From positions 372,001 through 436,000 of the forward strand of contig NZ_JAGWCB010000006.1 of assembly GCF_020387415.1 (NCBI RefSeq): 64,000 nucleotides of DNA, in the 5' to 3' direction. The translations under genes were made by a program, and so were the position numbers. Below, piece after piece: positions 1 to 64,000 of the stretch (the first letter of the stretch is position 1; every line of letters begins with the position of its first letter). The notes below the pieces were generated by a model. That model did not search any database and was not told the origin of the DNA. It saw nothing but the letters and a program-made list of their open reading frames with translations. The DNA comes from Ideonella benzenivorans. GTDB taxonomy: Bacteria; Pseudomonadota; Gammaproteobacteria; Burkholderiales; Burkholderiaceae_C.

Positions 1-42
1 TACAACCCAGGCTTTGCCGTTCCATCTTCCGAAGGATTTCCG

Positions 43-1062
43 ATGACTGCGCCGCTGCGTGACCCCGTGCTGATCAACGACTGGCATCCGGTGGCCATTG
101 CGGCCCAGCTGGCGCCGGGCCAGCAGACGGCCACCCTGCTGCTGGACACCCATGTGCTGGTCTGGCGCAGCCAGGACGGCCGCCTGCACGCCTGGGAAGA
201 CCGCTGCCCCCACCGCGGCATGAAGCTGTCGATGGGCACGCTGCAGTCCGACGGCGTGACCTGCCCGTACCACGGCTGGATCTTCGGCGAGGACGGCCAG
301 TGCAAGCACATCCCCGCCATGCCCGAGCTGACGCCCGAGCGCATGACCGGCCGCGTCACCACCTACGCGGTGCAGGAGCGCTACGGCCTGGTCTGGGTCT
401 GCCTGGGGCAGCCGGCGCAGGACGTGCTGCCCTTCCCGGAGTTCGCCGACGAGCGTCTGCGCAAGGTTTGGTGCGGTCCCTATGAGGTGGCGGCCAGCGG
501 GCCGCGCCTGGTCGAGAACTTCCTGGACATGTCGCACTTCGCCTGGGTGCACACCGACATCCTGGGTGAGAAGACCCGCCCGGAGATCCCGGACTACGAG
601 GTGCAGAGCTTCGACGACCCCGTCTACGGCAGTGGCGTGCGGGCGGTGCAGTGCCAGGCCTGGCAGCCGCGCTCGAACCAGCTGTCGGACAGCGGCAGCC
701 TGGTCGAGTACACCTACCGGGTGGTGCGCCCGCTCACCGCCATCCTGACCAAGGTGCCGACGGTGATGGCCGGCTTCCACGAGGCCATCAGCCTGCACCT
801 GCAGCCGATGACCGAGACCCGCACCCGGGCCTGGATCATCCTGGCGATGACCAATTTCGAAAGCAGCGACGACGAGCTGCGCCACTTCCAGGACACCATC
901 TTCCTGCAGGACCAGCCCATCGTGGAGAACCAGAGCCCGCTGCGCCTGCCCCTGGTGCCGGGCATGGAGATGTCGATTCCGGTGGACCGCATGTCGCTGG
1001 CCTACCGCCGCTACCTCAAGCAGCTGGGCCTGCGCTACGGCGTGGTGACCGAGGCGGATTGA
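43..1062 (+). CDS. Rieske 2Fe-2S aromatic ring-hydroxylating oxygenase, large subunit
   Basis: A 339-residue oxygenase component of the vanillate/phenoxybenzoate demethylase type. The Rieske cluster ligands are visible as CPHRG (C55, H57) and CPYHGW (C74, H77). The mononuclear iron site is the [12 protein letters not shown] block with N159, D162, H165 and H170. Such enzymes use electrons from a separate ferredoxin/flavin reductase to hydroxylate or O-demethylate an aromatic or heteroaromatic ring. No reductase gene follows; the next gene is queC, so a partner would have to lie upstream of the window or elsewhere. The ATG at 43 is preceded by a GAAGGA Shine-Dalgarno sequence. The substrate cannot be told from sequence; related Rieske proteins also occur in purine-degradation loci, and a molybdenum hydroxylase cluster lies about 17 kb away, but a link is speculation. 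Confidence 0.85.
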
Positions 1063-1104
1063 GCCGGCAGGCGTGCCGGCCAGGCGGCCGCCAGCCTGGC
1101 GCGG

Positions 1105-1110
1105 CACAAT
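1105..1110 (+). promoter_or_regulatory. Putative -10 element of queC (leaderless arrangement)
   Basis: CACAAT lies 7 nt before the queC ATG, and no Shine-Dalgarno sequence is present. Transcription starting 6-8 nt after the hexamer would begin at the start codon. No clear -35 box is seen, so this is tentative. Confidence 0.25.
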
Positions 1111-1117
1111 CCGTGAC

Positions 1118-1855
1118 ATGACTTCGCACGATCCCCTGCCGTCCGTCGACCCGCGCACGGCCCTGGTGCTGTTCTCCGGCGGCCAGGACTCCACCGTCTG
1201 CCTGGCCTGGGCCCTGGCGCGCTTCGCCCGGGTCGAGACCCTGGGCTTCGACTACGGCCAGCGCCACAAGATCGAGCTGGACTGTCGCCAGACCGTGCGG
1301 CGTGAGTTGGCGGCGCAGTTCCCCGCCTGGGCCGAGCGCCTGGGCGACGACCACCTGCTGGACCTGTCCCTGCTGGGCCAGATCTCCGACACCGCGCTGA
1401 CCAGCGAGCGGGCCATCGAACTGCAGGCCAATGGTCTGCCCAACACCTTCGTGCCCGGGCGCAACCTGCTGTTCCTGACCTTTGCCGCCACGCTGGCCTA
1501 CCGGCGCGGTGCCAGCGTGCTGGTGGGCGGCATGTGCGAGACGGACTACTCCGGCTACCCGGACTGCCGCGACAACACGCTGAAGGCCTTGCAGGTGGCG
1601 CTCAGCCTGGGCCTGGACAGCCCGATGACGTTGGACACGCCGCTGATGTTCCTGACCAAGGCCCAGACCTGGGCCCTGTCGGACCAGCTGGGCGGCCAGC
1701 GCCTGAACGACCTGATCGTCGAGCACACCCACACCTGCTACCTGGGCGACCGCGGCCACCGCCACGCCTGGGGCTATGGCTGTGGTGACTGTCCGTCCTG
1801 CCAGCTGCGGGCCCATGGCCACGCGGCCTGGGTGGCGGCGCACGGGGCGGCCTGA
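1118..1855 (+). CDS. queC: 7-cyano-7-deazaguanine synthase
   Basis: QueC converts 7-carboxy-7-deazaguanine, ammonia and ATP to preQ0 in the cytoplasm, the last step before reduction and insertion into queuosine tRNAs. The 245-residue protein shows the PP-loop ATP-pyrophosphatase motif SGGQDST at residues 20-26. A C-terminal zinc-binding cysteine set ends in CGDCPSC. The ATG at 1118 is chosen because the family motif begins soon after it; an upstream in-frame start at 1073 would add a non-homologous leader and overlap the untranslated gap after the Rieske gene. The stop TGA shares a base with the ATG of the LemA-like gene. The partners queE and queD are about 50 kb away and folE is 1 kb away on the other strand. 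Confidence 0.95.
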
Positions 1856-2511
1856 TGACGCCCGGGGCCGCCGCCAGCGCGGGTGCCGAGACGGGTTCGG
1901 CCACCGAGCTGCCGGATCCCTGGCCCTTGCCACCGCCCGACGAGGGCATGACCGGCTTCTGGCAGGCCTGGGCTGGGTCCTTGGTGGAGCTGGCGCTGGT
2001 CCTGGTGATCGTCTTCTGGATGGTCGGCGCCTGGGGGCGGCTGTCCCGGCTGCGCACGGGCATCGCCCGGGCCTGGGGCCAGTTGGACGACATCCTGATG
2101 CGGCGTTCGGCCGCGCTGGACATGCTGATGGCCGCGGTGCGCGACACCTTGCAGCACGAGTCCGGCAGCCTGCAGGCGCTGGAGCAGGCGGTGGCCCGCC
2201 AGCGCGAGACCACGCTGGCGGTGCGCATCCGGCCCCACGCGGCCGAGCCGGTGCAGGCCTGGGTGGTGGCCGAGCGCGAGATGGGTTCGCCGCTGGCCCG
2301 TCTGCAGGCCCTGCTGGAACAGCATCCCGAGCTGGAAGACCGCGAGGATGCCCAGCGCGCGCTGCAGCAGCTGGTGGACCTCAACGGGCGGGTCGGCTTT
2401 GGCCGCCAGGCCTACAACCAGGCCGCGCAGGCCTACAACGATGCGCTGGGCGAATTCCCGACCCAGCTGCTGGTGCCGCTGTTCCGGCTGCGGCCGGCCG
2501 CCACCATGTGA
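1855..2511 (+). CDS. LemA family membrane protein
   Basis: A 218-residue protein with a proline-rich N-terminus, one membrane helix at about residues 43-60 (LVELALVLVIVFWMVGAWG), then a long helical domain. The LemA pattern is visible: a W/L-rich helix after the membrane segment with a paired-arginine RR motif (MRRSA) and the C-terminal YNxALGEFP motif ending in a hydrophobic LFRL stretch. LemA proteins are inner-membrane proteins of poorly defined role. The start codon overlaps the queC stop (TGATG), implying coupled translation. It converges with the BLUF gene, leaving only 15 bases between them. The family call is good; the function is unknown. Confidence 0.75.
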   Translation: MTPGAAASAGAETGSATELPDPWPLPPPDEGMTGFWQAWAGSLVELALVLVIVFWMVGAWGRLSRLRTGIARAWGQLDDILMRRSAALDMLMAAVRDTLQHESGSLQALEQAVARQRETTLAVRIRPHAAEPVQAWVVAEREMGSPLARLQALLEQHPELEDREDAQRALQQLVDLNGRVGFGRQAYNQAAQAYNDALGEFPTQLLVPLFRLRPAATM

Positions 2512-2526
2512 GGCCGGCCCGCGGCC

Positions 2527-2958
2527 TCAGCTCTGGATGATGGCCGCGGTGGCCAGCATCTCGTCGAACAGGGCGGCCATGGCCTCGCCGGGCAGCGCGT
2601 ACGGATCCAGCGTCGCCGTCTCGGAGTACTTCAGCACCAGCGCCGGGTTCAGCCGGGCCAGGTTGACCTGGCCCATCGACCAGCCGGCAAAGCGGCGCTC
2701 GGCCACTTCCGTGTAGCTCAGCAGCACCACGTCGGTGTGGCGCGGATCGGCAGCAATGCGCTGGTAGAGCCGGTTGACCGCCATGCGACCGCCTTCGAGC
2801 ACCTGCACGAACACGCCGTTGGCATGGCACAGCGCGCCGGTGATGCCCTGGGCCGGGTTGGCCGAGCGCGACTGGTGCAAAAGAGCCTGCAGCGCCTCGG
2901 GCGACTGCGGATTCACGGCGCGGCTGGCGTACATCAGGCGGACAAGCATCGCACTCAC
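2527..2958 (-). CDS. BLUF-domain blue-light sensor
   Basis: A 143-residue stand-alone BLUF (sensor of blue light using FAD) protein. All photocycle residues are present when numbered from the GTG: Y10 (RLMYAS), N34, Q52 (GVFVQVLEG), W93 and M95 (GWSMG), matching the AppA pattern of Tyr21-Asn45-Gln63-Trp104-Met106. No output domain follows, so it must signal through a partner protein. The GTG start at 2958 overlaps the folE stop codon as GTGA; an internal ATG at 2949 is the alternative start. It therefore looks like the second gene of a folE-BLUF transcript, an unusual coupling discussed in the findings. Identity as BLUF is firm; the partner is unknown. Confidence 0.9.
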   Translation of the reverse strand: MSAMLVRLMYASRAVNPQSPEALQALLHQSRSANPAQGITGALCHANGVFVQVLEGGRMAVNRLYQRIAADPRHTDVVLLSYTEVAERRFAGWSMGQVNLARLNPALVLKYSETATLDPYALPGEAMAALFDEMLATAAIIQS

Positions 2959-3692
2959 CCCTTCTTGGGCAGCAGGGACAGGAATTCGCGCCGCAGGTTC
3001 GGGTCCTTCAGGAAGGCCCCCCGCATCACGCTGTTGGTCATCGCCGAATCATTGTCCTTCACACCGCGCCAATGCATGCAGAAGTGGTCGGCCTCCATCA
3101 CGATGGCCAGGCCGTCGGGCTTGACCCGTTCCTGCAGCGTGTCGGCCAGCATGATCACCGCTTCTTCCTGGATCTGCGGCCGGCTCATGATCCAGTCGGC
3201 GATGCGCGCGTACTTGGACAGGCCGATCAGGTTGGAGTGCTCGTTGGGCAGCACGCCGATCCACAGCTTGCCGACGATGGGGCAGAGGTGGTGCGAACAG
3301 GCGCTGCGCACCGTGATCGGGCCGACGATCATCAGCTCGTTCAGGCGCGAGACATTGGGGAACTCGGTCACGTCCGGCATCGGGCGGAAGCGGCCGCGGA
3401 ACACCTCGTCCACGTACATCTTGGCCACCCGCTTGGCGGTCTCATGCGTGTTGTGGTCGCTGTCGGTGTCGATCACCAGGGCCTTGAGCACCTCGGCCAT
3501 CTTGGCCGCCACCTCGGCCTTGAGCTCGTCGAGCTCGCCGGCCTGCACGAAGTCGGCGATGTTGTCATTGGCATGGTGGCGCCGTCCCGCCTGCACCAGG
3601 CGGTAGCGGATGCGTTCCGACGCCGGCCGTGCGGCCAGCTCGTCTGGCGACAGCGTGGCCGGTGCCGCCTGGGCCGATCGTGAATGGGACAT
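2955..3692 (-). CDS. folE: GTP cyclohydrolase I
   Basis: FolE hydrolyses GTP to 7,8-dihydroneopterin triphosphate, the entry point of folate and of 7-deazaguanine (queuosine) synthesis. The 245-residue protein has the zinc-site motif SACSHHLCPIVGK and the third zinc cysteine in FCMHWRGVKD, plus the QEEAV/MLADTLQE region of the active site. An N-terminal extension of about 45 residues precedes the conserved core. The ATG at 3692 is the start; the reading frame stays open far upstream but that part lies antisense to rsmB and is not protein-like. folE and rsmB diverge from a 90-bp gap, and the folE stop overlaps the BLUF start. Confidence 0.95.
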   Translation of the reverse strand: MSHSRSAQAAPATLSPDELAARPASERIRYRLVQAGRRHHANDNIADFVQAGELDELKAEVAAKMAEVLKALVIDTDSDHNTHETAKRVAKMYVDEVFRGRFRPMPDVTEFPNVSRLNELMIVGPITVRSACSHHLCPIVGKLWIGVLPNEHSNLIGLSKYARIADWIMSRPQIQEEAVIMLADTLQERVKPDGLAIVMEADHFCMHWRGVKDNDSAMTNSVMRGAFLKDPNLRREFLSLLPKKG

Positions 3693-3769
3693 GCCGGGAT
3701 CCTTGCCTCGGGTCGGGAAAGTCGTCCATTGTCGGACAGGGGCCAAGCACCTTGCCAGCCTGGGGTGGT

Positions 3770-3775
3770 TAGACT
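3770..3775 (+). promoter_or_regulatory. Putative -10 element of rsmB (leaderless arrangement)
   Basis: TAGACT sits 7 nt before the rsmB GTG, which has no Shine-Dalgarno sequence. A start site at the usual distance would give a transcript beginning at the GTG. No good -35 is visible. Confidence 0.25.
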
Positions 3776-3782
3776 GCCGGCC

Positions 3783-5138
3783 GTGACCGATGCTGCAGTT
3801 CCCCATCCGGCCGGGCCCTCGCTGGCCCGCCTGCTGACCCTCACCGCCCGCGCGGTGCAGGCCGTGCGGTCCGGCCGCTCGCTGACCGACGTGCTGGCCG
3901 GCGTGCCGGGGCCGGTGCGCCCCGGGGTTCAGGCCCTGTCGTTCGCGGTGCTGCGCCGCCTGGGGGCGGCCGAGGTGCTGCGGGCCCAGCTGGCGCCGCG
4001 CCGCCCGCCGCCGGTCGTGGAGGGGCTGCTGCTGTGTGCCTTGGCCCTGCTGTGGCCCGACGAGGCACCGGCCTACCCCGACCACACCCTGGTGGACCAG
4101 GCCGTGACCGCCGTGCGCAAGGCCGCGCCCGCCTCCGCGGGCTTCGTCAACGCGGTGTTGCGCCGCTTCCTGCGCGAGCGCGAGGCCCAGGTCGCCCAGG
4201 CCCGCCAGCGCCCCGAGGCCCGCTGGAACCACCCGGCCTGGTGGGTCGACCGGGTGCGCGCGGACTGGCCCGAGCACTGGCAGACCGTGCTGGAGCAGGC
4301 CCGGCGGCGTCCGCCGATGGCCTTGCGCGTGAATGCCCGCCGCAGCAGCGTGCCGGACTACCTGGCCCGGCTGGCCCAGGCCGGGCTGTCCGGCCAGCCC
4401 GTGGCCGGCCCGGGCTGGGAGCACGCCATCGTGCTCGACGCGCCGGTGCCGGTGGACCGCCTGCCCGGCTTTGCCGAGGGCCTGGTGTCGGTGCAGGACC
4501 TGGCGGCCCAGCGCGCCGCGCCCCTGCTGGTCGGCACCGGCCTGCCCGCCGGGGCCCGGGTGCTGGACGCCTGCGCCGCCCCCGGTGGCAAGACCGCCCA
4601 TCTGCTCGAACTGGCCGACCTGGACCTGCTGGCGCTGGATGCCGACCCGACACGCCTGGCCCGGGTCGACGAGGGTCTGCGGCGCCTGGGCCTGCAGGCC
4701 CGCACCCGCGCCGCCGATGCCCGTGCCGTGGCAAGCTGGTGGGATGGCCAGCCCTTCGACGCCATCCTGCTGGACGCGCCGTGCTCGGCCTCGGGCATCG
4801 TGCGGCGCCACCCCGACATCGCCTGGCTGCGCCGGCCCGAGGACATCGACAGCCTGGTCCGCACCCAGGCGGGGCTGCTGGACGCGCTGTGGCCGCTGCT
4901 GAAGCCGGGCGGGCGGCTGGTCTACGCCACCTGTTCGATCTTCAAGGCCGAAGGGGCGCAGCAGATCGACGCATTTTTGCAACGCCATGGCCTGTCGCCG
5001 GCGCATGTCTCGGCCCAGTCACCGGGGCATTTGCTGCCGCTGCCGGACAATGGGTCTTCTGCGTCCGCCGCCGGCCCCGTGGCCCCAGCGGACGGTTTTT
5101 TCTACGCGCTGCTCTGTTCGCCCCCTGATCCATCGTGA
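3783..5138 (+). CDS. rsmB: 16S rRNA (cytosine-C5)-methyltransferase
   Basis: RsmB makes m5C967 in 16S rRNA. The 451-residue protein has an N-terminal NusB-like RNA-binding domain (about residues 1-140), the SAM-binding motif DACAAPGGKT, the motif IV PCS within LDAPCSASGIVRRHPD, and motif VI YATCS with the nucleophilic cysteine. The GTG at 3783 is chosen because homology begins here; upstream in-frame codons overlap the folE promoter gap. The stop overlaps the next gene's ATG (TGATG). The order rsmB-DUF4390-ntrY-ntrX is a familiar betaproteobacterial arrangement and supports the calls of all four. Confidence 0.93.
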   Translation: MTDAAVPHPAGPSLARLLTLTARAVQAVRSGRSLTDVLAGVPGPVRPGVQALSFAVLRRLGAAEVLRAQLAPRRPPPVVEGLLLCALALLWPDEAPAYPDHTLVDQAVTAVRKAAPASAGFVNAVLRRFLREREAQVAQARQRPEARWNHPAWWVDRVRADWPEHWQTVLEQARRRPPMALRVNARRSSVPDYLARLAQAGLSGQPVAGPGWEHAIVLDAPVPVDRLPGFAEGLVSVQDLAAQRAAPLLVGTGLPAGARVLDACAAPGGKTAHLLELADLDLLALDADPTRLARVDEGLRRLGLQARTRAADARAVASWWDGQPFDAILLDAPCSASGIVRRHPDIAWLRRPEDIDSLVRTQAGLLDALWPLLKPGGRLVYATCSIFKAEGAQQIDAFLQRHGLSPAHVSAQSPGHLLPLPDNGSSASAAGPVAPADGFFYALLCSPPDPS

Positions 5139-5737
5139 TGGCCCTGTCCTGGCTCCCGCGTTCCGATGCCTGCCGTTCCTGGCGGCAGAGGGGGGTGTGG
5201 CGGCTGTGGGCCTGGCTGGTCCTGGCGCTGGGGCTGCTGGCCGGGGTGCCGGCGCAGGCCCAGGGCATTGAGCTGCCGTCGCTGGCCGTCAGCCGGGCCG
5301 ACGGCGGGCTGAACCTGGACTTCGAGGTCCGCCTGGCGCTGGGCCGCACCGTGGAAGACGCGCTGCGCCGCGGCGTGCCGCTCTACTTCACCGCCGAGGC
5401 CAGGGTCTACCGGCCGCGCTGGTACTGGCGTGACGACCGCGTGGCCAGTGCCACCCGCACCTGGCGCGTCTCCTATCAACCGCTCACCTCGTCCTGGCGG
5501 GTCAGCCTGGGCGCGTTCAGCCAGTCCTTCGCTTCGGTGGCGGGGGCGCTGGGGGCGGTGTCGCGGGCCAGTTCCTGGCACATTGCCGATGCCGACCAGA
5601 TCGACCCTGGCGAGCACTATTACGTTGATTTCAGCTACCGCCTGGACAACAGCCTGCTGCCACGGCCGCTGCAACTGGACCTGACGATGCAGTCGGACTG
5701 GCGGCTGTCGGTCGAGCGCACGATTCGGCTCGACTGA
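5138..5737 (+). CDS. DUF4390 family exported protein
   Basis: A 199-residue protein with an N-terminal hydrophobic signal segment (about residues 21-43, ending AGVPAQAQ) and a beta-rich body. Recognisable DUF4390 features are the FEVRLALG block, YFTAEARVYRPRWYW, and the C-terminal YYVDFSYRLD...QSDW region. It is probably periplasmic or membrane-anchored. Function is unknown, but it lies constantly between rsmB and the NtrY kinase in this lineage, suggesting a link to that signalling pathway. The ATG at 5138 overlaps the rsmB stop; a GTG at 5135 is an equally close alternative. The gap to ntrY is 26 bp. Confidence 0.8.
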   Translation: MALSWLPRSDACRSWRQRGVWRLWAWLVLALGLLAGVPAQAQGIELPSLAVSRADGGLNLDFEVRLALGRTVEDALRRGVPLYFTAEARVYRPRWYWRDDRVASATRTWRVSYQPLTSSWRVSLGAFSQSFASVAGALGAVSRASSWHIADADQIDPGEHYYVDFSYRLDNSLLPRPLQLDLTMQSDWRLSVERTIRLD

Positions 5738-5763
5738 GCCAGCGGCCGGGAACACACACCCTC

Positions 5764-8034
5764 ATGAAACGCTCCACGCTGTGGGCCTGGGTCATCGGCC
5801 TGCTGGTGGTGGCCGGCATCGGCCTGGTGCTGACCTTCGTGCTCTCGCTGGTGGGTCAGCGGGCGCTGGGCTACGAGCAGCAGTTCGTCTGGCTGTTCTG
5901 GGTCAACGTGGGGGTGGCGGCGCTGCTGGTGGCGGTGCTGCTGGCGGCGGCGGTGCGCCTGGGGGTGCGGCTGCGCCAACGCAAGTTCGGCAGCAAGCTG
6001 CTGTTCAAACTGGCCGGCATCTTCGCCCTGGTGGGCGTGCTGCCCGGGGCCCTGATTTACACGGTGAGCTACCAGTTCGTCTCGCGCAGCGTCGAGGCCT
6101 GGTTCGACACTGGCGTGGAGCGGGCGCTGGACGCCGGCCTGGCCCTGGGCAAGGGCACGCTGGAAGCCCTGTCGGCCGACCTGGTGGCCAAGACCCGCAA
6201 TGCGGCCGACCGCCTGGCCGAGTCCGCCGATCCCGAGGTGCTGACGCTCGAGCGGTTGCGCGAGCAGCTGGGCGCACGCCAGGTGGCCCTGGTGTCGTCG
6301 GCGGGACAGGTGCTGTCCACCGCCAGCACCAGCACCTCGCTGGGCCTGGACCGGCCGCCCAGCGCCTTGCTGCGTCAGGCCAAGCTGCAGCAGTCGGCCA
6401 GCCAGATCGAAGGGCTGGAGGACGACGTGGCCAGTGCCGAAGCGGCGCCCCAGGCCCAGCTGCGGGCGCTGGCCCGGCTGCCCGACACCCATTTCAGCCT
6501 GGCCCAGCGCGAGGACCGCTACCTGATGGTGGTGCAGCCCCTGCCCAGGGCGCTGACCAGCAATGCCCTGATCGTGCAGGCGGCCTACCGTGAATACCAG
6601 CAGCGCCACATCTCGCGCGACGGGTTGCGGCGCATGTACATCGGCACGCTGACGCTGTCGATGGTGCTCTCGGTGCTGGGCGCGGTGGTGCTGGCCGTGC
6701 TGCTGGGCAACCAGCTGGCCCGACCGCTGCTGCTACTGGCCGAGGGCATGCGCCAGGTGGCCGCGGGCGACCTGGGGGCCAAGCCGGTGTTCACCTCGCG
6801 CGATGAGATCGGCGAGCTCACCCGCAGCTTTGCCGACATGACCGAGCAGTTGGGCAGCGCGCGGTCCCAGGCCGAACGCAGCATGCGTCAGCTCGACGGC
6901 GCCCGGGCCCGGCTGCAGACCATGCTGGACAGCATGACCGCGGGCGTGATCATGTTCGACCGCGCGCAGGCCATCGACACGGTCAACCCCGGGGCCACGC
7001 GCATCCTGCGGGTGCCGCTGTCGGCCTACATCGGCCGCCCGCTGGGCGAGGTGCCGGGCCTGGCCGACTTCGCCACCGCCATCTGGCAGCGCTTCGATCA
7101 GCTGGAGAACAGCCCCGAAACCGGCGAGCGCGACCATTGGCAGGAGTCGTTCGAGCTGCCGGGGGCCGACAGTGCCGTGACCCTGCTGGTGCGGGGGGCC
7201 ATGCTGCCGGGGCAGGCGCGGCTGGTGGTGTTCGACGACATCACCGAGCTGGTCTCCGCGCAGCGCACCGAGGCCTGGGGGGAGGTAGCCCGCCGCCTGG
7301 CGCACGAGATCAAGAACCCGCTCACGCCCATCCAGCTCTCGGCCGAGCGGCTGCAGTTCAAGCTCTCGTCCAAGCTGGAGGGCGCGGACCGGGCCATGCT
7401 GGAGCGTTCGGTGGCCACCATCGTCGCCCAGGTGCAGGCCATGAAGCAGCTGGTCAACGAGTTCCGCGACTATGCCCGCCTGCCGGCAGCCAAGCTGCTG
7501 CCCACCGACCTGAACGCGCTGGTGGCCGAGGTGCTGGCCCTCTACGGCGACCAGCAGGAGAAGGGGCGCCTGGTCGCGCGCTGTGCCGAGCCCCTGCCGC
7601 TGGTGCAGGGCGATGCGACCCAGCTGCGCCAGGTCATCCACAACCTGGTGCAGAACGCGCTGGACGCCGTGGAGGCGCAGGAACACGCGCGGGTGCTGCT
7701 GGAAACCGAGGTCGTCCGATACGAGGACAGTCGCGCGCCGACCGTGCGTCTGAAAGTGTCGGACAATGGCCCCGGGTTCAGCGAGAAGCTGCTCAAGCGG
7801 GCCTTTGAACCTTATGTCACCACCAAAAGCAAAGGCACCGGCCTGGGGCTGGCGGTGGTGAAGAAAATCGCGGACGAACACGGAGCCCGCGTACGCATCG
7901 TCAACCTTTCCTCTGAAGCCGGGGAGGCTGGCGCGGCGGGCGGGGCTCAGGTTTCGCTATCATTTTCGGGCATCACTGAACAGAAGGATCCTGCAGGACC
8001 TCCCACGGCCAACCCACCCGGGACAGGGACCTGA
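5764..8034 (+). CDS. ntrY: NtrY-type sensor histidine kinase
   Basis: A 756-residue membrane kinase. Three hydrophobic helices lie at about residues 7-30, 42-65 and 80-100, followed by a periplasmic-like region and a fourth helix near 295-318, then a HAMP linker (ARPLLLLAEGMRQVAAGDL). A PAS domain follows at about 375-490. The dimerisation/phosphoacceptor motif RRLAHEIKNPLTPIQLS carries H514. The ATPase domain has the N box (HNLVQNALDA), G1 (DNGPGFS) and G2 (GTGLGLAVVKK). NtrY kinases sense nitrogen, redox or envelope state and phosphorylate NtrX, encoded 10 bp downstream. Confidence 0.92.
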   Translation: MKRSTLWAWVIGLLVVAGIGLVLTFVLSLVGQRALGYEQQFVWLFWVNVGVAALLVAVLLAAAVRLGVRLRQRKFGSKLLFKLAGIFALVGVLPGALIYTVSYQFVSRSVEAWFDTGVERALDAGLALGKGTLEALSADLVAKTRNAADRLAESADPEVLTLERLREQLGARQVALVSSAGQVLSTASTSTSLGLDRPPSALLRQAKLQQSASQIEGLEDDVASAEAAPQAQLRALARLPDTHFSLAQREDRYLMVVQPLPRALTSNALIVQAAYREYQQRHISRDGLRRMYIGTLTLSMVLSVLGAVVLAVLLGNQLARPLLLLAEGMRQVAAGDLGAKPVFTSRDEIGELTRSFADMTEQLGSARSQAERSMRQLDGARARLQTMLDSMTAGVIMFDRAQAIDTVNPGATRILRVPLSAYIGRPLGEVPGLADFATAIWQRFDQLENSPETGERDHWQESFELPGADSAVTLLVRGAMLPGQARLVVFDDITELVSAQRTEAWGEVARRLAHEIKNPLTPIQLSAERLQFKLSSKLEGADRAMLERSVATIVAQVQAMKQLVNEFRDYARLPAAKLLPTDLNALVAEVLALYGDQQEKGRLVARCAEPLPLVQGDATQLRQVIHNLVQNALDAVEAQEHARVLLETEVVRYEDSRAPTVRLKVSDNGPGFSEKLLKRAFEPYVTTKSKGTGLGLAVVKKIADEHGARVRIVNLSSEAGEAGAAGGAQVSLSFSGITEQKDPAGPPTANPPGTGT

Positions 8035-8044
8035 CGCGACCTCC

Positions 8045-8758
8045 ATGGCAACGATACTTGTAGTCGACGACGAGATGGGCATCCGTGCCCTGCTCTCGGA
8101 AATCCTGACCGACGAAGGGCACACCATCGAGCTGGCCGAGAACGCCGCACAGGCGCGTGCGGCCCGGGAGCGCATGCGGCCCGATCTGGTGCTGCTCGAC
8201 ATCTGGATGCCCGATGTGGATGGCATCACCCTGCTCAAGGAGTGGGGGGCCACCGGCCAGCTCAACATGCCGGTGGTGATGATGAGCGGCCACGGCACCA
8301 TCGACACCGCGGTCGAGGCCACCAAGTTCGGGGCCATGGCCTTTCTGGAAAAGCCCATCACGCTGCAGAAGCTGTTGCGGGCGGTGGAGCAGGGCCTGGC
8401 CCGCGCCGTGCCCAAGGCGCCGGCGGCACCGGGGGCGGCGGCCGTGTCCGGCAACGGTGTCTACCGCTCTGAACCCGGCCTGACCGTGGAGGCCGCGATG
8501 ACCGGCGGCATGGGCCTGCCCGTGCCGATGCCCGTGGAGTTGGGGCCGCAGTCCGAGCAGAGCTTTGACCTGGACCGCCCGCTGCGCGAAGCGCGCGATG
8601 CCTTCGAGAAGAGCTACTTCGAGTTCCACCTCGCCCGAGAGAACGGCAGCATGACCCGGGTGGCCGAGAAGACCGGGCTGGAGCGCACCCACCTGTACCG
8701 CAAGCTCAAGCAGCTGGGGGTCGATCTTTCGCGCAACAAGCGCGGCTCTCTGGCCTGA
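8045..8758 (+). CDS. ntrX: NtrX-type response regulator lacking the AAA+ domain
   Basis: The 237-residue partner of NtrY. The N-terminal receiver has the acidic pair D8/D9, phosphoacceptor D52 in LLDIWMPD and the conserved lysine in FLEKP. A linker of about 70 residues leads directly to a C-terminal Fis-type helix-turn-helix (SMTRVAEKTGLERTHLYRKL). Canonical alphaproteobacterial NtrX is about 450 residues with a central sigma54-interacting AAA+ domain; no Walker A or GAFTGA motif is present here. It must act as a plain DNA-binding regulator. There is no frameshift sign, and the linker is continuous. A perfect hairpin follows 22 bp after the stop. Confidence 0.88.
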   Translation: MATILVVDDEMGIRALLSEILTDEGHTIELAENAAQARAARERMRPDLVLLDIWMPDVDGITLLKEWGATGQLNMPVVMMSGHGTIDTAVEATKFGAMAFLEKPITLQKLLRAVEQGLARAVPKAPAAPGAAAVSGNGVYRSEPGLTVEAAMTGGMGLPVPMPVELGPQSEQSFDLDRPLREARDAFEKSYFEFHLARENGSMTRVAEKTGLERTHLYRKLKQLGVDLSRNKRGSLA

Positions 8759-8780
8759 GCGGCTGACCCCCACCATGAGA

Positions 8781-8802
8781 AACGCCCGGCTTGCCGGGCG
8801 TT
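8781..8802. terminator. Bidirectional hairpin terminator
   Basis: A perfect inverted repeat, AACGCCCGGC-TT-GCCGGGCGTT (10-bp stem; the TT is only a nominal loop, so terminal pairs would open). It lies between the convergent ntrX and the exported protein gene ending at 8830. No long U run, but the AA/TT flanks suit both directions. Confidence 0.6.
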
Positions 8803-8829
8803 GTCATGTGGGGCGGTGTCAGCCGCGCA

Positions 8830-10467
8830 TCACTTGGTGCGGGTCACGTACACCCCCGCCCAGGCTTCGCCCGTCACCGTGTCCAGCATGCTGGCCGTGA
8901 TGGCCAGCCACGGGCCACGCAGGGCCTCCCGCTCCAGACCGATCGAGGACACCACCGCCCCCGCCGGTGCCGCCGGGTCGATCAGTCGGGCGGCCGTGGT
9001 TGTGTCCACCAGCGTGCTGATGCTGCTGGTCTTGGACGGCACCGTGGTCAGGTAAAGCCCGTCCACCGTGCCACTCGCCAGATGGCCCTTGAAGGCGACC
9101 TGGGCCTTGCCGCCCGACTTGTGGGCGGTGGACACGAAGGCGGCGGAGCGCCAGCGGGGCGGTTCCGGATCCTCCGCGTCGGCATCGCCCTTGCCGGGCG
9201 GCTTGCCCGAGAAGGTCCAGTACAGGAAGTCCTGGTAGGTCGCGCCGGTCTTGGCCGCGGCGTACAGCTGGCGCGACTGCGTGTCCATCACGAAGAAGCC
9301 TTGGTGAACCGGTACCTGGGTGGCATAGCCGTCCGGATAGGTGGCTTGGCAATAGGCCACCACGTCGGCTTGGCCATCGGTGGGGCAGGTCAGCAGGATG
9401 TCGCGCATCTCGTTGCCCCAGGCACCCCAGAAGCCCACGAACCGGCCATCGTAGGACAGGGCCTCGCCGATCTGCCGGAAGGTGGTGCCCGCCACCTCGC
9501 CGGGCACCGCGTCGCTCAGCATCACCAGGGATTCCAGCGCCGGGCGGGACGCCAGCGGGGCCCGGTAGATGCCGCCCAGGCTTGGGCTGGCTTCGTTGTC
9601 AAGGCCGAGGAAGACCACATCCTCCGCGCTGGCCGATGGCGGCGCGGTCGAGCCAAAGGTCACGCCGCCTTCCACCTGACCGGGAATCAGCATGGTGCTG
9701 TCGGCCACCACGCGCGTCTTGGCGTTGGTGGCGCTGTCAGCGATCTTGCGGAAGTAAATGCCGGTCCTCGAGGTGCCAGAGGTGTAGTTGCCCTTGAAGA
9801 CGATCTTGTCGCCACCCACCGCCGGCGCACCGGGGAACTGGTCGAACCGGGTGCCGGCGGGCGCGCCGGGCACGCTGTATTGGTTCATGCCGGGCGCGGC
9901 GCCCAACTGGGTTTCCGCGGCCTTGGCCGTGCCCTTGTGCTTCACATAGACGCCGCTGGTGCCAGCCTTGGTGTCCGCGCCGTTGGCATCGGTGTAGGTC
10001 CACACCGGGTTGGACTGACCCCGCGTGACGATGGTGGCACTGTCCTTACCGATGCGCGGGAAGGCGGGGAATTCGGTCAGGCTGGCCAGCTTCCCGTCAT
10101 ACGAGGTGTTGTTGGGGCCGGGCACGGTGCTCGAGACATCGAACACCAGCTGGAGGGCCTGCCCGCCCTGGCTCATGTCACGGGCATAGATGCCCTTGGC
10201 CGGTTGCCCATCCTGACCCTTGCTGCGCCCACGCAGCACCACCAGCCCATTGGTGTTCACAGACGGCTGGTTGAAGCTGTTGAATGTCTTGCTGCTGCCC
10301 GGCATGACGTCGGCGCTGTTGGCCACGGTCGACCAACTCAGCGGGGCTGCACCGGCAGCACTGCAACCCAGCATCAGGATGGCAGCACAGATCGGAGACC
10401 ATGCCTTCTGTGAATCAAAACGCTGAGAAACCTTGGGGCTTCCTGTCGTGGCGTGCGGCTGAGACAT
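8830..10467 (-). CDS. Exported beta-propeller-like repeat protein
   Basis: A 545-residue protein with an N-terminal signal sequence (hydrophobic AAILMLG then CSAAGAAP); the Cys could be lipidated, but the preceding residues are a poor lipobox, so signal peptidase I cleavage after AAGA is also possible. The body shows several degenerate repeats of the form VPG...F..F/P...dxVvFkG...GIYxR (for example TVPGPNNTSYDG, SVPGAPAGTRFDQFPG, LIPGQVEGGVTFG, AVPGEVAGTTFRQ), each about 60-75 residues, suggesting propeller blades. This resembles the DUF7453-type repeat. Only two Cys pair candidates occur (TCPTDGQADVVAYC). The ATG at 10467 has a strong AAGGAGGA Shine-Dalgarno. Function unknown; probably periplasmic or surface. 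Confidence 0.65.
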   Translation of the reverse strand: MSQPHATTGSPKVSQRFDSQKAWSPICAAILMLGCSAAGAAPLSWSTVANSADVMPGSSKTFNSFNQPSVNTNGLVVLRGRSKGQDGQPAKGIYARDMSQGGQALQLVFDVSSTVPGPNNTSYDGKLASLTEFPAFPRIGKDSATIVTRGQSNPVWTYTDANGADTKAGTSGVYVKHKGTAKAAETQLGAAPGMNQYSVPGAPAGTRFDQFPGAPAVGGDKIVFKGNYTSGTSRTGIYFRKIADSATNAKTRVVADSTMLIPGQVEGGVTFGSTAPPSASAEDVVFLGLDNEASPSLGGIYRAPLASRPALESLVMLSDAVPGEVAGTTFRQIGEALSYDGRFVGFWGAWGNEMRDILLTCPTDGQADVVAYCQATYPDGYATQVPVHQGFFVMDTQSRQLYAAAKTGATYQDFLYWTFSGKPPGKGDADAEDPEPPRWRSAAFVSTAHKSGGKAQVAFKGHLASGTVDGLYLTTVPSKTSSISTLVDTTTAARLIDPAAPAGAVVSSIGLEREALRGPWLAITASMLDTVTGEAWAGVYVTRTK

Positions 10468-10539
10468 TCCAAACTCCTCCTTCTCGCAATCACCGGATCA
10501 AGTACCTCTACCTGTATCCGTTTGCGATGTTCATTCTTG

Positions 10540-10585
10540 GCCTCCACGCACCAGCGCACTTGATGCGCGTCAAGTGAGTGGAGGC
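10540..10585 (-). promoter_or_regulatory. Nested hairpin between two exported-protein genes
   Basis: Two perfect nested inverted repeats: outer GCCTCCAC/GTGGAGGC (10540-10547 with 10578-10585) and inner CACTTGA/TCAAGTG (10557-10563 with 10570-10576). On the minus strand it lies 18 bp after the stop of the repeat protein and about 70 bp before the 10467 start. No U run follows, so it may be a processing/attenuation element or a non-canonical terminator. Confidence 0.5.
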
Positions 10586-10603
10586 TGCCAGGGTTAGTCC
10601 CTA

Positions 10604-11224
10604 TTAAGGCTGGCTTTGCCGCTCCTGGAGGCGGTCCTGCTCCTGCCACTGCGTCTGCAGTTTCACCTGCAGCTTTTCCAGGTCCCGCAACTGCGTCTGC
10701 AACCGGGTCTGCAGGTGTTCCTGGTCTCGAAGCTGGTCCAGGGTGCGCTGTTGCAGCCGCTCCTGTTCCCGCAACTGATCGCGCTGTTGCGTGGTCAGTT
10801 GGCTTTGGGTGCGCACCTGCGCGCGCGTGGCTTGCAGCATCTGTTCTTGCTGGTGCAACTGGGTGCGTGTCTGCGTCAGCGCTTCTTCCTGCTGGCGCAG
10901 TTGCGTGCGCGTCTGTACCAGCAGTTGCTCCTGCGTGCGCAGTTGCTCGCGCGTCTGCGTGCGCATCTGCTCCTGGCTCATGGTCTGGGTCTGTTGGCGT
11001 GCCGTGGTGGCCTGCGTCGAAGGAGACCCTGGTCCCATCCCGCTGCCTCCGCCAGCGCCACCGCTGCCCCCACCACTACCGCCCCCACCGCCACCACCGC
11101 CGCCACCGCCGCCACCGCCGCCACCGCCACCAGGACCTGCCCAGGCCATCGGCGACAGTGCACTGGCTCCTCCGATACACAACGCGGTCACCAGCAGCAG
11201 ACGCTTGAAGTTCGTGTGTTTCAT
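10604..11224 (-). CDS. Exported protein with a glycine run and 14-residue Gln/Arg repeats
   Basis: A 206-residue protein: signal peptide at about residues 1-29 (ending SPMAWA), a run of 18 consecutive glycines at 32-49, a Gly/Ser spacer to about 67, then residues 84-206 made of tandem 14-residue units with consensus QExLxxxxxxQLRx. Eight full units start at residues 84, 98, 112, 126, 140, 154, 168 and 182, with an 11-residue partial at 196. The repeat region is highly charged/polar, predicted helical and coiled-coil-like. The ATG at 11224 has a GAGGAA site upstream; the frame stays open further upstream but that part is antisense to the tRNA region and unlike protein. It resembles no enzyme; a structural or surface role is an inference. 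Confidence 0.7.
   Translation of the reverse strand: MKHTNFKRLLLVTALCIGGASALSPMAWAGPGGGGGGGGGGGGGGGGGGSGGGSGGAGGGSGMGPGSPSTQATTARQQTQTMSQEQMRTQTREQLRTQEQLLVQTRTQLRQQEEALTQTRTQLHQQEQMLQATRAQVRTQSQLTTQQRDQLREQERLQQRTLDQLRDQEHLQTRLQTQLRDLEKLQVKLQTQWQEQDRLQERQSQP
10607..10975 (-). repeat. 42-bp-period coding tandem repeat
   Basis: Eight and a partial copies of a 42-bp unit encoding QExLxxxxxxQLRx. Protein periodicity is exact while DNA copies have diverged, pointing to old duplication with purifying selection on the amino-acid pattern. Confidence 0.8.
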
Positions 11225-11431
11225 GGCTTGTTCCTCGTTTCCTCTTCCGTTGGAATGGGCCCCCGGCGGCGCCGCGTTCCTGCTCGGGGTGGCGCGGCAG
11301 AACGCCCGAAGCGGAGGACAGGACTTCACATCCTTGACCCTCCTGCGATTGAGCATGAAGGCATTGGTGGGAAATATCCAGTGTGGATCGCGGCGGCTCT
11401 TGGGCTTGCACAAGGTTCCACGGCGCGGCAG

Positions 11432-11461
11432 TTGCAGGCTCCGCCGAAACACTGCTATACT
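11432..11461 (+). promoter_or_regulatory. Promoter of tRNA-Phe
   Basis: TTGCAG (-35, 11432-11437), 18-bp spacer, TATACT (-10, 11456-11461), 12 bp before the mature tRNA 5' end. This is one of the best sigma70 matches in the window. The rest of the 11225-11473 gap shows nothing else recognisable. Confidence 0.65.
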
Positions 11462-11473
11462 GCGCAGCTTCCC

Positions 11474-11549
11474 GGCCTGGTAGCTCAGTTGGTAGAGCAG
11501 CGGATTGAAAATCCGCGTGTCGGTGGTTCGATTCCGCCCCAGGCCACCA
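11474..11549 (+). tRNA. tRNA-Phe(GAA)
   Basis: A 76-nt cloverleaf with acceptor GGCCTGG/CCAGGCC, D arm GCTC...GAGC, anticodon stem GCGGA/TCCGC around loop TTGAAAA (anticodon GAA), T arm GGTGG-TTCGATT-CCGCC, and encoded CCA end (ACCA). It is a single-gene transcription unit with its own promoter and terminator. Confidence 0.97.
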
Positions 11550-11584
11550 AACACCTGTCTTGCGTGTCCTGCGCGAGGCGCCTC

Positions 11585-11611
11585 AAAAGCCCGGCCTGTC
11601 CGGGCTTTTTT
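11585..11611 (+). terminator. Rho-independent terminator of tRNA-Phe
   Basis: AAAAGCCCGG-CCTGT-CCGGGCTTTTTT, a GC stem followed by six T residues, 36 bp after the tRNA. Confidence 0.9.
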
Positions 11612-11646
11612 GCGTCTGCGCGGTGCTCGGTGGCCCGGTCTTCTTG

Positions 11647-12747
11647 TCAGACCAGCACCGCCGACACCGGCCGGCGCAGCGAGCGGGGCAGGGCCGGGCC
11701 GCGGCCGAAGCGCACCACCAGGTCGGGCCTGAGCGGCCCCAGGCCCAGCGCCGTGGCGAACCGGGGGCGCAGCGCGGCCACTTCCACGGGCTGGTTGAGC
11801 ATGGCGTTGCGCACGCCCAGGGCGGTGGCCTGCAGGGCGAAGCGCTGGTAGGCGCGGCCCACGGCCACCCAGTGGGCGGCATCGGCCTGTTCGGCCACGA
11901 ACACGGCCACACCGGCGGCACTGCGCACCTGCTGGGCATAGCGGTCGGCTTCTGCACCCGGGGTGAAGAAGAGATCGAACAGCAGCCGCCCCAGCCAGGC
12001 CGGCGCCGTGGGGTTGCCCGAGGCCGCGGTGTACAGCCCGTCGCCCAGGCGCACGGCATCGGCCGCGTTGAAACGCAGCCACTGCTTGAGCTCCCGCACG
12101 AAGGCCGGGTCACGGATCTGCGTGGTGTTGCCCTCGACGACGAAGGACAGGATGCGCTCCAGCGTCGCGCGTTCGGTGAACAGATGGCACTGCACACCGG
12201 GGCCCGCTGCCGCGGCGGCCAGCTGTCTCAGTTCGGTGGTCGCCAGCGGACGTCCGTCGAAGTCACCGCGCGTGCATTGGCGTGCCGGGATGGCGGTGTA
12301 GAGGGCACCGGCTTGCGGCGTGCCGCGGGTCAGTGTCACCCGCACGGCCGCAGGCGTGGGCTCGAAGTGGGCCTCGGCCTGCAGCCCATGTGCGCCGGCC
12401 GCCTGCACCAGGTTCTCGGTGGCGCAGCCCAGCGACACGAACAGATGGTGATCGTCCGGGTCCACCGCCGGGCAGCGGCGGCTGAAATCCGGCAGCACGG
12501 TGATGGTGTGCGGCGCGATGGCGAAGCGCCAGCACTGGGTGTTGTGGCTGCTGGGCGCCAGGGTGGCGCAACGCACCAGTTCCAGGCTCAGGGCCCGCCC
12601 CTCCAGCCCGCGCAAGGTGCCAGTGCGCCAGATCTGCTGCACGGCCGCGTCGTAGTCGTCCTCGCCCGGGTTCCAGGCCGCGGCCGTGGCGGGCCCGCCT
12701 GCCAGCCAGGCCAGGGGAATTGCATGGTTCAGTTGACGGCGGTTCAT
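11647..12747 (-). CDS. Acg-like nitroreductase-family protein with Tat-like signal
   Basis: A 366-residue protein of the flavin nitroreductase fold, closest in style to the Acg/Rv2032 subgroup: an early LAPSSHNTQCWRF block, a central LSFVVEGN/LKQWLRFN region, and the C-terminal VRNAMLNQPVEV segment. It begins MNRRQLN followed by a hydrophobic alanine/leucine stretch to about residue 24, suggesting Tat export with bound flavin. Acg-type members often lack reductase activity and may sequester flavin. It is divergent from the YdcF-like gene across 110 bp. Substrate unknown; the family call rests on motif memory and should be treated as probable. Confidence 0.7.
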   Translation of the reverse strand: MNRRQLNHAIPLAWLAGGPATAAAWNPGEDDYDAAVQQIWRTGTLRGLEGRALSLELVRCATLAPSSHNTQCWRFAIAPHTITVLPDFSRRCPAVDPDDHHLFVSLGCATENLVQAAGAHGLQAEAHFEPTPAAVRVTLTRGTPQAGALYTAIPARQCTRGDFDGRPLATTELRQLAAAAAGPGVQCHLFTERATLERILSFVVEGNTTQIRDPAFVRELKQWLRFNAADAVRLGDGLYTAASGNPTAPAWLGRLLFDLFFTPGAEADRYAQQVRSAAGVAVFVAEQADAAHWVAVGRAYQRFALQATALGVRNAMLNQPVEVAALRPRFATALGLGPLRPDLVVRFGRGPALPRSLRRPVSAVLV

Positions 12748-12845
12748 GGGAACTCCCTGGAAGACTGCCGGCGAGCTTGCCGCCGTGGCGGGGCGCTGTC
12801 TTTGATCCGCCGCAGGCGGGCCAGGCGTCGACTGACCCAGGTGGG

Positions 12846-12851
12846 CAGAAT
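12846..12851 (+). promoter_or_regulatory. Putative -10 element of the YdcF-like gene (leaderless arrangement)
   Basis: CAGAAT ends 6 nt before the ATG at 12858 and no Shine-Dalgarno is present. The -35 is unclear. Confidence 0.2.
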
Positions 12852-12857
12852 GGGCGC

Positions 12858-13628
12858 ATGCTCTTTGCCCTCTCCAAGCTCCTGTCGGCCATCACCCAGC
12901 CCCTGTGCTGGCTGGGGCTGTGGTGGATCATCGCTCTGTGGCTGCTGAAGCGCCACCGTCGGGCGGCGCTGTCCATGCTGTGGGGCGGGCTGGGTGGGCT
13001 GGTGCTGCTGGGGGTGCAGGCGGGACCGGATGCGCTGCTGCGTTCGCTGGAGGACCGCTACCCGGTTCCTCCCGATGCCCGCATCGGTCAGCACGCGGGG
13101 GTGATCGTGCTGGGCGGTGCCTTCGATCACCCGGCCAGCTTCGTCACCCATGGCCAGGTGCCGCTCAATGACGCGGCCGAGCGCATGACCGTGCCCCTGC
13201 CCTGGCTGCGCCAGCACCCGGCGATGACCTTGGTGTTCACCGGCGGGGAAGGGCGACTGGTGGGGGTGACCGGCGTGTCGGAGGCCGAGCTGGCCCGCCG
13301 CTTCTATGCCGAGCAGGGGCTGGACATGGCCCACGTGGTGCTGGAGAGCCGTTCGCGCTCCACGCGCGAGAACGCCCAGCGCGTGGCCGCGCTGCTGGGG
13401 CCGCGCTGCCGCGAGCAGCGCTGGCTGCTGGTGACCTCGGCCTGGCACATGCCGCGCGCGGTGGCCGAGTTCCAGACGGTGGGCTGCCAGGTCACGCCCT
13501 ATCCGGTGGACTTCCGCACCGGGGCCGACACGCCCTGGACCGAGTATTCGCTGACCGAGAGCCTGCATCGTTGGCAGTTGGCCCTGCACGAATGGATCGG
13601 CCTGGCCGCCTATCGGCTCACGCGCTGA
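12858..13628 (+). CDS. YdcF/ElyC/SanA-family (DUF218) membrane protein
   Basis: A 256-residue inner-membrane protein with two N-terminal helices (about residues 12-30 and 36-54) and a DUF218 domain with the usual signatures GVIVLGGAF, FTGGEG, SRSTRENA and TSAWHMPRA. ElyC-like members affect envelope polysaccharide or peptidoglycan precursor metabolism. The ATG at 12858 gives the typical membrane-start N-terminus; in-frame codons back to 12720 overlap the divergent nitroreductase. It ends 17 bp from the convergent LysR gene. Confidence 0.85.
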   Translation: MLFALSKLLSAITQPLCWLGLWWIIALWLLKRHRRAALSMLWGGLGGLVLLGVQAGPDALLRSLEDRYPVPPDARIGQHAGVIVLGGAFDHPASFVTHGQVPLNDAAERMTVPLPWLRQHPAMTLVFTGGEGRLVGVTGVSEAELARRFYAEQGLDMAHVVLESRSRSTRENAQRVAALLGPRCREQRWLLVTSAWHMPRAVAEFQTVGCQVTPYPVDFRTGADTPWTEYSLTESLHRWQLALHEWIGLAAYRLTR

Positions 13629-13645
13629 GCCTGTTGCTCAGACCA

Positions 13646-14545
13646 TCACCAGCGCGCATCCTGGCCGGTGAACTGTTCGACCAGGAAGTCGATCAGCACC
13701 CGCACCTTGGCCGACACATGCTTGCGGCTGGGGTAGACGGCGTGGATGCCGATCTCGTGCGCGCAGTAGCTGGGCATCAGTTCCACCAGCGAGCCCGAGG
13801 CCAAGGCCGGCGCCACCAGGAAAGTGGGCTGCAGGATCACGCCCTGGTCGGCCAGGGCGGCGGCCAGGCAGGTCTCGCCGTTGTTGGTGTGCATCCAGGG
13901 CCGGGTGCGCACGCTCACCGGCCCCTGCGGCCCGGTGAAGTGCCACTCGTCCTTGGTGGCGAAGTAGCTGTAGGCGATGACCTGGTGCTGCGTCAGCTCG
14001 GCCGGGTGCTGTGGCGTGCCGTGGGCGGCCAGGTAGGCCGGTGAGGCGCACAGGGCCAGGCGCGTGGTGGCCAGTTGCCGGCTGACCAGCGAGGAGTTCT
14101 CCATCGCCGCGATGCGGATGGCCAGGTCATAGCCTTCCTCCACCAGGTCCACCAGCCGGTCGGCCAGCGTCACCTCCAGCGTGACCTGCGGGTGCAGGGC
14201 GCGAAAGCGCCCCCACAGCGGCGCCAGGTGCAGGATGCCGAAGGTGAAGGGCGCGTTGATGCGCAACAGGCCGCAGGCGGCCTCGCGGTTGGAGGTGACT
14301 TCAGTCTCGGCATCGACCAGCTCGGCCAGCAGCTCCTTGCTGCGGGCATAGAACACCTGGCCCTCGGGCGTCAGCGAGACACGCCGGGTCGTGCGGTGCA
14401 AGAGCCGGATGCCCAGCCGGTTCTCCAGCTCCACCACATGGCGCGATACCGCGGCCTTGGACAGGTTCAGCGTCTCGGCCGCGGCGACGAAGCTGCCTGC
14501 CTCGACCACGGTGTTGAAGCTCTGCATTTCCAGAAAGCGGTCCAC
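13646..14545 (-). CDS. LysR-family transcriptional regulator
   Basis: A 299-residue regulator: N-terminal winged helix-turn-helix (FNTVVEAGSFVAAAETLNLS then AVSRHVVELE, residues 1-60) and a periplasmic-binding-protein-like effector domain of the CrgA/AaeR subgroup (LRINAPFTFG, DLAIRIA). The GTG at 14545 is preferred to the ATG only three codons before the helix-turn-helix and to a TTG at 14569. It is transcribed away from a short gene remnant at 14646, which was probably its regulatory target. Confidence 0.85.
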   Translation of the reverse strand: MDRFLEMQSFNTVVEAGSFVAAAETLNLSKAAVSRHVVELENRLGIRLLHRTTRRVSLTPEGQVFYARSKELLAELVDAETEVTSNREAACGLLRINAPFTFGILHLAPLWGRFRALHPQVTLEVTLADRLVDLVEEGYDLAIRIAAMENSSLVSRQLATTRLALCASPAYLAAHGTPQHPAELTQHQVIAYSYFATKDEWHFTGPQGPVSVRTRPWMHTNNGETCLAAALADQGVILQPTFLVAPALASGSLVELMPSYCAHEIGIHAVYPSRKHVSAKVRVLIDFLVEQFTGQDARW

Positions 14546-14573
14546 TGTCTCGCATCTCGTGACAATCAATCAA

Positions 14574-14605
14574 TCGAATCGGAGTTTATCGGCGAAGCTC
14601 GAATC
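14574..14605. promoter_or_regulatory. Direct TCGAATC repeats in the LysR divergent region
   Basis: Two TCGAATC heptamers (14574-14580 and 14599-14605), 25 bp apart, lie between the LysR start and the remnant gene. The spacing of about 2.4 helical turns is compatible with regulator binding, but this is inference. Confidence 0.3.
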
Positions 14606-14645
14606 AATACAGTGAACGCCATGCACTGAACCCCAAGGAATGGAC

Positions 14646-14739
14646 ATGAAAGTCACCGTGATCGGCGCCGGCCACGCGGGCCGATTTCGGCCAGGGCCGT
14701 CACGCCACCATCGCCCCGATCTGGATCCACCGCGCCTGA
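14646..14739 (+). pseudogene. Remnant of a nucleotide-binding oxidoreductase
   Basis: A well-spaced AAGGAA site precedes an ATG and the codons MKVTVIGAGHAG, a Rossmann-type start (GxGxxG). About 12 codons in, the sense breaks. The next frame reads ADFGQGRHATIAPIWIHRA and then stops at 14739, which looks like the tail end of a protein. The simplest reading is an internal deletion joining the two ends of a divergently transcribed oxidoreductase gene next to its LysR regulator. The original frame stays open to 14765 but is not protein-like. Confidence 0.45.
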
Positions 14740-14772
14740 GGGCGTCGCGCAGACTGAGCTGCTGAAAGCCGA

Positions 14773-15462
14773 ATGATGAGTTCCCTGATGCCTTCCCCGG
14801 GGCCGGTCGAGATCGATCCGGTGTCGGGCCTGAGTTTTCGCCTGCTGCAGCCGGCCCCTGCGGCGCCCCGCCGACTGCTGGTGCTGTTGCACGGCGTGGG
14901 CGGCCACGAGCAGTCGGTGGCCGGCCTGGCCCATGGCGTGCCGGATGACACGCTGGTGGCCCTGGTGCGCGGCCCGCTGGCGCTGGGGCCGCAGCAGTTC
15001 GCCTGGTTCCAGGTGGCCTTCACGGCGCAGGGCCCGCGCATCGTGCCGGAGCAGGCCGAGCACAGCCGCCGGGCGCTGATCGCCCTGATCGCCGAGCTGC
15101 AGCACGTGCATGGCGTGGCGCCGGCGCACACGGTGGTGGCCGGTTTCAGCCAGGGCGGCATCATGAGTGCCAGTGTGGCCCTGTCGGCACCGGCCACGGT
15201 GGCGGGCTTCGGCCTGCTGTCCGGGCGTATCCTGCCGGAGCTGGAACCCCATCTGGCTCCGCCGGCGGCCCTGGCCGGCCTGCGTGGCTTTGTCGGCCAT
15301 GGCGAGTACGACAGCAAGCTGCCGGTGGACTGGGCGCACCGGGCCCACCAGTGGCTGGACGCGCTCGGCGTGCCCCATGTGCTGAAGCTCTACCCGATCG
15401 ACCATGGCATCAGCGCCGAGATGCAGGGCGACTTTCTGGCTTGGTGGCAGGCCCTCGCCTGA
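14773..15462 (+). CDS. Carboxylesterase/phospholipase-family alpha/beta hydrolase
   Basis: A 229-residue cytoplasmic serine hydrolase of the YpfH/carboxylesterase 2 type. The oxyanion region LLHGVGG is followed by the nucleophile elbow GFSQGG (S126), with D180 (GEYDSKLP) and H211 (DHGI) completing the triad. It starts MM; either ATG (14773 or 14776) could be used. It begins 33 bp after the pseudogene stop and may be cotranscribed with the unknown gene 30 bp downstream. The physiological ester is unknown. Confidence 0.88.
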   Translation: MMSSLMPSPGPVEIDPVSGLSFRLLQPAPAAPRRLLVLLHGVGGHEQSVAGLAHGVPDDTLVALVRGPLALGPQQFAWFQVAFTAQGPRIVPEQAEHSRRALIALIAELQHVHGVAPAHTVVAGFSQGGIMSASVALSAPATVAGFGLLSGRILPELEPHLAPPAALAGLRGFVGHGEYDSKLPVDWAHRAHQWLDALGVPHVLKLYPIDHGISAEMQGDFLAWWQALA

Positions 15463-15492
15463 GGCGCCGGCCGTTCAACGAGGCATCCGATC

Positions 15493-16068
15493 ATGGCCAC
15501 CAGCGATGACGCACTGAGTTCGGCCCGCCGCGCGGCGGAGGCCAGCTACGCCAGGGCGCGGGCCGCATGCCCTGCAGCACCCGCCTGGCTGGCCTTGCAC
15601 CTGGGCGACGAGGCCGCCGCGCTGGCGCTGGGCACCGCGGTCCGGCCGGCGCAGGTGATCGCCGTGGACCTGGGCCTGGCGACGTTGGCGCGGCGCTTTT
15701 TCACGTCCGACCGGCCGGGCGAGGCCGCCATCGAGATGGCCATCGCCGAGGTCGAGGACGTGATCATGCCGCTGCGTGCGGCCCTGCCGGCCGAGGCGCT
15801 GCTGGTCAGCACCGATGCCGCGGTGGCCGAGGTGGCCGTCCAGGCCGGCCTCGCCCTGGACGCCGGGCCTGTCACGCTGGACCGCGAGACGGTGGAAGCC
15901 TTGTTCAACCGCTGGGCGGCGCTGGCCCTGGGCCGGCCCACCAGCCAGGATGCGCTGCCTGTCGCTGGCCGTTTTGCGGCCACGCTGTTGGTGTTGCGCG
16001 AATGGTTGCACCACCTGCCGCAGGCCACCCTCACCGTGGCCCGGCCACAGACCCTGACCCAGGATTGA
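15493..16068 (+). CDS. Conserved-looking hypothetical protein
   Basis: A 191-residue soluble, alanine/leucine-rich acidic protein that I do not recognise. It has no signal peptide or membrane helix. A helical stretch EAAIEMAIAEVEDVIMPL is followed by an alternating hydrophobic pattern (ALLVSTDAAVAEVAVQAGL) and a conserved-looking C-terminal helix FAATLLVLREWLHHLP. Codon use matches its neighbours. It sits between an esterase (30 bp upstream) and a LigB-type dioxygenase (90 bp downstream), all on the plus strand. Confidence 0.6.
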   Translation: MATSDDALSSARRAAEASYARARAACPAAPAWLALHLGDEAAALALGTAVRPAQVIAVDLGLATLARRFFTSDRPGEAAIEMAIAEVEDVIMPLRAALPAEALLVSTDAAVAEVAVQAGLALDAGPVTLDRETVEALFNRWAALALGRPTSQDALPVAGRFAATLLVLREWLHHLPQATLTVARPQTLTQD

Positions 16069-16158
16069 CATGGACATCGGCGGCCAAGCCCGTGTCCCGC
16101 TGGCGTTGGGCGCCCCCCTTTCCTCTACCCCTTTCTCGCCTGTTTCCGGAGTCGAACC

Positions 16159-16989
16159 ATGAGCACCGAGCACACCGTCACCACCTCGCCGGGCCGCCTG
16201 CCCACCGTGTACATCCCGCACGGCGGCGGCCCCTGCTTCTTCATGGACTGGAACCCACCGCATGCCTGGGACAAGACCGCGGCCTACCTGCGCGGCATCG
16301 TCGACGGCCTGCCGCAGCGGCCCCGCGCCATCGTGATGGTCTCGGCCCACTGGCTGGAGGGCGACTTCGCCGTCACCGGCGGCGCCCAGCCTGAGCTGAT
16401 CTACGACTACTACGGCTTCCCGCCGCACACCTACGAACTGAAGTACCCGGCCCCGGGCGAGCCGGCCCTGGCCGAGCGCATCACCGCGCTGCTGGGGCAG
16501 GCCGGCCTGCCCTCGCACATCGACGCACGGCGCGGCTTCGACCACGGCATGTTCGTCCCGCTGCTGCTGATGGTGCCGCAGGCCGACATCCCGGTGGTGC
16601 AGCTCTCGCTGAACGTGTCGCTGGACCCGGGCGCCCACCTGGCGCTGGGCCGCGCGCTGCAGCCGCTGCGCGACGAGGGCGTGCTGATCGTGGGCAGTGG
16701 CATGAGCTTTCACAACATGCGGGGCTACGGCGACCCGCGCTTCGGCCCGGTGTCCGACACCTTCGATGCCTGGCTGACCGAGGCCGTGCAGGCCCCGGCC
16801 GCCGAGCGCGATGCCGCGCTGACCACCTGGGCCGATGCGCCAATGGCCCGCTGGTGCCACCCGCCGCGCGCCGAGGAGCACCTGCTGCCGCTGATGGTGG
16901 TGGCCGGCGCCGCGGGAGAGGACCGGGGCCAGAAGACCTTCTCCGATCGGGTGATGGAGACCACGCTGTCGGCCTTCAGCTTCGGGTAA
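16159..16989 (+). CDS. LigB/DODA-type class III extradiol dioxygenase family protein
   Basis: A 276-residue non-haem iron (or zinc) dioxygenase of the YgiD/DODA group that cleaves catecholic rings such as DOPA; many bacterial members have no known substrate. Metal and active-site histidines are visible in YIPHGGGP, VSAHWLEG and RGFDHGMF, and the conserved SGMSFHNMRG block is present. Length matches the family (about 260-280). It is probably a monocistronic gene; a cytochrome b561 follows after 73 bp. Confidence 0.88.
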   Translation: MSTEHTVTTSPGRLPTVYIPHGGGPCFFMDWNPPHAWDKTAAYLRGIVDGLPQRPRAIVMVSAHWLEGDFAVTGGAQPELIYDYYGFPPHTYELKYPAPGEPALAERITALLGQAGLPSHIDARRGFDHGMFVPLLLMVPQADIPVVQLSLNVSLDPGAHLALGRALQPLRDEGVLIVGSGMSFHNMRGYGDPRFGPVSDTFDAWLTEAVQAPAAERDAALTTWADAPMARWCHPPRAEEHLLPLMVVAGAAGEDRGQKTFSDRVMETTLSAFSFG

Positions 16990-17062
16990 GGTAGGGGCGC
17001 ACCGCAGGCCGCTGGGCGACGGACAATGAAACCCTCACGACTTCTGACGAAGACACGGTCTC

Positions 17063-17641
17063 ATGAACAACACCACCACGCCGGCGACCCATTTCGACAC
17101 GGTCAGCCGGGCTTTCCACTGGCTCACCGCGATCATCATCGTGGCGGCCTTCACCCTGGGCCCGGAGCATTTCGGCCGCCAGATGCGCGAGGGGCTGGAC
17201 CCGGCCACCCGCTGGGACATCGTCTGGCATGAAAGCCTGGGCGTGTCGGTCTTCGTGCTGACGCTGCTGCGCCTGCTCTGGGTGGCCCTGCGCCCGGCAG
17301 CCCCGCAGTTCGAGATGAACCCCTGGATGCAGCGCGCCGCGCGCATGGTGCAAGGCGCGTTGTGGCTGCTGATGCTGCTGCTGCCCATCACCGCGCTGCT
17401 GGCGCTGGGCAGCGAAGGCCATCCGCTGACGCTGCTGGGCGGCTTGCGGGTCGACCAGATGCCCTTCATCGCCAACAGCCCGCTGGCCGAGGCGGCCGAC
17501 TGGGGCGAGGTGCATGGTTTCCTGGGTGACGCCATCCTCTGGCTGGCCGGTGGCCATGCCGCCGCCGCCATCTACCACCATGTGATGCTGAAGGATGGCG
17601 TGCTGAAGTCGATGCTGCCGCCGGGGCGCGGCACTCACTGA
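17063..17641 (+). CDS. Cytochrome b561-family membrane protein
   Basis: A 192-residue four-helix di-haem b protein. Helices lie at about 20-38, 62-82, 102-122 and 155-175. Candidate haem histidines are in RAFHWLTA (helix 1), WHESLGV (helix 2) and the last helix (GGHAAAAIYHH), with a further His in EVHGFLGD. Such proteins pass electrons from quinol in the inner membrane to periplasmic acceptors or scavenge superoxide. Its 3' end overlaps the convergent iron-sulfur subunit gene by 7 bp. Confidence 0.88.
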   Translation: MNNTTTPATHFDTVSRAFHWLTAIIIVAAFTLGPEHFGRQMREGLDPATRWDIVWHESLGVSVFVLTLLRLLWVALRPAAPQFEMNPWMQRAARMVQGALWLLMLLLPITALLALGSEGHPLTLLGGLRVDQMPFIANSPLAEAADWGEVHGFLGDAILWLAGGHAAAAIYHHVMLKDGVLKSMLPPGRGTH

Positions 17642-18123
17642 GCGTCGAACACCCGCACCAGCGCGCGGCGGATGCCGCCGTAGCCGGTGCAGCGGCAGAT
17701 ATTGCCGCACATCAGGGCCTCGGCCTCGGCCAGCGAGGGCCGGGGCTGCAGGCCCGCCAGGTGGCTCATCGTCATCACCATGCCGGCGCTGCAGTAGCCG
17801 CACTGCACGCCGCCACATTCGGCCAGCGCCTGCCGCACCGGCAGGCTGGCCGGGTCGGCCGCCACCGATTCGATGGTGCGCACCGCGCGCCCCTCCAGCT
17901 GGTAGGCCATCAGCAGGCAGGCATTGGCCGGCGCATCGTCCAGCCACACCATGCAGGCGCCGCAGCGCCCCACCTCGCAGCCGGGTTTGGCGCCGGTCAG
18001 GCCCCAGTGCTCGCGCAGCAGCGTCAGCAGCCGGGTGTCCGGACGGCATTCCACCTGCACGGGATGGCCGTTGAGTTGCAGCGTGACGGTGATCAGCCTC
18101 TCGGGCGTGGGGGCGGCATTCAT
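17635..18123 (-). CDS. Molybdenum hydroxylase 2Fe-2S subunit
   Basis: The 162-residue electron-transfer subunit of a xanthine-dehydrogenase-family enzyme. The plant-ferredoxin-type cluster is CEVGRCGACMVW plus a downstream Cys in ANACLLM; the helical second cluster is CGYCSAGM and CGNICRCTGYGG. It is the last gene of the minus-strand cluster. Its ATG overlaps the stop of the molybdopterin subunit (ATGA). Together with the next two subunits it makes an alpha-beta-gamma hydroxylase that inserts oxygen from water into a carbon next to a ring nitrogen or an aldehyde. Confidence 0.93.
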   Translation of the reverse strand: MNAAPTPERLITVTLQLNGHPVQVECRPDTRLLTLLREHWGLTGAKPGCEVGRCGACMVWLDDAPANACLLMAYQLEGRAVRTIESVAADPASLPVRQALAECGGVQCGYCSAGMVMTMSHLAGLQPRPSLAEAEALMCGNICRCTGYGGIRRALVRVFDAQ

Positions 18124-20420
18124 GCGGTCTGCTCCAGGATGGCGATGACCTGGGCCGGCAGCAGCGGCAACCGGGTGATCGGGTGCTGCAGGGCGGCCGC
18201 CAGCGCATTGGCCACCGCCGGCGTGGCGAAGTTGACGCTGATCTCGCCCGCGCCGCGCGGGCCGACCGGGTCGCCCTCGGGCAGGTTCTGGATCGCGATC
18301 AGGTCCATCTCGGGCGCGTCGGCCAGCGTGGGCACCAGGTAGGCGTCCAGGTTGCGGGCGGTGTAGTGGCCGCCTTCGCAGCGCAGGTCCTCCTGCGTGG
18401 CCATGGCCAGGCCCATCACGGCGCCGCCTTCCATCTGGCCCAGGTAGCCCTGCGGCGTCACCACCGGGCCCAGCGCGGTGCACATCACCAGTTTCTCCAC
18501 CCGCACCAGGCCGCTCCAGCTGTCCACCACCACCTGGGCCACCGCGGTACAGGCGCCGAAGACGAAATGCACATCGGGCGCGTTGTCCGCCGGGTCTTCG
18601 GGCGGCAGTTCGATGCACAGCGTCGGGCGATCGGGGCCCATGGCCGCGGCCAAGGCGGCGTAGCCCAGGCGCAGGCCGTCGGCATCGTGCACGCCACCCG
18701 GGCCCAGGTGCAGCGTGTTCACCGGGGCCTGCAGCCGCGCGGCGGCAGCGCCCAACAGGGCCGCCTGCCAGGCCGGGCGCGCCTGCGTCACCGTGCGCCA
18801 GACCAGCGTGGTCGCGCGCGAGGCGGCCACCGGGCCAGAATCGGGGGCGCGCCGGGTGTCGCCCAGCACCGGCCGCACATCGGCCGGGCCGCAGCCCAGG
18901 TGGGTGACACAGCTGGCGCGGATCACGCCGACCAGGTTCTGGCCCAGCTCGGTGAAGCTGGTGCGTAGCTCGATCGCGCCGTCCTCGGCCAGGGCCAGGG
19001 TCATGCGGCTGGCGCTGGGGCCGTTCTTGCCGAAGCCGTCGCTGCGGTGCACCAGGGCCAGGCCCACGCCGCGGCGGTGGCGGCCGTCGGCACTGCGCCA
19101 GTGGTGTGGCCCGTCGCGCCAGAGCGGCTGCTGACGGGCCACGTCCAGCGCGCGCTGTGGGCCATCGAAGGGCAGGACCTGCTGGCCCAGCGGGCCCGGG
19201 TCGGTGGGTGCCACCAGGTTCAGGGCGCGGAAGGCGTCCGGCGCCAGGCCGGCCCGGGCGGCCAGCCGGTCCATCTGCTGCTCCAGCGCGTACTGCACCT
19301 GCACCGCGCCAAAGCCGCGGAAGGCGCCGGCCACGCCGTTGTTGGTGTAGGCCAGGCGCGCGTTGATCCGCACCGCCTGGTGGCGGTAGGGGCCGGGCGC
19401 GTGCTCCACCGCCGCGTCCAGCACCTCGGGGCCGTGGGTGGCGTAGGCGCCGGTGTCGGCCAGGATGTCCACCTGGTGCAGGGTCAGCCGGCCGGCGGCG
19501 TCACAGCCGGTGCGCATGTGGATGCGCATCGGATGGCGCTTGACGCCGAAGTCGGTCGACTGCGGCCGGCTCAGGTGCAGGCGCACCGGCTGCTGCGTGG
19601 CCCAGGCCAGCAGCGCGGCGATGGGTTGCACGGTCAGCTCGTCCTTGCCGCCGTAGGAGCCGCCCACCGGCGTGGCGGTGGACTGGACCTTGTCGCGGGG
19701 CAGGGCCAGCAGGTCGGCGATGACCTGGGCTTCGCGCGTCGGGTTGTGGCCGCCGAAGAACAGGCGCAGCCCGCCCTGGCCATCGGGCTCGGCCACGCCG
19801 CCCTCGGTTTCCAGGAAGGCGTGCATCTGGCGCGGGGTGGTGTAGGTGTCCTCCACCCAGTGCACGGTGGCCGCTTCGGCAGCGGCCGGGTCGCCGTGGG
19901 TGTGTTGCACCGCATGCAGCAGGTTGCCGCCGGCATGCACCCAGGCGGCGGGTGGCAGCGCCGGGGCCAGCGCGGCGGCGGGGTCGTCGACCAGCGGCAG
20001 CGCCTCGTAGTCCACACGGATCAGGTCCCGCGCGGCGTAGGCGGTGGGCAGGTCGACCGCGGCGATGGCGGCCACCGGGTCGCCCACGTAGCGCACCTTG
20101 TCGCGGCACAGCACCGGCCGGTCGACCTTGCGCAGGCCGTAGTCGGCCACGCCGGGGATCTCGGCATGGGTCAGCACCGCCACCACGCCGGGCAGGGCAC
20201 GGGCGGCTGAGGTGTCGATGCGCAGGATGCGCGCATGCGGGTGCGGACTGCCCAGGATCAGCCCGCGCAGCTGGCCGGGCGCGATGCGGTCGGTCAGAAA
20301 GCCGGGCTGGCCGCTGAGCTTGGCGGCCGCGTCGGGCCGCACGTCATGGGGCAGCTGCTCGACCGGGCGCAGCAGCTGGTGCGGGGTGTCGAAGGCGTCG
20401 GGCATGGGCTGGCGGGTCAC
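18120..20420 (-). CDS. Molybdenum hydroxylase large (molybdopterin-binding) subunit
   Basis: A 766-residue catalytic subunit of the xanthine dehydrogenase/aldehyde oxidase family. Seen are the small N-terminal domain (KLSGQPGFLTDR, YVGDPVAAIAA), the GGSYGGKDE cofactor loop (usually GGxFGGK), GAFRGFGAVQVQ, and the C-terminal PRGAGEISVNF with the invariant catalytic Glu. The GTG at 20420 overlaps the FAD-subunit stop as GTGA and is chosen for coupling; the ATG at 20405 would shorten it by five residues. Order FAD-Mo-2Fe2S with 4-bp overlaps implies stoichiometric synthesis. Substrate is unknown; the neighbouring deaminase suggests an amino-substituted N-heterocycle. Confidence 0.93.
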   Translation of the reverse strand: MTRQPMPDAFDTPHQLLRPVEQLPHDVRPDAAAKLSGQPGFLTDRIAPGQLRGLILGSPHPHARILRIDTSAARALPGVVAVLTHAEIPGVADYGLRKVDRPVLCRDKVRYVGDPVAAIAAVDLPTAYAARDLIRVDYEALPLVDDPAAALAPALPPAAWVHAGGNLLHAVQHTHGDPAAAEAATVHWVEDTYTTPRQMHAFLETEGGVAEPDGQGGLRLFFGGHNPTREAQVIADLLALPRDKVQSTATPVGGSYGGKDELTVQPIAALLAWATQQPVRLHLSRPQSTDFGVKRHPMRIHMRTGCDAAGRLTLHQVDILADTGAYATHGPEVLDAAVEHAPGPYRHQAVRINARLAYTNNGVAGAFRGFGAVQVQYALEQQMDRLAARAGLAPDAFRALNLVAPTDPGPLGQQVLPFDGPQRALDVARQQPLWRDGPHHWRSADGRHRRGVGLALVHRSDGFGKNGPSASRMTLALAEDGAIELRTSFTELGQNLVGVIRASCVTHLGCGPADVRPVLGDTRRAPDSGPVAASRATTLVWRTVTQARPAWQAALLGAAAARLQAPVNTLHLGPGGVHDADGLRLGYAALAAAMGPDRPTLCIELPPEDPADNAPDVHFVFGACTAVAQVVVDSWSGLVRVEKLVMCTALGPVVTPQGYLGQMEGGAVMGLAMATQEDLRCEGGHYTARNLDAYLVPTLADAPEMDLIAIQNLPEGDPVGPRGAGEISVNFATPAVANALAAALQHPITRLPLLPAQVIAILEQTA

Positions 20421-21202
20421 AGCAGGCCACAGTGGCCGGCGATCAGGCGGCTGACCATCAGGGCCAGCTCGGCAGGCAGATGGGCTTGGCAGGCGCGGCG
20501 CACCGCGGCCAGGTCGGGCGTCACCGCACCGGGCTGATCCAGCAGGGCCTCGACCGCGGTCAGCCGGCGGATGGGCGTGCCTGGTGCGCCGGCGGCGGCG
20601 CGCAGCAGGCTCAGGCCCCGCTCGGGCCGGGCCCAGCGCAAGGCCACCCGCACCCGGGCGGGCGAGAACGCGGCGCGGTAGCCCACCTTCTCGAAGGCGG
20701 TGTGCACGGGGCGGCGATCGGCCCGCGGCAGGCGAAAGCCCAGCAGCAGCGGCAGCACCGGGCGCTGCAGCACCTCGACCAGCGGCGCGTGCGTGCCGTC
20801 GGCCAGCCGGGCCTCGGCGTCCAGCACCAGCAGCACCGGGCCGGTGTCGCCCACGCCCCAGCCCACGTTGCCACCCAGCGTGCCCAGGCGGCGCACGCCC
20901 AGGGCGCCCAACTGGCCCAGGGCCTCGCTGAGCAGCGGGGCCTGGGCGCGCACCCGCGGGTCGGTGCGCACCGTCTCCAGCCGCGCGCCGGCGCCGATGT
21001 GCAGGTGGTGGTCGTCCAGCGTGATCTGCTGGGTCTCGGGCCAGGCCTGCAGGTTGATGAAGCAGACCCCGTCCGGCGCCAGGCGCGGCTCGTCCCAACC
21101 CTGTTGCAGCACGGTGCCACCAGCGATGAAGCAGGCGCGCGGGCCCAGCCGGTCGGCCAGGGCCTGGGCGGCCTGCGGGCTGGGCGGGGTGACGAGCTCC
21201 AT
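20417..21202 (-). CDS. Molybdenum hydroxylase FAD-binding subunit
   Basis: The 261-residue medium subunit (CoxM/XdhB type). The FAD-binding signature AGGTVLQQG near residue 27 and the RRLGTLGGNVGWG loop are clear, followed by the CO-dehydrogenase flavoprotein C-terminal domain (FEKVGYRAAFSPARVRVAL). The ATG at 21202 lies 11 bp from the deaminase stop; the frame is open further upstream but overlaps the deaminase in another frame. This gene overlaps the large-subunit start by 4 bp. Confidence 0.92.
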   Translation of the reverse strand: MELVTPPSPQAAQALADRLGPRACFIAGGTVLQQGWDEPRLAPDGVCFINLQAWPETQQITLDDHHLHIGAGARLETVRTDPRVRAQAPLLSEALGQLGALGVRRLGTLGGNVGWGVGDTGPVLLVLDAEARLADGTHAPLVEVLQRPVLPLLLGFRLPRADRRPVHTAFEKVGYRAAFSPARVRVALRWARPERGLSLLRAAAGAPGTPIRRLTAVEALLDQPGAVTPDLAAVRRACQAHLPAELALMVSRLIAGHCGLL

Positions 21203-21213
21203 CGCGTTCGGGC

Positions 21214-21729
21214 TCAGCGGGTGGCCCAGAAGCGCTGCTGCAGTGCGGCGAACTCGGCTTCCAGTTCGGGCACCGGGCCGATCAGCTCGACCGGCTTCTG
21301 GCAGTGGTCGTAGACATAGCGCGAGGACACGCTCATCGTCGGGTTCTCGGCATGGCTGCCGGTGTGCGCCAGCAGCGCGGCCTCGGTCATGCCAAAGACC
21401 ACGCGGCCGATGTTGGCCCAGTAGGCGGTGCCGGCGCACATGCAGCAGGGCTCCACCGTGGTGTAGAGCGTGCAGCCCCACAGGAACTCCGGCGTGTAGT
21501 TGGTGGCGGCCACCCGTGCCAGGGTCGATTCGGCGTGGTTGACGCTGTCGATGTTGCACTGCTCCAGCAGCACGGTCTCCTGGTCCGGCCCCACCAGGAT
21601 GGCGCCAAACGGGTGGTGGCCCAGCGCGATGGCGCGTTCGGCCACCCGCTGCGCATGGCGCAGATGGCGGTGAATCTGCTCGGCGGTGGGGGGCAGGCCC
21701 TGGGCGGGCAGTGGGGTCGGGTCGGTCAT
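21214..21729 (-). CDS. CDA-fold nucleobase deaminase (guanine deaminase-like)
   Basis: A 171-residue zinc deaminase of the cytidine deaminase-like superfamily. The zinc and proton-shuttle motif is H65-A-E67 in NHAES, with the second zinc motif P-C95-C-M-C98 in VEPCCMCAG. The RVVFGM strand and the C-terminal aromatic FW are as in the TadA/GuaD branch. It differs from housekeeping TadA by context: it sits between an ABC permease and the hydroxylase subunits, so it probably deaminates an imported aminated heterocycle before molybdenum-dependent hydroxylation. Exact substrate is inferred, not shown. Confidence 0.85.
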   Translation of the reverse strand: MTDPTPLPAQGLPPTAEQIHRHLRHAQRVAERAIALGHHPFGAILVGPDQETVLLEQCNIDSVNHAESTLARVAATNYTPEFLWGCTLYTTVEPCCMCAGTAYWANIGRVVFGMTEAALLAHTGSHAENPTMSVSSRYVYDHCQKPVELIGPVPELEAEFAALQQRFWATR

Positions 21730-21765
21730 GGATCGGCTCGGAAACGGGAGGGGACCGCGCGCGGC

Positions 21766-22527
21766 TCAGGCCTGTGCGCGCTGGCTCCAGGGGAACAGAC
21801 GCCGCTGGGCCAGCTGCACCAGACCATAGAGCGTCAGGCTGCACAGCACCAGCAGGGCCAGCGCGGCAAAGGCCACCGGCACCTTGAAGGAGGAAGTGGA
21901 GAACAGGATCAGGTAGCCCAGGCCCTTCTCGGCGGCCACGAACTCGGCCACCACCGCGCCGACCACCGACAGCGTGATCGACACCTTCAGCGCCGAGAAC
22001 ACATAGGGCACGGCAAAGGGCATGCGGATCTGCCAGTACTGCCGGGTGCCGGTGGCGCGCAGCGAGCGTGAGAGCTCGATCAGCTCGGCCGGCACCGAGG
22101 ACAGGCCCAGCGCGGTGGAGACCACCAGCGGGAAGAAGGAGATCAGCGTGGTGATGACCACCCGCGGCAGCACGCCGGCGCCCAGCGTGACGACGATGAT
22201 GGGCGCGATGGCGACGATGGGGGTGGACTGGATCACCACCAGCCAGGGCATGATGATGCGCGACAGCAGGGCCGAGCGGGTGATGGCCACCGCCAGCGGC
22301 AGGGCCAGCGCGATGGCCAGCGCATAGCCCGCCAGCGCGACCGAGAGCGTGGCGCCCAGGTGGTCCAGCCAGCGGCTGAGCCCCAGGTCCAGGGCTGCGT
22401 GCCAGACCACGCTGGGCGCGGGCAGGATGTATTCGGGCACGGCCAGCAGATGGCAGGCGGCCTCCCAGCCGGCCAGCGCGAGCAGGAAGACGATCAGCGA
22501 GACATGGCGTTGCAGCAGGGCGGGCAT
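21766..22527 (-). CDS. NitT/TauT/ThiX-type ABC transporter permease
   Basis: A 253-residue inner-membrane permease with about six helices and the EAA-like loop EKGLGYLILFSTSSFKVP. It is the SsuC/TauC/ThiX family that imports sulfonates, nitrate, cyanate, pyrimidines and similar small anions or heterocycles. The start ATG (22527) is 7 bp after the ATPase stop. Together with the two following entries it makes a complete importer. Confidence 0.92.
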   Translation of the reverse strand: MPALLQRHVSLIVFLLALAGWEAACHLLAVPEYILPAPSVVWHAALDLGLSRWLDHLGATLSVALAGYALAIALALPLAVAITRSALLSRIIMPWLVVIQSTPIVAIAPIIVVTLGAGVLPRVVITTLISFFPLVVSTALGLSSVPAELIELSRSLRATGTRQYWQIRMPFAVPYVFSALKVSITLSVVGAVVAEFVAAEKGLGYLILFSTSSFKVPVAFAALALLVLCSLTLYGLVQLAQRRLFPWSQRAQA

Positions 22528-22534
22528 GGCGTCC

Positions 22535-23320
22535 TCATTCGGGCTTGCGGCTGAAGACCTGCACGCGGATGTCGTTGGCCATCTGCGTGAACAGCGGATC
22601 GGCCAGCGTGGCCAGGGTGCGCGGGCGCGCCAGCGGCACGTCGATGATGTCGGCCACGCGGCCGGGGCGGGCGCTCATCACGACGATGCGGTCCGACAGC
22701 AGCAGCGCCTCCTGGATCGAGTGGGTGACGAAGACCACGGTCTTGGGCCGCTCGTTCCAGATGCGCAGCAGCTCGAAGCTCATCTCGTCGCGGGTGAGCG
22801 CATCCAGCGCCGAGAAGGGCTCGTCCATCAGCAGGATCTCGGGGTCGTGCAGCAGCGAGCGGGCGATGGACACCCGCTGCTGCATGCCGCCCGAGAGCTC
22901 ATCGGGCCGCTTGTGGCCGAAGTCCTGCAGCCCGATCATCGCCAGCAGCTCGCGCGCCCGCGCCTGGTCCTTGGCATCGACCCGGCCGTACTTGTGCTTC
23001 ATCGGGAAGGTGATGTTGTCCAGCACGCTGAGCCAGGGCAGCAGCGTGGGCTTCTGGAACACCATGCCGATCTCGTCGCGCGGCTCGGTCACCGGCAGGT
23101 CGAAGATGCGGACCTCGCCGGACGTGGGCCGCAGCAGCCCGGCGATGAGCCGCAGGATGGTGGACTTGCCGCAGCCCGAGGGCCCGATCAGCGAGACGAA
23201 CTCGTGCCGGTGCAGGTGCAGGTTCACCTCCTGCAGGGCCGTCACGGGGCTGCCGTCGCTGGAGACGAAGGTCTGCGTGACCGCGTTCAGGTCAATGACC
23301 GGGGCAGGGGCTGCGGGCAT
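22535..23320 (-). CDS. NitT/TauT/ThiZ-type ABC transporter ATPase
   Basis: A 261-residue ATPase: Walker A GPSGCGKST, Q loop GMVFQKPTLLPW, signature LSGGMQQR, Walker B EILLMDEPFSALD, switch histidine VFVTHS. The ATG at 23320 (MPAAPAP) is chosen; in-frame codons upstream run into the binding-protein gene. It is 14 bp after that gene's stop. Confidence 0.94.
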   Translation of the reverse strand: MPAAPAPVIDLNAVTQTFVSSDGSPVTALQEVNLHLHRHEFVSLIGPSGCGKSTILRLIAGLLRPTSGEVRIFDLPVTEPRDEIGMVFQKPTLLPWLSVLDNITFPMKHKYGRVDAKDQARARELLAMIGLQDFGHKRPDELSGGMQQRVSIARSLLHDPEILLMDEPFSALDALTRDEMSFELLRIWNERPKTVVFVTHSIQEALLLSDRIVVMSARPGRVADIIDVPLARPRTLATLADPLFTQMANDIRVQVFSRKPE

Positions 23321-23334
23321 CCGGATGATCCGCC

Positions 23335-24315
23335 TTACTTGGCCAGGAAGCTGCGGTCGACCAGCTTTTCCGGATCGACCTTGGTCGGCGCATAGTTCAT
23401 GGACTTGGCCACCCACTGCCAGGTCTCGCCCAGCAGCTTGGGTTCGAACTTGCCCATGCCGTCACGCTTGCTGATCTCGTTGTGCAGCAGCGGGATCGAG
23501 GCCTCGAACTCGGCCTTGGCCACGGCCACGTCGGTCTCGGGCACCTGGGCCTTCAGGTCCTCGGCGGCCTTCTGCGGGTTCTGGATCGCGAAGGCCAGCG
23601 ACTTGTTGAGGGCCTTCAGGTAGCGCTTGAGCACCTCCGGGCGTTCCTTGATGGTCTTGTCGCTGGCCATCACCGACCAGCCATAGCCGTCCAGGCCGAA
23701 CTGCGACCAGGGCAGCACATGCAGCTCCTTGCCGGCCTGCTTGAGCACCGCGTTGAAGCCCGGTGCGACGGTGACCCAGTTGATCGTCGCATCGACACGG
23801 CCCTGGGCCAGCATCGGGGCCAGCGTGGCGGGGTCGGCCTTGATGATCTTGACCTTGTCCGGGTTCACGCCGTTCTTCTGCAGCACCACCGGCCAGAGCT
23901 GGTTGGACGACGAGAAGGTGGGCATGGCCACCGTCTTGCCCTCGACGTCCTTGAGGGTCTTGATCTTGGTGTCGGCACGGGTGAACAGCGCGTCCGGACC
24001 CTTGGAGTAGAGCGACATCACCGCCTTGACCGGCACACCGCTTTCGGCGGCGGCCATCATCAGCGCCGAGATGCCACCAAAGCCCACGTCGGCCGCGCCG
24101 GCGCCGATCTTGGTCACCGCATCGGAGGAGCCGCGGCCCGGCACGATCTTCACGTCCAGCCCCTCGGCCTTGAAGAAGCCTTCCTGCACGCCGGCGTAGA
24201 CGAAGGACTTGTCGCCGCCGGGCAGCCAGTCCAGCTGCACGGTCAGCTTGTCGGCGGCCATGGCGCCGGCGGAGAAGGCCACCAGCAGCGAGGCGAAGAG
24301 GGGACGCAAGGTCAT
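23335..24315 (-). CDS. NMT1/THI5-like periplasmic substrate-binding protein
   Basis: A 326-residue exported binding protein: signal peptide to about residue 21 (ending AGAMA), then the NMT1/ThiY-type fold opening with KLTVQLDWLPGGDKSFVYAG and GLDVKIVPGRGSSDAVTKIG. The DWLP and GxGSSDAV loops are typical of proteins binding pyrimidine or other nitrogen heterocycles. The ATG at 24315 has an AGGAG site; an earlier in-frame start at 24336 would precede the signal peptide. Being the first transporter gene, it defines import of the cluster's substrate. Confidence 0.92.
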   Translation of the reverse strand: MTLRPLFASLLVAFSAGAMAADKLTVQLDWLPGGDKSFVYAGVQEGFFKAEGLDVKIVPGRGSSDAVTKIGAGAADVGFGGISALMMAAAESGVPVKAVMSLYSKGPDALFTRADTKIKTLKDVEGKTVAMPTFSSSNQLWPVVLQKNGVNPDKVKIIKADPATLAPMLAQGRVDATINWVTVAPGFNAVLKQAGKELHVLPWSQFGLDGYGWSVMASDKTIKERPEVLKRYLKALNKSLAFAIQNPQKAAEDLKAQVPETDVAVAKAEFEASIPLLHNEISKRDGMGKFEPKLLGETWQWVAKSMNYAPTKVDPEKLVDRSFLAK

Positions 24316-24364
24316 GGGGAACTCCTGGGAAAACAAGGGACGGATGGGAGAGGGGCGGTGCGGT

Positions 24365-25138
24365 TCAGGCGGCCCGGGCCTGCGGCGGCCGCAGCAACTG
24401 GTCCAGCAAGGGCAGCAGGGCGCCGGTCAGGGCCTCGGGGCAGGCCAGCTGTGGCACGTGGCCGCAGTCCAGGCTGATGCCGAGGGCGCCCGGGCTGAGC
24501 GCCTGCATGCGGCGTTGCAGCGGCAGCGTGACCGAGCGGTCCTGCCGGCATTCCACATAGACCCGCGGGATGCGGCCAAAGCGTTCGGGACTGAGCTGGT
24601 TGAGCATGACGCGGCCGGTTTCGGGTTGGGCACACAGGCGCAGGCTGGCCTGGCGTGCCGCTTCTGGCGGACAGTCGTGCATAAACAGTGCCACCCCGGC
24701 GTCCGGCGGCACCCAGCTGGTCTGCCCGTCGGCGGACCATTGCAGGAAGGGGTCGATGCCGGTGTACTGAAAGGCCGGGTCCGCGGCCCGGCACTGGTCG
24801 ATCACATCGCCATAGCCGATGCCGCTGGGCAGCATCATGCCGGCCAGGTAGACCAGCGCGCGCACCCGCTCGGGCGCGGCCTCGGCCACCTGCGAGGCGG
24901 TGATGCCGCCGCCGCTGTGGCCCAGCACCACGGCCGGCTCCTCCAGCTGTTCCAGCAGACGGACCACATGCCGGGTGTAGCCCGCCAGGCTGGCCTCGGT
25001 GGCCTGTTCGGGCTGGGCGTCGTTGCCGGGCAGGTCCACCGCATGCACGGTCCAGCCGGCGGCTTCCAGCAGCGGGGTCCAGGCGGCAAAGGCCCAACGG
25101 CCCTGCCAGGCCCCGTGGATCAGAACAATGTGGGGCAT
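24365..25138 (-). CDS. Alpha/beta hydrolase
   Basis: A 257-residue hydrolase of the EstC/hydroxynitrile lyase-like group. The oxyanion loop IHGAWQG near the N-terminus, the nucleophile elbow GHSGGG and the late DCGHVP histidine are visible. It starts 4 bp after the 2OG-oxygenase stop, so the two are translationally linked. In this cluster it may open a ring or cleave an ester/amide made by the oxygenases; that is inference. Confidence 0.85.
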   Translation of the reverse strand: MPHIVLIHGAWQGRWAFAAWTPLLEAAGWTVHAVDLPGNDAQPEQATEASLAGYTRHVVRLLEQLEEPAVVLGHSGGGITASQVAEAAPERVRALVYLAGMMLPSGIGYGDVIDQCRAADPAFQYTGIDPFLQWSADGQTSWVPPDAGVALFMHDCPPEAARQASLRLCAQPETGRVMLNQLSPERFGRIPRVYVECRQDRSVTLPLQRRMQALSPGALGISLDCGHVPQLACPEALTGALLPLLDQLLRPPQARAA

Positions 25139-25142
25139 GGGC

Positions 25143-26114
25143 TCAACCGTAGGTGCGGCGGTAGCAGGCGATCTGGTGTTCCTCCACCGTCACGACCGGG
25201 TACTTGGGCGTCTCGCCGGGGGCCAGACAGGTGGGCAGGCATGCCACCGGGTGCTGCAGGTTGCCGGTGAAGAAAAAGGGCACCGAATAGCGTTCGCGGC
25301 CGGAGACGTTGATCACCCGGTGCAGGGTCGAGACATAGCGGTCGTTGGTCCAGCGGGCGAACAGGTCGCCGATGTTGACCACGAAGGCGCCGGGCACCGG
25401 CGGTGCGTCGATCCAGCACTGCTGCCGGGTGTCCCAGACCTGCAGGCCGCCCGCGGCGTCCTGCAGCAGCAGCGTGATGCCGCCGAAGTCGGTGTGGGCG
25501 CCGCAGCCCTTCTCGCCCGGTTGCGGGTTCGCCGGCTGCGGGGGGTAGTGCAGCAGGCGCAGCGTGGCCGACGGGTCGTCCAGGTAGGCGTCGAAGTGGG
25601 CGGGCGGCAGGTCCAGCGACAGAGCCAGGCCGCGCACCAGGGTCTCGCCCAGGTCCAGCGCGGCGGCGTAATAGCGGTTCATCACCGGTGCGAAGTCCGG
25701 CAGCGTGGCTGGCCACTGGTTGGGGCCGGTGTTGAAGCGGCCGGCCCGCACGCGCGGGTCGTCGGCCGGCACCTCGGCGCCGATGTAGAAGCTCTCCTTC
25801 AGGTCCGGCGGGGCGCCGGTTTCCAGCGTCTGCGCCTTCAGCGGCTCATAGCCGCGGTTGCAGGGCGAGAGCCGCTTGTCCACTGCCAGCTTGTCGTCCA
25901 GGCCCAGATCGAAGAAGCGCTGGCTGGCGGCGAAGACCTGATCGATCAGGGCCGGGTCGATGCCGTGGTGGGTGATGTAGAAGAAGCCGTGTTCCAGGCA
26001 GGCCTGGCGCAGCTGGTCGGCCACGGCGCGTTGGGCCGCGGGGTCCGCGCTGCGCAGGCCGCGGATGTCGATCAGCGGCAGGGCGGAAGCGGCAGGGGAG
26101 GTGTCGGAAGGCAC
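25143..26114 (-). CDS. 2-oxoglutarate/Fe(II)-dependent oxygenase (isopenicillin N synthase-like)
   Basis: A 323-residue member of the plant/bacterial 2OG-Fe(II) oxygenase family. The N-terminal DIOX_N domain has LPLIDIRGL and HGFFYITHHGI. The iron ligands are H207 and D209 (AHTDFGG) and H265 (LHRVIN), with 2-oxoglutarate bound by the Arg of RYS. It hydroxylates or demethylates small molecules. The GTG at 26114 is preferred to a TTG at 26204, which would add an unconserved leader that overlaps the likely promoter. It is the first gene of the proposed catabolic transcript. Confidence 0.88.
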   Translation of the reverse strand: MPSDTSPAASALPLIDIRGLRSADPAAQRAVADQLRQACLEHGFFYITHHGIDPALIDQVFAASQRFFDLGLDDKLAVDKRLSPCNRGYEPLKAQTLETGAPPDLKESFYIGAEVPADDPRVRAGRFNTGPNQWPATLPDFAPVMNRYYAAALDLGETLVRGLALSLDLPPAHFDAYLDDPSATLRLLHYPPQPANPQPGEKGCGAHTDFGGITLLLQDAAGGLQVWDTRQQCWIDAPPVPGAFVVNIGDLFARWTNDRYVSTLHRVINVSGRERYSVPFFFTGNLQHPVACLPTCLAPGETPKYPVVTVEEHQIACYRRTYG

Positions 26115-26146
26115 GGCAGCAGGGGGCGGGAGAGGCGATGCGGGCC

Positions 26147-26152
26147 AGTGTA
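26147..26152 (-). promoter_or_regulatory. Putative -10 of the 2OG-oxygenase/hydroxylase operon
   Basis: On the minus strand TACACT ends 32 bp before the GTG at 26114. A good -35 is lacking, as expected if the adjacent LysR protein activates. Tentative. Confidence 0.3.
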
Positions 26153-26223
26153 GGAAGCGGCTCCTGCGTCGGATAGCGCTGAATTTGGTGCAGGGCGATG
26201 CCAAAAAGAGATCGGCCCGTGCG

Positions 26224-27231
26224 TCAGGTCAAGTGCCTGTCCTCCGGTGGTGCATTGAGCGGGTCGATGTGTTCGATCGTGGTGCCTGATGCACCAGATC
26301 GTTGCTGTCGCAGCGCGACGCTTTCCTCATCCTCGCGCCATTCGATGGCCTCGGCCACGATGCGGTTGAAGGCGTCCAGCGCCGCCGGCGGGGTGCGGCC
26401 GGCCCGCACATAGACCCCCAGCTCGGAGCACAGCGGTGTTGGCGTGTCCAAGGGCACATGCACCAGGCGGCCCTCGCGCAGTTCGCGCTCCAGGCCCAGC
26501 CGGCTCTGGAAGAACAGGCCGACCCCGCGCTCCACCAGGCTCTTGGCCAGTTCGATCGACGAGGTCTCCAGCAGCACCTGCAGCGCGCGCTTGTGGTGCG
26601 CGATCAGGGGCTGCAGCAGGCCGTGCATCGACAGCTCGGCGGCCGGCAGGATCAGCGGGTAGCTGGCGCAGGTGGCGAAGTCCACCCGGTGCAGGCGGGC
26701 GATCGGGTGCTCCGGCGGCACGATGGCGCCGAGCGCGAAGCGGCCCACCGTGCACTGGCGCAGGCTGTCGTGGCGCCGGATCGAGAAGCCGATGCCCACG
26801 TCGGCCTCGCCCTGGATCACCGCCAGGGCCGCCTGTTCCGAGCCGCAGGTGCGCACCTGGATCTGGATCGTGGGGTAGCGCCGATGCATCTGGGTCAGCA
26901 CCGCCGGCATCAGGTCGGCGTTCAGGCCCTCCACCGCCGCCACGCTGACCGCGCCGCGGCGCACGCCGCGCAGCATCTCCAGCTCGGTCTTCAGGCGCTG
27001 TTCGTCCTGCAGCACCGTGATGACATGGCGCGAGAACACCTCGCCGGCCGGCGTCAGCCGCAGCCCGGTGGACATGCGCTCGAACAGCGGCGTGCCGATC
27101 TCGTCCTCCAGCTGCAGCAGCTGCCGGTTGACCGCCGAGGAGGCCACATGCAGCCGCCGGGCCGCCTCGCGGATCGAGCCGCTGCGGCGGATCATGTCGA
27201 AGTAGGTGATGGCGCGGGCGTGGACATGCAT
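26224..27231 (-). CDS. LysR-family regulator of the hydroxylase cluster
   Basis: A 335-residue LysR protein. The helix-turn-helix is SGSIREAARRLHVASSAVNRQ-type (residues about 17-38), and the effector domain follows (AVSVAAVEGLNADLMP; GEADVGIGF). The C-terminal 25 residues are an extra polar tail. It is encoded just upstream of, and in the same direction as, the 2OG-oxygenase gene, so it is the obvious regulator of the cluster. It belongs to the subgroup with MHVHARAITYFDMI-like starts often seen beside amino- or heterocycle-degradation genes. Confidence 0.88.
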   Translation of the reverse strand: MHVHARAITYFDMIRRSGSIREAARRLHVASSAVNRQLLQLEDEIGTPLFERMSTGLRLTPAGEVFSRHVITVLQDEQRLKTELEMLRGVRRGAVSVAAVEGLNADLMPAVLTQMHRRYPTIQIQVRTCGSEQAALAVIQGEADVGIGFSIRRHDSLRQCTVGRFALGAIVPPEHPIARLHRVDFATCASYPLILPAAELSMHGLLQPLIAHHKRALQVLLETSSIELAKSLVERGVGLFFQSRLGLERELREGRLVHVPLDTPTPLCSELGVYVRAGRTPPAALDAFNRIVAEAIEWREDEESVALRQQRSGASGTTIEHIDPLNAPPEDRHLT

Positions 27232-27299
27232 GCCCAGCCGGCCTGCAGAGGCCGTGCCAGGCTCGGCATCACTGGCGGCTCAGCGCTGCCGGATCGGCA

Positions 27300-28292
27300 T
27301 CAGGCCAGGGCCGAGGCGCAGTTGCTGGCCGGGGCGGGGGCCAGCTGCCGGTTCTTCTCGGCCAGCAGCTGGGCCAGGATGCTGACCGCGATCTCGGGCG
27401 GGCGCTTGCTGCCCAGCGGCAGGCCCACCGGGCCGCGCAGCCGGGCCAGCTGGGCGTCGGTCAGGCCGAAGTGTTCGCGCAGCCGGGCGCGGCGGGCGTC
27501 GTTGCTGCGCTGCGAGCCCAGCGCGCCGACCAGGAAGGCCGGCGTCGCCAGCGCTTCCATCAGGGCCAGGTCATCCAGCTTGGGGTCGTGCGTGAGCGTG
27601 ACCACGGCGCAGTGGGCATCGGGGGCGAAGGCCAGGGTGGCGTCGTCGGGCATGTCGCGCACCCGCGGCACGTTGGGCGGCAGCGCGTCGTCCTCCATCT
27701 CGGGCCGGGGGTCGCAGACGGTCACCGCGAAGCCGCAGCTCATCGCCATCGGCGCCAGGTAGCCGGCGATCTGGTTGGCTCCGACCAGCAGCAGGCGGTA
27801 CTGCGTGCCCAGGGTCTGGGTCAGCCGCCGGCCGTCCCAGCGCACGGCTTGGCCGGCCCCCATCGCGGGCAGCAGCAGCCACTGGCCGGACAGGCTGTCC
27901 ACCCGGCGCACGCGCCGCTCGCCTTCGGTCAGCGCGTTCAGCAGTTCCTGCAGGGCTTCGGCGGGCGGGTCGGGCTCCAGCAGCAGGCTGAGCTGGCCGC
28001 CGCAGGGCAGGCCGGCGCGGCGGGCCTGCTCCGGGCCCACACCGTACTGGCGCACCTCGGGCCGGGCGTCGGCCTCGGCCATGCGGCCGCGGGCGTGGTC
28101 GATCAGGTCGTCCTCGACACAGCCGCCCGAGACCGAGCCTTCGATGCGGCCGTCGTCGCGGATGACCAGCAGCGAGCCGGCCGGGCGGGGCGAGGAGCCC
28201 CAGGTGCTCAGCACCGTGGCCAGCGCGATGCGGTGGCCGGTTTGACGCCAGGCCACGGCCGCGCGCAGGCAGGCAATGTCAGGGGTGTGCAT
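27300..28292 (-). CDS. xdhC: XdhC/CoxI-family molybdenum-enzyme maturation protein
   Basis: A 330-residue chaperone that binds molybdopterin, supports sulfuration and inserts the cofactor into xanthine-dehydrogenase-family enzymes. The N-terminal XdhC domain has GSSPRPAGS and GSVSGGCVEDD; the C-terminal Rossmann-like domain has LLLVGANQIAGYLA and FLVGALGSQRS. It lies upstream of the LysR gene on the same strand and presumably matures the three-subunit hydroxylase. The start is separated from the divergent MocA-like gene by only 20 bp. Confidence 0.92.
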   Translation of the reverse strand: MHTPDIACLRAAVAWRQTGHRIALATVLSTWGSSPRPAGSLLVIRDDGRIEGSVSGGCVEDDLIDHARGRMAEADARPEVRQYGVGPEQARRAGLPCGGQLSLLLEPDPPAEALQELLNALTEGERRVRRVDSLSGQWLLLPAMGAGQAVRWDGRRLTQTLGTQYRLLLVGANQIAGYLAPMAMSCGFAVTVCDPRPEMEDDALPPNVPRVRDMPDDATLAFAPDAHCAVVTLTHDPKLDDLALMEALATPAFLVGALGSQRSNDARRARLREHFGLTDAQLARLRGPVGLPLGSKRPPEIAVSILAQLLAEKNRQLAPAPASNCASALA

Positions 28293-28304
28293 GATTCCTA
28301 CAAT
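28276..28304 (+). promoter_or_regulatory. Promoter of the MocA-like gene (predicted leaderless)
   Basis: ATGTCA (-35, 28276-28281), a 17-bp spacer, TACAAT (-10, 28299-28304). The ATG at 28313 is 8 nt after the -10, and there is no Shine-Dalgarno. The -35 lies within the first xdhC codons on the other strand. Confidence 0.45.
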
Positions 28305-28312
28305 TCAACGCC

Positions 28313-28969
28313 ATGTCGTCGTGTTCGTCCGTTCCCTCCGGTGCGTCGGGGGCCTCGCTGCCGGTGGTGCTGGTGCTGGCCGCCGGGGCGGGACGACGTT
28401 TCCGGGTTGCCGGTGGGGTCGGAAGCAAGTTGCATGCGATGCTGGCCGGGCACCCGGTGCTGGACTGGACGCTGGCGGCCGTCCAGGCCAGCGGCCTGCC
28501 CTGGACCGTGGTGACGGCCGATCCCGCCGCTGGCACGGGCATCGAGGCGGCGCCGATGGGGGCCTCCATTGTCCGCGGCGTGGCCGCCACCCCGCGGGCA
28601 CCGGGCTGGCTGGTGCTGCCGGGGGACCTGCCGCTGGTGTCGCCCGCGCTGTTGCAGGCGGTCGCCCAGCGTCTGCAGCGGGAGGCCGCGCCGCGTGCGG
28701 TGGTGCGCCCCCGCGTGGCCGATGACGCCGGGCACTGGCAGCCGGGGCACCCGGTGGGGTTCGGGCCGGGCTGGCGGGCCGCGCTGCTGGGCTTGCAGGC
28801 CGCGGCCGGCGCGCGGGCCCTGGTGGCCCAGGCCCAGGCCGAAGGGACCCTGCACTGGCTGGACGTGGCCGACCCCGGCTGCGTGCAGGATGTGGACACG
28901 CCGGCGGCCCTGGCGGCCGCCGAGGCCCGCTTGCGCCACGAGGGCCGGGGCGGGCTGGTGAAAGGATGA
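28313..28969 (+). CDS. MocA-like molybdenum cofactor nucleotidyltransferase
   Basis: A 218-residue NTP transferase of the MobA/MocA group. The nucleotide-binding start LAAGAGRRF and the PGDLPLVSP metal-binding block are present, as well as GHPVGFGPGW. MocA adds CMP to molybdopterin to make the MCD form used by xanthine dehydrogenases of many bacteria. Divergence from xdhC supports this role over a sugar-nucleotide function. Its stop overlaps the next ATG (ATGA). Confidence 0.85.
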   Translation: MSSCSSVPSGASGASLPVVLVLAAGAGRRFRVAGGVGSKLHAMLAGHPVLDWTLAAVQASGLPWTVVTADPAAGTGIEAAPMGASIVRGVAATPRAPGWLVLPGDLPLVSPALLQAVAQRLQREAAPRAVVRPRVADDAGHWQPGHPVGFGPGWRAALLGLQAAAGARALVAQAQAEGTLHWLDVADPGCVQDVDTPAALAAAEARLRHEGRGGLVKG

Positions 28970-29364
28970 CGATGCTGCTGCACCGGGTCGATGTCGACCG
29001 CTGTGAAACCTGGACCCGTTACCGCCCGGGGCTGTGCGATCGCTGCGCCGCCCACTGCTGCACCATGCCGGTGGAGGTGCGCCTGGCGGACCTGGTTCGC
29101 CTGGGCTGGGTCGACCCCTTCGAGGCCGAGCACGAGGCGCCCAAGCAGATCGCCCGCCGCCTGCAGAAGGCCGGCCGGGTGGACCATTTCAACGGCAAGC
29201 ACGAGATCTTCACGCTGGCGCGGCGGGCCAGCGGCGACTGCGCCCTGCTGGATGCCCAGACCCGGCGTTGCACCGTCTACGCCCAGCGGCCCGACACCTG
29301 CCGCAAGCATCCCCAGGTCGGGCCCAAGCCCGGCCACTGTCCCTTCGGGCCCCGCGCCGAATGA
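28966..29364 (+). CDS. YkgJ-family cysteine cluster protein
   Basis: A 132-residue protein with the zinc/iron-chelating CxxCxxxCC pattern (CDRCAAHCC) and a second set CALL...CTVY...RPDTCRKHP, typical of the YkgJ family. Members are thought to bind a metal cluster, but their role is not established. It is coupled to the MocA-like gene by a 4-bp overlap; whether that means a role in molybdenum enzyme assembly is open. Confidence 0.85.
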   Translation: MTMLLHRVDVDRCETWTRYRPGLCDRCAAHCCTMPVEVRLADLVRLGWVDPFEAEHEAPKQIARRLQKAGRVDHFNGKHEIFTLARRASGDCALLDAQTRRCTVYAQRPDTCRKHPQVGPKPGHCPFGPRAE

Positions 29365-29423
29365 GCCTGCGGCCGACGCCGGGCCGGGGTGCTGTCCTAC
29401 ACCGGGGGGCGGGCGTCTTGCCC

Positions 29424-29429
29424 TAGACT
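29424..29429 (+). promoter_or_regulatory. Putative -10 of the small exported protein (leaderless arrangement)
   Basis: TAGACT ends 6 nt before the ATG at 29436; there is no Shine-Dalgarno and no clear -35. Confidence 0.25.
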
Positions 29430-29435
29430 GGCGGC

Positions 29436-29882
29436 ATGAACACGAAGTCCATCCTCCAGCTCGCGGGGGCCGCCGCCCTGGCCGGTGCAGCGCTGTCGGC
29501 GCAGGCCGGCACCAATGTCGGCGTTTCCATCAGCGTGGTCCAACCGGGCGTCTATGGGCGCGTCGACATCGGCAACACGGCGCCACCGCCGGTGGTCTAT
29601 GCCCAGCCGATGGTCATCGCCCCGGGCCCGGTGGCGGTGGTGCAACGGCCGATCTATCTCTATGTGCCGCCCGGCCACCAGAAGCACTGGGGCAAGTACT
29701 GCGGCCGCTACAACGCCTGCGGCCAGCCGGTGTACTTCGTGCAGGAGCGCTGGGTGCGGGACCGCTATGACGAGCGCCGCAACGGCCCGCCGCAGCGCGG
29801 TGGCGACTGGGACCATGGCCGTGATGACGGCCCGGGCCATGGCAACGGCCACGGACATGGCCGGGGGCATGACAAGCACTGA
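29436..29882 (+). CDS. Small exported protein with a His/Gly/Asp-rich tail
   Basis: A 148-residue protein with a signal peptide (about residues 1-24, ending LSAQAG), a middle region rich in Pro/Val/Tyr (YLYVPPGHQKHWGKYCGRYNACG with two Cys that could pair), and a C-terminal tail of His, Gly, Asp and Arg. It resembles small hypothetical periplasmic proteins common in Burkholderiales. The tail could bind metals. It has its own terminator, so it is probably monocistronic. Confidence 0.7.
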   Translation: MNTKSILQLAGAAALAGAALSAQAGTNVGVSISVVQPGVYGRVDIGNTAPPPVVYAQPMVIAPGPVAVVQRPIYLYVPPGHQKHWGKYCGRYNACGQPVYFVQERWVRDRYDERRNGPPQRGGDWDHGRDDGPGHGNGHGHGRGHDKH

Positions 29883-29910
29883 CGACCGATCGGTGGCCTC
29901 AGACCGGACC

Positions 29911-29932
29911 CACAGCCCCACCTGGGGCTGTG
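29911..29932 (+). terminator. Hairpin terminator after the small exported protein
   Basis: CACAGCCCCA-CC-TGGGGCTGTG, a perfect inverted repeat (up to 10 bp each arm) followed by TTCATTT, 28 bp after the stop. Confidence 0.75.
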
Positions 29933-29937
29933 TTCAT

Positions 29938-30813
29938 TTGGCGCGCCACACCCGGCAGGACCGGGTCCCGGTCGGGCTGGCGGCGCCCGGCGAGGCGTCC
30001 GCCTCCATCGGCTCGGTTGACCGCACGCACCTGGCCTGGCTGCGTGACACCGGCTGGCCGCTGGCCGAGGGGCCGGCCGGCCTGGTGCTGACCCTGCCGC
30101 GCGACGGGCGCGATGCCGCGCTGGCCGCCTTCCATGGCCGGCTGCGCGACGCGGGCGTGATCCGCGCCTGGCGTGACGAACCCTATCCGCTGCTGGACGC
30201 GCAGGGCCGGCTGCAGGCCGTGATCGAACGCGCGTCCGCCCGCTTCTGGGGGTGTCTGACCTTTGGCGCCCATTGCAACGGCTATGTGCGGGGGCCGGAC
30301 GGCCGGCCCAGCCACCTGTGGGTGGCCCGGCGGGCGGAGGACAAGCCCACCGACCCCGGCCGGCTGGACAACCTGATCGGCGGCGGCGTGCCCTATGGCC
30401 AGACCCCGCGCGAGGCCTTGCTGCGCGAGGCCTGGGAAGAGGCCGGCCTGACCCCGGGCCAGATGGCTGGCATCGCCCGCGGTCGGGTGATCGAGCTGTG
30501 CTGCGACATCCCCGAAGGCCTGCAGCGCGAATGGCTGCACGTCTACGACCTGGCCCTGCCCCCCGGGCTGCAGCCGGTGAACCAGGACGGCGAGGTGGCC
30601 TGGCACCGCCTGATGCCGGTGGCCCAGGCGCTGGACCATGCGGCCCGCGGTGACATGACCGTCGACGCCGCGCTGGCGACGCTGGATTTCGCGCTGCGCC
30701 ACGGGCTGCTGCCCGCCGCCGAGGCCGCCGCCCTGGCCGAGGCGACGGCGGGGCTGTGGGTGGCGCCAGAACGCGCCGAACGCATCGATCCCCCGGTCCC
30801 GGCGACCGTCTGA
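29938..30813 (+). CDS. NUDIX hydrolase with DUF4743 N-terminal domain
   Basis: A NUDIX pyrophosphatase. The box is GGGVPYGQTPREALLREAWE continuing into EAGL, close to the canonical Gx5Ex7REUxEExGU (the first Glu position is Thr/Pro-shifted). The upstream 100 residues match the DUF4743 type found with thiamine-pyrophosphate or isopentenyl-type NUDIX enzymes. The start is uncertain: the frame is open back to an ATG at 29869 and a GTG at 29893, but both lie before or within the terminator hairpin. The TTG at 29938, right after it, gives a natural domain start (291 residues). Confidence 0.78.
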   Translation: MARHTRQDRVPVGLAAPGEASASIGSVDRTHLAWLRDTGWPLAEGPAGLVLTLPRDGRDAALAAFHGRLRDAGVIRAWRDEPYPLLDAQGRLQAVIERASARFWGCLTFGAHCNGYVRGPDGRPSHLWVARRAEDKPTDPGRLDNLIGGGVPYGQTPREALLREAWEEAGLTPGQMAGIARGRVIELCCDIPEGLQREWLHVYDLALPPGLQPVNQDGEVAWHRLMPVAQALDHAARGDMTVDAALATLDFALRHGLLPAAEAAALAEATAGLWVAPERAERIDPPVPATV

Positions 30814-30947
30814 GCGCGCCGTCGTTCAGAAAAACTGCATCATTGCCTTCAAGTGGGCTGAACCGCAGGGCCTTCCGTCCTGCCGACACTGGGTGACATC
30901 GAATCCACGCGAACCGGCCCCACCGGGCCGCTCGCACGAGGTCACGC

Positions 30948-31505
30948 ATGTCTTCCGTTTCCACTTCCATCCCGTCGACGGGGCGCTACACCGGCCCCGC
31001 GATCTGGCTGCACTGGCTGATGGCCCTGCTGATTGCCGGGGTCTTCTTCCTGGGCCTCTACATGGCCGACCTGCCGATGTCGCTGACACGGCTGAAGCTT
31101 TTCAACTACCACAAGTGGGCCGGCGTGATCGTGCTGGCCCTGGCGGTGCTGCGCCTGGTCTGGCGCCTGACGCACCAGCCGCCCGCCGACGTGCCGATGC
31201 CCGGCTGGCAGCGTCTGGCGGCCCACGGCATGCACCACCTGCTGTATGGGCTGTTCTTCGCAGTGCCGCTGGTCGGCTGGGCCTACAGCTCGGCCGCGGG
31301 CTTCCCCATCGTGCTGTTCGGCGTGCTGCCGCTGCCCAGCTTCGTGGCCAAGAACGCCGAGCTGGCCCAGCTGATCAAGCCCTGGCATGAAACCCTGGCC
31401 TGGACCCTGGCCCTGCTGGTGGTGGCGCACGCCGGCGCTGCCCTCAAGCATCAATTCATCGACAAGGACGGCCTGCTCAACCGCATGCGTCCCGGCCGCG
31501 GCTGA
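30948..31505 (+). CDS. Cytochrome b561
   Basis: A 185-residue four-helix di-haem cytochrome b561 of the CybB type. Haem-ligand histidines are expected in IWLHWLMA (helix 1), NYHKWAG (helix 2), HGMHHLLYG (helix 3) and HAGAALKHQF (helix 4). The early RYTGPAIWLHW motif and the C-terminal FIDKDGLLNRM are typical. It is followed by two YceI genes, a recurrent association in which b561 may pass electrons to or protect isoprenoid quinone bound by periplasmic YceI. Confidence 0.93.
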   Translation: MSSVSTSIPSTGRYTGPAIWLHWLMALLIAGVFFLGLYMADLPMSLTRLKLFNYHKWAGVIVLALAVLRLVWRLTHQPPADVPMPGWQRLAAHGMHHLLYGLFFAVPLVGWAYSSAAGFPIVLFGVLPLPSFVAKNAELAQLIKPWHETLAWTLALLVVAHAGAALKHQFIDKDGLLNRMRPGRG

Positions 31506-31559
31506 GCGTCACCCGCCTGCTGCGCGACTTCCCAGACATCTCCCACAGGAGTTCACACC

Positions 31560-32126
31560 ATGATCCGTTCGTTCATCGCCCCCGCTCTGCTGGCATCGAC
31601 CGTGTTGGCGGCGCCGGCCTTCGCCCAGCAAAAGGTGGTCCCCGCCCAGAGTGAAATTTCGTTCACCTCGCACCAGATGGGCGTGCCGGTGGACGGCAAG
31701 TTCCGCAGCTGGACCGCGCAGATCAGCTTCGATCCGAAGAAGCCGGAAGCGGGCAAGGTCAGCTTCGCCATCGACACCGGCAGCGCCAGTTTCGGCGTGC
31801 CCGAGACCGACGCCGAGGTGCCGAAGGCGCCCTGGTTCAACGTCGCCAAGTTCCCCAAGGCCACCTTCCAGTCCACCGCCATCAAGGCCACGGGCAAGGG
31901 CCAGTACGCGGTGAGCGGCCAGCTGACCGTGAAGGGCGCGACCCAGAACGTCGTCGTGCCCGTGGTCCTGAAGCAGACCGGCGGCACCACCACCGCCACC
32001 GGCACCTTCACCCTCAAGCGGCTGGATTTCAAGATCGGCGAAGGCGAATGGGCCGACACCGCCACCGTGGCCAACAACGTCGAAGTGCACTTCAAGCTGG
32101 CCGTGACCGGCATGGCGGCACTCTGA
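31560..32126 (+). CDS. YceI-family periplasmic lipid-binding protein (first copy)
   Basis: A 188-residue exported lipocalin-like barrel protein. The signal peptide ends near residue 22 (APAFAQ). The YceI body begins SEISFTSHQMGVPVDGKF and includes the KLTVKGATQNVVVPV-type strand (seen as GQLTVKGATQ). The mature protein would bind a long-chain isoprenoid such as ubiquinone-8. It is 54 bp downstream of cytochrome b561 and 72 bp upstream of a second YceI gene. The two paralogues have clearly diverged. Confidence 0.92.
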   Translation: MIRSFIAPALLASTVLAAPAFAQQKVVPAQSEISFTSHQMGVPVDGKFRSWTAQISFDPKKPEAGKVSFAIDTGSASFGVPETDAEVPKAPWFNVAKFPKATFQSTAIKATGKGQYAVSGQLTVKGATQNVVVPVVLKQTGGTTTATGTFTLKRLDFKIGEGEWADTATVANNVEVHFKLAVTGMAAL

Positions 32127-32198
32127 GCCTCTTTCCGCAGCCGGAACTTCCGGACCTTCTTTCGTTCAACCCCCTTGAGACCCCCTGAGGAACACACC

Positions 32199-32771
32199 AT
32201 GAAGATCTCCCTGATCGCCGCCGCTGCTGCGGCCCTGCTGGCCACCGCCGCCCAGGCCGAGCCGGTCACCTACAAGCTGGACCCCACCCACACCTACGCC
32301 ACCTTCGAGATCGCCCACTTCGGCACCTCGACCAACCGCGGCCGCTTCGACAAGAAGGAAGGCTCGGTCGTGCTGGACAAGGCCGCCAAGTCCGGCAAGG
32401 TGGACGTGACGATCGACATGAGCTCGATCGACTCCGGCTACGACGCCTTCAACAAGCATCTGCAGAGCGCCGAGATCTTTGATGCGGCCAAGTACCCGAC
32501 CGCCCAGTTCGTCGGCGACAAGTTCAGCTTCAACGGTGACAAGGTCACCGAGATTGCCGGTCAGCTGACCCTGCACGGCAAGACCCACCCGGTCACGCTG
32601 AAGGCGCTGAACTTCAACTGCTACATGAACCCGATGGTCAAGCGTGAAGTGTGCGGTGGCGACTTCGAAGCCACCGTCGTGCGCAGCCAGTACGGCATCG
32701 ACTACGGCCTGAACTGGGGCTTCCCCGACGCCGTGCGCGTCGTGATCCAGGTCGAAGGCGTGAAGCAGTAA
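32199..32771 (+). CDS. YceI-family periplasmic lipid-binding protein (second copy)
   Basis: A 190-residue YceI protein with a signal peptide to about residue 20 (LATAAQA) and a canonical body: YKLDPTHTYATFEIAHFGTS, GKVDVTIDMSSIDSG and GQLTLHGKTHPV. This copy is closer to the E. coli YceI pattern than the first, and keeps two Cys near NCYMNPMVKREVCGG that may form a disulfide. The ATG at 32199 has GAGGAA upstream. A strong terminator ends the b561-YceI-YceI unit. Confidence 0.94.
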   Translation: MKISLIAAAAAALLATAAQAEPVTYKLDPTHTYATFEIAHFGTSTNRGRFDKKEGSVVLDKAAKSGKVDVTIDMSSIDSGYDAFNKHLQSAEIFDAAKYPTAQFVGDKFSFNGDKVTEIAGQLTLHGKTHPVTLKALNFNCYMNPMVKREVCGGDFEATVVRSQYGIDYGLNWGFPDAVRVVIQVEGVKQ

Positions 32772-32819
32772 GCCGCCGACCTCTTTTTGATTGTCCTATC
32801 GTCGTTCCCACGACGATCT

Positions 32820-32853
32820 GGGCGGCGCTCCTCGCGGGGCGCCGCCCTTTTTT
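32820..32853 (+). terminator. Rho-independent terminator of the b561-YceI operon
   Basis: Stem GGGCGGCGC/GCGCCGCCC with a 10-nt loop, followed by six T residues. It sits between convergent genes. Confidence 0.9.
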
Positions 32854-32857
32854 GCCT

Positions 32858-33157
32858 TCAGGACTTGGAGGCCAGCTCGAAGTGCTCCACAACCGGCGGG
32901 GCGGCGAAGAAGGGGCCGACGATGGCGCGCCAGGCCGTGAAGGCCGGCGATTCGCGGAAGCCCACCGTGTGGTCCTCCAGCGTGTCCCAGTCGATCATCA
33001 GCACGAAGCGCTCGGGCGTCTCGATGCAGCGGTTGAGCTTGTAGCCCTTGAAGCCCTTGGCGGTGCTGATGGCTTCGGCCACGCCGCGCGCCACGGCCGC
33101 CTCGAAGGCGGCCTGCTGGCCCGGGGCGATGCGGAAGTCGGCAATCTCCAGAATCAT
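32858..33157 (-). CDS. Antibiotic biosynthesis monooxygenase (ABM)-domain protein
   Basis: A 99-residue single ferredoxin-like ABM/YgiN-type domain: MILEIADFRIAPGQQAAFE at the start and FVLMIDWDTLEDHTVGFR in the middle, then a FxxWRxxVGPFF helix. Such small dimers act as quinol or polyketide monooxygenases or as haem-interacting proteins. The ATG at 33157 is preceded by GAGGAGAC. It is divergent from the DAHP synthase gene. Confidence 0.85.
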   Translation of the reverse strand: MILEIADFRIAPGQQAAFEAAVARGVAEAISTAKGFKGYKLNRCIETPERFVLMIDWDTLEDHTVGFRESPAFTAWRAIVGPFFAAPPVVEHFELASKS

Positions 33158-33220
33158 GGACGGTCTCCTCGTGACAGAGGCCGGCAGTGTGCCATCCCGG
33201 CCCGGGCGGCCGGGCCAGGG

Positions 33221-33226
33221 GATAAT
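33221..33226 (+). promoter_or_regulatory. Putative -10 of the DAHP synthase gene
   Basis: GATAAT (five of six consensus), 38 bp before the GTG at 33265. The upstream -35 region is only GC-rich inverted repeat (CCCGGCCCGGGCGGCCGGG). Confidence 0.35.
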
Positions 33227-33264
33227 TCCAGTTTTTCCCGCCGGGTTGTCGCCAGGAGTGAGTC

Positions 33265-34392
33265 GTGAACCGTCCCGAAGCCGTGAACATGCCGCTGAAT
33301 TCCGAGGAAGAGGGCGCGCTCGACCACACCCAGGACACGACGCGCGTCGATGACCTGCGCATCGGCGCCGTGCGGCCGCTGATCTCGCCGGCCCTGCTGC
33401 AGGACGAGATGCCGCTCACGCGCAAGTCCGAAGCGGTGGTGGAGCGCAGCCGGGCCGACATCGCCCGTGTGCTGGCCGGCGAGGACGACCGTCTGGTGGT
33501 GGTGGTGGGGCCGTGCTCCATCCACGACCATGAACAGGCCCTGGCCTATGGCCAGAAGCTGCGCGTGTTGCGCGAGGAACTGGCCCAGGACCTGGTCATC
33601 GTGATGCGGGTCTACTTTGAGAAGCCGCGCACCACGGTGGGCTGGAAGGGCTTCATCAACGACCCGCGTCTGGACGGCAGCTTCCGCATGAACGAAGGCC
33701 TGCGCAAGGCGCGCCGCCTGCTGCTGGACCTGACCGCAATGGGGCTGCCGGCCGGCACCGAGTTCCTGGACCTGCTCTCCCCGCAGTACATCTCCGACCT
33801 GGTGAGCTGGGGCGCGATCGGTGCCCGCACCACCGAAAGCCAGACCCACCGCCAGCTGGCCTCGGGCCTGTCCTGCCCGGTCGGCTTCAAGAACGGCACC
33901 GACGGCGGCGTGAAGGTGGCGGCCGACGCCGTGGTGGCCGCGGCCGCGCCGCACGCCTTCATGGGCATGACCAAGATGGGCCAGGCCGCGATCTTCGAGA
34001 CCCGCGGCAACACCGACTGCCACGTGATCCTGCGCGGTGGCAAGAAGCCCAACTACAGCGCCGAGGACGTCGAGACCGCCTGCGCCGGGCTGCGCAAGTC
34101 GCACCTGCGCGAGCAGGTGATGATCGACTTCTCGCACGCCAATTCCGAGAAGCAGCACCGCCGCCAGATCGCGGTGGCCGCCGATGTGGCGGGCCAGATT
34201 GAGGCGGGTGAGCGCCGCATCACCGGCGTGATGATCGAAAGCCACCTGGAAGAGGGCCGGCAGGACCTGCTGCCCGGCCAGCCGCTGCAGTATGGCGTGT
34301 CGATCACCGACGCCTGCCTGGGCTGGACCGACACCGAGCCGCTGCTGCGCCAGCTGGCGCATGCGGTGGCGGCGCGGCGCGCCCGCGGCTGA
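33265..34392 (+). CDS. 3-deoxy-7-phosphoheptulonate (DAHP) synthase, class I
   Basis: The first enzyme of the shikimate pathway, condensing PEP and erythrose 4-phosphate. The 375-residue type I-alpha protein shows VVVGPCSIHD (metal Cys), MRVYFEKPRTTVGWKG, the GARTTESQTHR phosphate-binding block, KNGTDG and DFSHANS. It is of the AroF/AroG/AroH family; which feedback amino acid it senses cannot be assigned by eye. The GTG at 33265 has a CAGGAG site; an ATG at 33289 (MPLNSEE) is an alternative. It ends next to a small convergent hairpin shared with the DUF3567 gene. Confidence 0.95.
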   Translation: MNRPEAVNMPLNSEEEGALDHTQDTTRVDDLRIGAVRPLISPALLQDEMPLTRKSEAVVERSRADIARVLAGEDDRLVVVVGPCSIHDHEQALAYGQKLRVLREELAQDLVIVMRVYFEKPRTTVGWKGFINDPRLDGSFRMNEGLRKARRLLLDLTAMGLPAGTEFLDLLSPQYISDLVSWGAIGARTTESQTHRQLASGLSCPVGFKNGTDGGVKVAADAVVAAAAPHAFMGMTKMGQAAIFETRGNTDCHVILRGGKKPNYSAEDVETACAGLRKSHLREQVMIDFSHANSEKQHRRQIAVAADVAGQIEAGERRITGVMIESHLEEGRQDLLPGQPLQYGVSITDACLGWTDTEPLLRQLAHAVAARRARG

Positions 34393-34406
34393 GCCCGCCC
34401 GGGCTC
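34391..34406. terminator. Small hairpin between convergent DAHP synthase and DUF3567 genes
   Basis: GAGCCCG-CC-CGGGCTC, a perfect inverted repeat that overlaps the DAHP synthase stop codon. No U run, so weak evidence for termination. Confidence 0.4.
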
Positions 34407-34409
34407 AGC

Positions 34410-34688
34410 TCAGTGCAGCACCACCGGCTGCTGGGCCAGCCCGGCGTAGCCGGCGATGAAGTCGTCCACCACGTCCTCGTCGGCTTCGCCTTGGCTCAGC
34501 GCCAGGGCCTGCTCGCGGAAGTGGCGGGCCAGCTCGCCATTCAGGAAGATGCCCTTGCCGGCGAGTTTGTCGACGATCTCGTAACCGCCTTGCGTGACGG
34601 TCGGCACGGCCTCATCCGCCGGCGCGGGGCCGTCGGCCCACTCGATCTCCAGCACGGAAAAGCTGTCGGAGTTGTAGAGCATTTGCAT
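34410..34688 (-). CDS. DUF3567 family protein
   Basis: A 92-residue acidic cytoplasmic protein opening MQMLYNSDSFSVLEIEW, the signature start of DUF3567, which is practically confined to Burkholderiales. The middle YEIVDKLAGKGIFLNGELA and the C-terminal DVVDDFIAGYAGLAQQPVVLH are also conserved in style. Function unknown. The ATG at 34688 is preceded by AGGAGACC. The long open frame upstream overlaps the DUF3108 gene in another frame and is spurious. Confidence 0.88.
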   Translation of the reverse strand: MQMLYNSDSFSVLEIEWADGPAPADEAVPTVTQGGYEIVDKLAGKGIFLNGELARHFREQALALSQGEADEDVVDDFIAGYAGLAQQPVVLH

Positions 34689-34744
34689 GGCGGTCTCCTG
34701 AAGATACCCCGCAGGTGGGCACACCCCGGTGGATTTCAAGCCCT

Positions 34745-35893
34745 TCAGGGGTGCAGTTCCACCGGCATTTGCGCCGGCGGCAGGCCGTCGGTCAGGCGCA
34801 AGGTCAGGGCCTGGTCGCCCGGCACCGGCGTCATGCGCAGCTGTACCGGCACCATCGCGTGGTCGCGCGCCAGCCAGACCTCGATGCGGCTGTCGTAGGG
34901 CATCAGCGGCTCGCGCCGCAACAGCCAGCAGCGCAGGGGCTGGCCGTCCGGGCCGGGCAGGGTCACCGCCTCGGCCACTTCGAAGCGCCAGCGCTGGCCC
35001 TCGCCGCGCACCGTGTAGACCTCCAGGCTCAGCGTGGCGCGGCCGGGCGCCCAGTGGCTCGACATGACCTGGGCCAGCACCGGCACCTGGACCAGCCAGC
35101 TGGCCCGGTCCTGGGCGCCGGCGGTCATCGGCAGCGCCCCGGACGGGCCGGAAAAGGTCACCAGGTCCTTGTCGCGCTGGAAATTGACGGCGGCCACGTC
35201 CCGCCCGCGGCGTTGTTCCACCATGCGCAGCGGCTCCACGCCGGTGCTGCCCAGCCGGCCCTGGCTGAGCCAGGACTGGACCTCCCGGCCGTCCAGCGCC
35301 AGGGACCAGCTCAGGCGGTAGCCGGCGCCCTCGGGCCGGGGCTGCCAGCCCAGGCGGGCCTGGCCGGTCGCGCCGCCCTTCTGCGCCGCGTAGACCAGCT
35401 GCAGCGGCGGCATGACCGGCAGCGGCTGCAGCACATGGGCGGCGTCGTCGGCGGTGGGTCCATCGGGGAAGGGGGTGGCCTCGCTCCCGCTGCGGTCGTC
35501 GCTGGCGTTGACCGTGGGCTCCCCGCTGCGCTCGGGGGGGGGCGCAGGGTCCGCCGGCGTGGCCGTGGCCTCGGCGGTGGCGGGCGGGGGCGATGCCGGG
35601 GCCGGGCGAGGGGCCGGGGCCTCCGTCTCGGCCGGGGGCTGCACCGGCGTCGGTTCCGCAGGCGGGAGCTCCTCCGGTGGGGCGGGTGGCGTCGGGGGGA
35701 TGGGTGGAGCGGGCGGCCGCATCACCAGCTGCACCGGCACGGGCCGGCCCGCGCTGGGCGGGGGCGCGCCGTCGGCCACGGACCAGGCGCGCCAGGCCGG
35801 CCCCAGCAGCAGCCCGTGCACGGTCAGCACCGCCAGGACGATGCCCACCAGGACCCAACGGTGGCGGGGCGGGACGGAAATGGGGCGGCGCAT
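34745..35893 (-). CDS. DUF3108 domain protein with proline-rich linker
   Basis: A 382-residue membrane-anchored protein: one N-terminal helix at about residues 13-34 (VLVGIVLAVLTVHGLLLG), a proline/alanine-rich TonB-like linker at about 48-135, then a DUF3108 beta-domain (LQLVYAAQKGG, YRLSWSLALDGREV, WRFEVAEAVTLP, SRIEVWLARDHAMVPVQLRM). It is probably periplasmic and envelope-spanning in shape. The ATG at 35893 (MRRPIS) is chosen; one at 35935 would add 14 residues. It is divergent from the FAH-family gene. Confidence 0.8.
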   Translation of the reverse strand: MRRPISVPPRHRWVLVGIVLAVLTVHGLLLGPAWRAWSVADGAPPPSAGRPVPVQLVMRPPAPPIPPTPPAPPEELPPAEPTPVQPPAETEAPAPRPAPASPPPATAEATATPADPAPPPERSGEPTVNASDDRSGSEATPFPDGPTADDAAHVLQPLPVMPPLQLVYAAQKGGATGQARLGWQPRPEGAGYRLSWSLALDGREVQSWLSQGRLGSTGVEPLRMVEQRRGRDVAAVNFQRDKDLVTFSGPSGALPMTAGAQDRASWLVQVPVLAQVMSSHWAPGRATLSLEVYTVRGEGQRWRFEVAEAVTLPGPDGQPLRCWLLRREPLMPYDSRIEVWLARDHAMVPVQLRMTPVPGDQALTLRLTDGLPPAQMPVELHP

Positions 35894-35947
35894 GGGGGCG
35901 GGGCGGGCGGCTTTGGACACAATAGCTGCTCGCATTGTCGCCACACC

Positions 35948-36895
35948 ATGAAACTTGCCACCTATCAGGACGGTTCCCGCGACGGCCAACTGGTCGTCGT
36001 CTCGCGGGACCTGCGCTCGGCCCACTTCGCCAGCGGCATCGCCACCCGGCTGCAGCAGGTGCTCGATGACTGGGGCTTTCTGGCCCCGCAACTGGAAGAC
36101 CTGTCGCGCCAGCTCAACCACGGCAAGGCCCGCCATGCCTTCGCCTTCGATCCGGCCCAATGCCTGGCCCCGCTGCCGCGCAGCGGCCAGTGGGTGCGCA
36201 GCCGGGCCTACCGGGCGCAGCTGGCCCTGGGCTGGCCCGACGGGGCGGTGCCGGAGGCCGCACTGGCCCAGCCCTGGCTGGAGCCTGGCACCAGCGACGG
36301 CTTCACCGGGCCGACGGCGGAGCTCGCGGTGGACCGCCTGGAGGACGGGCCGGACTTCGGCGCCCAGTGGGCGGTGATCACGGGCGACCTGGCCCGCGGC
36401 GCCCCGCCGGCCCAGGCGCTGGAGGCGGTGCGCCTGCTGGCGCTGGCCAATGACTGGACCCTGCGCGGCCCCGAGGCCGAGGAGCGCCAGCGCGGCGCCG
36501 GCCGAGTGCTGTCCTGCCCGGCCACGGCCTTTGCGCCGGTGGCCGTCACGCCCGACGAGTTGGGCGAGGGCTGGCAGGCCGGCGTGCTGCGCGCCCGCCT
36601 GCAGGTGCAGTGGAACGGCCGCGCCCTGGGGCCGTGCGACACCGGGACCGGCCTGGCCTGGCACATGGGCCAGCTGCTGGCCCAGTTGGCCCGCCACCGC
36701 CCGGTGAAGGCCGGCACCGTGGTGGGCAGCGGGCCGGTGGCCGATGGCACCGGCCAGGGGGTGGCCAGTCTGGCGGCCTTGCCGGAAGCGCCGGCCGGGC
36801 TGCAGTTCGGCGACACCGTGCGCATCGAGCTCACGGGCCCGGATGGTCCATCGGTGTTCGGGGCCATCACCCAGACCGTGGTGGAGGTTGCATGA
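35948..36895 (+). CDS. Fumarylacetoacetate hydrolase-family protein
   Basis: A 315-residue protein of the FAH family (FAHD/UGL subgroup with an N-terminal domain). It starts MKLATYQDGSRDGQLVVVSRD and carries the catalytic-domain blocks TAELAVDRL, LLALANDWTLRG and VVGSGPVADGTG. Family members hydrolyse or decarboxylate beta-diketo acids from aromatic or sugar breakdown. No aromatic operon surrounds it. The stop overlaps the TraB/GumN gene start (ATGA). Confidence 0.85.
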   Translation: MKLATYQDGSRDGQLVVVSRDLRSAHFASGIATRLQQVLDDWGFLAPQLEDLSRQLNHGKARHAFAFDPAQCLAPLPRSGQWVRSRAYRAQLALGWPDGAVPEAALAQPWLEPGTSDGFTGPTAELAVDRLEDGPDFGAQWAVITGDLARGAPPAQALEAVRLLALANDWTLRGPEAEERQRGAGRVLSCPATAFAPVAVTPDELGEGWQAGVLRARLQVQWNGRALGPCDTGTGLAWHMGQLLAQLARHRPVKAGTVVGSGPVADGTGQGVASLAALPEAPAGLQFGDTVRIELTGPDGPSVFGAITQTVVEVA

Positions 36896-37923
36896 CGCCG
36901 TGGAACGGGTGGAAAAAACGGGTCGTGGCCTTGCTGGTCGGGGGGCTGGCTGGATGGTGCGGACCGGTGCAGGCCGCCTGCCCGCCGCCGGCCGTGCCAC
37001 CCACGGCCGACGCGGTGCGCCAGGGCCTGGCTCAGGCCCGCAACCACGGCTTTCTGTGGCAGATCGAACGCGACGGGCGCCGCTCCTGGCTGTACGGCAC
37101 GGTGCACGTGGCCCGGCAGGCCTGGATGTACCCCGGGCCGGCGGTGCTGTCGGCGCTGAGCCGGGCGCAACGCTTGGTGGTCGAGGTCGACATGTCCGAC
37201 CCCGCCACGATGGCGGCCTTGCCCCGGCTGGCCCAGCTCAACGGCCCCAACCCCTTGCCGGCGGCGCTGGAAGCCCGCCTGCAGCGCCAGGAGGAAGCCG
37301 CCTGCGTGGGCGGGGCCCTGCGCCGCTGGCGGCCGGAGATGCGGGTCACGACCCTCAGCGTGATGGCCTTGCGCGACGAGGGCCTGGACCCGGCCTGGGG
37401 CGTGGACGGCTTCCTGACCGGCCTGGCCCACGGCCTGAACCTGCCGGTGCAGGCGCTGGAGACGCCCGAGCAGCAGATGGACATCATCCTGCAGCCCGAC
37501 GCGGCCCAGGCCGCCGAGATGGTGGACACCACGCTGGACGAGCTGGAGAACGGCCAGGCACGCGCCACCTTGCGCCGGCTGGCCCAGGCCTGGGCCGACG
37601 GCCGGCTCGATGAGCTGGAAACCTACCCGCAGTGGTGCCAGTGCCTGAACACCGCCTTCGACCGCACGCTGATGCACCGCCTGCTGGACAAGCGCAACGG
37701 CCCGATGGCCGATCGCATTGCCGAGCTGCATCGCACGGCCGGCCCGGTGTTCGTCGCCGTGGGCAGCCTGCACATGGTGGGCAGCCAGGGCCTGCCGGCC
37801 CTGCTGGCGGCGCGCGGCTTCACGGTCGAGCGCGTCAGCTGGCCGGTCGCACCGCAGGCCGCTTCAGGCGCAGAATCGGCGCCTGAAGCCGCTGCCAGTG
37901 GCCCGCAGGAGACAACCCGATGA
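36892..37923 (+). CDS. TraB/GumN-family exported protein
   Basis: A 343-residue protein with a signal peptide to about residue 29 (GPVQA) and the TraB/GumN (Tiki-like protease fold) domain: FLWQIERDG, WLYGTVHVARQAW, LVVEVDMSD and the C-terminal VFVAVGSLHMVGSQGL with the GSxHxxG motif. These are putative metal-dependent peptidases. The gene lies between the FAH-family and PhaM genes with 4-bp overlaps on both sides. Confidence 0.87.
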   Translation: MTPWNGWKKRVVALLVGGLAGWCGPVQAACPPPAVPPTADAVRQGLAQARNHGFLWQIERDGRRSWLYGTVHVARQAWMYPGPAVLSALSRAQRLVVEVDMSDPATMAALPRLAQLNGPNPLPAALEARLQRQEEAACVGGALRRWRPEMRVTTLSVMALRDEGLDPAWGVDGFLTGLAHGLNLPVQALETPEQQMDIILQPDAAQAAEMVDTTLDELENGQARATLRRLAQAWADGRLDELETYPQWCQCLNTAFDRTLMHRLLDKRNGPMADRIAELHRTAGPVFVAVGSLHMVGSQGLPALLAARGFTVERVSWPVAPQAASGAESAPEAAASGPQETTR

Positions 37924-38522
37924 GCGAGCGTTCCCCTTTCCCTGGCCTGATGCCGGGCTTCGACTTTCTGCAGGGGCTGGTGCGCCAGGCCGGCGCGGCG
38001 CTGCCGGGCATGAACCAGTGGATCGCCCCGACGCTGGACCCCGAGGAGCTGGACAAGCGCATCAGCGAGCTGCGCACCGTGCAGTTCTGGCTGGAGCAGA
38101 ACGCCCGCCTGCTGGCGACCACGATCCAGGCGCTGGAGGTGCAGCGCATGACGCTGGCCACCCTGAAGACGATGAACGTCTCGATGGGCGATCTGCGCGA
38201 TGCGATGTCGATCCCGCCCGTGCCGGCGGCGGACGAGCCGGCCTCTGCGCCGGCTGCGGCGGCGGCCGAGACCGAGCCGCCTGCGGCCCCGCCGGCCGGC
38301 ATGGTGGACCCGATGCAGTGGTGGGGCGCGCTGACCCAGCAGTTCGGCCAGATCGCCGCGCAGGCGATGCAGGAGGCCCCGTCCGCTGCGCCGGCGGCGG
38401 CCCGTCCCGCCCCGGCGCCCCGGCCGGCCGCCCCTCGGCCCGCGCCGGCGGCGGCGCGCCCGGCGGCCCCCGCCGCACCGCGCAAGGCCGCGCCCCGCAA
38501 GAAGCCGGCGGCGCCGCGCTGA
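37920..38522 (+). CDS. phaM: PhaM-family polyhydroxyalkanoate granule regulator
   Basis: A 200-residue protein whose N-terminal part has the PhaM signature PTLDPEELDKRISELRTVQFWLEQN and TTIQALEVQRMTLATLK (written in two pieces), and whose C-terminus is a long Ala/Pro/Arg/Lys tail (APRKAAPRKKPAAPR) expected to bind DNA. In Ralstonia eutropha PhaM activates PHB synthase and tethers granules to the nucleoid. Its presence implies the strain stores PHB. The start overlaps the TraB gene stop by 4 bp. Confidence 0.9.
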   Translation: MSERSPFPGLMPGFDFLQGLVRQAGAALPGMNQWIAPTLDPEELDKRISELRTVQFWLEQNARLLATTIQALEVQRMTLATLKTMNVSMGDLRDAMSIPPVPAADEPASAPAAAAAETEPPAAPPAGMVDPMQWWGALTQQFGQIAAQAMQEAPSAAPAAARPAPAPRPAAPRPAPAAARPAAPAAPRKAAPRKKPAAPR

Positions 38523-38531
38523 GCCGCGCCC

Positions 38532-39719
38532 ATGAGCGCCACCGTTGCGCTGGCCTGTCTGCAAGGCCATGCCACCCATCCAGATCCGCACATGGCCCTG
38601 GCCCTGGCGGCGGCCCAGATCGACGCCCAGCGTGCGTCCCGGCCGGGCTTCCAGCCGACGCTGGCCCTGTTCTACCTGACCGAGGCCTATGCGCCGCAGG
38701 CCGAAGCCCTGTTGGCCGACGTCGGCCAACGCTGGCCCGGGGTGCAGGTGGTCGGCACCGTGGGGGTGGGCATTGCCGCTGGCGATGCCGAGTACTGGGA
38801 CGAGCCGGCCCTGGCCCTGTTGCTGATGGACCTGCCGCGGGCGCAGTTCAGCGTCTTCAGCGGTCGCCAGCCGCTGGCCGAAGCCGGGGCGGCTGCGCAC
38901 TGGACCGCGCTGGTCCATGCCGACCCGAGCACGCCCGACCTGGCCGAGCTGATCGGCGAGCAGGCCGGCCGCACCGGCAGCGGCCAGCTCTTCGGCGGCG
39001 TGGCCAGTGCCCGCAATCGGCCGGTGCAGCTGGCCAACGGCGTCTACACGGGCGGGTTGTCCGGGGTGGCCTTCGGGCCCTGGGTGGGTCTGGTCTCGCG
39101 CATGACACAGGGCTGCCAGCCGATCGGGCCGACCCGCAGCATCACCGCCTCGGAACGCAACCTGGTGTTTGAACTGGACGGGCAGCCGGCGCTGCCGGCC
39201 CTGCTGGCCGATCTGGACATGCCCCTGGACCCGCCCGAACAGCTGGTGCGCCGGCTGCGCAGCGTGCTGGCCGGGCTGACCGATGCCGGCGACCGGCCCC
39301 ATGGCCGGGGCGGGCAGTTCGGCATCGACACCCGGGTGCGCCACCTGGTCGGGCTGGACCCGGCGCGGCAGGCCGTGGCCGACTGGGTCATGACCGGCCA
39401 GCAGCTGGCCTTCTGCCAGCGGGACGTGGCCGCCGCCCGGCGCGACCTGGTGCGGCTGTGCGCCGAGATCCGCGAGGAACTGGCCGGTGACGAGGCCGAG
39501 GGCGTGCCGCCCCGCCAGCTGGTGGGCGCGGTCTACATCAGCTGCACCGGCCGCGGCGGGGCGCATTTCGGCGGGCCCTCGGCCGAGCTGCAAATCCTGC
39601 GCCATGCGCTGGGCGAGGTGCCGCTGGTGGGCTTCTTCGCCGCTGGCGAGATCACCGGCCACCACCTGGTCAGCTACACCGGGGTGCTGACCGTGTTCAC
39701 CACCGAGGCGGGGGCATGA
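38532..39719 (+). CDS. FIST-domain sensory protein
   Basis: A 395-residue cytoplasmic protein with FIST N (residues about 30-220; VQVVGTVGVGI, GGVASARNRPVQLANGVYTGGLSG) and FIST C (about 250-390; GAVYISCTGRGGAHFGGPS, PLVGFFAAGEIT) domains. FIST proteins are predicted small-molecule (amino acid) sensors often tied to signalling. The LysR gene downstream overlaps by 4 bp (ATGA), so the pair may act together. Confidence 0.88.
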   Translation: MSATVALACLQGHATHPDPHMALALAAAQIDAQRASRPGFQPTLALFYLTEAYAPQAEALLADVGQRWPGVQVVGTVGVGIAAGDAEYWDEPALALLLMDLPRAQFSVFSGRQPLAEAGAAAHWTALVHADPSTPDLAELIGEQAGRTGSGQLFGGVASARNRPVQLANGVYTGGLSGVAFGPWVGLVSRMTQGCQPIGPTRSITASERNLVFELDGQPALPALLADLDMPLDPPEQLVRRLRSVLAGLTDAGDRPHGRGGQFGIDTRVRHLVGLDPARQAVADWVMTGQQLAFCQRDVAAARRDLVRLCAEIREELAGDEAEGVPPRQLVGAVYISCTGRGGAHFGGPSAELQILRHALGEVPLVGFFAAGEITGHHLVSYTGVLTVFTTEAGA

Positions 39720-40597
39720 CCCCGCCGCGCATTCCGCCGATCCAGTGCCTGCTGGCCTTCGAGGCCCTGGCCCGGCGGCGCAGCGTCACCGCCGCGGGCG
39801 ACGAGCTGAACGTCACGCCCAGTGCCGTCAGCCACCGCATCCGCCAGCTGGAGGGCCAGCTCGGGCTGAAGCTGTTCGGGCGCGACTTCAGCCTCACCGC
39901 CGAAGGGGCGGCCTACCTGGGCCCCGTGCGCGAGGGCCTGCGGGCGCTGCAGCAGGTGCCCGGGCAGGCACCCGAGACGAGCCGCTCGGTGCGACTGCGG
40001 CTGGCGGTCACGCCCACCTTCTCGCGCCAAATCCTGCTGCCGCGGCTGGCGCTGTTCCGCCATGCCTACCCGGAGATCGAGCTGATCCTGCAGGTCGCCA
40101 TTCCGCTGGCCGACGTGAAGGCCGAGGAGGCCGACCTGGAGGTGCGCTACGGCACCGGCCCCTATTCGGATGTGGAGCATGTGCGCATCCTTCGCGACGA
40201 GGTCACGCCGGTCTGCAGCGCCGACTACCTCAACGAGTTCGGCCCCTTCGGGGGCTTCGACACCATCGAGGACGTGACGCGGGCCCATTTGATCCGCAGC
40301 CCGCTGGACCCCTGGAGCACCTGGTTCCAGGCCCACGGCATCGCCCTGCCCGAACCGCGGGTGGGCTCGCAGTTCAACGACGTGGGCCTGGTGCTGGATG
40401 CGGCCGCGGCCGGCTTCGGGGTGGCGCTGATGCGCACCAAGCTGGGCCTGAGCTGGGTCGACTCGGGCCGCCTGGTGCGGCTGTCGCCGCAGGCCGTGCC
40501 CTCGCCCTGTGCCCACCACCTGTGCTGGAAGCCCGGGGCGATGGAACGCTGGGAGTGCGCGGCCTTCGTGGACTGGCTGAAGGCCGCCCTGGCCTGA
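39716..40597 (+). CDS. LysR-family (GcvA-like) regulator
   Basis: A 293-residue regulator of the GcvA branch. It starts RIPPIQCLLAFEALARRRS, has the recognition helix TPSAVSHRIRQLE and the effector domain with LRLAVTPTFSRQILLPRL. It is translationally coupled to the FIST gene upstream and is followed 203 bp later by the lctP-glcDE operon, which it could control. The 40598-40799 gap contains a palindrome and a hairpin. Confidence 0.9.
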   Translation: MTPPRIPPIQCLLAFEALARRRSVTAAGDELNVTPSAVSHRIRQLEGQLGLKLFGRDFSLTAEGAAYLGPVREGLRALQQVPGQAPETSRSVRLRLAVTPTFSRQILLPRLALFRHAYPEIELILQVAIPLADVKAEEADLEVRYGTGPYSDVEHVRILRDEVTPVCSADYLNEFGPFGGFDTIEDVTRAHLIRSPLDPWSTWFQAHGIALPEPRVGSQFNDVGLVLDAAAAGFGVALMRTKLGLSWVDSGRLVRLSPQAVPSPCAHHLCWKPGAMERWECAAFVDWLKAALA

Positions 40598-40622
40598 ACC
40601 GGGCTGAGGCCGCGGACAGCGC

Positions 40623-40638
40623 CGAGGGTTAACCCTCG
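40623..40638. promoter_or_regulatory. 16-bp perfect palindrome upstream of lctP
   Basis: CGAGGGTTAACCCTCG, 26 bp after the LysR stop and 161 bp before the lctP ATG. It looks like an operator for a dimeric regulator. No known operator is matched. Confidence 0.45.
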
Positions 40639-40717
40639 AATTGAAGAACTCTCACGCGCACGGGCAGCAAGTTTCAATCGCCCCGGCGCCCCGTCTCCCT
40701 ACAGTCGCAGCCGATTC

Positions 40718-40752
40718 GCGGCCCCGGGCGTGCCAACCATGCCCGGGGCCGC
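40718..40752 (+). promoter_or_regulatory. 12-bp-stem hairpin in the lctP leader region
   Basis: GCGGCCCCGGGC/GCCCGGGGCCGC with an 11-nt loop, ending 47 bp before the lctP ATG. No U run. It may be a leader structure or a terminator of upstream transcription. Confidence 0.5.
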
Positions 40753-40799
40753 GGTGTGTTCGCAGGCACGACGACCGCAGTACGAGGAGACAACCCACC

Positions 40800-42458
40800 A
40801 TGGCCTGGCAGCAGATCTACGACCCCTTCGGCAACATGTTCATCTCCACCGCCCTGGCCGCCGTGCCGGTGGTGGTGATGCTGGTGGCCCTGGGCTTCTT
40901 CCACATCAAGGCGCACATTGCCGCCGGCATGGGCCTGGCCGCCGCCTTTTGCGTGGCCGTGTTCGGCTACGGCATGCCGGCCGGCCTGGCCGGCAACGCG
41001 GCCATCTACGGCGGGCTGACCGGCCTGCTGCCGATCGGCTGGATCGTTCTGAACATCATCTTTCTGCAGCAGCTGGCCGAGGGCAACGGCAGCTTCAAGG
41101 TGCTGCAGGACTCGCTCTCGGGCATCACCGAGGACCGGCGCCTGCAGCTGCTGCTGATCGCCTTCTGCTTCGGCGCCTTCTTCGAGGGCGCGGCGGGCTT
41201 CGGCACCCCGGTGGCGGTGACGGCCGGCATCCTGATCGGCCTGGGCTTCTCGCCACTGGCCGCCTCGGGTCTGTCGCTGATCGCGAACACCGCGCCGGTG
41301 GCCTTCGGCGCGCTGGGCACACCGGTCATCACGCTGGCCAAGGTGCATGGCTACGACCTGATGGAAGTGACGGCCATGATCGGCCGCCAGTTGCCCTTCT
41401 TCTCGCTGCTGGTGCCGTTCTGGCTGATCTGGGCCTTTGCCGGCCGCAAGGCGATGATGGAGATCTGGCCCGCCATCCTGGTGACCGGCCTGTCGTTTGC
41501 CATTCCGCAGTACCTGGTGTCGAACTTCATCGGCCCCGAGCTGGTGGACATCATCGCCGCGCTGGTGTCGATGGTGGCGCTGGTGAGCTTCCTGAAGGTC
41601 TGGCAACCCAAGAAGATCTGGACCTCGCCCTCGCTGAAGGGCCATGAGCAGGACGGCGGCGAGCCGCCGCGCCCCAAGACCATGGTGGCCTACAGCAGCC
41701 AGGAGCTGCTGCGCGCCTGGACGCCCTGGCTGATCCTGACGGTCTTTGTCTTCGTCTGGGGCCTGCCGCCGGTGAAGGACTACCTCAACAGCCTGTTCCT
41801 GGCCAAGTTCCCGATCGAGGGGCTGAACAACCTGGTCGAGAAGGTGCCGCCGGTTGTCAACAGCCCGCACAAGGAGGCGGCCGTCTATGTGCTGAACCTG
41901 CTGTCGGCCACCGGCACCGGCATCCTGCTGTCGGCCATCGTGGGCGCCTTCGTGATGGGCTACGGCCCGGTGGCCATCGTCAAGACCTTCCTGCGCACGC
42001 TCTGGCTGGTGCGCATGTCGCTCGTGACCATCGTGCTGATGCTGGCGCTGGGCACGCTGACCCGCTTCTCGGGCACCGACACCACGCTGGGCCTGGCCTT
42101 TGCCAACACCGGTGTGCTCTACCCCTTCTTCGGTACCCTGATGGGCTGGCTGGGCGTGGCGATGACCGGCTCCGACACCGCGTCCAACGTGCTGTTTGGC
42201 GGCATGCAGAAGGTGGCGGCCGACCAGCTGGGCCTGAACCCCAACCTGATGGGCGCGGCCAACAGCTCGGGCGGCGTGATGGGCAAGATGATCGACGCGC
42301 AGTCCATCGTCGTGGCCTCCACCGCCACCCGCTGGTTCAACCATGAAGGCGACATCCTGCGCTACGTGTTCTTCCACTCGGTGGCGCTGGCCTGTCTGGT
42401 GGGCCTGTTCGTGACGCTGCAGGCCTATGTGCCGCCGTTCACGCTGATGGTGCATTGA
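40800..42458 (+). CDS. lctP: L-lactate/glycolate permease family transporter
   Basis: A 552-residue inner-membrane proton symporter of the LctP/LldP/GlcA family. About 12-14 hydrophobic helices are visible, with family blocks GAFFEGAAGFGTPVAVTAG, GALGTPVITLAKV, FSGTDTTLGLAFANTG and AANSSGGVMGKMIDAQS. Being first in an operon with glycolate oxidase subunits it likely carries glycolate (GlcA role) and/or lactate. The ATG at 40800 has GAGGAG upstream; in-frame codons back to 40641 cover the hairpin and are rejected. Confidence 0.94.
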   Translation: MAWQQIYDPFGNMFISTALAAVPVVVMLVALGFFHIKAHIAAGMGLAAAFCVAVFGYGMPAGLAGNAAIYGGLTGLLPIGWIVLNIIFLQQLAEGNGSFKVLQDSLSGITEDRRLQLLLIAFCFGAFFEGAAGFGTPVAVTAGILIGLGFSPLAASGLSLIANTAPVAFGALGTPVITLAKVHGYDLMEVTAMIGRQLPFFSLLVPFWLIWAFAGRKAMMEIWPAILVTGLSFAIPQYLVSNFIGPELVDIIAALVSMVALVSFLKVWQPKKIWTSPSLKGHEQDGGEPPRPKTMVAYSSQELLRAWTPWLILTVFVFVWGLPPVKDYLNSLFLAKFPIEGLNNLVEKVPPVVNSPHKEAAVYVLNLLSATGTGILLSAIVGAFVMGYGPVAIVKTFLRTLWLVRMSLVTIVLMLALGTLTRFSGTDTTLGLAFANTGVLYPFFGTLMGWLGVAMTGSDTASNVLFGGMQKVAADQLGLNPNLMGAANSSGGVMGKMIDAQSIVVASTATRWFNHEGDILRYVFFHSVALACLVGLFVTLQAYVPPFTLMVH

Positions 42459-42505
42459 GCCCCGGCCGGCGGCGGGATTGCCCCGCTGCCGGTCACAGCT
42501 GTTTT

Positions 42506-42550
42506 GCCGGCCGGGCCGCGTTCTTCCCGAGGGCAACGCGGCCGGCCGGC
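42506..42550. promoter_or_regulatory. Long GC hairpin between lctP and glcD
   Basis: Arms GCCGGCCG-G-GCCGCGTT and AACGCGGC-CGGCCGGC pair over 16 bp with one bulged G; loop 12 nt. It lies 47 bp after lctP and 71 bp before glcD. No U run. It could uncouple lctP from the glc genes (attenuation or mRNA processing). Confidence 0.5.
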
Positions 42551-42621
42551 GGTACAGTCTTCGGGCTGCCCATGTCCCCTTTGTCGGCCCTTCGGCCTTG
42601 CCGAACCGCCCCCTCGCGACC

Positions 42622-44133
42622 ATGACGACCCCCCTGACCGACGCTCCTTCCGTTTCCCTGGACTCCGCCCGGCGTGCGGCGCGCCAGTCCGAGGTGGTGG
42701 CCGCACTGCGCGCGGTGCTGCCGGCCCACGCGCTGCTGTGGCAGAGCGAGGAGACCACTCCCTACGAATGCGATGGCCTGTCGGCCTACCGCCAGCGCCC
42801 GCTGGCCGTGGCCTTGCCGGAAACCGGCGAGCAGGTGGCCGCGGTGCTGCGGGTCTGCCATGGCCTGGGCGTGCCGGTGGTGGCGCGCGGCGCGGGCACC
42901 GGCCTGTCCGGGGGCGCCATGCCCAACCCGGACGGCGTGACGCTGGCGCTGGCCAAGTTCAACCGCATCCTGCAGATCGACAAGGCCAGCCGCACCGCGG
43001 TGGTCCAGTGCGGGGTGCGCAACCTCGCGATCTCCGAGGCGGTGGCGCCGCTGGGCCTGTACTACGCGCCCGATCCGTCCAGCCAGATCGCCTGCACCAT
43101 CGGCGGCAACGTGGCCGAGAACTCCGGCGGCGTGCACTGCCTGAAGTACGGCCTGACCGTCCACAACGTGCTCAAGGTCAAGGGCTACACCGTCGAGGGC
43201 GATCCGGTGGAGTTCGGTGGCGACGCCTACGACGCGCCCGGCCTGGACCTGCTGGCGGTGCTGGTGGGCAGCGAGGGCATGCTGGCCGTGGTCACCGAGG
43301 TCACGGTCAAGCTCACGCCCAAGCCGCAGGTGGCGCGCTGCATCATGGCCAGCTTCCCGGACGTGCGTTCGGCCGGCGAGGCGGTGGCCGCCATCATCGC
43401 CGCGGGCATCATCCCGGCTGGGCTGGAGATGATGGACCAGCCGATGACCGCCGCGGTCGAGGCCTTCGTCCATGCCGGCTATGACCTGGATGCGGCCGCC
43501 ATCCTGCTGTGCGAGAGCGACGGCACGCCCGAGGAGGTGGAGGAGGAGATCGGCCGCATGAAGGCGGTGCTGGCCGGGGCCGGCGCCACCCGCATGGAGG
43601 TCAGCCAGGACGAGGCCCAGCGCCTGAGGTTCTGGAGCGGGCGCAAGAACGCCTTCCCGGCCTCGGGCCGCATCAGCCCCGACTACATGTGCATGGACTC
43701 GACCATCCCGCGCAAGCGCCTGGCCGACATCCTGCTGGCCATCGCCGAGATGGAGAAGAAGTACCAGCTGCGTTGCTGCAACGTCTTCCACGCCGGCGAC
43801 GGCAACCTGCACCCGCTGATCCTCTTCGATGCCAACGACCCCGACCAGCTGCACCGCTGCGAGCTGTTCGGCGCCGACATCCTGGAGACCAGCGTCGCGA
43901 TGGGCGGCACGGTGACGGGCGAGCACGGCGTGGGCGTGGAAAAGCTCAACTCGATGTGCGTGCAGTTCAGCCCCGAGGAGCGGGCCCAGATGTTCGCCCT
44001 CAAGGCCGCCTTCGACCCGGCGGGCGGACTCAACCCCGGCAAGGTGTTGCCCACGCTGCACCGCTGCGCCGAATACGGCCGCATGCATGTGAAGAAGGGC
44101 CTGCTGCCCTTCCCCGAACTGGAGCGTTTCTGA
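42622..44133 (+). CDS. glcD: Glycolate oxidase FAD subunit
   Basis: The 503-residue FAD-binding subunit that oxidises glycolate (or D-lactate) to the 2-oxo acid. VAO-type FAD motif VPVVARGAGTGLSGGA, CTIGGNVAENSGG and the C-terminal GTVTGEHGVG are present. The catalytic/metal histidines lie in HAGDGNLHPL. The ATG at 42622 is the family start. The operon continues with glcE (2-bp gap), two LrgAB genes and glcF. Confidence 0.95.
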   Translation: MTTPLTDAPSVSLDSARRAARQSEVVAALRAVLPAHALLWQSEETTPYECDGLSAYRQRPLAVALPETGEQVAAVLRVCHGLGVPVVARGAGTGLSGGAMPNPDGVTLALAKFNRILQIDKASRTAVVQCGVRNLAISEAVAPLGLYYAPDPSSQIACTIGGNVAENSGGVHCLKYGLTVHNVLKVKGYTVEGDPVEFGGDAYDAPGLDLLAVLVGSEGMLAVVTEVTVKLTPKPQVARCIMASFPDVRSAGEAVAAIIAAGIIPAGLEMMDQPMTAAVEAFVHAGYDLDAAAILLCESDGTPEEVEEEIGRMKAVLAGAGATRMEVSQDEAQRLRFWSGRKNAFPASGRISPDYMCMDSTIPRKRLADILLAIAEMEKKYQLRCCNVFHAGDGNLHPLILFDANDPDQLHRCELFGADILETSVAMGGTVTGEHGVGVEKLNSMCVQFSPEERAQMFALKAAFDPAGGLNPGKVLPTLHRCAEYGRMHVKKGLLPFPELERF

Positions 44134-44135
44134 CC

Positions 44136-45248
44136 GTGGCCGAACCAACGACCCAAGACCCCGCGCTGGCCCATCTGGTGGCCCGGGTGCGCGAGGCGGC
44201 CGAGCGCCACCAGCCGCTGTGCATCCGCGGCAGTGGCAGCAAGGATTTCTACGGCGGCCCGCTGATCGGCGAGCCGCTGCCGCTGGGCGAGCTGCGCGGC
44301 ATCTCGTCCTACGAGCCCACCGAGCTGGTGGTGACGGCGCGCGCCGGCACACCGCTGGCCGAGCTGGAGGCCGCGCTGGCCGAGAAGGGCCAGTGGCTGC
44401 CCTTTGAGCCGCCGCGCTTCGAGCACACGCCGGGCGGCGGCACCGTGGGCGGCATGGTGGCGACCGGCCTGGCCGGCCCGGCGCGGGCCGCGCTGGGCGG
44501 GGTGCGCGACTACATGCTGGGCGCCACGCTGCTCAACGGCCAGGCCGAGCTGCTGAGCTTCGGCGGCCAGGTGATGAAGAACGTGGCCGGCTACGACGTC
44601 TCGCGCATGCTGGCGGGCTCCATGGGCGTGCTGGGCGTGATCTGCGAGGTCTCGCTCAAGGTGCTGCCGGTGCCGCCGGCCAGCGCCACGCTGCGCTTCG
44701 ACCTGGACCAGGTCAATGCCCTCAAGCGGGTCAACGACTGGGCCGGCCAGCCGCTGCCGCTGCAGGCCAGCGCCTGGTGGGAAGGCGCGCTGGTCGTCCG
44801 CCTGGGCGGCGCCGCGGCGGCGGTCGGGTCGGCGGCGCAGAAGCTGGGCGGCGAGCTGATCGACCCGGCCCTGGCGGCGCGCTTCTGGACGGATCTGCGC
44901 GACCAGCGCGACGAGTTCTTCAGCACCGCCCGCGCGGCGGTGGCCGACGGGGCCGTGCTCTGGCGTTTGTCGGTGGCGCCCACCGCGCCCAAGATCGCCC
45001 TGGCCGGCGACACTCTGATCGAGTGGGGCGGCGGTTGCCGCTGGCTGGTGAGCCGCGACAGCGCCGAGACCGTGCGCGCCGCCGCGCAGGATGCGCGCGG
45101 CCATGCCACCGCCTGGTGGGGCGGCGAGCGCGGCGGCGAGGTCTTCAGCCCGCTGTCGCCGGCCCTGCTGCGCATCCACCACCGGCTCAAGCAGGCCTTC
45201 GACCCGGCGGGCATCTTCAACCGCCAGCGCCTGCACCCGGCGTTCTGA
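44136..45248 (+). CDS. glcE: Glycolate oxidase FAD-binding subunit GlcE
   Basis: A 370-residue subunit related to GlcD but lacking the full catalytic C-terminal domain. FAD-binding sequences IRGSGSKDFYGG, TARAGTPLAELEA and GGGTVGGMVATGLAGP, plus MKNVAGYDVSRM, match GlcE. The GTG at 44136 lies 2 bp after the glcD stop. GlcE, GlcD and GlcF form the membrane-associated enzyme. Confidence 0.93.
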   Translation: MAEPTTQDPALAHLVARVREAAERHQPLCIRGSGSKDFYGGPLIGEPLPLGELRGISSYEPTELVVTARAGTPLAELEAALAEKGQWLPFEPPRFEHTPGGGTVGGMVATGLAGPARAALGGVRDYMLGATLLNGQAELLSFGGQVMKNVAGYDVSRMLAGSMGVLGVICEVSLKVLPVPPASATLRFDLDQVNALKRVNDWAGQPLPLQASAWWEGALVVRLGGAAAAVGSAAQKLGGELIDPALAARFWTDLRDQRDEFFSTARAAVADGAVLWRLSVAPTAPKIALAGDTLIEWGGGCRWLVSRDSAETVRAAAQDARGHATAWWGGERGGEVFSPLSPALLRIHHRLKQAFDPAGIFNRQRLHPAF

Positions 45249-45260
45249 CGGAGACCGCCC

Positions 45261-45635
45261 GTGCCGCTGCTGCAAGGCTTCGCCCTTCTGCTGCTGAGCC
45301 AGTCGGCCGGCGAGGCGCTGGTGCGCCTGCTGGGCCTGCCGTTGCCGGCGCCGGTGCTGGGCGCGGTGCTGCTGCTGGGCCTGCTGCGCTGGGCGCCGCT
45401 GCAGGGGCCGGTGGGCGTGGCGGCCAACGGCCTGCTGGGCCATCTGTCGCTGCTGTTCGTGCCGGTGGGCGTGGGTGTCATCACCCATCTGGACCTGCTG
45501 GGCGCCTATGGCGTGCACATGCTGCTGGCCATCGTGCTGTCCACCTGGCTGGGCCTGGCGGTGACGGCGCTGGTGCTGCGCGCGCTGCTGCCGGCCGGCG
45601 ACGAGGGTGACGAGATCGGGGAGACGGGCCGATGA
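45261..45635 (+). CDS. LrgA/CidA-family membrane protein
   Basis: A 124-residue four-helix membrane protein. The LrgA pattern is visible: hydrophobic start GFALLLLSQSAGE, LPLPAPVLGAVLLL, then LLFVPVGVGVI. It overlaps the LrgB gene by 4 bp. LrgA/LrgB pairs were first named as holin/antiholin-like proteins, but Bacillus PftAB carries pyruvate and the plant fusion PLGG1 is the chloroplast glycolate/glycerate transporter. Location inside the glycolate oxidase operon points to glycolate or glyoxylate/glycerate transport. Confidence 0.88.
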   Translation: MPLLQGFALLLLSQSAGEALVRLLGLPLPAPVLGAVLLLGLLRWAPLQGPVGVAANGLLGHLSLLFVPVGVGVITHLDLLGAYGVHMLLAIVLSTWLGLAVTALVLRALLPAGDEGDEIGETGR

Positions 45636-46351
45636 GCTCCTTCGTCGAACTCTGGGTCTACCTGTCCGCCACGCCGCTGTTCGGCCTGACCGCGACCGTC
45701 TCGGCCTATGTGCTGGCGCAGATGATGAGCCACCGGCTGGGCCACCCGCCGCTGGCCAACCCGGTGTTGTGGACGGTGCTGGCCCTGTCGCTGCTGTTGC
45801 TGCTCACCGGCACCTCCTACCCCAGCTACTTCTCCGGTGCGCAGTTCATCCACTTCCTGCTGGGCCCCGCGGTGGTGGCCCTGGCCTGGCCCATGTGGCA
45901 GCGCCGGGCCCAGCTGCGCGCCCGCTGGGTGCCGCTGCTGCTGGCGGCGCTGACCGGCGGGGCGGTGGCCGCGCTCAGCGCGGTGTTGATCGGCCATGCG
46001 CTGGGCCTGCCGCGCGAGGTGCTGGCCTCGCTGGCGCCCAAGTCGGTCACCGCGCCGGTGGCCATGGGCATTGCCGAGCGCCTGGGGGGCATTCCCGCGC
46101 TGGCGGCGGTGGCGGCCCTGATCACCGGCCTGACCGGCGCGCTGACCGGCAAGTTCCTGTTCGACGCCCTGGGCGTGCGCAGCCAGGCGCCCCGCGGTTT
46201 TGCGCTGGGCACGGCCGCCCATGGCATCGGCGCGGCGCGCGCCCTGCAGGAGCATCCCGAGGCCGGGGCCTACGCCGGCCTGGCCCTGGGGCTGCAGGCC
46301 TTGCTGGCGGCGCTGCTGCTGCCGCTGGCCGCGCGCTGGCTGGCCTTCTGA
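45632..46351 (+). CDS. LrgB/CidB-family membrane protein
   Basis: A 239-residue membrane protein with about seven helices. LrgB signatures are HFLLGPAVVALAWPMW, LAPKSVTAPVAMGIAE and GTAAHGIGAARAL. It is the partner of the preceding LrgA-like protein. The pair lies between glcE and glcF, so it is not a general lysis-control system placed by chance: codon usage and spacing fit the operon. Confidence 0.9.
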   Translation: MSSFVELWVYLSATPLFGLTATVSAYVLAQMMSHRLGHPPLANPVLWTVLALSLLLLLTGTSYPSYFSGAQFIHFLLGPAVVALAWPMWQRRAQLRARWVPLLLAALTGGAVAALSAVLIGHALGLPREVLASLAPKSVTAPVAMGIAERLGGIPALAAVAALITGLTGALTGKFLFDALGVRSQAPRGFALGTAAHGIGAARALQEHPEAGAYAGLALGLQALLAALLLPLAARWLAF

Positions 46352-46373
46352 ATCGACGACCGAGTTTTCTCTC

Positions 46374-47663
46374 ATGCAAACCCATCTCGCCCCCGAATTC
46401 GCCGGCACGCCCGAAGGCGAGGCCGCCGAGGCCATCCTGCGCCAGTGCGTGCACTGCGGCTTCTGCACCGCCACCTGTCCCACCTACCAGCTGCTGGGGG
46501 ACGAGCTCGACGGCCCGCGTGGCCGCATCTACCTGATGAAGCAGGTGCTCGAAGGCGCGCCGGTGACCGTCACCACCCAGGCCCACCTGGACCGCTGCCT
46601 GACCTGCCGCAACTGCGAAAGCACCTGCCCCAGCGGCGTGCAGTACGGCCGGCTGGTCGAGATCGGCCGCCAGGTGGTGGACGAGCGGGTGCAGCGCCCG
46701 GCCGGCCAGCGCGCGGTGCGCTGGCTGCTGCGCGAGGGGCTGACCTCCTCGGCCTTCGCGCCGGCCATTGCCGTGGGCCGCGCGCTGCGCCCGTTGCTGC
46801 CGGCCAAGCTGCAGGCCAAGGTCACCCCGGCCCCTGGCAAGGATGCCCACCGCTGGCCGACCCGCAGCCACCCGCGCAAGGTGCTGATGCTGATGGGCTG
46901 CGTGCAGCCCACGCTGATGCCCAACATCAACTCGGCCACCGCGCGGGTGCTGGACGCCGCGGGCATCCAGACCGTGGTGGCCGACGAGGCCGGCTGTTGC
47001 GGCGCCATCCGCGACCACCTGGGCGACCACACCGGGGCCCTGGCCGACATGCGGCGCAACATCGACGCCTGGTGGCCGATGGTCGAGGGCCTGACCGAAA
47101 CCGGCCAGGTCGAGGCCATCGTGATGAACGCCAGCGGCTGCGGCCTGTCGGTGAAGGAATACGGCCTGGCCCTGGCGGCCGACCCGGCCTACGCCGAGAA
47201 GGCCCGCCGCATCAGCGCCCTGACCCGGGATGTGAGCGAACTGCTGCCCGACCTGGTGTCGCGGCTGCAGCCGCTGCTGGCCCGTGCCCGCGCGCGCCGC
47301 AACGAGCCGGCCGACGCGCCGCCGCTGCCGCTGGCCTACCACCCGCCCTGCACGCTGCAGCATGGCCAGCGCCTGCGCGGCGGGGTGGAGACCCACCTGG
47401 CCGCGCTGGGCTTCGACGTGCGCACCGCGCCGGTGGACGCCCACCTGTGCTGCGGCTCGGCCGGCACCTACTCGGTGCTGCAGCCCGCGCTGTCGACCGC
47501 GCTGCGCGACCGCAAGCTCAAGGCTCTGGCGCCGGTTCGGGCCGAGACGGTGGTGTCGGCCAACATCGGCTGCATCCAGCACCTGGCCTCCGCCAGCGAG
47601 CGGCCGGTGCGGCATTGGATCGAGGTGCTGGACGAGGCACTGGACGAACGCCCCCGGGCCTGA
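46374..47663 (+). CDS. glcF: Glycolate oxidase iron-sulfur subunit
   Basis: A 429-residue subunit with two 4Fe-4S motifs near the N-terminus, CVHCGFCTATCPTY and CLTCRNCESTCPSG, and two CCG (cysteine-rich) domains (DEAGCCGAI, LCCGSAGTYSVLQP). It passes electrons from GlcDE to the quinone pool. The ATG at 46374 starts 22 bp after LrgB; earlier in-frame codons overlap LrgB. Confidence 0.95.
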   Translation: MQTHLAPEFAGTPEGEAAEAILRQCVHCGFCTATCPTYQLLGDELDGPRGRIYLMKQVLEGAPVTVTTQAHLDRCLTCRNCESTCPSGVQYGRLVEIGRQVVDERVQRPAGQRAVRWLLREGLTSSAFAPAIAVGRALRPLLPAKLQAKVTPAPGKDAHRWPTRSHPRKVLMLMGCVQPTLMPNINSATARVLDAAGIQTVVADEAGCCGAIRDHLGDHTGALADMRRNIDAWWPMVEGLTETGQVEAIVMNASGCGLSVKEYGLALAADPAYAEKARRISALTRDVSELLPDLVSRLQPLLARARARRNEPADAPPLPLAYHPPCTLQHGQRLRGGVETHLAALGFDVRTAPVDAHLCCGSAGTYSVLQPALSTALRDRKLKALAPVRAETVVSANIGCIQHLASASERPVRHWIEVLDEALDERPRA

Positions 47664-47688
47664 CAGGGGCGAGGCCGGCCCCTACACT
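47660..47688 (+). promoter_or_regulatory. Promoter of the GST gene
   Basis: CTGACA (47660-47665), a 17-bp spacer and TACACT (47683-47688). It overlaps the glcF stop codon and starts 62 bp before the GST ATG. Confidence 0.5.
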
Positions 47689-47721
47689 GGTCGGCCCTCC
47701 TCTTTGCACTGGACCCTCGCC

Positions 47722-48342
47722 ATGCAACTCATTGGCATGCTGGATTCGCCCTATGTGCGCCGCGTCGCGGTGTCGCTGCAGCTGCTGGGCATTCCGTTCG
47801 AGCACCATTCCATCTCGGTCTTCCGTCAGAAGGCCGAGTTCGAGGCCATCAACCCGCTGGTCAAGGCGCCCACGCTGGTGACCGATGACGGCACGGTGCT
47901 GATGGACTCCAGCCTGATCCTGGACCATTTGCCGCTGATCGTCGGCACCCCGCTGGCCCGGCCGCTGATGCCCAGCGAGCCGGTCGCCGCGCGTCAATGC
48001 CTGCGCGTGCTGGGCCTGGCCCTGGCCGCCTGTGAGAAGACGGTGCAGATCGTCTACGAGATGCAGCTGCGCCCGCCCGAGCACCGGCACGGCCCCTGGC
48101 TGGACCGGGTCAGCGAGCAGGCTCAGCGCGCCTTTGCGCTGCTGGAGGCCGAGATGACGGCCCACCCGCTGGCCATGGGCACGCCCCACATCCAGCAGGA
48201 CGGCATCACGGCCGCGGTGGCGTGGAGCTTTGCCAACCTGGTGCTGCCGGGCCGCTTCGATGCGCTCGCCCACCCGGCACTCGCCGCCCACACGGCCGAG
48301 GCCGAGGGGCTGGCGGCCTTCCGCGCCTGTCCGCAAACCTGA
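47722..48342 (+). CDS. Glutathione S-transferase
   Basis: A 206-residue cytosolic GST. The thioredoxin-like N-terminal domain has the active-site region MLDSPYVRRVAVSL (Ser after the first strand), the cis-Pro block KAPTLVTDDG and the DSSLIL glutathione-binding motif. The C-terminal helical domain contains DGITAAVAWSF. Preceded by its own promoter. Substrate unknown. Confidence 0.9.
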   Translation: MQLIGMLDSPYVRRVAVSLQLLGIPFEHHSISVFRQKAEFEAINPLVKAPTLVTDDGTVLMDSSLILDHLPLIVGTPLARPLMPSEPVAARQCLRVLGLALAACEKTVQIVYEMQLRPPEHRHGPWLDRVSEQAQRAFALLEAEMTAHPLAMGTPHIQQDGITAAVAWSFANLVLPGRFDALAHPALAAHTAEAEGLAAFRACPQT

Positions 48343-48369
48343 CCGAACGGCGCAGCCGGGCCCGCGGCG

Positions 48370-49257
48370 TCACAGCCGGGCCTCCATCCAGGGGCCCATG
48401 GCCCGGCCCAGCTTGGCGTAGCCCGCGCGGGTCAGGTGGATTTCGTTGACCCAGTCGCCCGAGGGCTGGGTGCTGCCCGGCTGGGCCGGGGTCAGCGGCA
48501 CGGCCGCGCTGTCGAACACCTGCACCTGGGGCAGGGTGGGCGCGCTGTCCAGCCACAGCCGGCGCAGGCGCTCGAACAGCCGGTCCGACACCGCCTGCCG
48601 GTCGACCACCGGGATGCCGAAGGCCTCGAAGGCGGGCCACAGCCAACCCTGCGGGGCGGTCAGCACGCCGCAGGGCCGCACCACCGGCGCGCTGTAGGTG
48701 TGCAGCAGCAGCGGCACGCCCCGGTTCATGCCCTGGTCGCGCCGCTGCACCAGCTCGGTCAGGTTGCTCACCAGGTAGCCGGCCAGGCGCTGCCAGCCGG
48801 GCTCGCTCAGGTAGCGCTCCGGGCCCGTCACGCCGGGGTGGACCTGCGCGGCCTCGGCGGGGGTCAGCAGCAGGCGCTCGTCCCAGGCGGCGGCGTGGCC
48901 GTCCCGGTGGCGGGGGCGTTGCTGCGCGGCGGCGATCAGGTCGTTGCCCCCGGCCGAGAGCAGGATGCCCTCCCATCGGCTGGCGAAGTTGGGGTAGCGC
49001 AGCAGGCGGTCGAAATGCGGGTCGTGCACATGGTCCACCATCTGCACCAGGGTGTCGCCGGGATAGGCGCAGTTGATGACCACGGTCGACTGCGTGACCT
49101 TCAGGTTCAGCAGCAGGTTGCTGCTGCGAAACGGGTTGAGCGCGCCGATCGTGAACCAGGAATCGCCCTCGGCCAGCAGCCGGCGGCCGTAGCCGCCCAG
49201 GTCGGGGGGATTGGCGCCGAACAGCGTGTCGGCCGGGATGACGGTCAGGGTGTCCAT
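48370..49257 (-). CDS. SGNH/GDSL-family hydrolase
   Basis: A 295-residue SGNH hydrolase without signal peptide. Block I is LAEGDSWFT (S33), block II contributes NCAYPGDT, block III is LLSAGGND, and block V is DWVNEIHLT, where the usual Asp of DxxH reads Asn two residues earlier (NEIH). The ATG at 49257 is chosen; the frame extends further but without homology. It is convergent with GST. An esterase or lipase-like role in the cytoplasm is inferred. Confidence 0.8.
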   Translation of the reverse strand: MDTLTVIPADTLFGANPPDLGGYGRRLLAEGDSWFTIGALNPFRSSNLLLNLKVTQSTVVINCAYPGDTLVQMVDHVHDPHFDRLLRYPNFASRWEGILLSAGGNDLIAAAQQRPRHRDGHAAAWDERLLLTPAEAAQVHPGVTGPERYLSEPGWQRLAGYLVSNLTELVQRRDQGMNRGVPLLLHTYSAPVVRPCGVLTAPQGWLWPAFEAFGIPVVDRQAVSDRLFERLRRLWLDSAPTLPQVQVFDSAAVPLTPAQPGSTQPSGDWVNEIHLTRAGYAKLGRAMGPWMEARL

Positions 49258-49466
49258 CGTGACTCCAGCAGAGAGGACCAGCGCTGCATGATGCGTCGGT
49301 CCGGCAGGTCCGGCGTCACCCCGGCAGGGGACGGTGGCCCCCTCGAAAACCGGCAACCTGTCACACCCGGAGCCATTGGTGCACTGCATCCATGGGTTGC
49401 ACCCAGGCCCGGCGTGGGCGGCGGCGGCCTAGCGTGCGCAGACCCCTGTGTCCCAAGGAGCCGACC

Positions 49467-50702
49467 ATGGACCTGAGTCATCCCTTCCCGGCCGGCCTGG
49501 CCGCTGGCAGCCGCTGGGTCTGGCGGGCCCGCCACTCGGGCGAGGACCTGCTGCGGGCCCGCTCCAGCGAATACCGCGACCCGTATGCCCGTGACCGGGC
49601 GCGGCTGCTGCACGCCGCGGCGGCCCGTCGGCTGATGGGCAAGTCGCAGGTGCCGGGGCTGCTGCAGACCATGCTGCCGCGCTCCTGGCAGACCCATGTG
49701 CTGGAGGTGTCGCAGCTCTCGCGCGGCATGCTGCGCGCGCTGCAGCACCTGCATGCGCACGGTGAGCCCTGGCTGGACAGCCTGCCCGACGTGAACCTGC
49801 TGGAGGCGATCGCGCTGGGCCGCAGCCTGGGCCACGCCCCGTTCGGCGCGGCCGGCGATGAGACGCTGGCCGTGTTGATGCAGCCGCACGGCGGCTTCCA
49901 CCCTGGCTGGCAGGCTCTGCGCCTGGTGCAGTGGCTGGAGCCGCACACCGAGGGCCATGGTCTGGACCTGACCCGTCGCACGCTGATGGGCCTGCTGCAC
50001 CGGGCCATGCTGGCGCTGCCCACTCCGGGGCGGGATGCCGCCTGCCTGGCCTGGCAGGAGTGGCTGCTGCAGCCCCTGAGCGACCGTGACCGCCAGGTCC
50101 TGCTGGGCCCGGTGCGGCCGGCCGCGGCCAGCCAGGCGCTGACGCTGGATGCCAGCCTCGTGAGGCTGGCCGAGGCGGTGGCCCAGGCGGTGCATGGGCT
50201 GGACGACGCGCTGGCCGCCGGCGCCGTGCGGCGGGAGGAATGGGCCCGCGTGCAGCCCGAGCCGGTCTGGGCCGAGGCGGTGGCGCTGGACCCGGATCGG
50301 CTGGCCGAGGCCTTGTTCGGCGGTGCCGGGCCGGCGCGCCGCGGGGCCATCGGCACGCTGGTCAACGCGATGCTGATCTCGGTCGAGGTGGAGGCCGACG
50401 CCACGCTGGACGAGCCCCTGCTGCACCACCGGGCGCAGTGGATCGCCCCGGCCGACGCCTTCCTGGCCCAGTTGCAGGCGGTGGTCACGCAGGCCTGGAC
50501 CCGCTGGCCACCGGCGCAGGCCGCCGCCAGCGATGGGCGCCAGGCCCTGCAGCGCCTGTGGCACCGGGCCTGGACCGACCCGGCGCTGCTGGGCCTGCCG
50601 GCGCACGACAGCGTCCCCCCGGACGCCTGGGCACGCCTGCTGTGCGACCGGCTGTCCGGCCTGACCGACACGGCGGCCCTGCACCTGGCCGGCGTGGGCT
50701 GA
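49467..50702 (+). CDS. dGTPase-family protein with degenerate active site (putative pseudoenzyme)
   Basis: A 411-residue protein that follows the bacterial dGTP triphosphohydrolase sequence along much of its length: RDPYARDRARLLHAAAARRL (family: SpfxRDRxRIxHSxAFRRL), QTHVLEVSQLSRG (H77), LLEAIALGRSLGHAPFG (family: LIEAIALAHDLGHPPFG), GGF...QALRLVQWLEP, GLDLTRRTLMGLLH and VAQAVHGLDDAL (family: DDIAYSTHDLEDA). The metal-binding HD pair is replaced by R119-S120, and the DD pair by E236-A237, so hydrolysis by the usual mechanism should be impossible. Its reading frame is intact, with an AAGGAG site, so it looks maintained. It lies 89 bp upstream of queE. Confidence 0.8.
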   Translation: MDLSHPFPAGLAAGSRWVWRARHSGEDLLRARSSEYRDPYARDRARLLHAAAARRLMGKSQVPGLLQTMLPRSWQTHVLEVSQLSRGMLRALQHLHAHGEPWLDSLPDVNLLEAIALGRSLGHAPFGAAGDETLAVLMQPHGGFHPGWQALRLVQWLEPHTEGHGLDLTRRTLMGLLHRAMLALPTPGRDAACLAWQEWLLQPLSDRDRQVLLGPVRPAAASQALTLDASLVRLAEAVAQAVHGLDDALAAGAVRREEWARVQPEPVWAEAVALDPDRLAEALFGGAGPARRGAIGTLVNAMLISVEVEADATLDEPLLHHRAQWIAPADAFLAQLQAVVTQAWTRWPPAQAAASDGRQALQRLWHRAWTDPALLGLPAHDSVPPDAWARLLCDRLSGLTDTAALHLAGVG

Positions 50703-50791
50703 GGCTTCGGCGGGCGGGATGTCGGACAATCGCGGGTCGTTCGACTCTCTGTCCCGGGCCTCGCCTGTTTCGCGAGCCACCCGGCCCCGCC

Positions 50792-51424
50792 ATGACCTAC
50801 AGCGTCAAGGAAATCTTCTACACCCTGCAGGGTGAGGGTGCCAATGCCGGGTGCCCGGCGGTGTTCTGCCGCTTCGCCGGCTGCAACCTCTGGAGCGGCC
50901 GCGAGGAAGACCGCGCCAGCGCCGTCTGCCAGTTCTGCGACACCGACTTTGTCGGCACCGACGGCACGCTGGGCGGCAAGTACGCCAGCGCCGAGGCCCT
51001 GGCCGAGCAGATCGCAGCCCAGTGGCCGGCCGGGGCCGGGCATCGGCTGGTGGTGCTGACCGGCGGCGAACCGCTGCTGCAGGTCGATGCCGCGCTGATC
51101 GACGCACTGCACGCGCGCCAGTTCCGCATCGCCGTCGAGACCAACGGCACCGTGGCGCCGCCCCCCGGGCTGGACTGGATCTGCGTCAGCCCCAAGGCCG
51201 GCAGCACCCTGGTGCTGCGCGCCGGGCAGGAGCTCAAGGTGGTGGTGCCGCAGCCGGGCCTGGACCTGGGGTCACTGGCCGAGCTGCCGTTCGAGCACCA
51301 TTTCCTGCAGGCGATGGACGGCCCGCTGGCGCGTGAGAACACCGCCTGGGCCACCGCGCGCTGTCTGGCCGATCCGCGCTGGCGGCTCTCGGTGCAGACC
51401 CACAAGGTGCTGGGCATCCGCTGA
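50792..51424 (+). CDS. queE: 7-carboxy-7-deazaguanine synthase (radical SAM)
   Basis: QueE contracts 6-carboxytetrahydropterin to 7-carboxy-7-deazaguanine. The 210-residue protein has the variant cluster motif C31-x14-C46-x2-C49 instead of Cx3Cx2C, as known for Burkholderia QueE. YTLQGEGANAG at the start and the LTGGEPLLQ and ETNGT motifs are also clear. The ATG at 50792 is the family start. queD follows after 38 bp. Confidence 0.94.
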   Translation: MTYSVKEIFYTLQGEGANAGCPAVFCRFAGCNLWSGREEDRASAVCQFCDTDFVGTDGTLGGKYASAEALAEQIAAQWPAGAGHRLVVLTGGEPLLQVDAALIDALHARQFRIAVETNGTVAPPPGLDWICVSPKAGSTLVLRAGQELKVVVPQPGLDLGSLAELPFEHHFLQAMDGPLARENTAWATARCLADPRWRLSVQTHKVLGIR

Positions 51425-51462
51425 CCCGACCGCCGTCCACGACCTCCCGACGAAGATTGACC

Positions 51463-51825
51463 ATGAAGTACGAACTCAGCCAGACCTTTTATTTCGAAGC
51501 TGCCCACACCCTGCACCGCACGGTGGATGTGGAGCCCAGCCTGCGCATCCACGGCCACACCTACATCGCCGAGGTGACGCTGGGCGGTGCGCCCGACGAG
51601 GGCGGCATGGTGGTGGACCTGGGCTACCTGCGCCGCAACATCGAGACCCTGCGCCGCGAGCTGGACCACCGCTTCCTCGACGAGGTGGCCGGCCTGGGCC
51701 CGGCCACGCTGGAGAATCTGTGCGCCTACCTCTGGCGTGCGATGGAGCTGGTCTACGGCGCCAAGCTGGTCTGTGTCGAGGTGCGCCGCGAGGCCAGCGG
51801 CGACCGCTGCCGGCTCACGCGCTGA
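51463..51825 (+). CDS. queD: QueD-like 6-carboxytetrahydropterin synthase (Ser at the catalytic Cys)
   Basis: A 120-residue T-fold protein of the QueD/PTPS family. Zinc ligands H15 (FEAAH), H30 and H32 (IHGHTY) and the LDHRFLDE and VEVRRE motifs are present. The Cys that normally stands four residues before HGH (CxxxHGH) is Ser26 here; the nearby acid is E24. QueD converts dihydroneopterin triphosphate to 6-carboxytetrahydropterin. The ATG at 51463 is better than a TTG at 51457. Whether the Ser variant keeps the QueD reaction is discussed in the findings. Confidence 0.85.
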   Translation: MKYELSQTFYFEAAHTLHRTVDVEPSLRIHGHTYIAEVTLGGAPDEGGMVVDLGYLRRNIETLRRELDHRFLDEVAGLGPATLENLCAYLWRAMELVYGAKLVCVEVRREASGDRCRLTR

Positions 51826-51828
51826 CGC

Positions 51829-52530
51829 TCAGCGCGCTTGCGCCACCAGCCGGTAGCCGATGCCTGTTTCGGTCATCAGGTGGCGCGGGCGCGAGGGGTC
51901 GGCCTCGATCTTCTTGCGCAGGTTGGCCATGTGCACCCGCACGTAGTGGGTGTCCTCGGTGTGGCCGGGGCCCCAGACGGCCTTGAGCAGCTGTTGGTGG
52001 GTGACCACCCGGTCGGGCTGGGCCGCCAGGTGGGTGAGCAGCCGGTACTCGATGGGTGTGAGGTGCAGCGCTTCGCCCGCGCGGGTGACGGTGCGGTGCA
52101 CCAGGTCGATGGCGATGTCACCAAAGCGCTGGGTGGGTTCGCCCTGGGCGGTCTGCTGGCTGTGGCGGCGCAGTTGCGCCCGCACCCGGGCCAGCAGCTC
52201 GCCGCTGCCGAAGGGCTTGACCAGGTAGTCATCGGCGCCCGCATCCAGTGCCGCGATCTTGTCGGTCTCCTGGCTGCGCGCCGACAGCACGATGACCGGC
52301 ACCGCCGACCACTGACGCAGGTCGCGGATCAGGTCCACCCCGTCGCCATCGGGCAGGCCCAGGTCCAGCACGATCAGCTCCGGGCGGCGGGTGCCGGCCT
52401 CGATCAGGCCGCGCTGCACGCCGTCGGCGGTGTGCACCTCCAGGCCCTGGCTTTCCAGCGCCAGGCGCACGAAGCGCAGGATGTCGGGGTCATCCTCGAC
52501 GACCAGCACATGGGGCAGGGGCTCGCTCAT
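51829..52530 (-). CDS. kdpE: KdpE response regulator
   Basis: A 233-residue OmpR-type regulator. Receiver: E12-D13-D14, D56 (LDLGLPDG), K in DYLVKPF. C-terminal winged helix: LHLTPIEYRLLTHLA and THYVRVHMANLRKKIE. It activates kdpFABC at low potassium. The start overlaps the kdpD stop (ATGA). It ends 3 bp from queD, converging. Confidence 0.95.
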   Translation of the reverse strand: MSEPLPHVLVVEDDPDILRFVRLALESQGLEVHTADGVQRGLIEAGTRRPELIVLDLGLPDGDGVDLIRDLRQWSAVPVIVLSARSQETDKIAALDAGADDYLVKPFGSGELLARVRAQLRRHSQQTAQGEPTQRFGDIAIDLVHRTVTRAGEALHLTPIEYRLLTHLAAQPDRVVTHQQLLKAVWGPGHTEDTHYVRVHMANLRKKIEADPSRPRHLMTETGIGYRLVAQAR

Positions 52531-55244
52531 GGGGCCGATGCTAGCGGGGTGGCGGTCAGGCTGCCATCGTCGCCCGGGGGCTGACCCACCGGCAGGCGCA
52601 GCGTGAAGCGGGCGCCGGCCAACCGGCCGTCCTCCCAACGGTTCTCGCCGGTGATGGTGCCGCCATGGGCCTGCACGATGGCGCGGCAGATCGCCAGGCC
52701 CAGGCCCACGCCGGGGGTGGCGCTCTCGCGCTGGCCGCGCTCGAACTTCTCGAACAGCGCCTCCTCGCGGCCTTGCGGCAGGCCGGGCCCGTGGTCGTCC
52801 ACCTCGATCACCACCTGCGTGTCCTCCCGCCGGGCGCGGATCTCCACCGGGCTGCCGGCCGGGGTGTACTTGGCGGCGTTCTCCAGCAGGTTGACGAACA
52901 CGCGCTGGAACAGCGCTGCATCCAGGGCCAGCAGCGGCAGCCCTTCGTCGAGCTGGACCTGCACCGGCCGCTCGCCCAGGAAGGGCTGGCATTCGGCCAG
53001 CGCACTGCCCACCACCTCCTCGAGCGGCTGCCAGTCGCGGCGCAGCTGCACCGTGCCGGCCTCCAGCCGGGCCATGTCCAGCAGGTTGCTGACCAGTGCG
53101 CTCATGCGCCGGGCCGACTGCTGGATGGCCTGCACGATCTCCTGCTGGGCCGGTGCCAGCGGCGGCGCGGTCCATTCCAGGGTCTCGGACAGGCCCTGCA
53201 GCGAGGCCAGCGGCGTGCGCAGGTCGTGTGACATGGCCGACAGCAGCGAGTTGCGCAGCCGCTCCGACTCCATCTGCAGCGTGCTGGCCTGGGCCACCTC
53301 GATGTAGTGGATGCGCTCCAGCGAGATCGCCAGCAGCGAGGCACAGGTCTCCAGCACGCGGCGCTGTTCCAGCCCCACCACGCCGGGCCGGCCGGGTTCC
53401 ACGCACAGCACGCCGCGGGTGCGCATCGGCGCGCGCAGCGGCAGCATCAGGCAGGGGCTGGCGGGCAGCGTGTCGGTGCCGTGGCCAGCGGGCTCACTGC
53501 GGTCGAAGGCCCATTGGGCCACGGCCAGGTCCACCGTGGCCTGGCCGCCGGGCAGGGCCTGCAAGGGGCCGTCGTCGTCGGCCACCAGCAAGGTGGCGCG
53601 GGCACCGAACTCGGCGGCCAGAAAGCGCGCCCCGATGTCCGACACCTGCGCGGGCATCAGCGCGGCCGAGAGGTCACGCGCCATCTCATAGAGCCGGCGC
53701 ACCCGGTGCTCGCGCTGCTGGGCCTCCTCGGCCTGGAACTTCAGCCCGGCCGTCAACTGGCCGACCACCAGGGCGACCACCAGCATCACGACGAAGGTCA
53801 GCAGGTACTGCACGTCGCTGACCGCGAACGAGAAGCGCGGCGGCACGAAGAACAGGTCGAACAGGCCCACGCCGACGAAGGCGGCCAGCACCGCCGGCCC
53901 GCGCCCGTGGCGCAGCGCCACGCCCACCACGCCGAGCAGGAACAGCATGACGATGTTGCTCAGCTCCAGCACCCGGGCCAGCGGCGTGCACAGCAGGGTG
54001 ATCAGTGCGCAGGCCGCCAGTGCGGCGGCATAGCCGCGCCATTCGGGCGGCCCGCTGCGCGGCGTGGGTGCGGCAGGGCGCAGCGGCGTGCCCGCCGCCG
54101 GGGACAGGGCCACCTGCAGCACGTCCAGATCCTCGGCCAGCCCGGCGACCTGGCCGGCCAGCGTGGGCGGCCAGGGCCAGCGCCGCGGGCGGCGCCCGAT
54201 CACCAGGCGCGAAAGGTTGTGCTCGCGCGCATAGCGCACCAGCGCCGGGCCGAGTTCGGTGGCCGGCACGGTGGCGATGCTGGCCCCCAGGTCCTGGGCC
54301 AGCTTCAGCACCTGTTGTGGGCGCTCGCGCTGCCGATCGGGCTGGCGGCGCAGGGCGGGCGTCTCCACATGCAGCGCATGCCAGGGCACGTCCAGCTGCG
54401 CGGCCAGGCGGGCGCAGCGGCGCACCACCTTCTCGGCACCATCGCCCGGGCCCACGCAGGCCAGCAGGGCCTCGCGGTTGGGCCACACCACCCGCACCGC
54501 GCTGCGGCGCCGGTAGTCCTGCATCTGGCCGTCCACCCGGTCGGCCGTGCGGCGCAGCGCCAGCTCGCGCAGGGCCAGCAGGTTGCCCTTGCGGAAGAAG
54601 TGCGCGGCGGCGCGCTCGGCCTGTTGCGGCAGGTAGACCTTGCCGGCCTTGAGCCGGTCCAGCAGCTCGTCGGGCGGCAGGTCCACCACCACCACCTCGT
54701 CGGCGGCGTCGAACAAGGTGTCGGGCACGGTCTCCCAGACCCGGATGCCGGTGATGCCGCTGACGATGTCGTTGAGGCTCTCCAGGTGCTGGACGTTCAT
54801 CGTCGTCCAGACGTCCAGCCCGGCGTCGCGCAGTTCCTCCACATCCTGCCAGCGCTTGGGGTGGCGCGAGCCGGGGGCATTGCTGTGCGCCAGCTCGTCG
54901 AGCAGCACCAGCGCGCCCGCGTGCGTGCGGCCGAAGTCCAGCGCGGCGTCCAGGTCGAATTCGTCGAGCTGTCGGCCCCGGTAGGGCACGCTGCGGCGCG
55001 GCAGCTGCGGCAGGTCGCGGGCCATGACCTCGGTGTCCGGGCGGCCATGGGTCTCCACCAGCCCGACCACCAGCGGGGTGCCGGCCTGCAGCGCACTGCG
55101 CGCGGCGGCCAGCATGGCGTAGGTCTTGCCCACGCCGGCGCAGGCGCCGAAGAAGATCTTCAGCTTGCCGCGCCGGGCTTGGGCCTCGTCGGCCTGGACC
55201 TGGCGCAGCAGGGCGTCGGGATCGGGGCGGGGGTCGCCATTCAT
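52527..55244 (-). CDS. kdpD: KdpD potassium/turgor sensor kinase
   Basis: A 905-residue sensor. Domains in order: KdpD N-terminal domain with Walker A GACAGVGKTYAML (residues about 30-45), universal-stress-like domain to about 380, four closely spaced helices (about 400-500), GAF domain, histidine-kinase dimerisation SAMSHDLRTPLASLQG with H673, and ATPase (NLLENAAKYTPAG, DHGPGLP, GVGLGLAICR). Length and the position of the His match E. coli KdpD closely. Confidence 0.96.
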   Translation of the reverse strand: MNGDPRPDPDALLRQVQADEAQARRGKLKIFFGACAGVGKTYAMLAAARSALQAGTPLVVGLVETHGRPDTEVMARDLPQLPRRSVPYRGRQLDEFDLDAALDFGRTHAGALVLLDELAHSNAPGSRHPKRWQDVEELRDAGLDVWTTMNVQHLESLNDIVSGITGIRVWETVPDTLFDAADEVVVVDLPPDELLDRLKAGKVYLPQQAERAAAHFFRKGNLLALRELALRRTADRVDGQMQDYRRRSAVRVVWPNREALLACVGPGDGAEKVVRRCARLAAQLDVPWHALHVETPALRRQPDRQRERPQQVLKLAQDLGASIATVPATELGPALVRYAREHNLSRLVIGRRPRRWPWPPTLAGQVAGLAEDLDVLQVALSPAAGTPLRPAAPTPRSGPPEWRGYAAALAACALITLLCTPLARVLELSNIVMLFLLGVVGVALRHGRGPAVLAAFVGVGLFDLFFVPPRFSFAVSDVQYLLTFVVMLVVALVVGQLTAGLKFQAEEAQQREHRVRRLYEMARDLSAALMPAQVSDIGARFLAAEFGARATLLVADDDGPLQALPGGQATVDLAVAQWAFDRSEPAGHGTDTLPASPCLMLPLRAPMRTRGVLCVEPGRPGVVGLEQRRVLETCASLLAISLERIHYIEVAQASTLQMESERLRNSLLSAMSHDLRTPLASLQGLSETLEWTAPPLAPAQQEIVQAIQQSARRMSALVSNLLDMARLEAGTVQLRRDWQPLEEVVGSALAECQPFLGERPVQVQLDEGLPLLALDAALFQRVFVNLLENAAKYTPAGSPVEIRARREDTQVVIEVDDHGPGLPQGREEALFEKFERGQRESATPGVGLGLAICRAIVQAHGGTITGENRWEDGRLAGARFTLRLPVGQPPGDDGSLTATPLASAP

Positions 55245-55250
55245 GCCGGA

Positions 55251-55886
55251 TCAGGACCGGGGCGGCAGCGGGTGGCTGGCGTCCAGGTCCAGGTTGAGCT
55301 GCAGCACATTGACCCGCGGCTCACCCAGGAAGCCCAGCCAGGGGCGCTCGGTGTGGGCCTCGACCAGGGCGCGCAAGGCGTTCTCGGGCAGGCCCCGCAG
55401 CCGGGCGATGCGGGGCAGTTGGTAGTCGGCGGCGACGCGGCTGATGTGCGGGTCCAGCCCGCTGGCGGAGGCGGTCACCAGGTCCACCGGCACCGCGGCC
55501 GTCTGGCCCGGATCGGCCGCCTTCAGGGCGGCGATGCGCCCCTTCACCGCGTCGACCAGGGCGGGGTTGCTGGGGCCCAGGTTGGACCCTCCGGAATTGG
55601 CGGCGTTGTTCGGCATGGGGTTGGTGGCCGACGGGCGGCCCCAGAAGTGTGCCGGATCGCTGAAGGGCTGGCCGATCAGGCGCGAGCCGATGGCCTGGCC
55701 ACCGCGCTGGATCAGGCTGCCGTTGGCCTGCGCGGGCAGGGCCGTCTGGGCCACGCCGGTCACGGCCAGCGGATAGGCCAGGCCGGTGACGAGCGACAGG
55801 GCGGCGAACAGCACGACGGCCGGGCGCCACAGGCCTTCGGCGTTGGACATGGGCGCGGCGGCCGGGGTTGCAGTGAGCGTGTTCAT
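55251..55886 (-). CDS. kdpC: KdpC subunit of the potassium-transporting ATPase
   Basis: A 211-residue membrane-anchored subunit. One N-terminal helix (residues about 22-45) is followed by the conserved [39 protein letters not shown] and VNVLQLNL motifs. It assembles between KdpA and KdpB. Confidence 0.95.
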
Positions 55887-55901
55887 GGAGACTCCTTGGG
55901 G

Positions 55902-57977
55902 TCAGGCCAGGCCCAGGCCGGCGATCAGCAGATCGATGGCCTTGATGCCGATGAACGGCACGATGACGCCGCCCAGGCCGTAGATCAGCAGGTTGCGGCG
56001 CAGCAGCACGGCCGCACCCACCGCGCGGTAGGGCACGCCCTTCAAGGCCAGCGGGATCAGCGCGACGATGATCAGCGCGTTGAAGATCACCGCCGACAGA
56101 ATGGCCGAGCCTGGGCTGGCCAGGTGCATCACGTTGAGCGCGCCCAGCGCCGGGTAGGTGCTGACGAAGGCCGCCGGGATGATGGCGAAGTACTTGGCCA
56201 CGTCGTTGGCGATGCTGAAGGTGGTCAGCGAGCCGCGGGTCATCAGCATCTGCTTGCCGGTCTCGACGATCTCGATCAGCTTGGTGGGGTTGCTGTCCAG
56301 GTCCACCATGTTGCCGGCCTCCTTGGCGGCCTGGGTGCCGGTGTTCATCGCCACCGCCACGTCGGCCTGGGCCAGCGCGGGGGCGTCGTTGGTGCCGTCG
56401 CCGGTCATGGCCACCAGGCGGCCGGCGGCCTGGTGTTCGCGGATCAGGGCCAGCTTGGCCTCGGGCGTGGCCTCGGCGAGGAAGTCGTCCACCCCGGCCT
56501 CGGCGGCGATGGCGGCCGCGGTGAGCCGGTTGTCGCCGGTCACCATCACCGTCTGGATGCCCATGCGGCGCAGCTCGGCAAAGCGCTCGCGGATGCCGCC
56601 CTTGACGATGTCCTTGAGCTCGACCACACCCAGGGCCTGGCGGCCGTCGGCCACCACCAGCGGCGTGCTGCCGCGGCGGGCCACGTCCTCCACGCTGGTC
56701 TGCAGCGCCGCGGGCCAGTCGCCGCCCAGGGCTTCGACATGGCGGCGCACTGCGTCGGCCGCGCCCTTGCGCAGCACCCGGGGCGTGCCGCCAGCCTGCG
56801 GCAGATCGGCCCCGCTCATGCGGGTCTGCGCGGTGAAGGGCACGAACTCGGCCTGCAGCGTGGCCAGCTCGCGTTGGCGCAGCTGGAAGCGCTGCTTGGC
56901 CAGCACCACGATGCTGCGCCCTTCGGGGGTTTCATCGGCCAGCGAGGCCAGCTGGGCCGCATCGGCCAGTGTCATCTCGCTCACGCCCGGGGCGGGCACG
57001 AAGGCGGCGGCCTGGCGGTTGCCCAGCGTGATGGTGCCGGTCTTGTCCAGCAGCAGCACGTCCACGTCGCCGGCGGCCTCCACCGCCCGGCCGGAGGTGG
57101 CGATGACGTTGGCCTGCATCATGCGGCTCATGCCCGCCACGCCGATGGCCGAGAGCAGGCCGGCGATGGTGGTCGGGATCAGGCAGACCAGCAGGGCCAC
57201 CAGCACCACCAGGCCCACCGGCTGGCCGGCGCCGGAGGCCTGCACGCTGAAGACGGAGTAGGGCAGCAGCGTGGCCACCACGCCCAGGAAGACGATGGTC
57301 AGCGCCACCAGCAGGATGGTCAGCGCGATCTCGTTGGGCGTCTTCTGCCGCTTGGCGTTCTCCACCATCGCGATCATGCGGTCGACGAAGGTCTCGCCCG
57401 GGTTCACCGTGACGCGCACCACGATCCAGTCCGACAGCACACGGGTGCCGCCGGTGACCGAGCTGAAGTCGCCGCCGGATTCGCGGATGACCGGGGCCGA
57501 TTCGCCGGTGATGGCGCTCTCGTCCACCGAGGCGACGCCGTCCACCACCTCGCCGTCGGCGGGGATCACGTCGCCGGCTTCCACCAGCACATGCTGGTCC
57601 TTGCGCAGCGCATCGGCCTCCAGCGGGTGCCACTTGAGCTGGCCTTGCGGCGTGCCACGCTGGTAGTCGGTCAGGCGCTTGGCCCAGGTCTGGCGCTTGA
57701 GGCCGCGCAGGCTGGCGGCCTGGGCCTTGCTGCGGCCCTCGGCCAGGGCTTCGGCAAAGTTGGCGAACAGCACGGTGAACCACAGCCACACCGCCACGCC
57801 GAGCGTGAAGCGGCTGGGCTGGGCGGCGGCCAGGGCGGTGGTGAAGGCGCTGCCGACATAGACGACGAACATCACCGGGTTGCGCCACTGCACGCGCGGG
57901 TCCAGCTTCTTCACGGCATCGACCAGGGCCGGGCGCACCAGCGCCGGGTCGAACAGGGTCAGGGTTGTACGGGACAT
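55902..57977 (-). CDS. kdpB: KdpB P-type ATPase subunit
   Basis: A 691-residue P-type ATPase. The phosphorylation motif [11 protein letters not shown] has D311; TGES appears as ITGESAPV; the hinge is [16 protein letters not shown]. It energises K+ uptake through KdpA. The gene is between kdpA (10 bp) and kdpC (15 bp). Confidence 0.97.
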
Positions 57978-57987
57978 GGGGGCTCCT

Positions 57988-59781
57988 TCAATGTGCCCAC
58001 AGGGCGAGGTGCTCGACCACCGGCCCCAGGGCCAGGGCGGGCACGTAGTTCAACAGGCCCACCAGCAGCACCGTGCCGATCAGCAGCACGATGAACAGCG
58101 GACCGTGGGTGGGCAGCGTGCCCTCGGTCACGGCCAGGCGCTTCTTGGCGGCCAGCGAGCCCGCGATGGCCAGCACCGGCACGATCACCCCAAAGCGGCC
58201 CAGCGCCATCGCGACGGAGAGCATCAGGTTGTAGAACAGCGAGTTGGCCGACAGGCCGGCAAAGGCGCTGCCGTTGTTGTTGGCCGCCGAGCTGAAGGCG
58301 TAGAGCACTTCCGAGAAGCCGTGCGCCCCCGGGTTGGCCAGGCCGGCCCGGCCGGCGTCGGTCAGCACCGCCACCGCGGTGCCGGCCAGCACCAGCAGCG
58401 GCGTGACCAGGATGGCGATCGCCACCATCTTCATCTCGAAGATCTCGATCTTCTTGCCCAGGTACTCGGGCGTGCGGCCGATCATCAACCCGGCGATGAA
58501 CACCGCCATGATGGCGAACACCAGCATGCCGTACAGGCCGGAGCCGACGCCGCCGAACACCACCTCGCCCAGCTGCATCAGCACCAGTGGCACGGCGCCG
58601 CCCAGCGGGGTGAACGAGTCGTGCATGGCGTTCACCGCGCCGCAGGAGGCGGCGGTGGTGATGGTGGCGAACAGGCTGGAGGCATTGATGCCGAAGCGCA
58701 CCTCCTTGCCTTCCATGTTGCCGCCGCTCTGCAGGGCGCTGGCCTGCTGGTCCACGCCCAGGGCGCTCAGCCCGGGGTTGCCCTGCTGCTCGGCCGCGGT
58801 GGCCAGCACCGCCATCACGACGAACATCGCCGTCATCGCGCCCAGCACCGCCCAGCCTTGGCGAGGGTCGCCCACCATCCGGCCGAAGACGAAGCACAGC
58901 GCGGCCGGGATCAGGAAGATGGCGAGCATCTGCAGGAAGTCGGCCAGCGGCGTCGGGTTCTCAAAGGGGTGGGCCGAGTTGGCGTTGAAGAAGCCGCCGC
59001 CGTTGGTGCCCAGCATCTTGATGGCCAGCTGCGAGGCCACCGGGCCCATGGCCAGGGTCTGGTGCTGGTCCTGCTTGTCCTGCAGCACCGTCTGGCCCTG
59101 GGCGTCCTTCACGGGCAGGCCATCCTCGCCCAGGCGGGGTTCCTGCCACTGGAAGGCTTCGACCGTCTGCACGGTGGCGTAGGGCCGGAGGTTCTGGATC
59201 ACGCCCTGGCCGACCATGGCCAGCGCGAACACGAAGGACAGCGGCAGCAGCACCCACAGCGTGGCGCGGGTCAGGTCCACCCAGACGTTGCCGATGGCCT
59301 GGGCCGAATGGCGCGCGAAGCCGCGCACCAGCGCCACCACCACCGCGATGCCGGTGGCCGCCGACAGGAAGTTCTGCACCGTCAGTGCCAGCATCTGGGT
59401 CAGGTAGGCCATCGTGCTTTCGCCGCCATAGGCCTGCCAGTTGGTGTTGGTGACGAAGCTGACCGCGGTGTTGAAGGCCAGGTCGGGGGCCACCGCTGGC
59501 AGGCCCTGCGGGTTGAGCGGCAGCACGTCCTGCAGCCGCTGCAGCGCAAACACGGCCAGCACCCCCAGCGCGTTGAACAGCAGCAGGCCGAGGGTGTAGC
59601 GCTGCCAGCCCGATTCCTGGTCGGCGCGCACGCCGGCCAGGCGGTAGAGCGGGCGCTCCACCCTGTGGCCAGGCCGGAAGCGCCCGGCCATCACCGCGTC
59701 GATCCAGCGTGCCAGGGGCCAGGCGGCCACCAGCAACACCGCCAGAAAGGCGGCCAGTTGCATCCAGGCCGCGGCGGTCAT
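57988..59781 (-). CDS. kdpA: KdpA potassium channel-like subunit
   Basis: A 597-residue ten-helix subunit with four pore-loop motifs ([60 protein letters not shown]) typical of KdpA. The ATG at 59781 overlaps the kdpF stop by 4 bp. Confidence 0.97.
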
Positions 59782-59870
59782 GAGAAGTCCTCCGGCCGCA
59801 GCAGGGCGGCGACGAGGTAGACGAGCAGCGCCAGCGCGAGGGCGGCGGCTGTCCATTCCAGCGGGTCCAT
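59778..59870 (-). CDS. kdpF: KdpF small stabilising subunit
   Basis: A 30-residue single-helix peptide starting [20 protein letters not shown] and ending LLRPEDFS. It stabilises the KdpABC complex in the membrane. The ATG at 59870 has GGAGGA 4 nt upstream, and the stop overlaps kdpA (ATGA). Its ribosome-binding site lies in a perfect hairpin (next entry). Confidence 0.93.
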
Positions 59871-59874
59871 GAGA

Positions 59875-59894
59875 TCCTCCAAAGTGTTGGAGGA
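59875..59894 (-). promoter_or_regulatory. Hairpin that buries the kdpF ribosome-binding site
   Basis: On the minus strand TCCTCCAA-CACT-TTGGAGGA, a perfect 8-bp stem with a 4-nt loop. The 3' arm contains the whole Shine-Dalgarno sequence GGAGGA of kdpF. This is expected to limit ribosome access to the entire coupled kdpFABC message unless melted. Confidence 0.65.
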
Positions 59895-59992
59895 ATGCTA
59901 GGAAGCGCCGCATCAAGGCGCGGACAAGATTCCCGCGGCCGGCGTCAAGAAACCATCAAGACGCGCCCGCCTCCCGGCGTCGCGGCCGGCGC

Positions 59993-61030
59993 TCAGAACA
60001 GCGTGGCGGTGCTGCCCTGCTCGCGGTCGTAGTCGGGCACCTCTGCCAGGCCGGTGCGGGTGTCGGTCTGGGTCTCGAAGCAGAAGAAGCGGTCCCGGCC
60101 CAGCGATTTGGCGGTGTAGAGCGCCGCATCCGCGCGCGAGAGCAGCGACTCGATGGTGGTGTTGCCATCGGGCACGACGGTGGTGATGCCACCGGACAGC
60201 GTGACGCAGGTCCGGCCATCGGTGGCCGGGTGCGGCAGGGCCAGCTGGTGGATCAGGCGCTGCAGTCCCTTGGCGAAGTACATCGCGCCGGAGTGCGAGG
60301 TGCCCGGCAGCAGGATCACGAACTCCTCGCCGCCGAAGCGCCCAGCCAGGTCGCGCGGGCGGCGGGAGGTCTCCCCCAACACCTGGGCGATGCGGATCAG
60401 GCACTGGTCGCCCTGCAGGTGACCGGCCGTGTCGTTGTAGGCCTTGAAGTTGTCCACATCGCACAGGATCAGCGTCAGCGGCTGGTGTTCGCGCCGGGCG
60501 GTGCGCAAGGCCTCGTCGAGCCGGATGTCCAGGCCACGGCGGTTGGCCAGCCCGGTCAGCGGGTCGTGCAGCGACTGGACCTGCAGGTCGGCATTGCTGG
60601 CGCGCAGCTGGTCGGTCAGGATCTGCAGCTGGTGGTGCAGGCTCCACAGGCGTTGCATGGCGCGCAGCTTGGCCTGCAGCACCACCGGTGAGACCGGCTT
60701 GAACAGGTAGTCGTCGCCACCCGCCTCGATGCCGGCGGCCAGGTCCACGTCCGACACGCAGCCCGACAAGAACAGGATCGGCGTCCAGCCCTCGGGCTCG
60801 GCCTGGCGGATCTGCTGGGCGGCCCAGTGGCCGTTGTGGCCGGGCATTGCCACGTCCAGCAGCACGGCATCGGGCCGCAGGCTGGTGAACAGGGCGACCG
60901 CGTCCTCGGCATTGCCGGCCTCCACCACGTCATGGCCCATGGCCTGCAATTCGGCGCTCAGTGCGGCGCGGTGGGACAGCTGGTCGTCAACCAGCAACAC
61001 CTTCAGACGGACAGCGTCGGGGCGGGCCAT
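59993..61030 (-). CDS. Receiver-GGDEF diguanylate cyclase (PleD/WspR-like)
   Basis: A 345-residue cytoplasmic protein: receiver domain (residues 8-125; D15/D16, phosphoacceptor D59, DYLFKPVS lysine), a helical linker and a GGDEF domain with the active motif GGEEF near residue 230. An RxxD inhibitory site (RPRD) lies exactly five residues before GGEEF. It makes cyclic di-GMP, under phosphorylation control and product feedback. No cognate kinase gene is adjacent; it is separated from kdpF by a 122-bp gap. Confidence 0.93.
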   Translation of the reverse strand: MARPDAVRLKVLLVDDQLSHRAALSAELQAMGHDVVEAGNAEDAVALFTSLRPDAVLLDVAMPGHNGHWAAQQIRQAEPEGWTPILFLSGCVSDVDLAAGIEAGGDDYLFKPVSPVVLQAKLRAMQRLWSLHHQLQILTDQLRASNADLQVQSLHDPLTGLANRRGLDIRLDEALRTARREHQPLTLILCDVDNFKAYNDTAGHLQGDQCLIRIAQVLGETSRRPRDLAGRFGGEEFVILLPGTSHSGAMYFAKGLQRLIHQLALPHPATDGRTCVTLSGGITTVVPDGNTTIESLLSRADAALYTAKSLGRDRFFCFETQTDTRTGLAEVPDYDREQGSTATLF

Positions 61031-61111
61031 GGGGTACAGCAGGGGCGTGCGTGAGCGGGGGAGATACCCCGCATGTCCCTGCTTATCGGCTCGGACCGGG
61101 GAAAACTTGAG

Positions 61112-62083
61112 TCAGCAGGCGGCCGGCGTCTGGGCGGGGGCCGGTTCGGGCTTGACCCGCAGCGCCCAGACCACCCCGGCCACCAGCAGCCCGATGCCGG
61201 CCAGCGTGGCCGGGGCCGGCCACTGCTGGCGCAGCAGGTAGGCATAGCCCAGGGCCGAGAGTGTCTCGAACACGATCAGTTGGCCCACCAGCGTGGTGGG
61301 CAGGCGCTGACTGGCCTCGTTCCAGCACAGCGTGCCCAGCCAGGAGGCCAGCAGGCCGATCGTGAACATCGCCCCGACATAGGGCCCCGGCCGTGGCCCC
61401 AGCGGCATCGGCCAGGCCGGCTCGGCGAGGGCGAAGACGACCCAGGTCAGGGCGAAGCCCAGCGCCGCCAGCGGCAGCGTGGCCAGGCCCTGCGCCGTGG
61501 CCCAGGCCCGCGGGCTGCGCTCGGCATGGGCGCGCAGCCAGTCGGCATTGCGCAGCGGATACCAGGTCCAGCAGACCACGGCGCCCCCGGCCAGCAGCGC
61601 CCCCAGCGCATAGCGGCCCAGGTCGGCCTGCGGGTCGGCGCGCAGGTGGTCCAGCTCCACCTGGTTGACCAGCGCCAGGCCGGTGGCGATCAGGGCCAGC
61701 GAGGGCAGCAGCTTGCGCCAGGGCAGGCGGCCGTCCCGCCGGGCGTCGCGCAGGTTGGCGCTGACCGCGATCACCACCGGCAGGGTGCCGATGATCATCG
61801 TCGGCAAGGGCCCGCCCGCCCGCTGCAGGGCCGAGGCCAGGAACAGGTAATAGACGATGTTGCCCACCAGCGAGAGCTTGGCGGCCTCCAGCCAGTCGGC
61901 CCGGCCGAGCCGGCGCAGCTCGGCCCGGTCCAGCCAGGCCAGCGGCAGCGCGATCAGGCCGAAGGCCAGGTAGCGGCCGAAGGACAGCATCACGGCCGGG
62001 TAGTCGTGCAGCCACAGCGGGCCGACGAACACCAAGCCCCACATCAGGCCGGCGGCCAGCGCGAAGAAGATTCCCATTCCCAT
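61112..62083 (-). CDS. EamA-type (DMT) transporter
   Basis: A 323-residue protein with ten hydrophobic helices in two related halves, typical of the drug/metabolite transporter superfamily. It opens IFFALAAGLMWGLVFVGPLWL; the second half contains GALLAGGAVVCWTWYPL and a late FETLSALGYAYLL. Substrate unknown. It could be cotranscribed with the LysE-family gene 51 bp upstream. Confidence 0.85.
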   Translation of the reverse strand: MGMGIFFALAAGLMWGLVFVGPLWLHDYPAVMLSFGRYLAFGLIALPLAWLDRAELRRLGRADWLEAAKLSLVGNIVYYLFLASALQRAGGPLPTMIIGTLPVVIAVSANLRDARRDGRLPWRKLLPSLALIATGLALVNQVELDHLRADPQADLGRYALGALLAGGAVVCWTWYPLRNADWLRAHAERSPRAWATAQGLATLPLAALGFALTWVVFALAEPAWPMPLGPRPGPYVGAMFTIGLLASWLGTLCWNEASQRLPTTLVGQLIVFETLSALGYAYLLRQQWPAPATLAGIGLLVAGVVWALRVKPEPAPAQTPAAC

Positions 62084-62134
62084 GATGGCCGCGAGCTTAG
62101 GCGTTCCGGTCCGGGCGGTCTTGTACCGTCTTGC

Positions 62135-62809
62135 TCAGCCGGCCAGGCCGCGCGCCAGCGGCCAGAGCTGCCAGGCCAGCCCCAGCATCATCGCGCCGAT
62201 CAGGCCGTCCAGCAGCTGCCAGGCCCGGGGCCGGGCGAACCAGGGCGCCAGCCAGCGCGCGCCATAACCCAGGGTGGTGAACCACAGCGCGCTGGCGCTG
62301 GCCGCCCCGGCCACGAAGGCGCCGCGCGCCGCCCAGCTCGGCTGCTGCGCCCCGACCGAGCCGACCAGCAGCACCGTGTCCAGGTAGACATGCGGGTTCA
62401 GCAGCGTGAAACCGGCCAGCTGCAGCAGGGCCTGGCGCCGGCTCAGCGGGGCCGTGGCGCCGGCCTGCAGGCTGCCGGGCCGGCGCGCCGACCACAGGGC
62501 CCGCAGGCCGTAGGCCAGCAGGAACAGCATGCCGGCGCCGGCCAGCACGCGGGCCAGGGTGGGGTGGCCGCCGATCAGGCCGGCCAGACCGGCCACGCCG
62601 GCGGCCATCAGCAGCGCGTCGGCGGCCACGCAGGCCAGCACCAGCGGGCCGACATGGGCCCGCTGCAGGCCCTGGCGCAGCACGAAGGCGTTCTGGGCGC
62701 CGATGGCGACGATCAGGCCCAGCGACAGGGCCAGGCCATGGCTGGCCGCGTTCCACAGCGGCGCGGCACCGGCCGGTGCCGGAACGGGAAGCAGGACGGA
62801 AGACATCAT
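62135..62809 (-). CDS. LysE/ArgO-family amino acid exporter
   Basis: A 224-residue inner-membrane exporter with about six helices. Family signatures are SLGLIVAIGAQNAFVLRQGL and LLNPHVYLDTVLLVGS. It exports basic amino acids such as arginine or lysine. Translation may start at either ATG of an MM pair (62809 or 62806). It is divergent from the ArgP gene across 96 bp, the classic argO-argP layout. Confidence 0.92.
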   Translation of the reverse strand: MMSSVLLPVPAPAGAAPLWNAASHGLALSLGLIVAIGAQNAFVLRQGLQRAHVGPLVLACVAADALLMAAGVAGLAGLIGGHPTLARVLAGAGMLFLLAYGLRALWSARRPGSLQAGATAPLSRRQALLQLAGFTLLNPHVYLDTVLLVGSVGAQQPSWAARGAFVAGAASASALWFTTLGYGARWLAPWFARPRAWQLLDGLIGAMMLGLAWQLWPLARGLAG

Positions 62810-62905
62810 GGGCGCGCAGCATGCCCGGCCCGCCGCCAGGGGGCCAGTTAGACTTGCTTCAGCCGCGGTAGCGTGGCTGAACCGCCTCTTTTCTACCCGC
62901 GCACC

Positions 62906-63820
62906 ATGTACGACTACACCCTGCTCGAAGCCCTGGCCGCCGTGGTGCGCGAAGGCAGTTTCGAGCGGGCTGCGCGGGCCCTGCACCTCACCCCCTCGGC
63001 GGTGTCGCAGCGGGTGCGCCTGCTGGAGGAACGCGCCGGCCAGGTGCTGGTGGTGCGCGACACCCCCACCCGCGCGACCGAGGCCGGCGCCCGGCTGTGC
63101 CGTCACCAGGAGCAGGTGGCCTTGCTGGAGCGGGCGCTGGCGGCCGAGCTGCCCGGCGCCGGGCCGAGTGGCGGCCAGCGGGTCACGCTGCCGATCGCGG
63201 TCAATGCCGACAGCCTGGCCACCTGGTTCGTGCCGGCCGCCGCCCGCATCGCCGACGGGCTGGACCTGCTGCTGGACATCAGCCTGGAGGACCAGGACCA
63301 CACCGCCGAGCGTCTGCGCCGCGGCGAGGTGGTGGCCGCCGTCACCGCGCTGGACAAGCCCGTGCCGGGCTGCCGCAGCGTGCCGCTGGGCACCTTGGAT
63401 TACCGCGCCACCGCCAGCCCGGCCTTTTGCGCGCGCTGGTTCGCGGCCGGCGTGGATGCCGCCACCCTGGCCCAGGCGCCCAGCCTGACCTTCAGCCGGC
63501 GCGACCGTTTGCAGACCGCGTGGGTGGCCCAGTGGCTGGGCACGGCCGAGGCCCCGGCGCTGCCCACGCACTGGCTGCCGTCCACCCAGGCCTTCGTCGA
63601 CGCCAGCCTGGCCGGCCTGGGCTGGGGCATGAACCCCGAGCCCTTGGTGCGGGAGGCGCTGGCCCAGGGCTGTTTGCAGGAGCTGGTGCCGGGCCGGCCG
63701 CTGGGGGTGCCGCTGTACTGGCAGTGCCGGCAAGGCCTGCCGGTGGCGGCGGCGCTGACCCGTGAGGTGCTGGCGGCCGCTGCCGCGGTGTTGCCGGCCA
63801 GCGCGGCCCCCAGCCGCTGA
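62906..63820 (+). CDS. argP: ArgP-type LysR regulator
   Basis: A 304-residue LysR protein that should activate the exporter gene in response to arginine/lysine. It starts YDYTLLEALAAVVREGSFERA with the helix-turn-helix LTPSAVSQRVRLLE. The effector domain includes the ArgP-like VNADSLATWFVPA. The ATG at 62906 gives the standard length; an upstream GTG at 62873 adds unconserved residues. Confidence 0.92.
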   Translation: MYDYTLLEALAAVVREGSFERAARALHLTPSAVSQRVRLLEERAGQVLVVRDTPTRATEAGARLCRHQEQVALLERALAAELPGAGPSGGQRVTLPIAVNADSLATWFVPAAARIADGLDLLLDISLEDQDHTAERLRRGEVVAAVTALDKPVPGCRSVPLGTLDYRATASPAFCARWFAAGVDAATLAQAPSLTFSRRDRLQTAWVAQWLGTAEAPALPTHWLPSTQAFVDASLAGLGWGMNPEPLVREALAQGCLQELVPGRPLGVPLYWQCRQGLPVAAALTREVLAAAAAVLPASAAPSR

Positions 63821-63829
63821 CGCAGGGCC

Positions 63830-64000
63830 TCAGCCCCGCGGGGTGGGGCGCACGCCGATCTCGCGCTGGTAGCGCGCCGGCGTGATGCCGTACATCGCCG
63901 CGAAGCGCCGGGTCAGGTGGGCCTGGTCGGTCAGGCCCACGGCGGCGGCGGCCTCGGCCGGGGCCTGGCCCCGGGCCAGCAGGCGCTTGGCCTCGGCCAG
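63830..64000 (-). CDS. AraC-family regulator, C-terminal fragment (cut by window end)
   Basis: The last 56 residues of a protein whose 5' end lies beyond the window. The sequence LAEAKRLLARGQAPAEAAA, VGLTDQAHLTRRFAAMYG and ITPARYQRE is the second helix-turn-helix of AraC/XylS regulators. It converges with argP with 9 bp between. Confidence 0.85.
   Translation of the reverse strand: MAEAKRLLARGQAPAEAAAAVGLTDQAHLTRRFAAMYGITPARYQREIGVRPTPRG

What the first reader, a model, noticed from the sequence alone, without database searches (positions are those of the whole stretch)
45261..46351. LrgA-LrgB pair embedded inside the glycolate oxidase operon
Between glcE and glcF lie LrgA and LrgB homologues, in phase with the operon. 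In plants the LrgAB-fusion PLGG1 carries glycolate and glycerate; in Bacillus PftAB carries pyruvate. The context here independently suggests a bacterial glycolate/glycerate or glyoxylate carrier. The operon also starts with LctP, so the two systems may import different acids or work in opposite directions.
Basis: partly seen in the sequence, partly recalled or inferred. Interest (0 to 1): 0.6.

Follow-up and report, generated by a model that had tools for sequence, protein, structure and literature searches.

The report
Likely glycolate carrier in glycolate operon
Two small membrane-protein genes of a family once thought to control cell death sit inside this bacterium's glycolate-burning operon, and they keep company with glycolate genes in many relatives and several different layouts, so they most likely move glycolate or similar small acids across the cell membrane; this rests on gene neighbourhoods, not on a transport test.

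Summary
In detail: one strand reads LysR - lctP - glcD - glcE - lrgA - lrgB - glcF, with gaps of 2 to 22 nt or a 4-nt overlap from glcD on. It is not unique. In 60 family genomes, one per genus, close LrgB relatives occur in 24, and 19 of those lie within 3 kb of glcD and/or glcF; 0 of 14 distant LrgB copies are linked. Layouts differ: glcE-lrgAB-glcF, glcD-lrgAB, glcEF-lrgAB, glcDEF-lrgAB, in four branches of the LrgB tree whose joining is unresolved. Outside the order the sample gave one loose case. The genome's second lrgAB has a CidR-like regulator, the classical kind. Best reading: LrgAB is a two-subunit, gradient-driven carrier for glycolate and related small acids, beside or instead of LctP. 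Substrate, direction and energetics are inferred. Lactate is the main alternative: a few relatives sit in lactate-type operons. A RuBisCO link is not supported; none was found in this genome. No paper listed in my searches reports this linkage, but the library is partial. A testable new member of a known carrier kind.

The parts
39716..40597 (+). LysR-type regulator, GcvA-like, upstream of the operon
   Evidence: Pfam HTH_1 and LysR_substrate; best NCBIfam model GcvA 216.6 bits, below its cut-off of 288. Relatives at 59-77% identity stand before glcD-lrgAB or lctP-glcDE-lrgAB in other genera.
40800..42458 (+). lctP, lactate/glycolate permease family
   Evidence: Pfam Lactate_perm 511 bits; TIGR00795 514 bits (cut-off 341); GlcA equivalog 484 bits and L-lactate permease equivalog 522 bits, below their cut-offs of 1121 and 918.
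42622..44133 (+). glcD, FAD subunit of glycolate dehydrogenase (start codon uncertain; open frame begins 42478)
   Evidence: FAD_binding_4 and FAD-oxidase_C; GlcD models best but below equivalog cut-offs.
44136..45248 (+). glcE
   Evidence: NCBIfam GlcE 492 bits, cut-off 284.
45261..45635 (+). lrgA, small LrgA/CidA-family subunit, GTG start 12 nt after glcE
   Evidence: Pfam LrgA 7e-22; cut-offs of the S. aureus LrgA and holin-like models not reached.
45632..46351 (+). lrgB, LrgB/CidB-family carrier subunit, start overlaps lrgA stop by 4 nt
   Evidence: Pfam LrgB 1.4e-72; TIGR00659 192 bits, below cut-off 249.7; AlphaFold2 model, mean pLDDT 84.4.
46374..47663 (+). glcF, iron-sulfur subunit, 22 nt after lrgB
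   Evidence: NCBIfam GlcF 653 bits, cut-off 333.

Best explanation
LrgA and LrgB form one two-subunit membrane carrier that lets glycolate, and probably other small 2-hydroxy or 2-oxo monocarboxylates such as lactate, cross the inner membrane down their gradient, delivering substrate to the GlcDEF dehydrogenase (or letting excess out). LrgB is taken as the transport core and LrgA as its obligatory partner. LctP at the head of the operon would be an ion-coupled importer, and LrgAB a facilitated second route that can stand in for LctP in relatives without it. Shown here: gene order, recurrence of the linkage, different layouts, several branches of the LrgB tree. Inferred: complex formation, substrate, direction and lack of ion coupling, by analogy with the characterised relatives PftAB, S. 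aureus LrgAB, YohJK and plant PLGG1.
For: 19 of 24 close relatives (55-100% identity) lie within 3 kb of glcD or glcF, against 0 of 14 distant LrgB copies in the same 60 genomes (Fisher p = 2.4e-6, not corrected for shared ancestry). Of 80 named loci 51 are glc-linked (36 of the 56 with enough flanking DNA): 41 glcD-lrgAB, 8 glcE-lrgAB-glcF, 2 glcEF-lrgAB. Linked genes fall in four branches of a 60-row LrgB tree: main clade 100/100, Hydrogenophaga-type glcEF clade 100/99, an f8 pair 100/100 and one f32 row. 13 of 19 linked genomes have no LctP-family match at E<=1e-40. Beside glcD-lrgAB stand a GcvA-like LysR, purU and a class-V aminotransferase distantly like glyoxylate aminotransferases. In G376, of the same class but another order, lrgAB follows a GlcC-like regulator and lies across from TRAP genes, malate synthase G, a GlcG-like gene, glcD, glcE and glcF. 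This genome's other lrgAB has a CidR-like regulator instead. Passages read: PftAB is a hetero-oligomeric, gradient-driven pyruvate carrier (PMC5626966); S. aureus LctP, LldP and LrgAB all carry pyruvate (PMC12632267).
Against: No transport data for this clade. 5 of 24 close relatives are unlinked, and 57 of 60 genomes have GlcF while 24 have close LrgB, so the pair is dispensable. G038 has no GlcD or GlcF match at the cut-offs used, yet keeps an lrgAB that falls in the glcEF-lrgAB clade. The glcE-glcF junction also takes a methyltransferase gene in relatives, so an insert there need not mean a shared pathway. A lactate-type operon holds lrgAB in L110, and a lactate-type neighbourhood in L076. 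LctP and lrgAB show no avoidance (p = 0.59). Linkage is almost confined to the order: by the listed coordinates 0 of 94 LrgB-bearing genomes outside it have LrgB within 3 kb of GlcF, and 5 of 5 plasmid-borne relatives inspected are not glc-linked. The backbone of the tree is unresolved, so the number of separate gains is not shown.
Confidence: 0.62

Rival explanations
1. LrgAB is mainly a lactate (or pyruvate) carrier. It sits with GlcDEF because GlcD-type enzymes also act on D-lactate or because the same regulator governs both acids.
For: L110 has a LutA/LldE-like gene, LutB/LldF (466 bits, cut-off 445), a GlcD-like dehydrogenase, lctP and lrgAB in a row; L076 has LutA-like and LutB (448 bits) genes a few kb upstream of lrgAB. 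Known bacterial LrgAB carry pyruvate (passages). GlcD here is below the GlcD equivalog cut-offs.
Against: Only 2 loci of this type were noticed among 80 named (not searched for systematically), against 51 with glc genes. purU, the GcvA-like LysR and the aminotransferase point to glyoxylate/glycine.
Confidence: 0.2
2. LrgAB is an outlet: it vents glycolate or glyoxylate when GlcDEF or downstream steps are overloaded, while LctP does the import.
For: YohJK lowers internal 3-hydroxypropionate (PMC7642389 passages); PLGG1 carries glycolate and glycerate (passages; export of glycolate from plastids is recalled). Both carriers stand in one operon here. The S. aureus authors suggest separate importers and exporters of pyruvate.
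Against: In 13 of 19 linked genomes no LctP-family importer was found, so an outlet alone would leave glycolate entry unexplained; other importer families were not searched. No RuBisCO match in this genome as an internal glycolate source.
Confidence: 0.1
3. The pair is a CidAB/LrgAB holin-type cell-death or envelope system that happens to sit in the operon.
For: Family names and S. aureus LrgA pore activity (PMC8805020 passages and abstract start).
Against: Cut-offs of autolysis-modulator and holin-like models are not reached. The genome has another lrgAB with a CidR-like regulator. Repeated linkage to one dehydrogenase in several layouts.
Confidence: 0.04
4. Passenger: the pair lies there by descent and operon drift, with no role in glycolate metabolism.
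For: The glcE-glcF junction accepts other genes; 5 of 24 close copies are elsewhere.
Against: Layouts change (glcD-lrgAB without glcEF, glcE-lrgAB-glcF without glcD, glcEF-lrgAB) yet a glc partner stays; linkage also in well-separated LrgB clades.
Confidence: 0.04

Closest known systems
PftAB (YsbAB) of Bacillus subtilis, pyruvate facilitator
   Same: Two-gene LrgA+LrgB pair; hetero-oligomeric gradient-driven carrier of a C3 monocarboxylate (PMC5626966, passages).
   Different: Controlled by LytST and induced by pyruvate; here an operon with a LysR gene upstream and glycolate genes. Substrate here untested.
PLGG1 / AtLrgB, plastid glycolate/glycerate carrier
   Same: LrgA and LrgB domains, glycolate as substrate (PMC4368765, PMC6993116, PMC8805020, passages).
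   Different: One fused plastid protein in plants; here two separate bacterial genes. No PLGG1 sequence was compared here. No glycerate link seen.
S. aureus LrgAB together with LctP and LldP
   Same: One organism uses LctP-type permeases and LrgAB for the same acid (PMC12632267, passages).
   Different: Substrate pyruvate. Separate loci there is recalled, not read.
E. coli YohJK
   Same: Two-gene pair proposed as a 3-hydroxypropionate exporter (PMC7642389, passages); LrgA/LrgB homology is recalled.
   Different: YieP-regulated; proposed export of another acid.
E. coli glc operon with permease GlcA
   Same: Glycolate dehydrogenase genes plus an LctP-family permease; a reference in PMC12632267 names a glycolate permease linked to the E. 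coli glc operon; gene order recalled.
   Different: No lrgAB inside (recalled).
Cupriavidus necator glcD-kch-glcE-glcF
   Same: Glycolate dehydrogenase operon with an extra membrane gene (PMC7486775, passages).
   Different: The main text has no occurrence of LrgA or LrgB; whether C. necator has lrgAB after glcF was not checked.

Membership tests
LrgA/LrgB (CidA/CidB) protein families | Pfam LrgA and LrgB domains over cut-off, in adjacent genes | tested here: met
   77.6 bits (cut-off 28) and 244 bits (cut-off 25); 4-nt overlap.
CidB/LrgB autolysis modulator, LrgA antiholin, holin-like subfamily (NCBIfam) | curated equivalog or subfamily score | tested here: not met
   LrgB 192 of 249.7 bits, 165 of 267, 108 of 264; LrgA 46 of 136, 43 of 124, 43 of 112.
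CidR-regulated cidAB/lrgAB locus | CidR-type LysR gene beside the pair | tested here: not met
   The LysR upstream of the window operon is GcvA-like and the 25 models shown for it do not include CidR. The genome's other pair at C13:102321-102974 has a LysR whose best model is CidR, 250 bits, below the cut-off of 415.
PftAB pyruvate facilitator | LytST two-component genes beside the pair (adjacency recalled; regulation from PMC5626966) | tested here: not met
   None among the eight genes tested from 39716 to 48342.
PftAB pyruvate facilitator | carries pyruvate down its gradient | not testable with these tools
   needs transport assays
PLGG1-type glycolate/glycerate carrier | LrgA and LrgB fused in one chain | tested here: not met
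   two open frames, 124 and 239 aa
PLGG1-type glycolate/glycerate carrier | transports glycolate and glycerate | not testable with these tools
   needs transport assays; the genomic context supports glycolate only
CPA/AT carrier superfamily | fold like ASBT, NhaA, SLC9 | tested here: inconclusive
   Foldseek best E 1.8. Second look: SLC9C1 Z 5.5, rmsd 4.2 over 160 residues; ASBT homologues Z 5.1-4.0; NTCP 4.2; NHA2 4.2; NhaA 4.0; but an unrelated ABC protein also has 4.2, and all are under the tool's trust level. PMC8396727 (passages) places LrgB there.
GlcDEF glycolate dehydrogenase | GlcE and GlcF equivalog scores | tested here: met
   492 bits (cut-off 284) and 653 bits (cut-off 333)
GlcDEF glycolate dehydrogenase | GlcD equivalog score | tested here: not met
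   756 of 897 and 493 of 568 bits; GlcD is the best model all the same

The most novel reading that the evidence does not exclude
A Burkholderiales subfamily of LrgAB is the bacterial counterpart of plant PLGG1: a dedicated two-subunit glycolate carrier, recruited to glycolate dehydrogenase operons several times, and in many Comamonadaceae part of a glycolate-to-glyoxylate-to-glycine module (glcD, lrgAB, GcvA-like LysR, purU, class-V aminotransferase).
Probability: 0.4. Interest if true: 0.62.

Novelty: new member of a known kind. Interest (0 to 1): 0.5.

Why it matters
Glycolate is an abundant exudate of photosynthetic microbes (abstract start of PMC11323563). In the family sample 57 of 60 genomes have GlcF but only 23 of 60 an LctP-family permease, so the entry route is often unknown; this names a likely one for a good share of them. 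It would also tie a family still annotated as 'autolysis modulator' or 'holin-like' to a metabolic substrate, and give a bacterial system in which PLGG1-type transport can be studied by simple genetics.

Tried and rejected
RuBisCO/photorespiration link: PF00016 has no match in this genome and matches in 24 of 60 family genomes; 12 of 24 genomes with close lrgAB have it, and 10 of 19 linked ones (Fisher p = 0.28 and 0.26), so not supported. A published table (PMC7895386, passage) gives PF04172 fewer copies in Calvin-cycle genomes (0.32) than in others (0.48), which also speaks against a general link.

Mutual exclusion of LctP and lrgAB: 8 both, 16 lrgAB only, 15 LctP only, 21 neither, p = 0.59; no exclusion.

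Linkage beyond the family: in the order sample (250 genomes, LrgB in 103 at E<=1e-20) I saw, comparing listed coordinates by eye, LrgB near GlcD outside the family in G217, G297 and G267; GlcF was not searched in that sample and the GlcD table was cut off, so this is a lower bound. In the phylum sample (398 genomes, LrgB in 112 at E<=1e-30, of which 94 outside the order) 0 of 94 have LrgB within 3 kb of GlcF by the listed coordinates, also compared by eye; G376 has lrgAB about 10 kb away in a glc locus. Of 18 regions fetched from outside the order (15 of another class, 3 of the same class) no neighbour cluster occurs in more than two (in L155 my gene finder called nothing but lrgAB).

Solved structures: no sequence relative in the PDB copy (LrgB best E 0.92; LrgA 0.75). 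Foldseek gave nothing significant.

Literature: nine searches. Listed in full: 9 papers; 1; 10; 7; 2; 8; listed in part: 42 (15 of 49, none of the 15 holds LrgB), 17 (20 of 290), 81 (20 of 239). No title or abstract start listed reports lrgAB in a glc operon; the two papers that hold LrgB and glcD are Acinetobacter transcriptome papers that I did not open. I read passages only, of PMC7895386, PMC5626966, PMC8396727, PMC7486775, PMC7642389, PMC8805020, PMC4368765, PMC11323563, PMC12632267 and PMC6993116. The library lacks most subscription papers and the original PLGG1 paper, so absence in print is not shown.

Rows dropped: one 20-bit LrgB match (G040:C280) was left out of the 14 distant copies. 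Before the 125-row tree I dropped five duplicates (L004, L005, L009, L010, L018), split or stop-bearing lrgB (L022, L025, L030), short or contig-end rows (L037, L104, L123, L130, L132) and any under 200 aa or with an inner stop. The 60 rows of the careful tree were picked by me. Five of the family loci are the same loci as named ones, so the two sets overlap.

Full report
What is there. On the + strand the window reads LysR (39716-40597), lctP (40800-42458), glcD (about 42622-44133), glcE (44136-45248), lrgA (45261-45635), lrgB (45632-46351), glcF (46374-47663). Family searches support the names: Lactate_perm 511 bits, FAD-oxidase C plus FAD_binding_4 for GlcD, GlcE 492 bits (cut-off 284), LrgA 77.6 bits (28), LrgB 244 bits (25), GlcF 653 bits (333). 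GlcD models are the best hits of the GlcD frame but stay below their equivalog cut-offs, and LctP reaches neither the GlcA nor the L-lactate permease equivalog, so strict substrate calls cannot be made from these models. From glcD to glcF the genes are 2, 12, -4 and 22 nt apart, and a simple scan shows no promoter or terminator pattern there.

Is it unique? No. I searched 60 genomes of the same family, one per genus, for LrgB, GlcF, GlcD, LctP and RuBisCO. LrgB matched in 33 of 60, GlcF in 57 (E<=1e-30), GlcD in 58 (E<=1e-100), the LctP family in 23 (E<=1e-40). Of 24 genomes with a close LrgB (55-100% identity; in two of them, G003 and G005, the gene is split, and in G041 it holds a stop), 19 have it within 3 kb of glcD and/or glcF: G000 (the window), G001, G002, G006, G008, G009, G011, G014, G015, G016, G025, G026, G040, G041, G042, G050, G054, G057, G059. 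The five without are G003, G005, G020, G039, G052; in G020 the pair still follows purU and the LysR. The 14 more distant LrgB copies in these genomes (33-50% identity) are linked in 0 of 14; Fisher p = 2.4e-6. Relatives share ancestry, so the p value overstates independence; the trees below address that.

How the linkage looks. Four layouts occur. (A) glcE-lrgA-lrgB-glcF: window, G011, G059, G026 (glcD elsewhere), G541, and eight named loci, among them Roseateles saccharophilus DSM 654 (L083), Rubrivivax pictus (L087, the G011 locus), Paucibacter (L086), Piscinibacter (L115), Leptothrix (L137) and Aquariibacter albus (L119, where lrgA was not recovered by the search). L083, L087 and L115 also have lctP in front, as in the window. 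(B) glcD-lrgA-lrgB: 41 of 80 named loci (Polaromonas, Rhodoferax, Variovorax, Curvibacter, Comamonas granuli and others) and 13 family loci, with glcF elsewhere in the family genomes where it was found. (C) glcE-glcF-lrgA-lrgB: Hydrogenophaga (L133), L140, G057, G041, G108. (D) glcD-glcE-glcF-lrgA-lrgB: G267, G297, and with one gene between glcD and glcE in G217 (an ion channel by Pfam) and G615 (same size, not tested). In all, 51 of 80 named loci are linked, 36 of the 56 that have enough flanking DNA. In layout B a LysR at 59-64% identity to the window's LysR is seen before glcD in 22 of 41 named and 6 of 13 family loci, purU (PurU 343 bits, cut-off 286) in 26 of 41 and 7 of 13, and a class-V aminotransferase in 7 of 41 and 9 of 13; many loci are cut by contig ends, so these are lower bounds (my counts). 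The aminotransferase's best models are BhcA and PhnW, far below their cut-offs, so glyoxylate as its substrate is inference.

How many origins. In a 125-row LrgB tree the four layout labels need 20 changes (shuffled mean 53.2), and linked versus unlinked needs 18-19 (shuffled mean 38.7, least 31). In a careful 60-row tree the main clade (22 linked, 6 unlinked rows) has support 100/100, the Hydrogenophaga-type clade (4 linked, 1 unlinked) 100/99, the G267/G297 pair 100/100, and G217 stands apart; the label needs 11 changes, well-supported branches force at least 7, and 0% of bootstrap trees need only one. The order in which these clades join each other and unlinked rows is unresolved, so gains cannot be told from losses; the differing layouts make several gains likely but do not prove them. 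A further case is G376, of the same class but another order: lrgA-lrgB follow a GntR-type gene whose best model is GlcC (263 bits, cut-off 301) and precede a TRAP binding protein; on the other strand lie TRAP genes, malate synthase G (1177 bits, cut-off 565), a GlcG-like gene (named by recall), glcD, glcE and glcF.

Where it is absent. By listed coordinates 0 of 94 LrgB-bearing genomes of the phylum sample outside the order have LrgB within 3 kb of GlcF. Five plasmid-borne relatives (Burkholderia, Caballeronia, two Bradyrhizobium, Sulfitobacter) show no glc gene in the incomplete gene tables of their surroundings. Even in the family GlcF is far commoner than close lrgAB (57 against 24 of 60).

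Same-genome contrast. The genome has one more LrgB (C13, 39% identity to this one). Its LysR neighbour matches CidR best (250 bits, below the cut-off of 415). So a pair of the classical type is present separately, and the window pair is a different branch with a different regulator upstream.

What it does. The pair most likely carries glycolate, with lactate and related acids as possible co-substrates. Reasons: the recurrent partner is the glycolate dehydrogenase in changing layouts; 13 of 19 linked genomes have no LctP-family match, and there the pair is the only carrier I saw beside the glc genes (four of these genomes are under 90% complete, and other importer families were not searched). 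Characterised relatives are carriers of pyruvate (PMC5626966; PMC12632267), glycolate/glycerate (plant PLGG1, as stated in passages of PMC8805020 and PMC4368765) and 3-hydroxypropionate (PMC7642389). PftAB was found to follow the pyruvate gradient in both directions, which is why I propose a facilitator. In S. aureus LctP-type permeases and LrgAB carry the same acid; that is the nearest model for having both in one operon. The AlphaFold2 model of LrgB is good (pLDDT 84.4), but its structural neighbours, led by SLC9, ASBT and NhaA types, stay below a trustworthy score; this fits, and does not prove, the published CPA/AT placement (PMC8396727).

What speaks against or limits it. The lactate reading is serious: L110 has LutA/LldE-like, LutB, a GlcD-like dehydrogenase, lctP and lrgAB in a row, and L076 has LutA- and LutB-like genes upstream. 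The glcE-glcF junction also accepts a methyltransferase gene (L005, L041, L042). In L078 (Xenophilus azovorans), L101 (Variovorax ginsengisoli), L073 and L094 purU and lrgAB are neighbours without glcD between them. G038 lacks GlcD and GlcF at the cut-offs used but keeps a pair that falls in the glcEF clade. The link to RuBisCO is not significant and this genome has no match; a published table even has LrgB rarer in Calvin-cycle genomes (PMC7895386). Direction, coupling and substrate range are untested.

Novelty. Nine library searches gave no listed paper that describes lrgAB inside or beside glc operons; three of the lists were partial and the library itself is partial. The proteins belong to a known kind of carrier; the new part is the predicted substrate class in bacteria, its wide occurrence in Comamonadaceae and Sphaerotilaceae, and the co-conserved module.

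Noticed in passing
L005:5549-6226, L041:5951-6637, L042:5543-6190: Methyltransferase-type genes of one cluster (Pfam tested for L005) lie right after glcE in three family genomes, at the same junction that takes lrgAB in the window.
   Followed up: partly
L008, L010-L013, L015, L018, L019 and many of L063-L142: purU (formyltetrahydrofolate deformylase) and a GcvA-like LysR are conserved before glcD-lrgAB; in L073, L078, L094 and L101 purU is the neighbour of lrgAB with no glcD between.
   Followed up: partly
L110:133-8714: A lactate-type operon (LutA/LldE-like, LutB/LldF, GlcD-like dehydrogenase) that ends in lctP-lrgA-lrgB.
   Followed up: partly
   Followed up: no
L022 (G005), L030 (G003), L025 (G041): lrgB appears split or holds an inner stop; two of the five unlinked close copies are affected. 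Could be decay or assembly error.
   Followed up: no
L059:4936-5862 and L162:3921-4841: An ion-channel gene (Pfam Ion_trans, tested for L059) sits between glcD and glcE, as the kch gene does in Cupriavidus necator according to PMC7486775; a same-sized untested gene is in L162.
   Followed up: partly
window 37950-39719; L006:10897-12921: The two genes before the LysR in the window have homologues directly upstream of glcD in G059 (clusters 14 and 28), so the neighbourhood looks inherited together; the names PhaM-like and FIST-like are recalled only.
   Followed up: no
G000:C13:102321-102974 (L002, L036): A second, distant lrgAB with a divergent CidR-like LysR in the same genome.
   Followed up: yes
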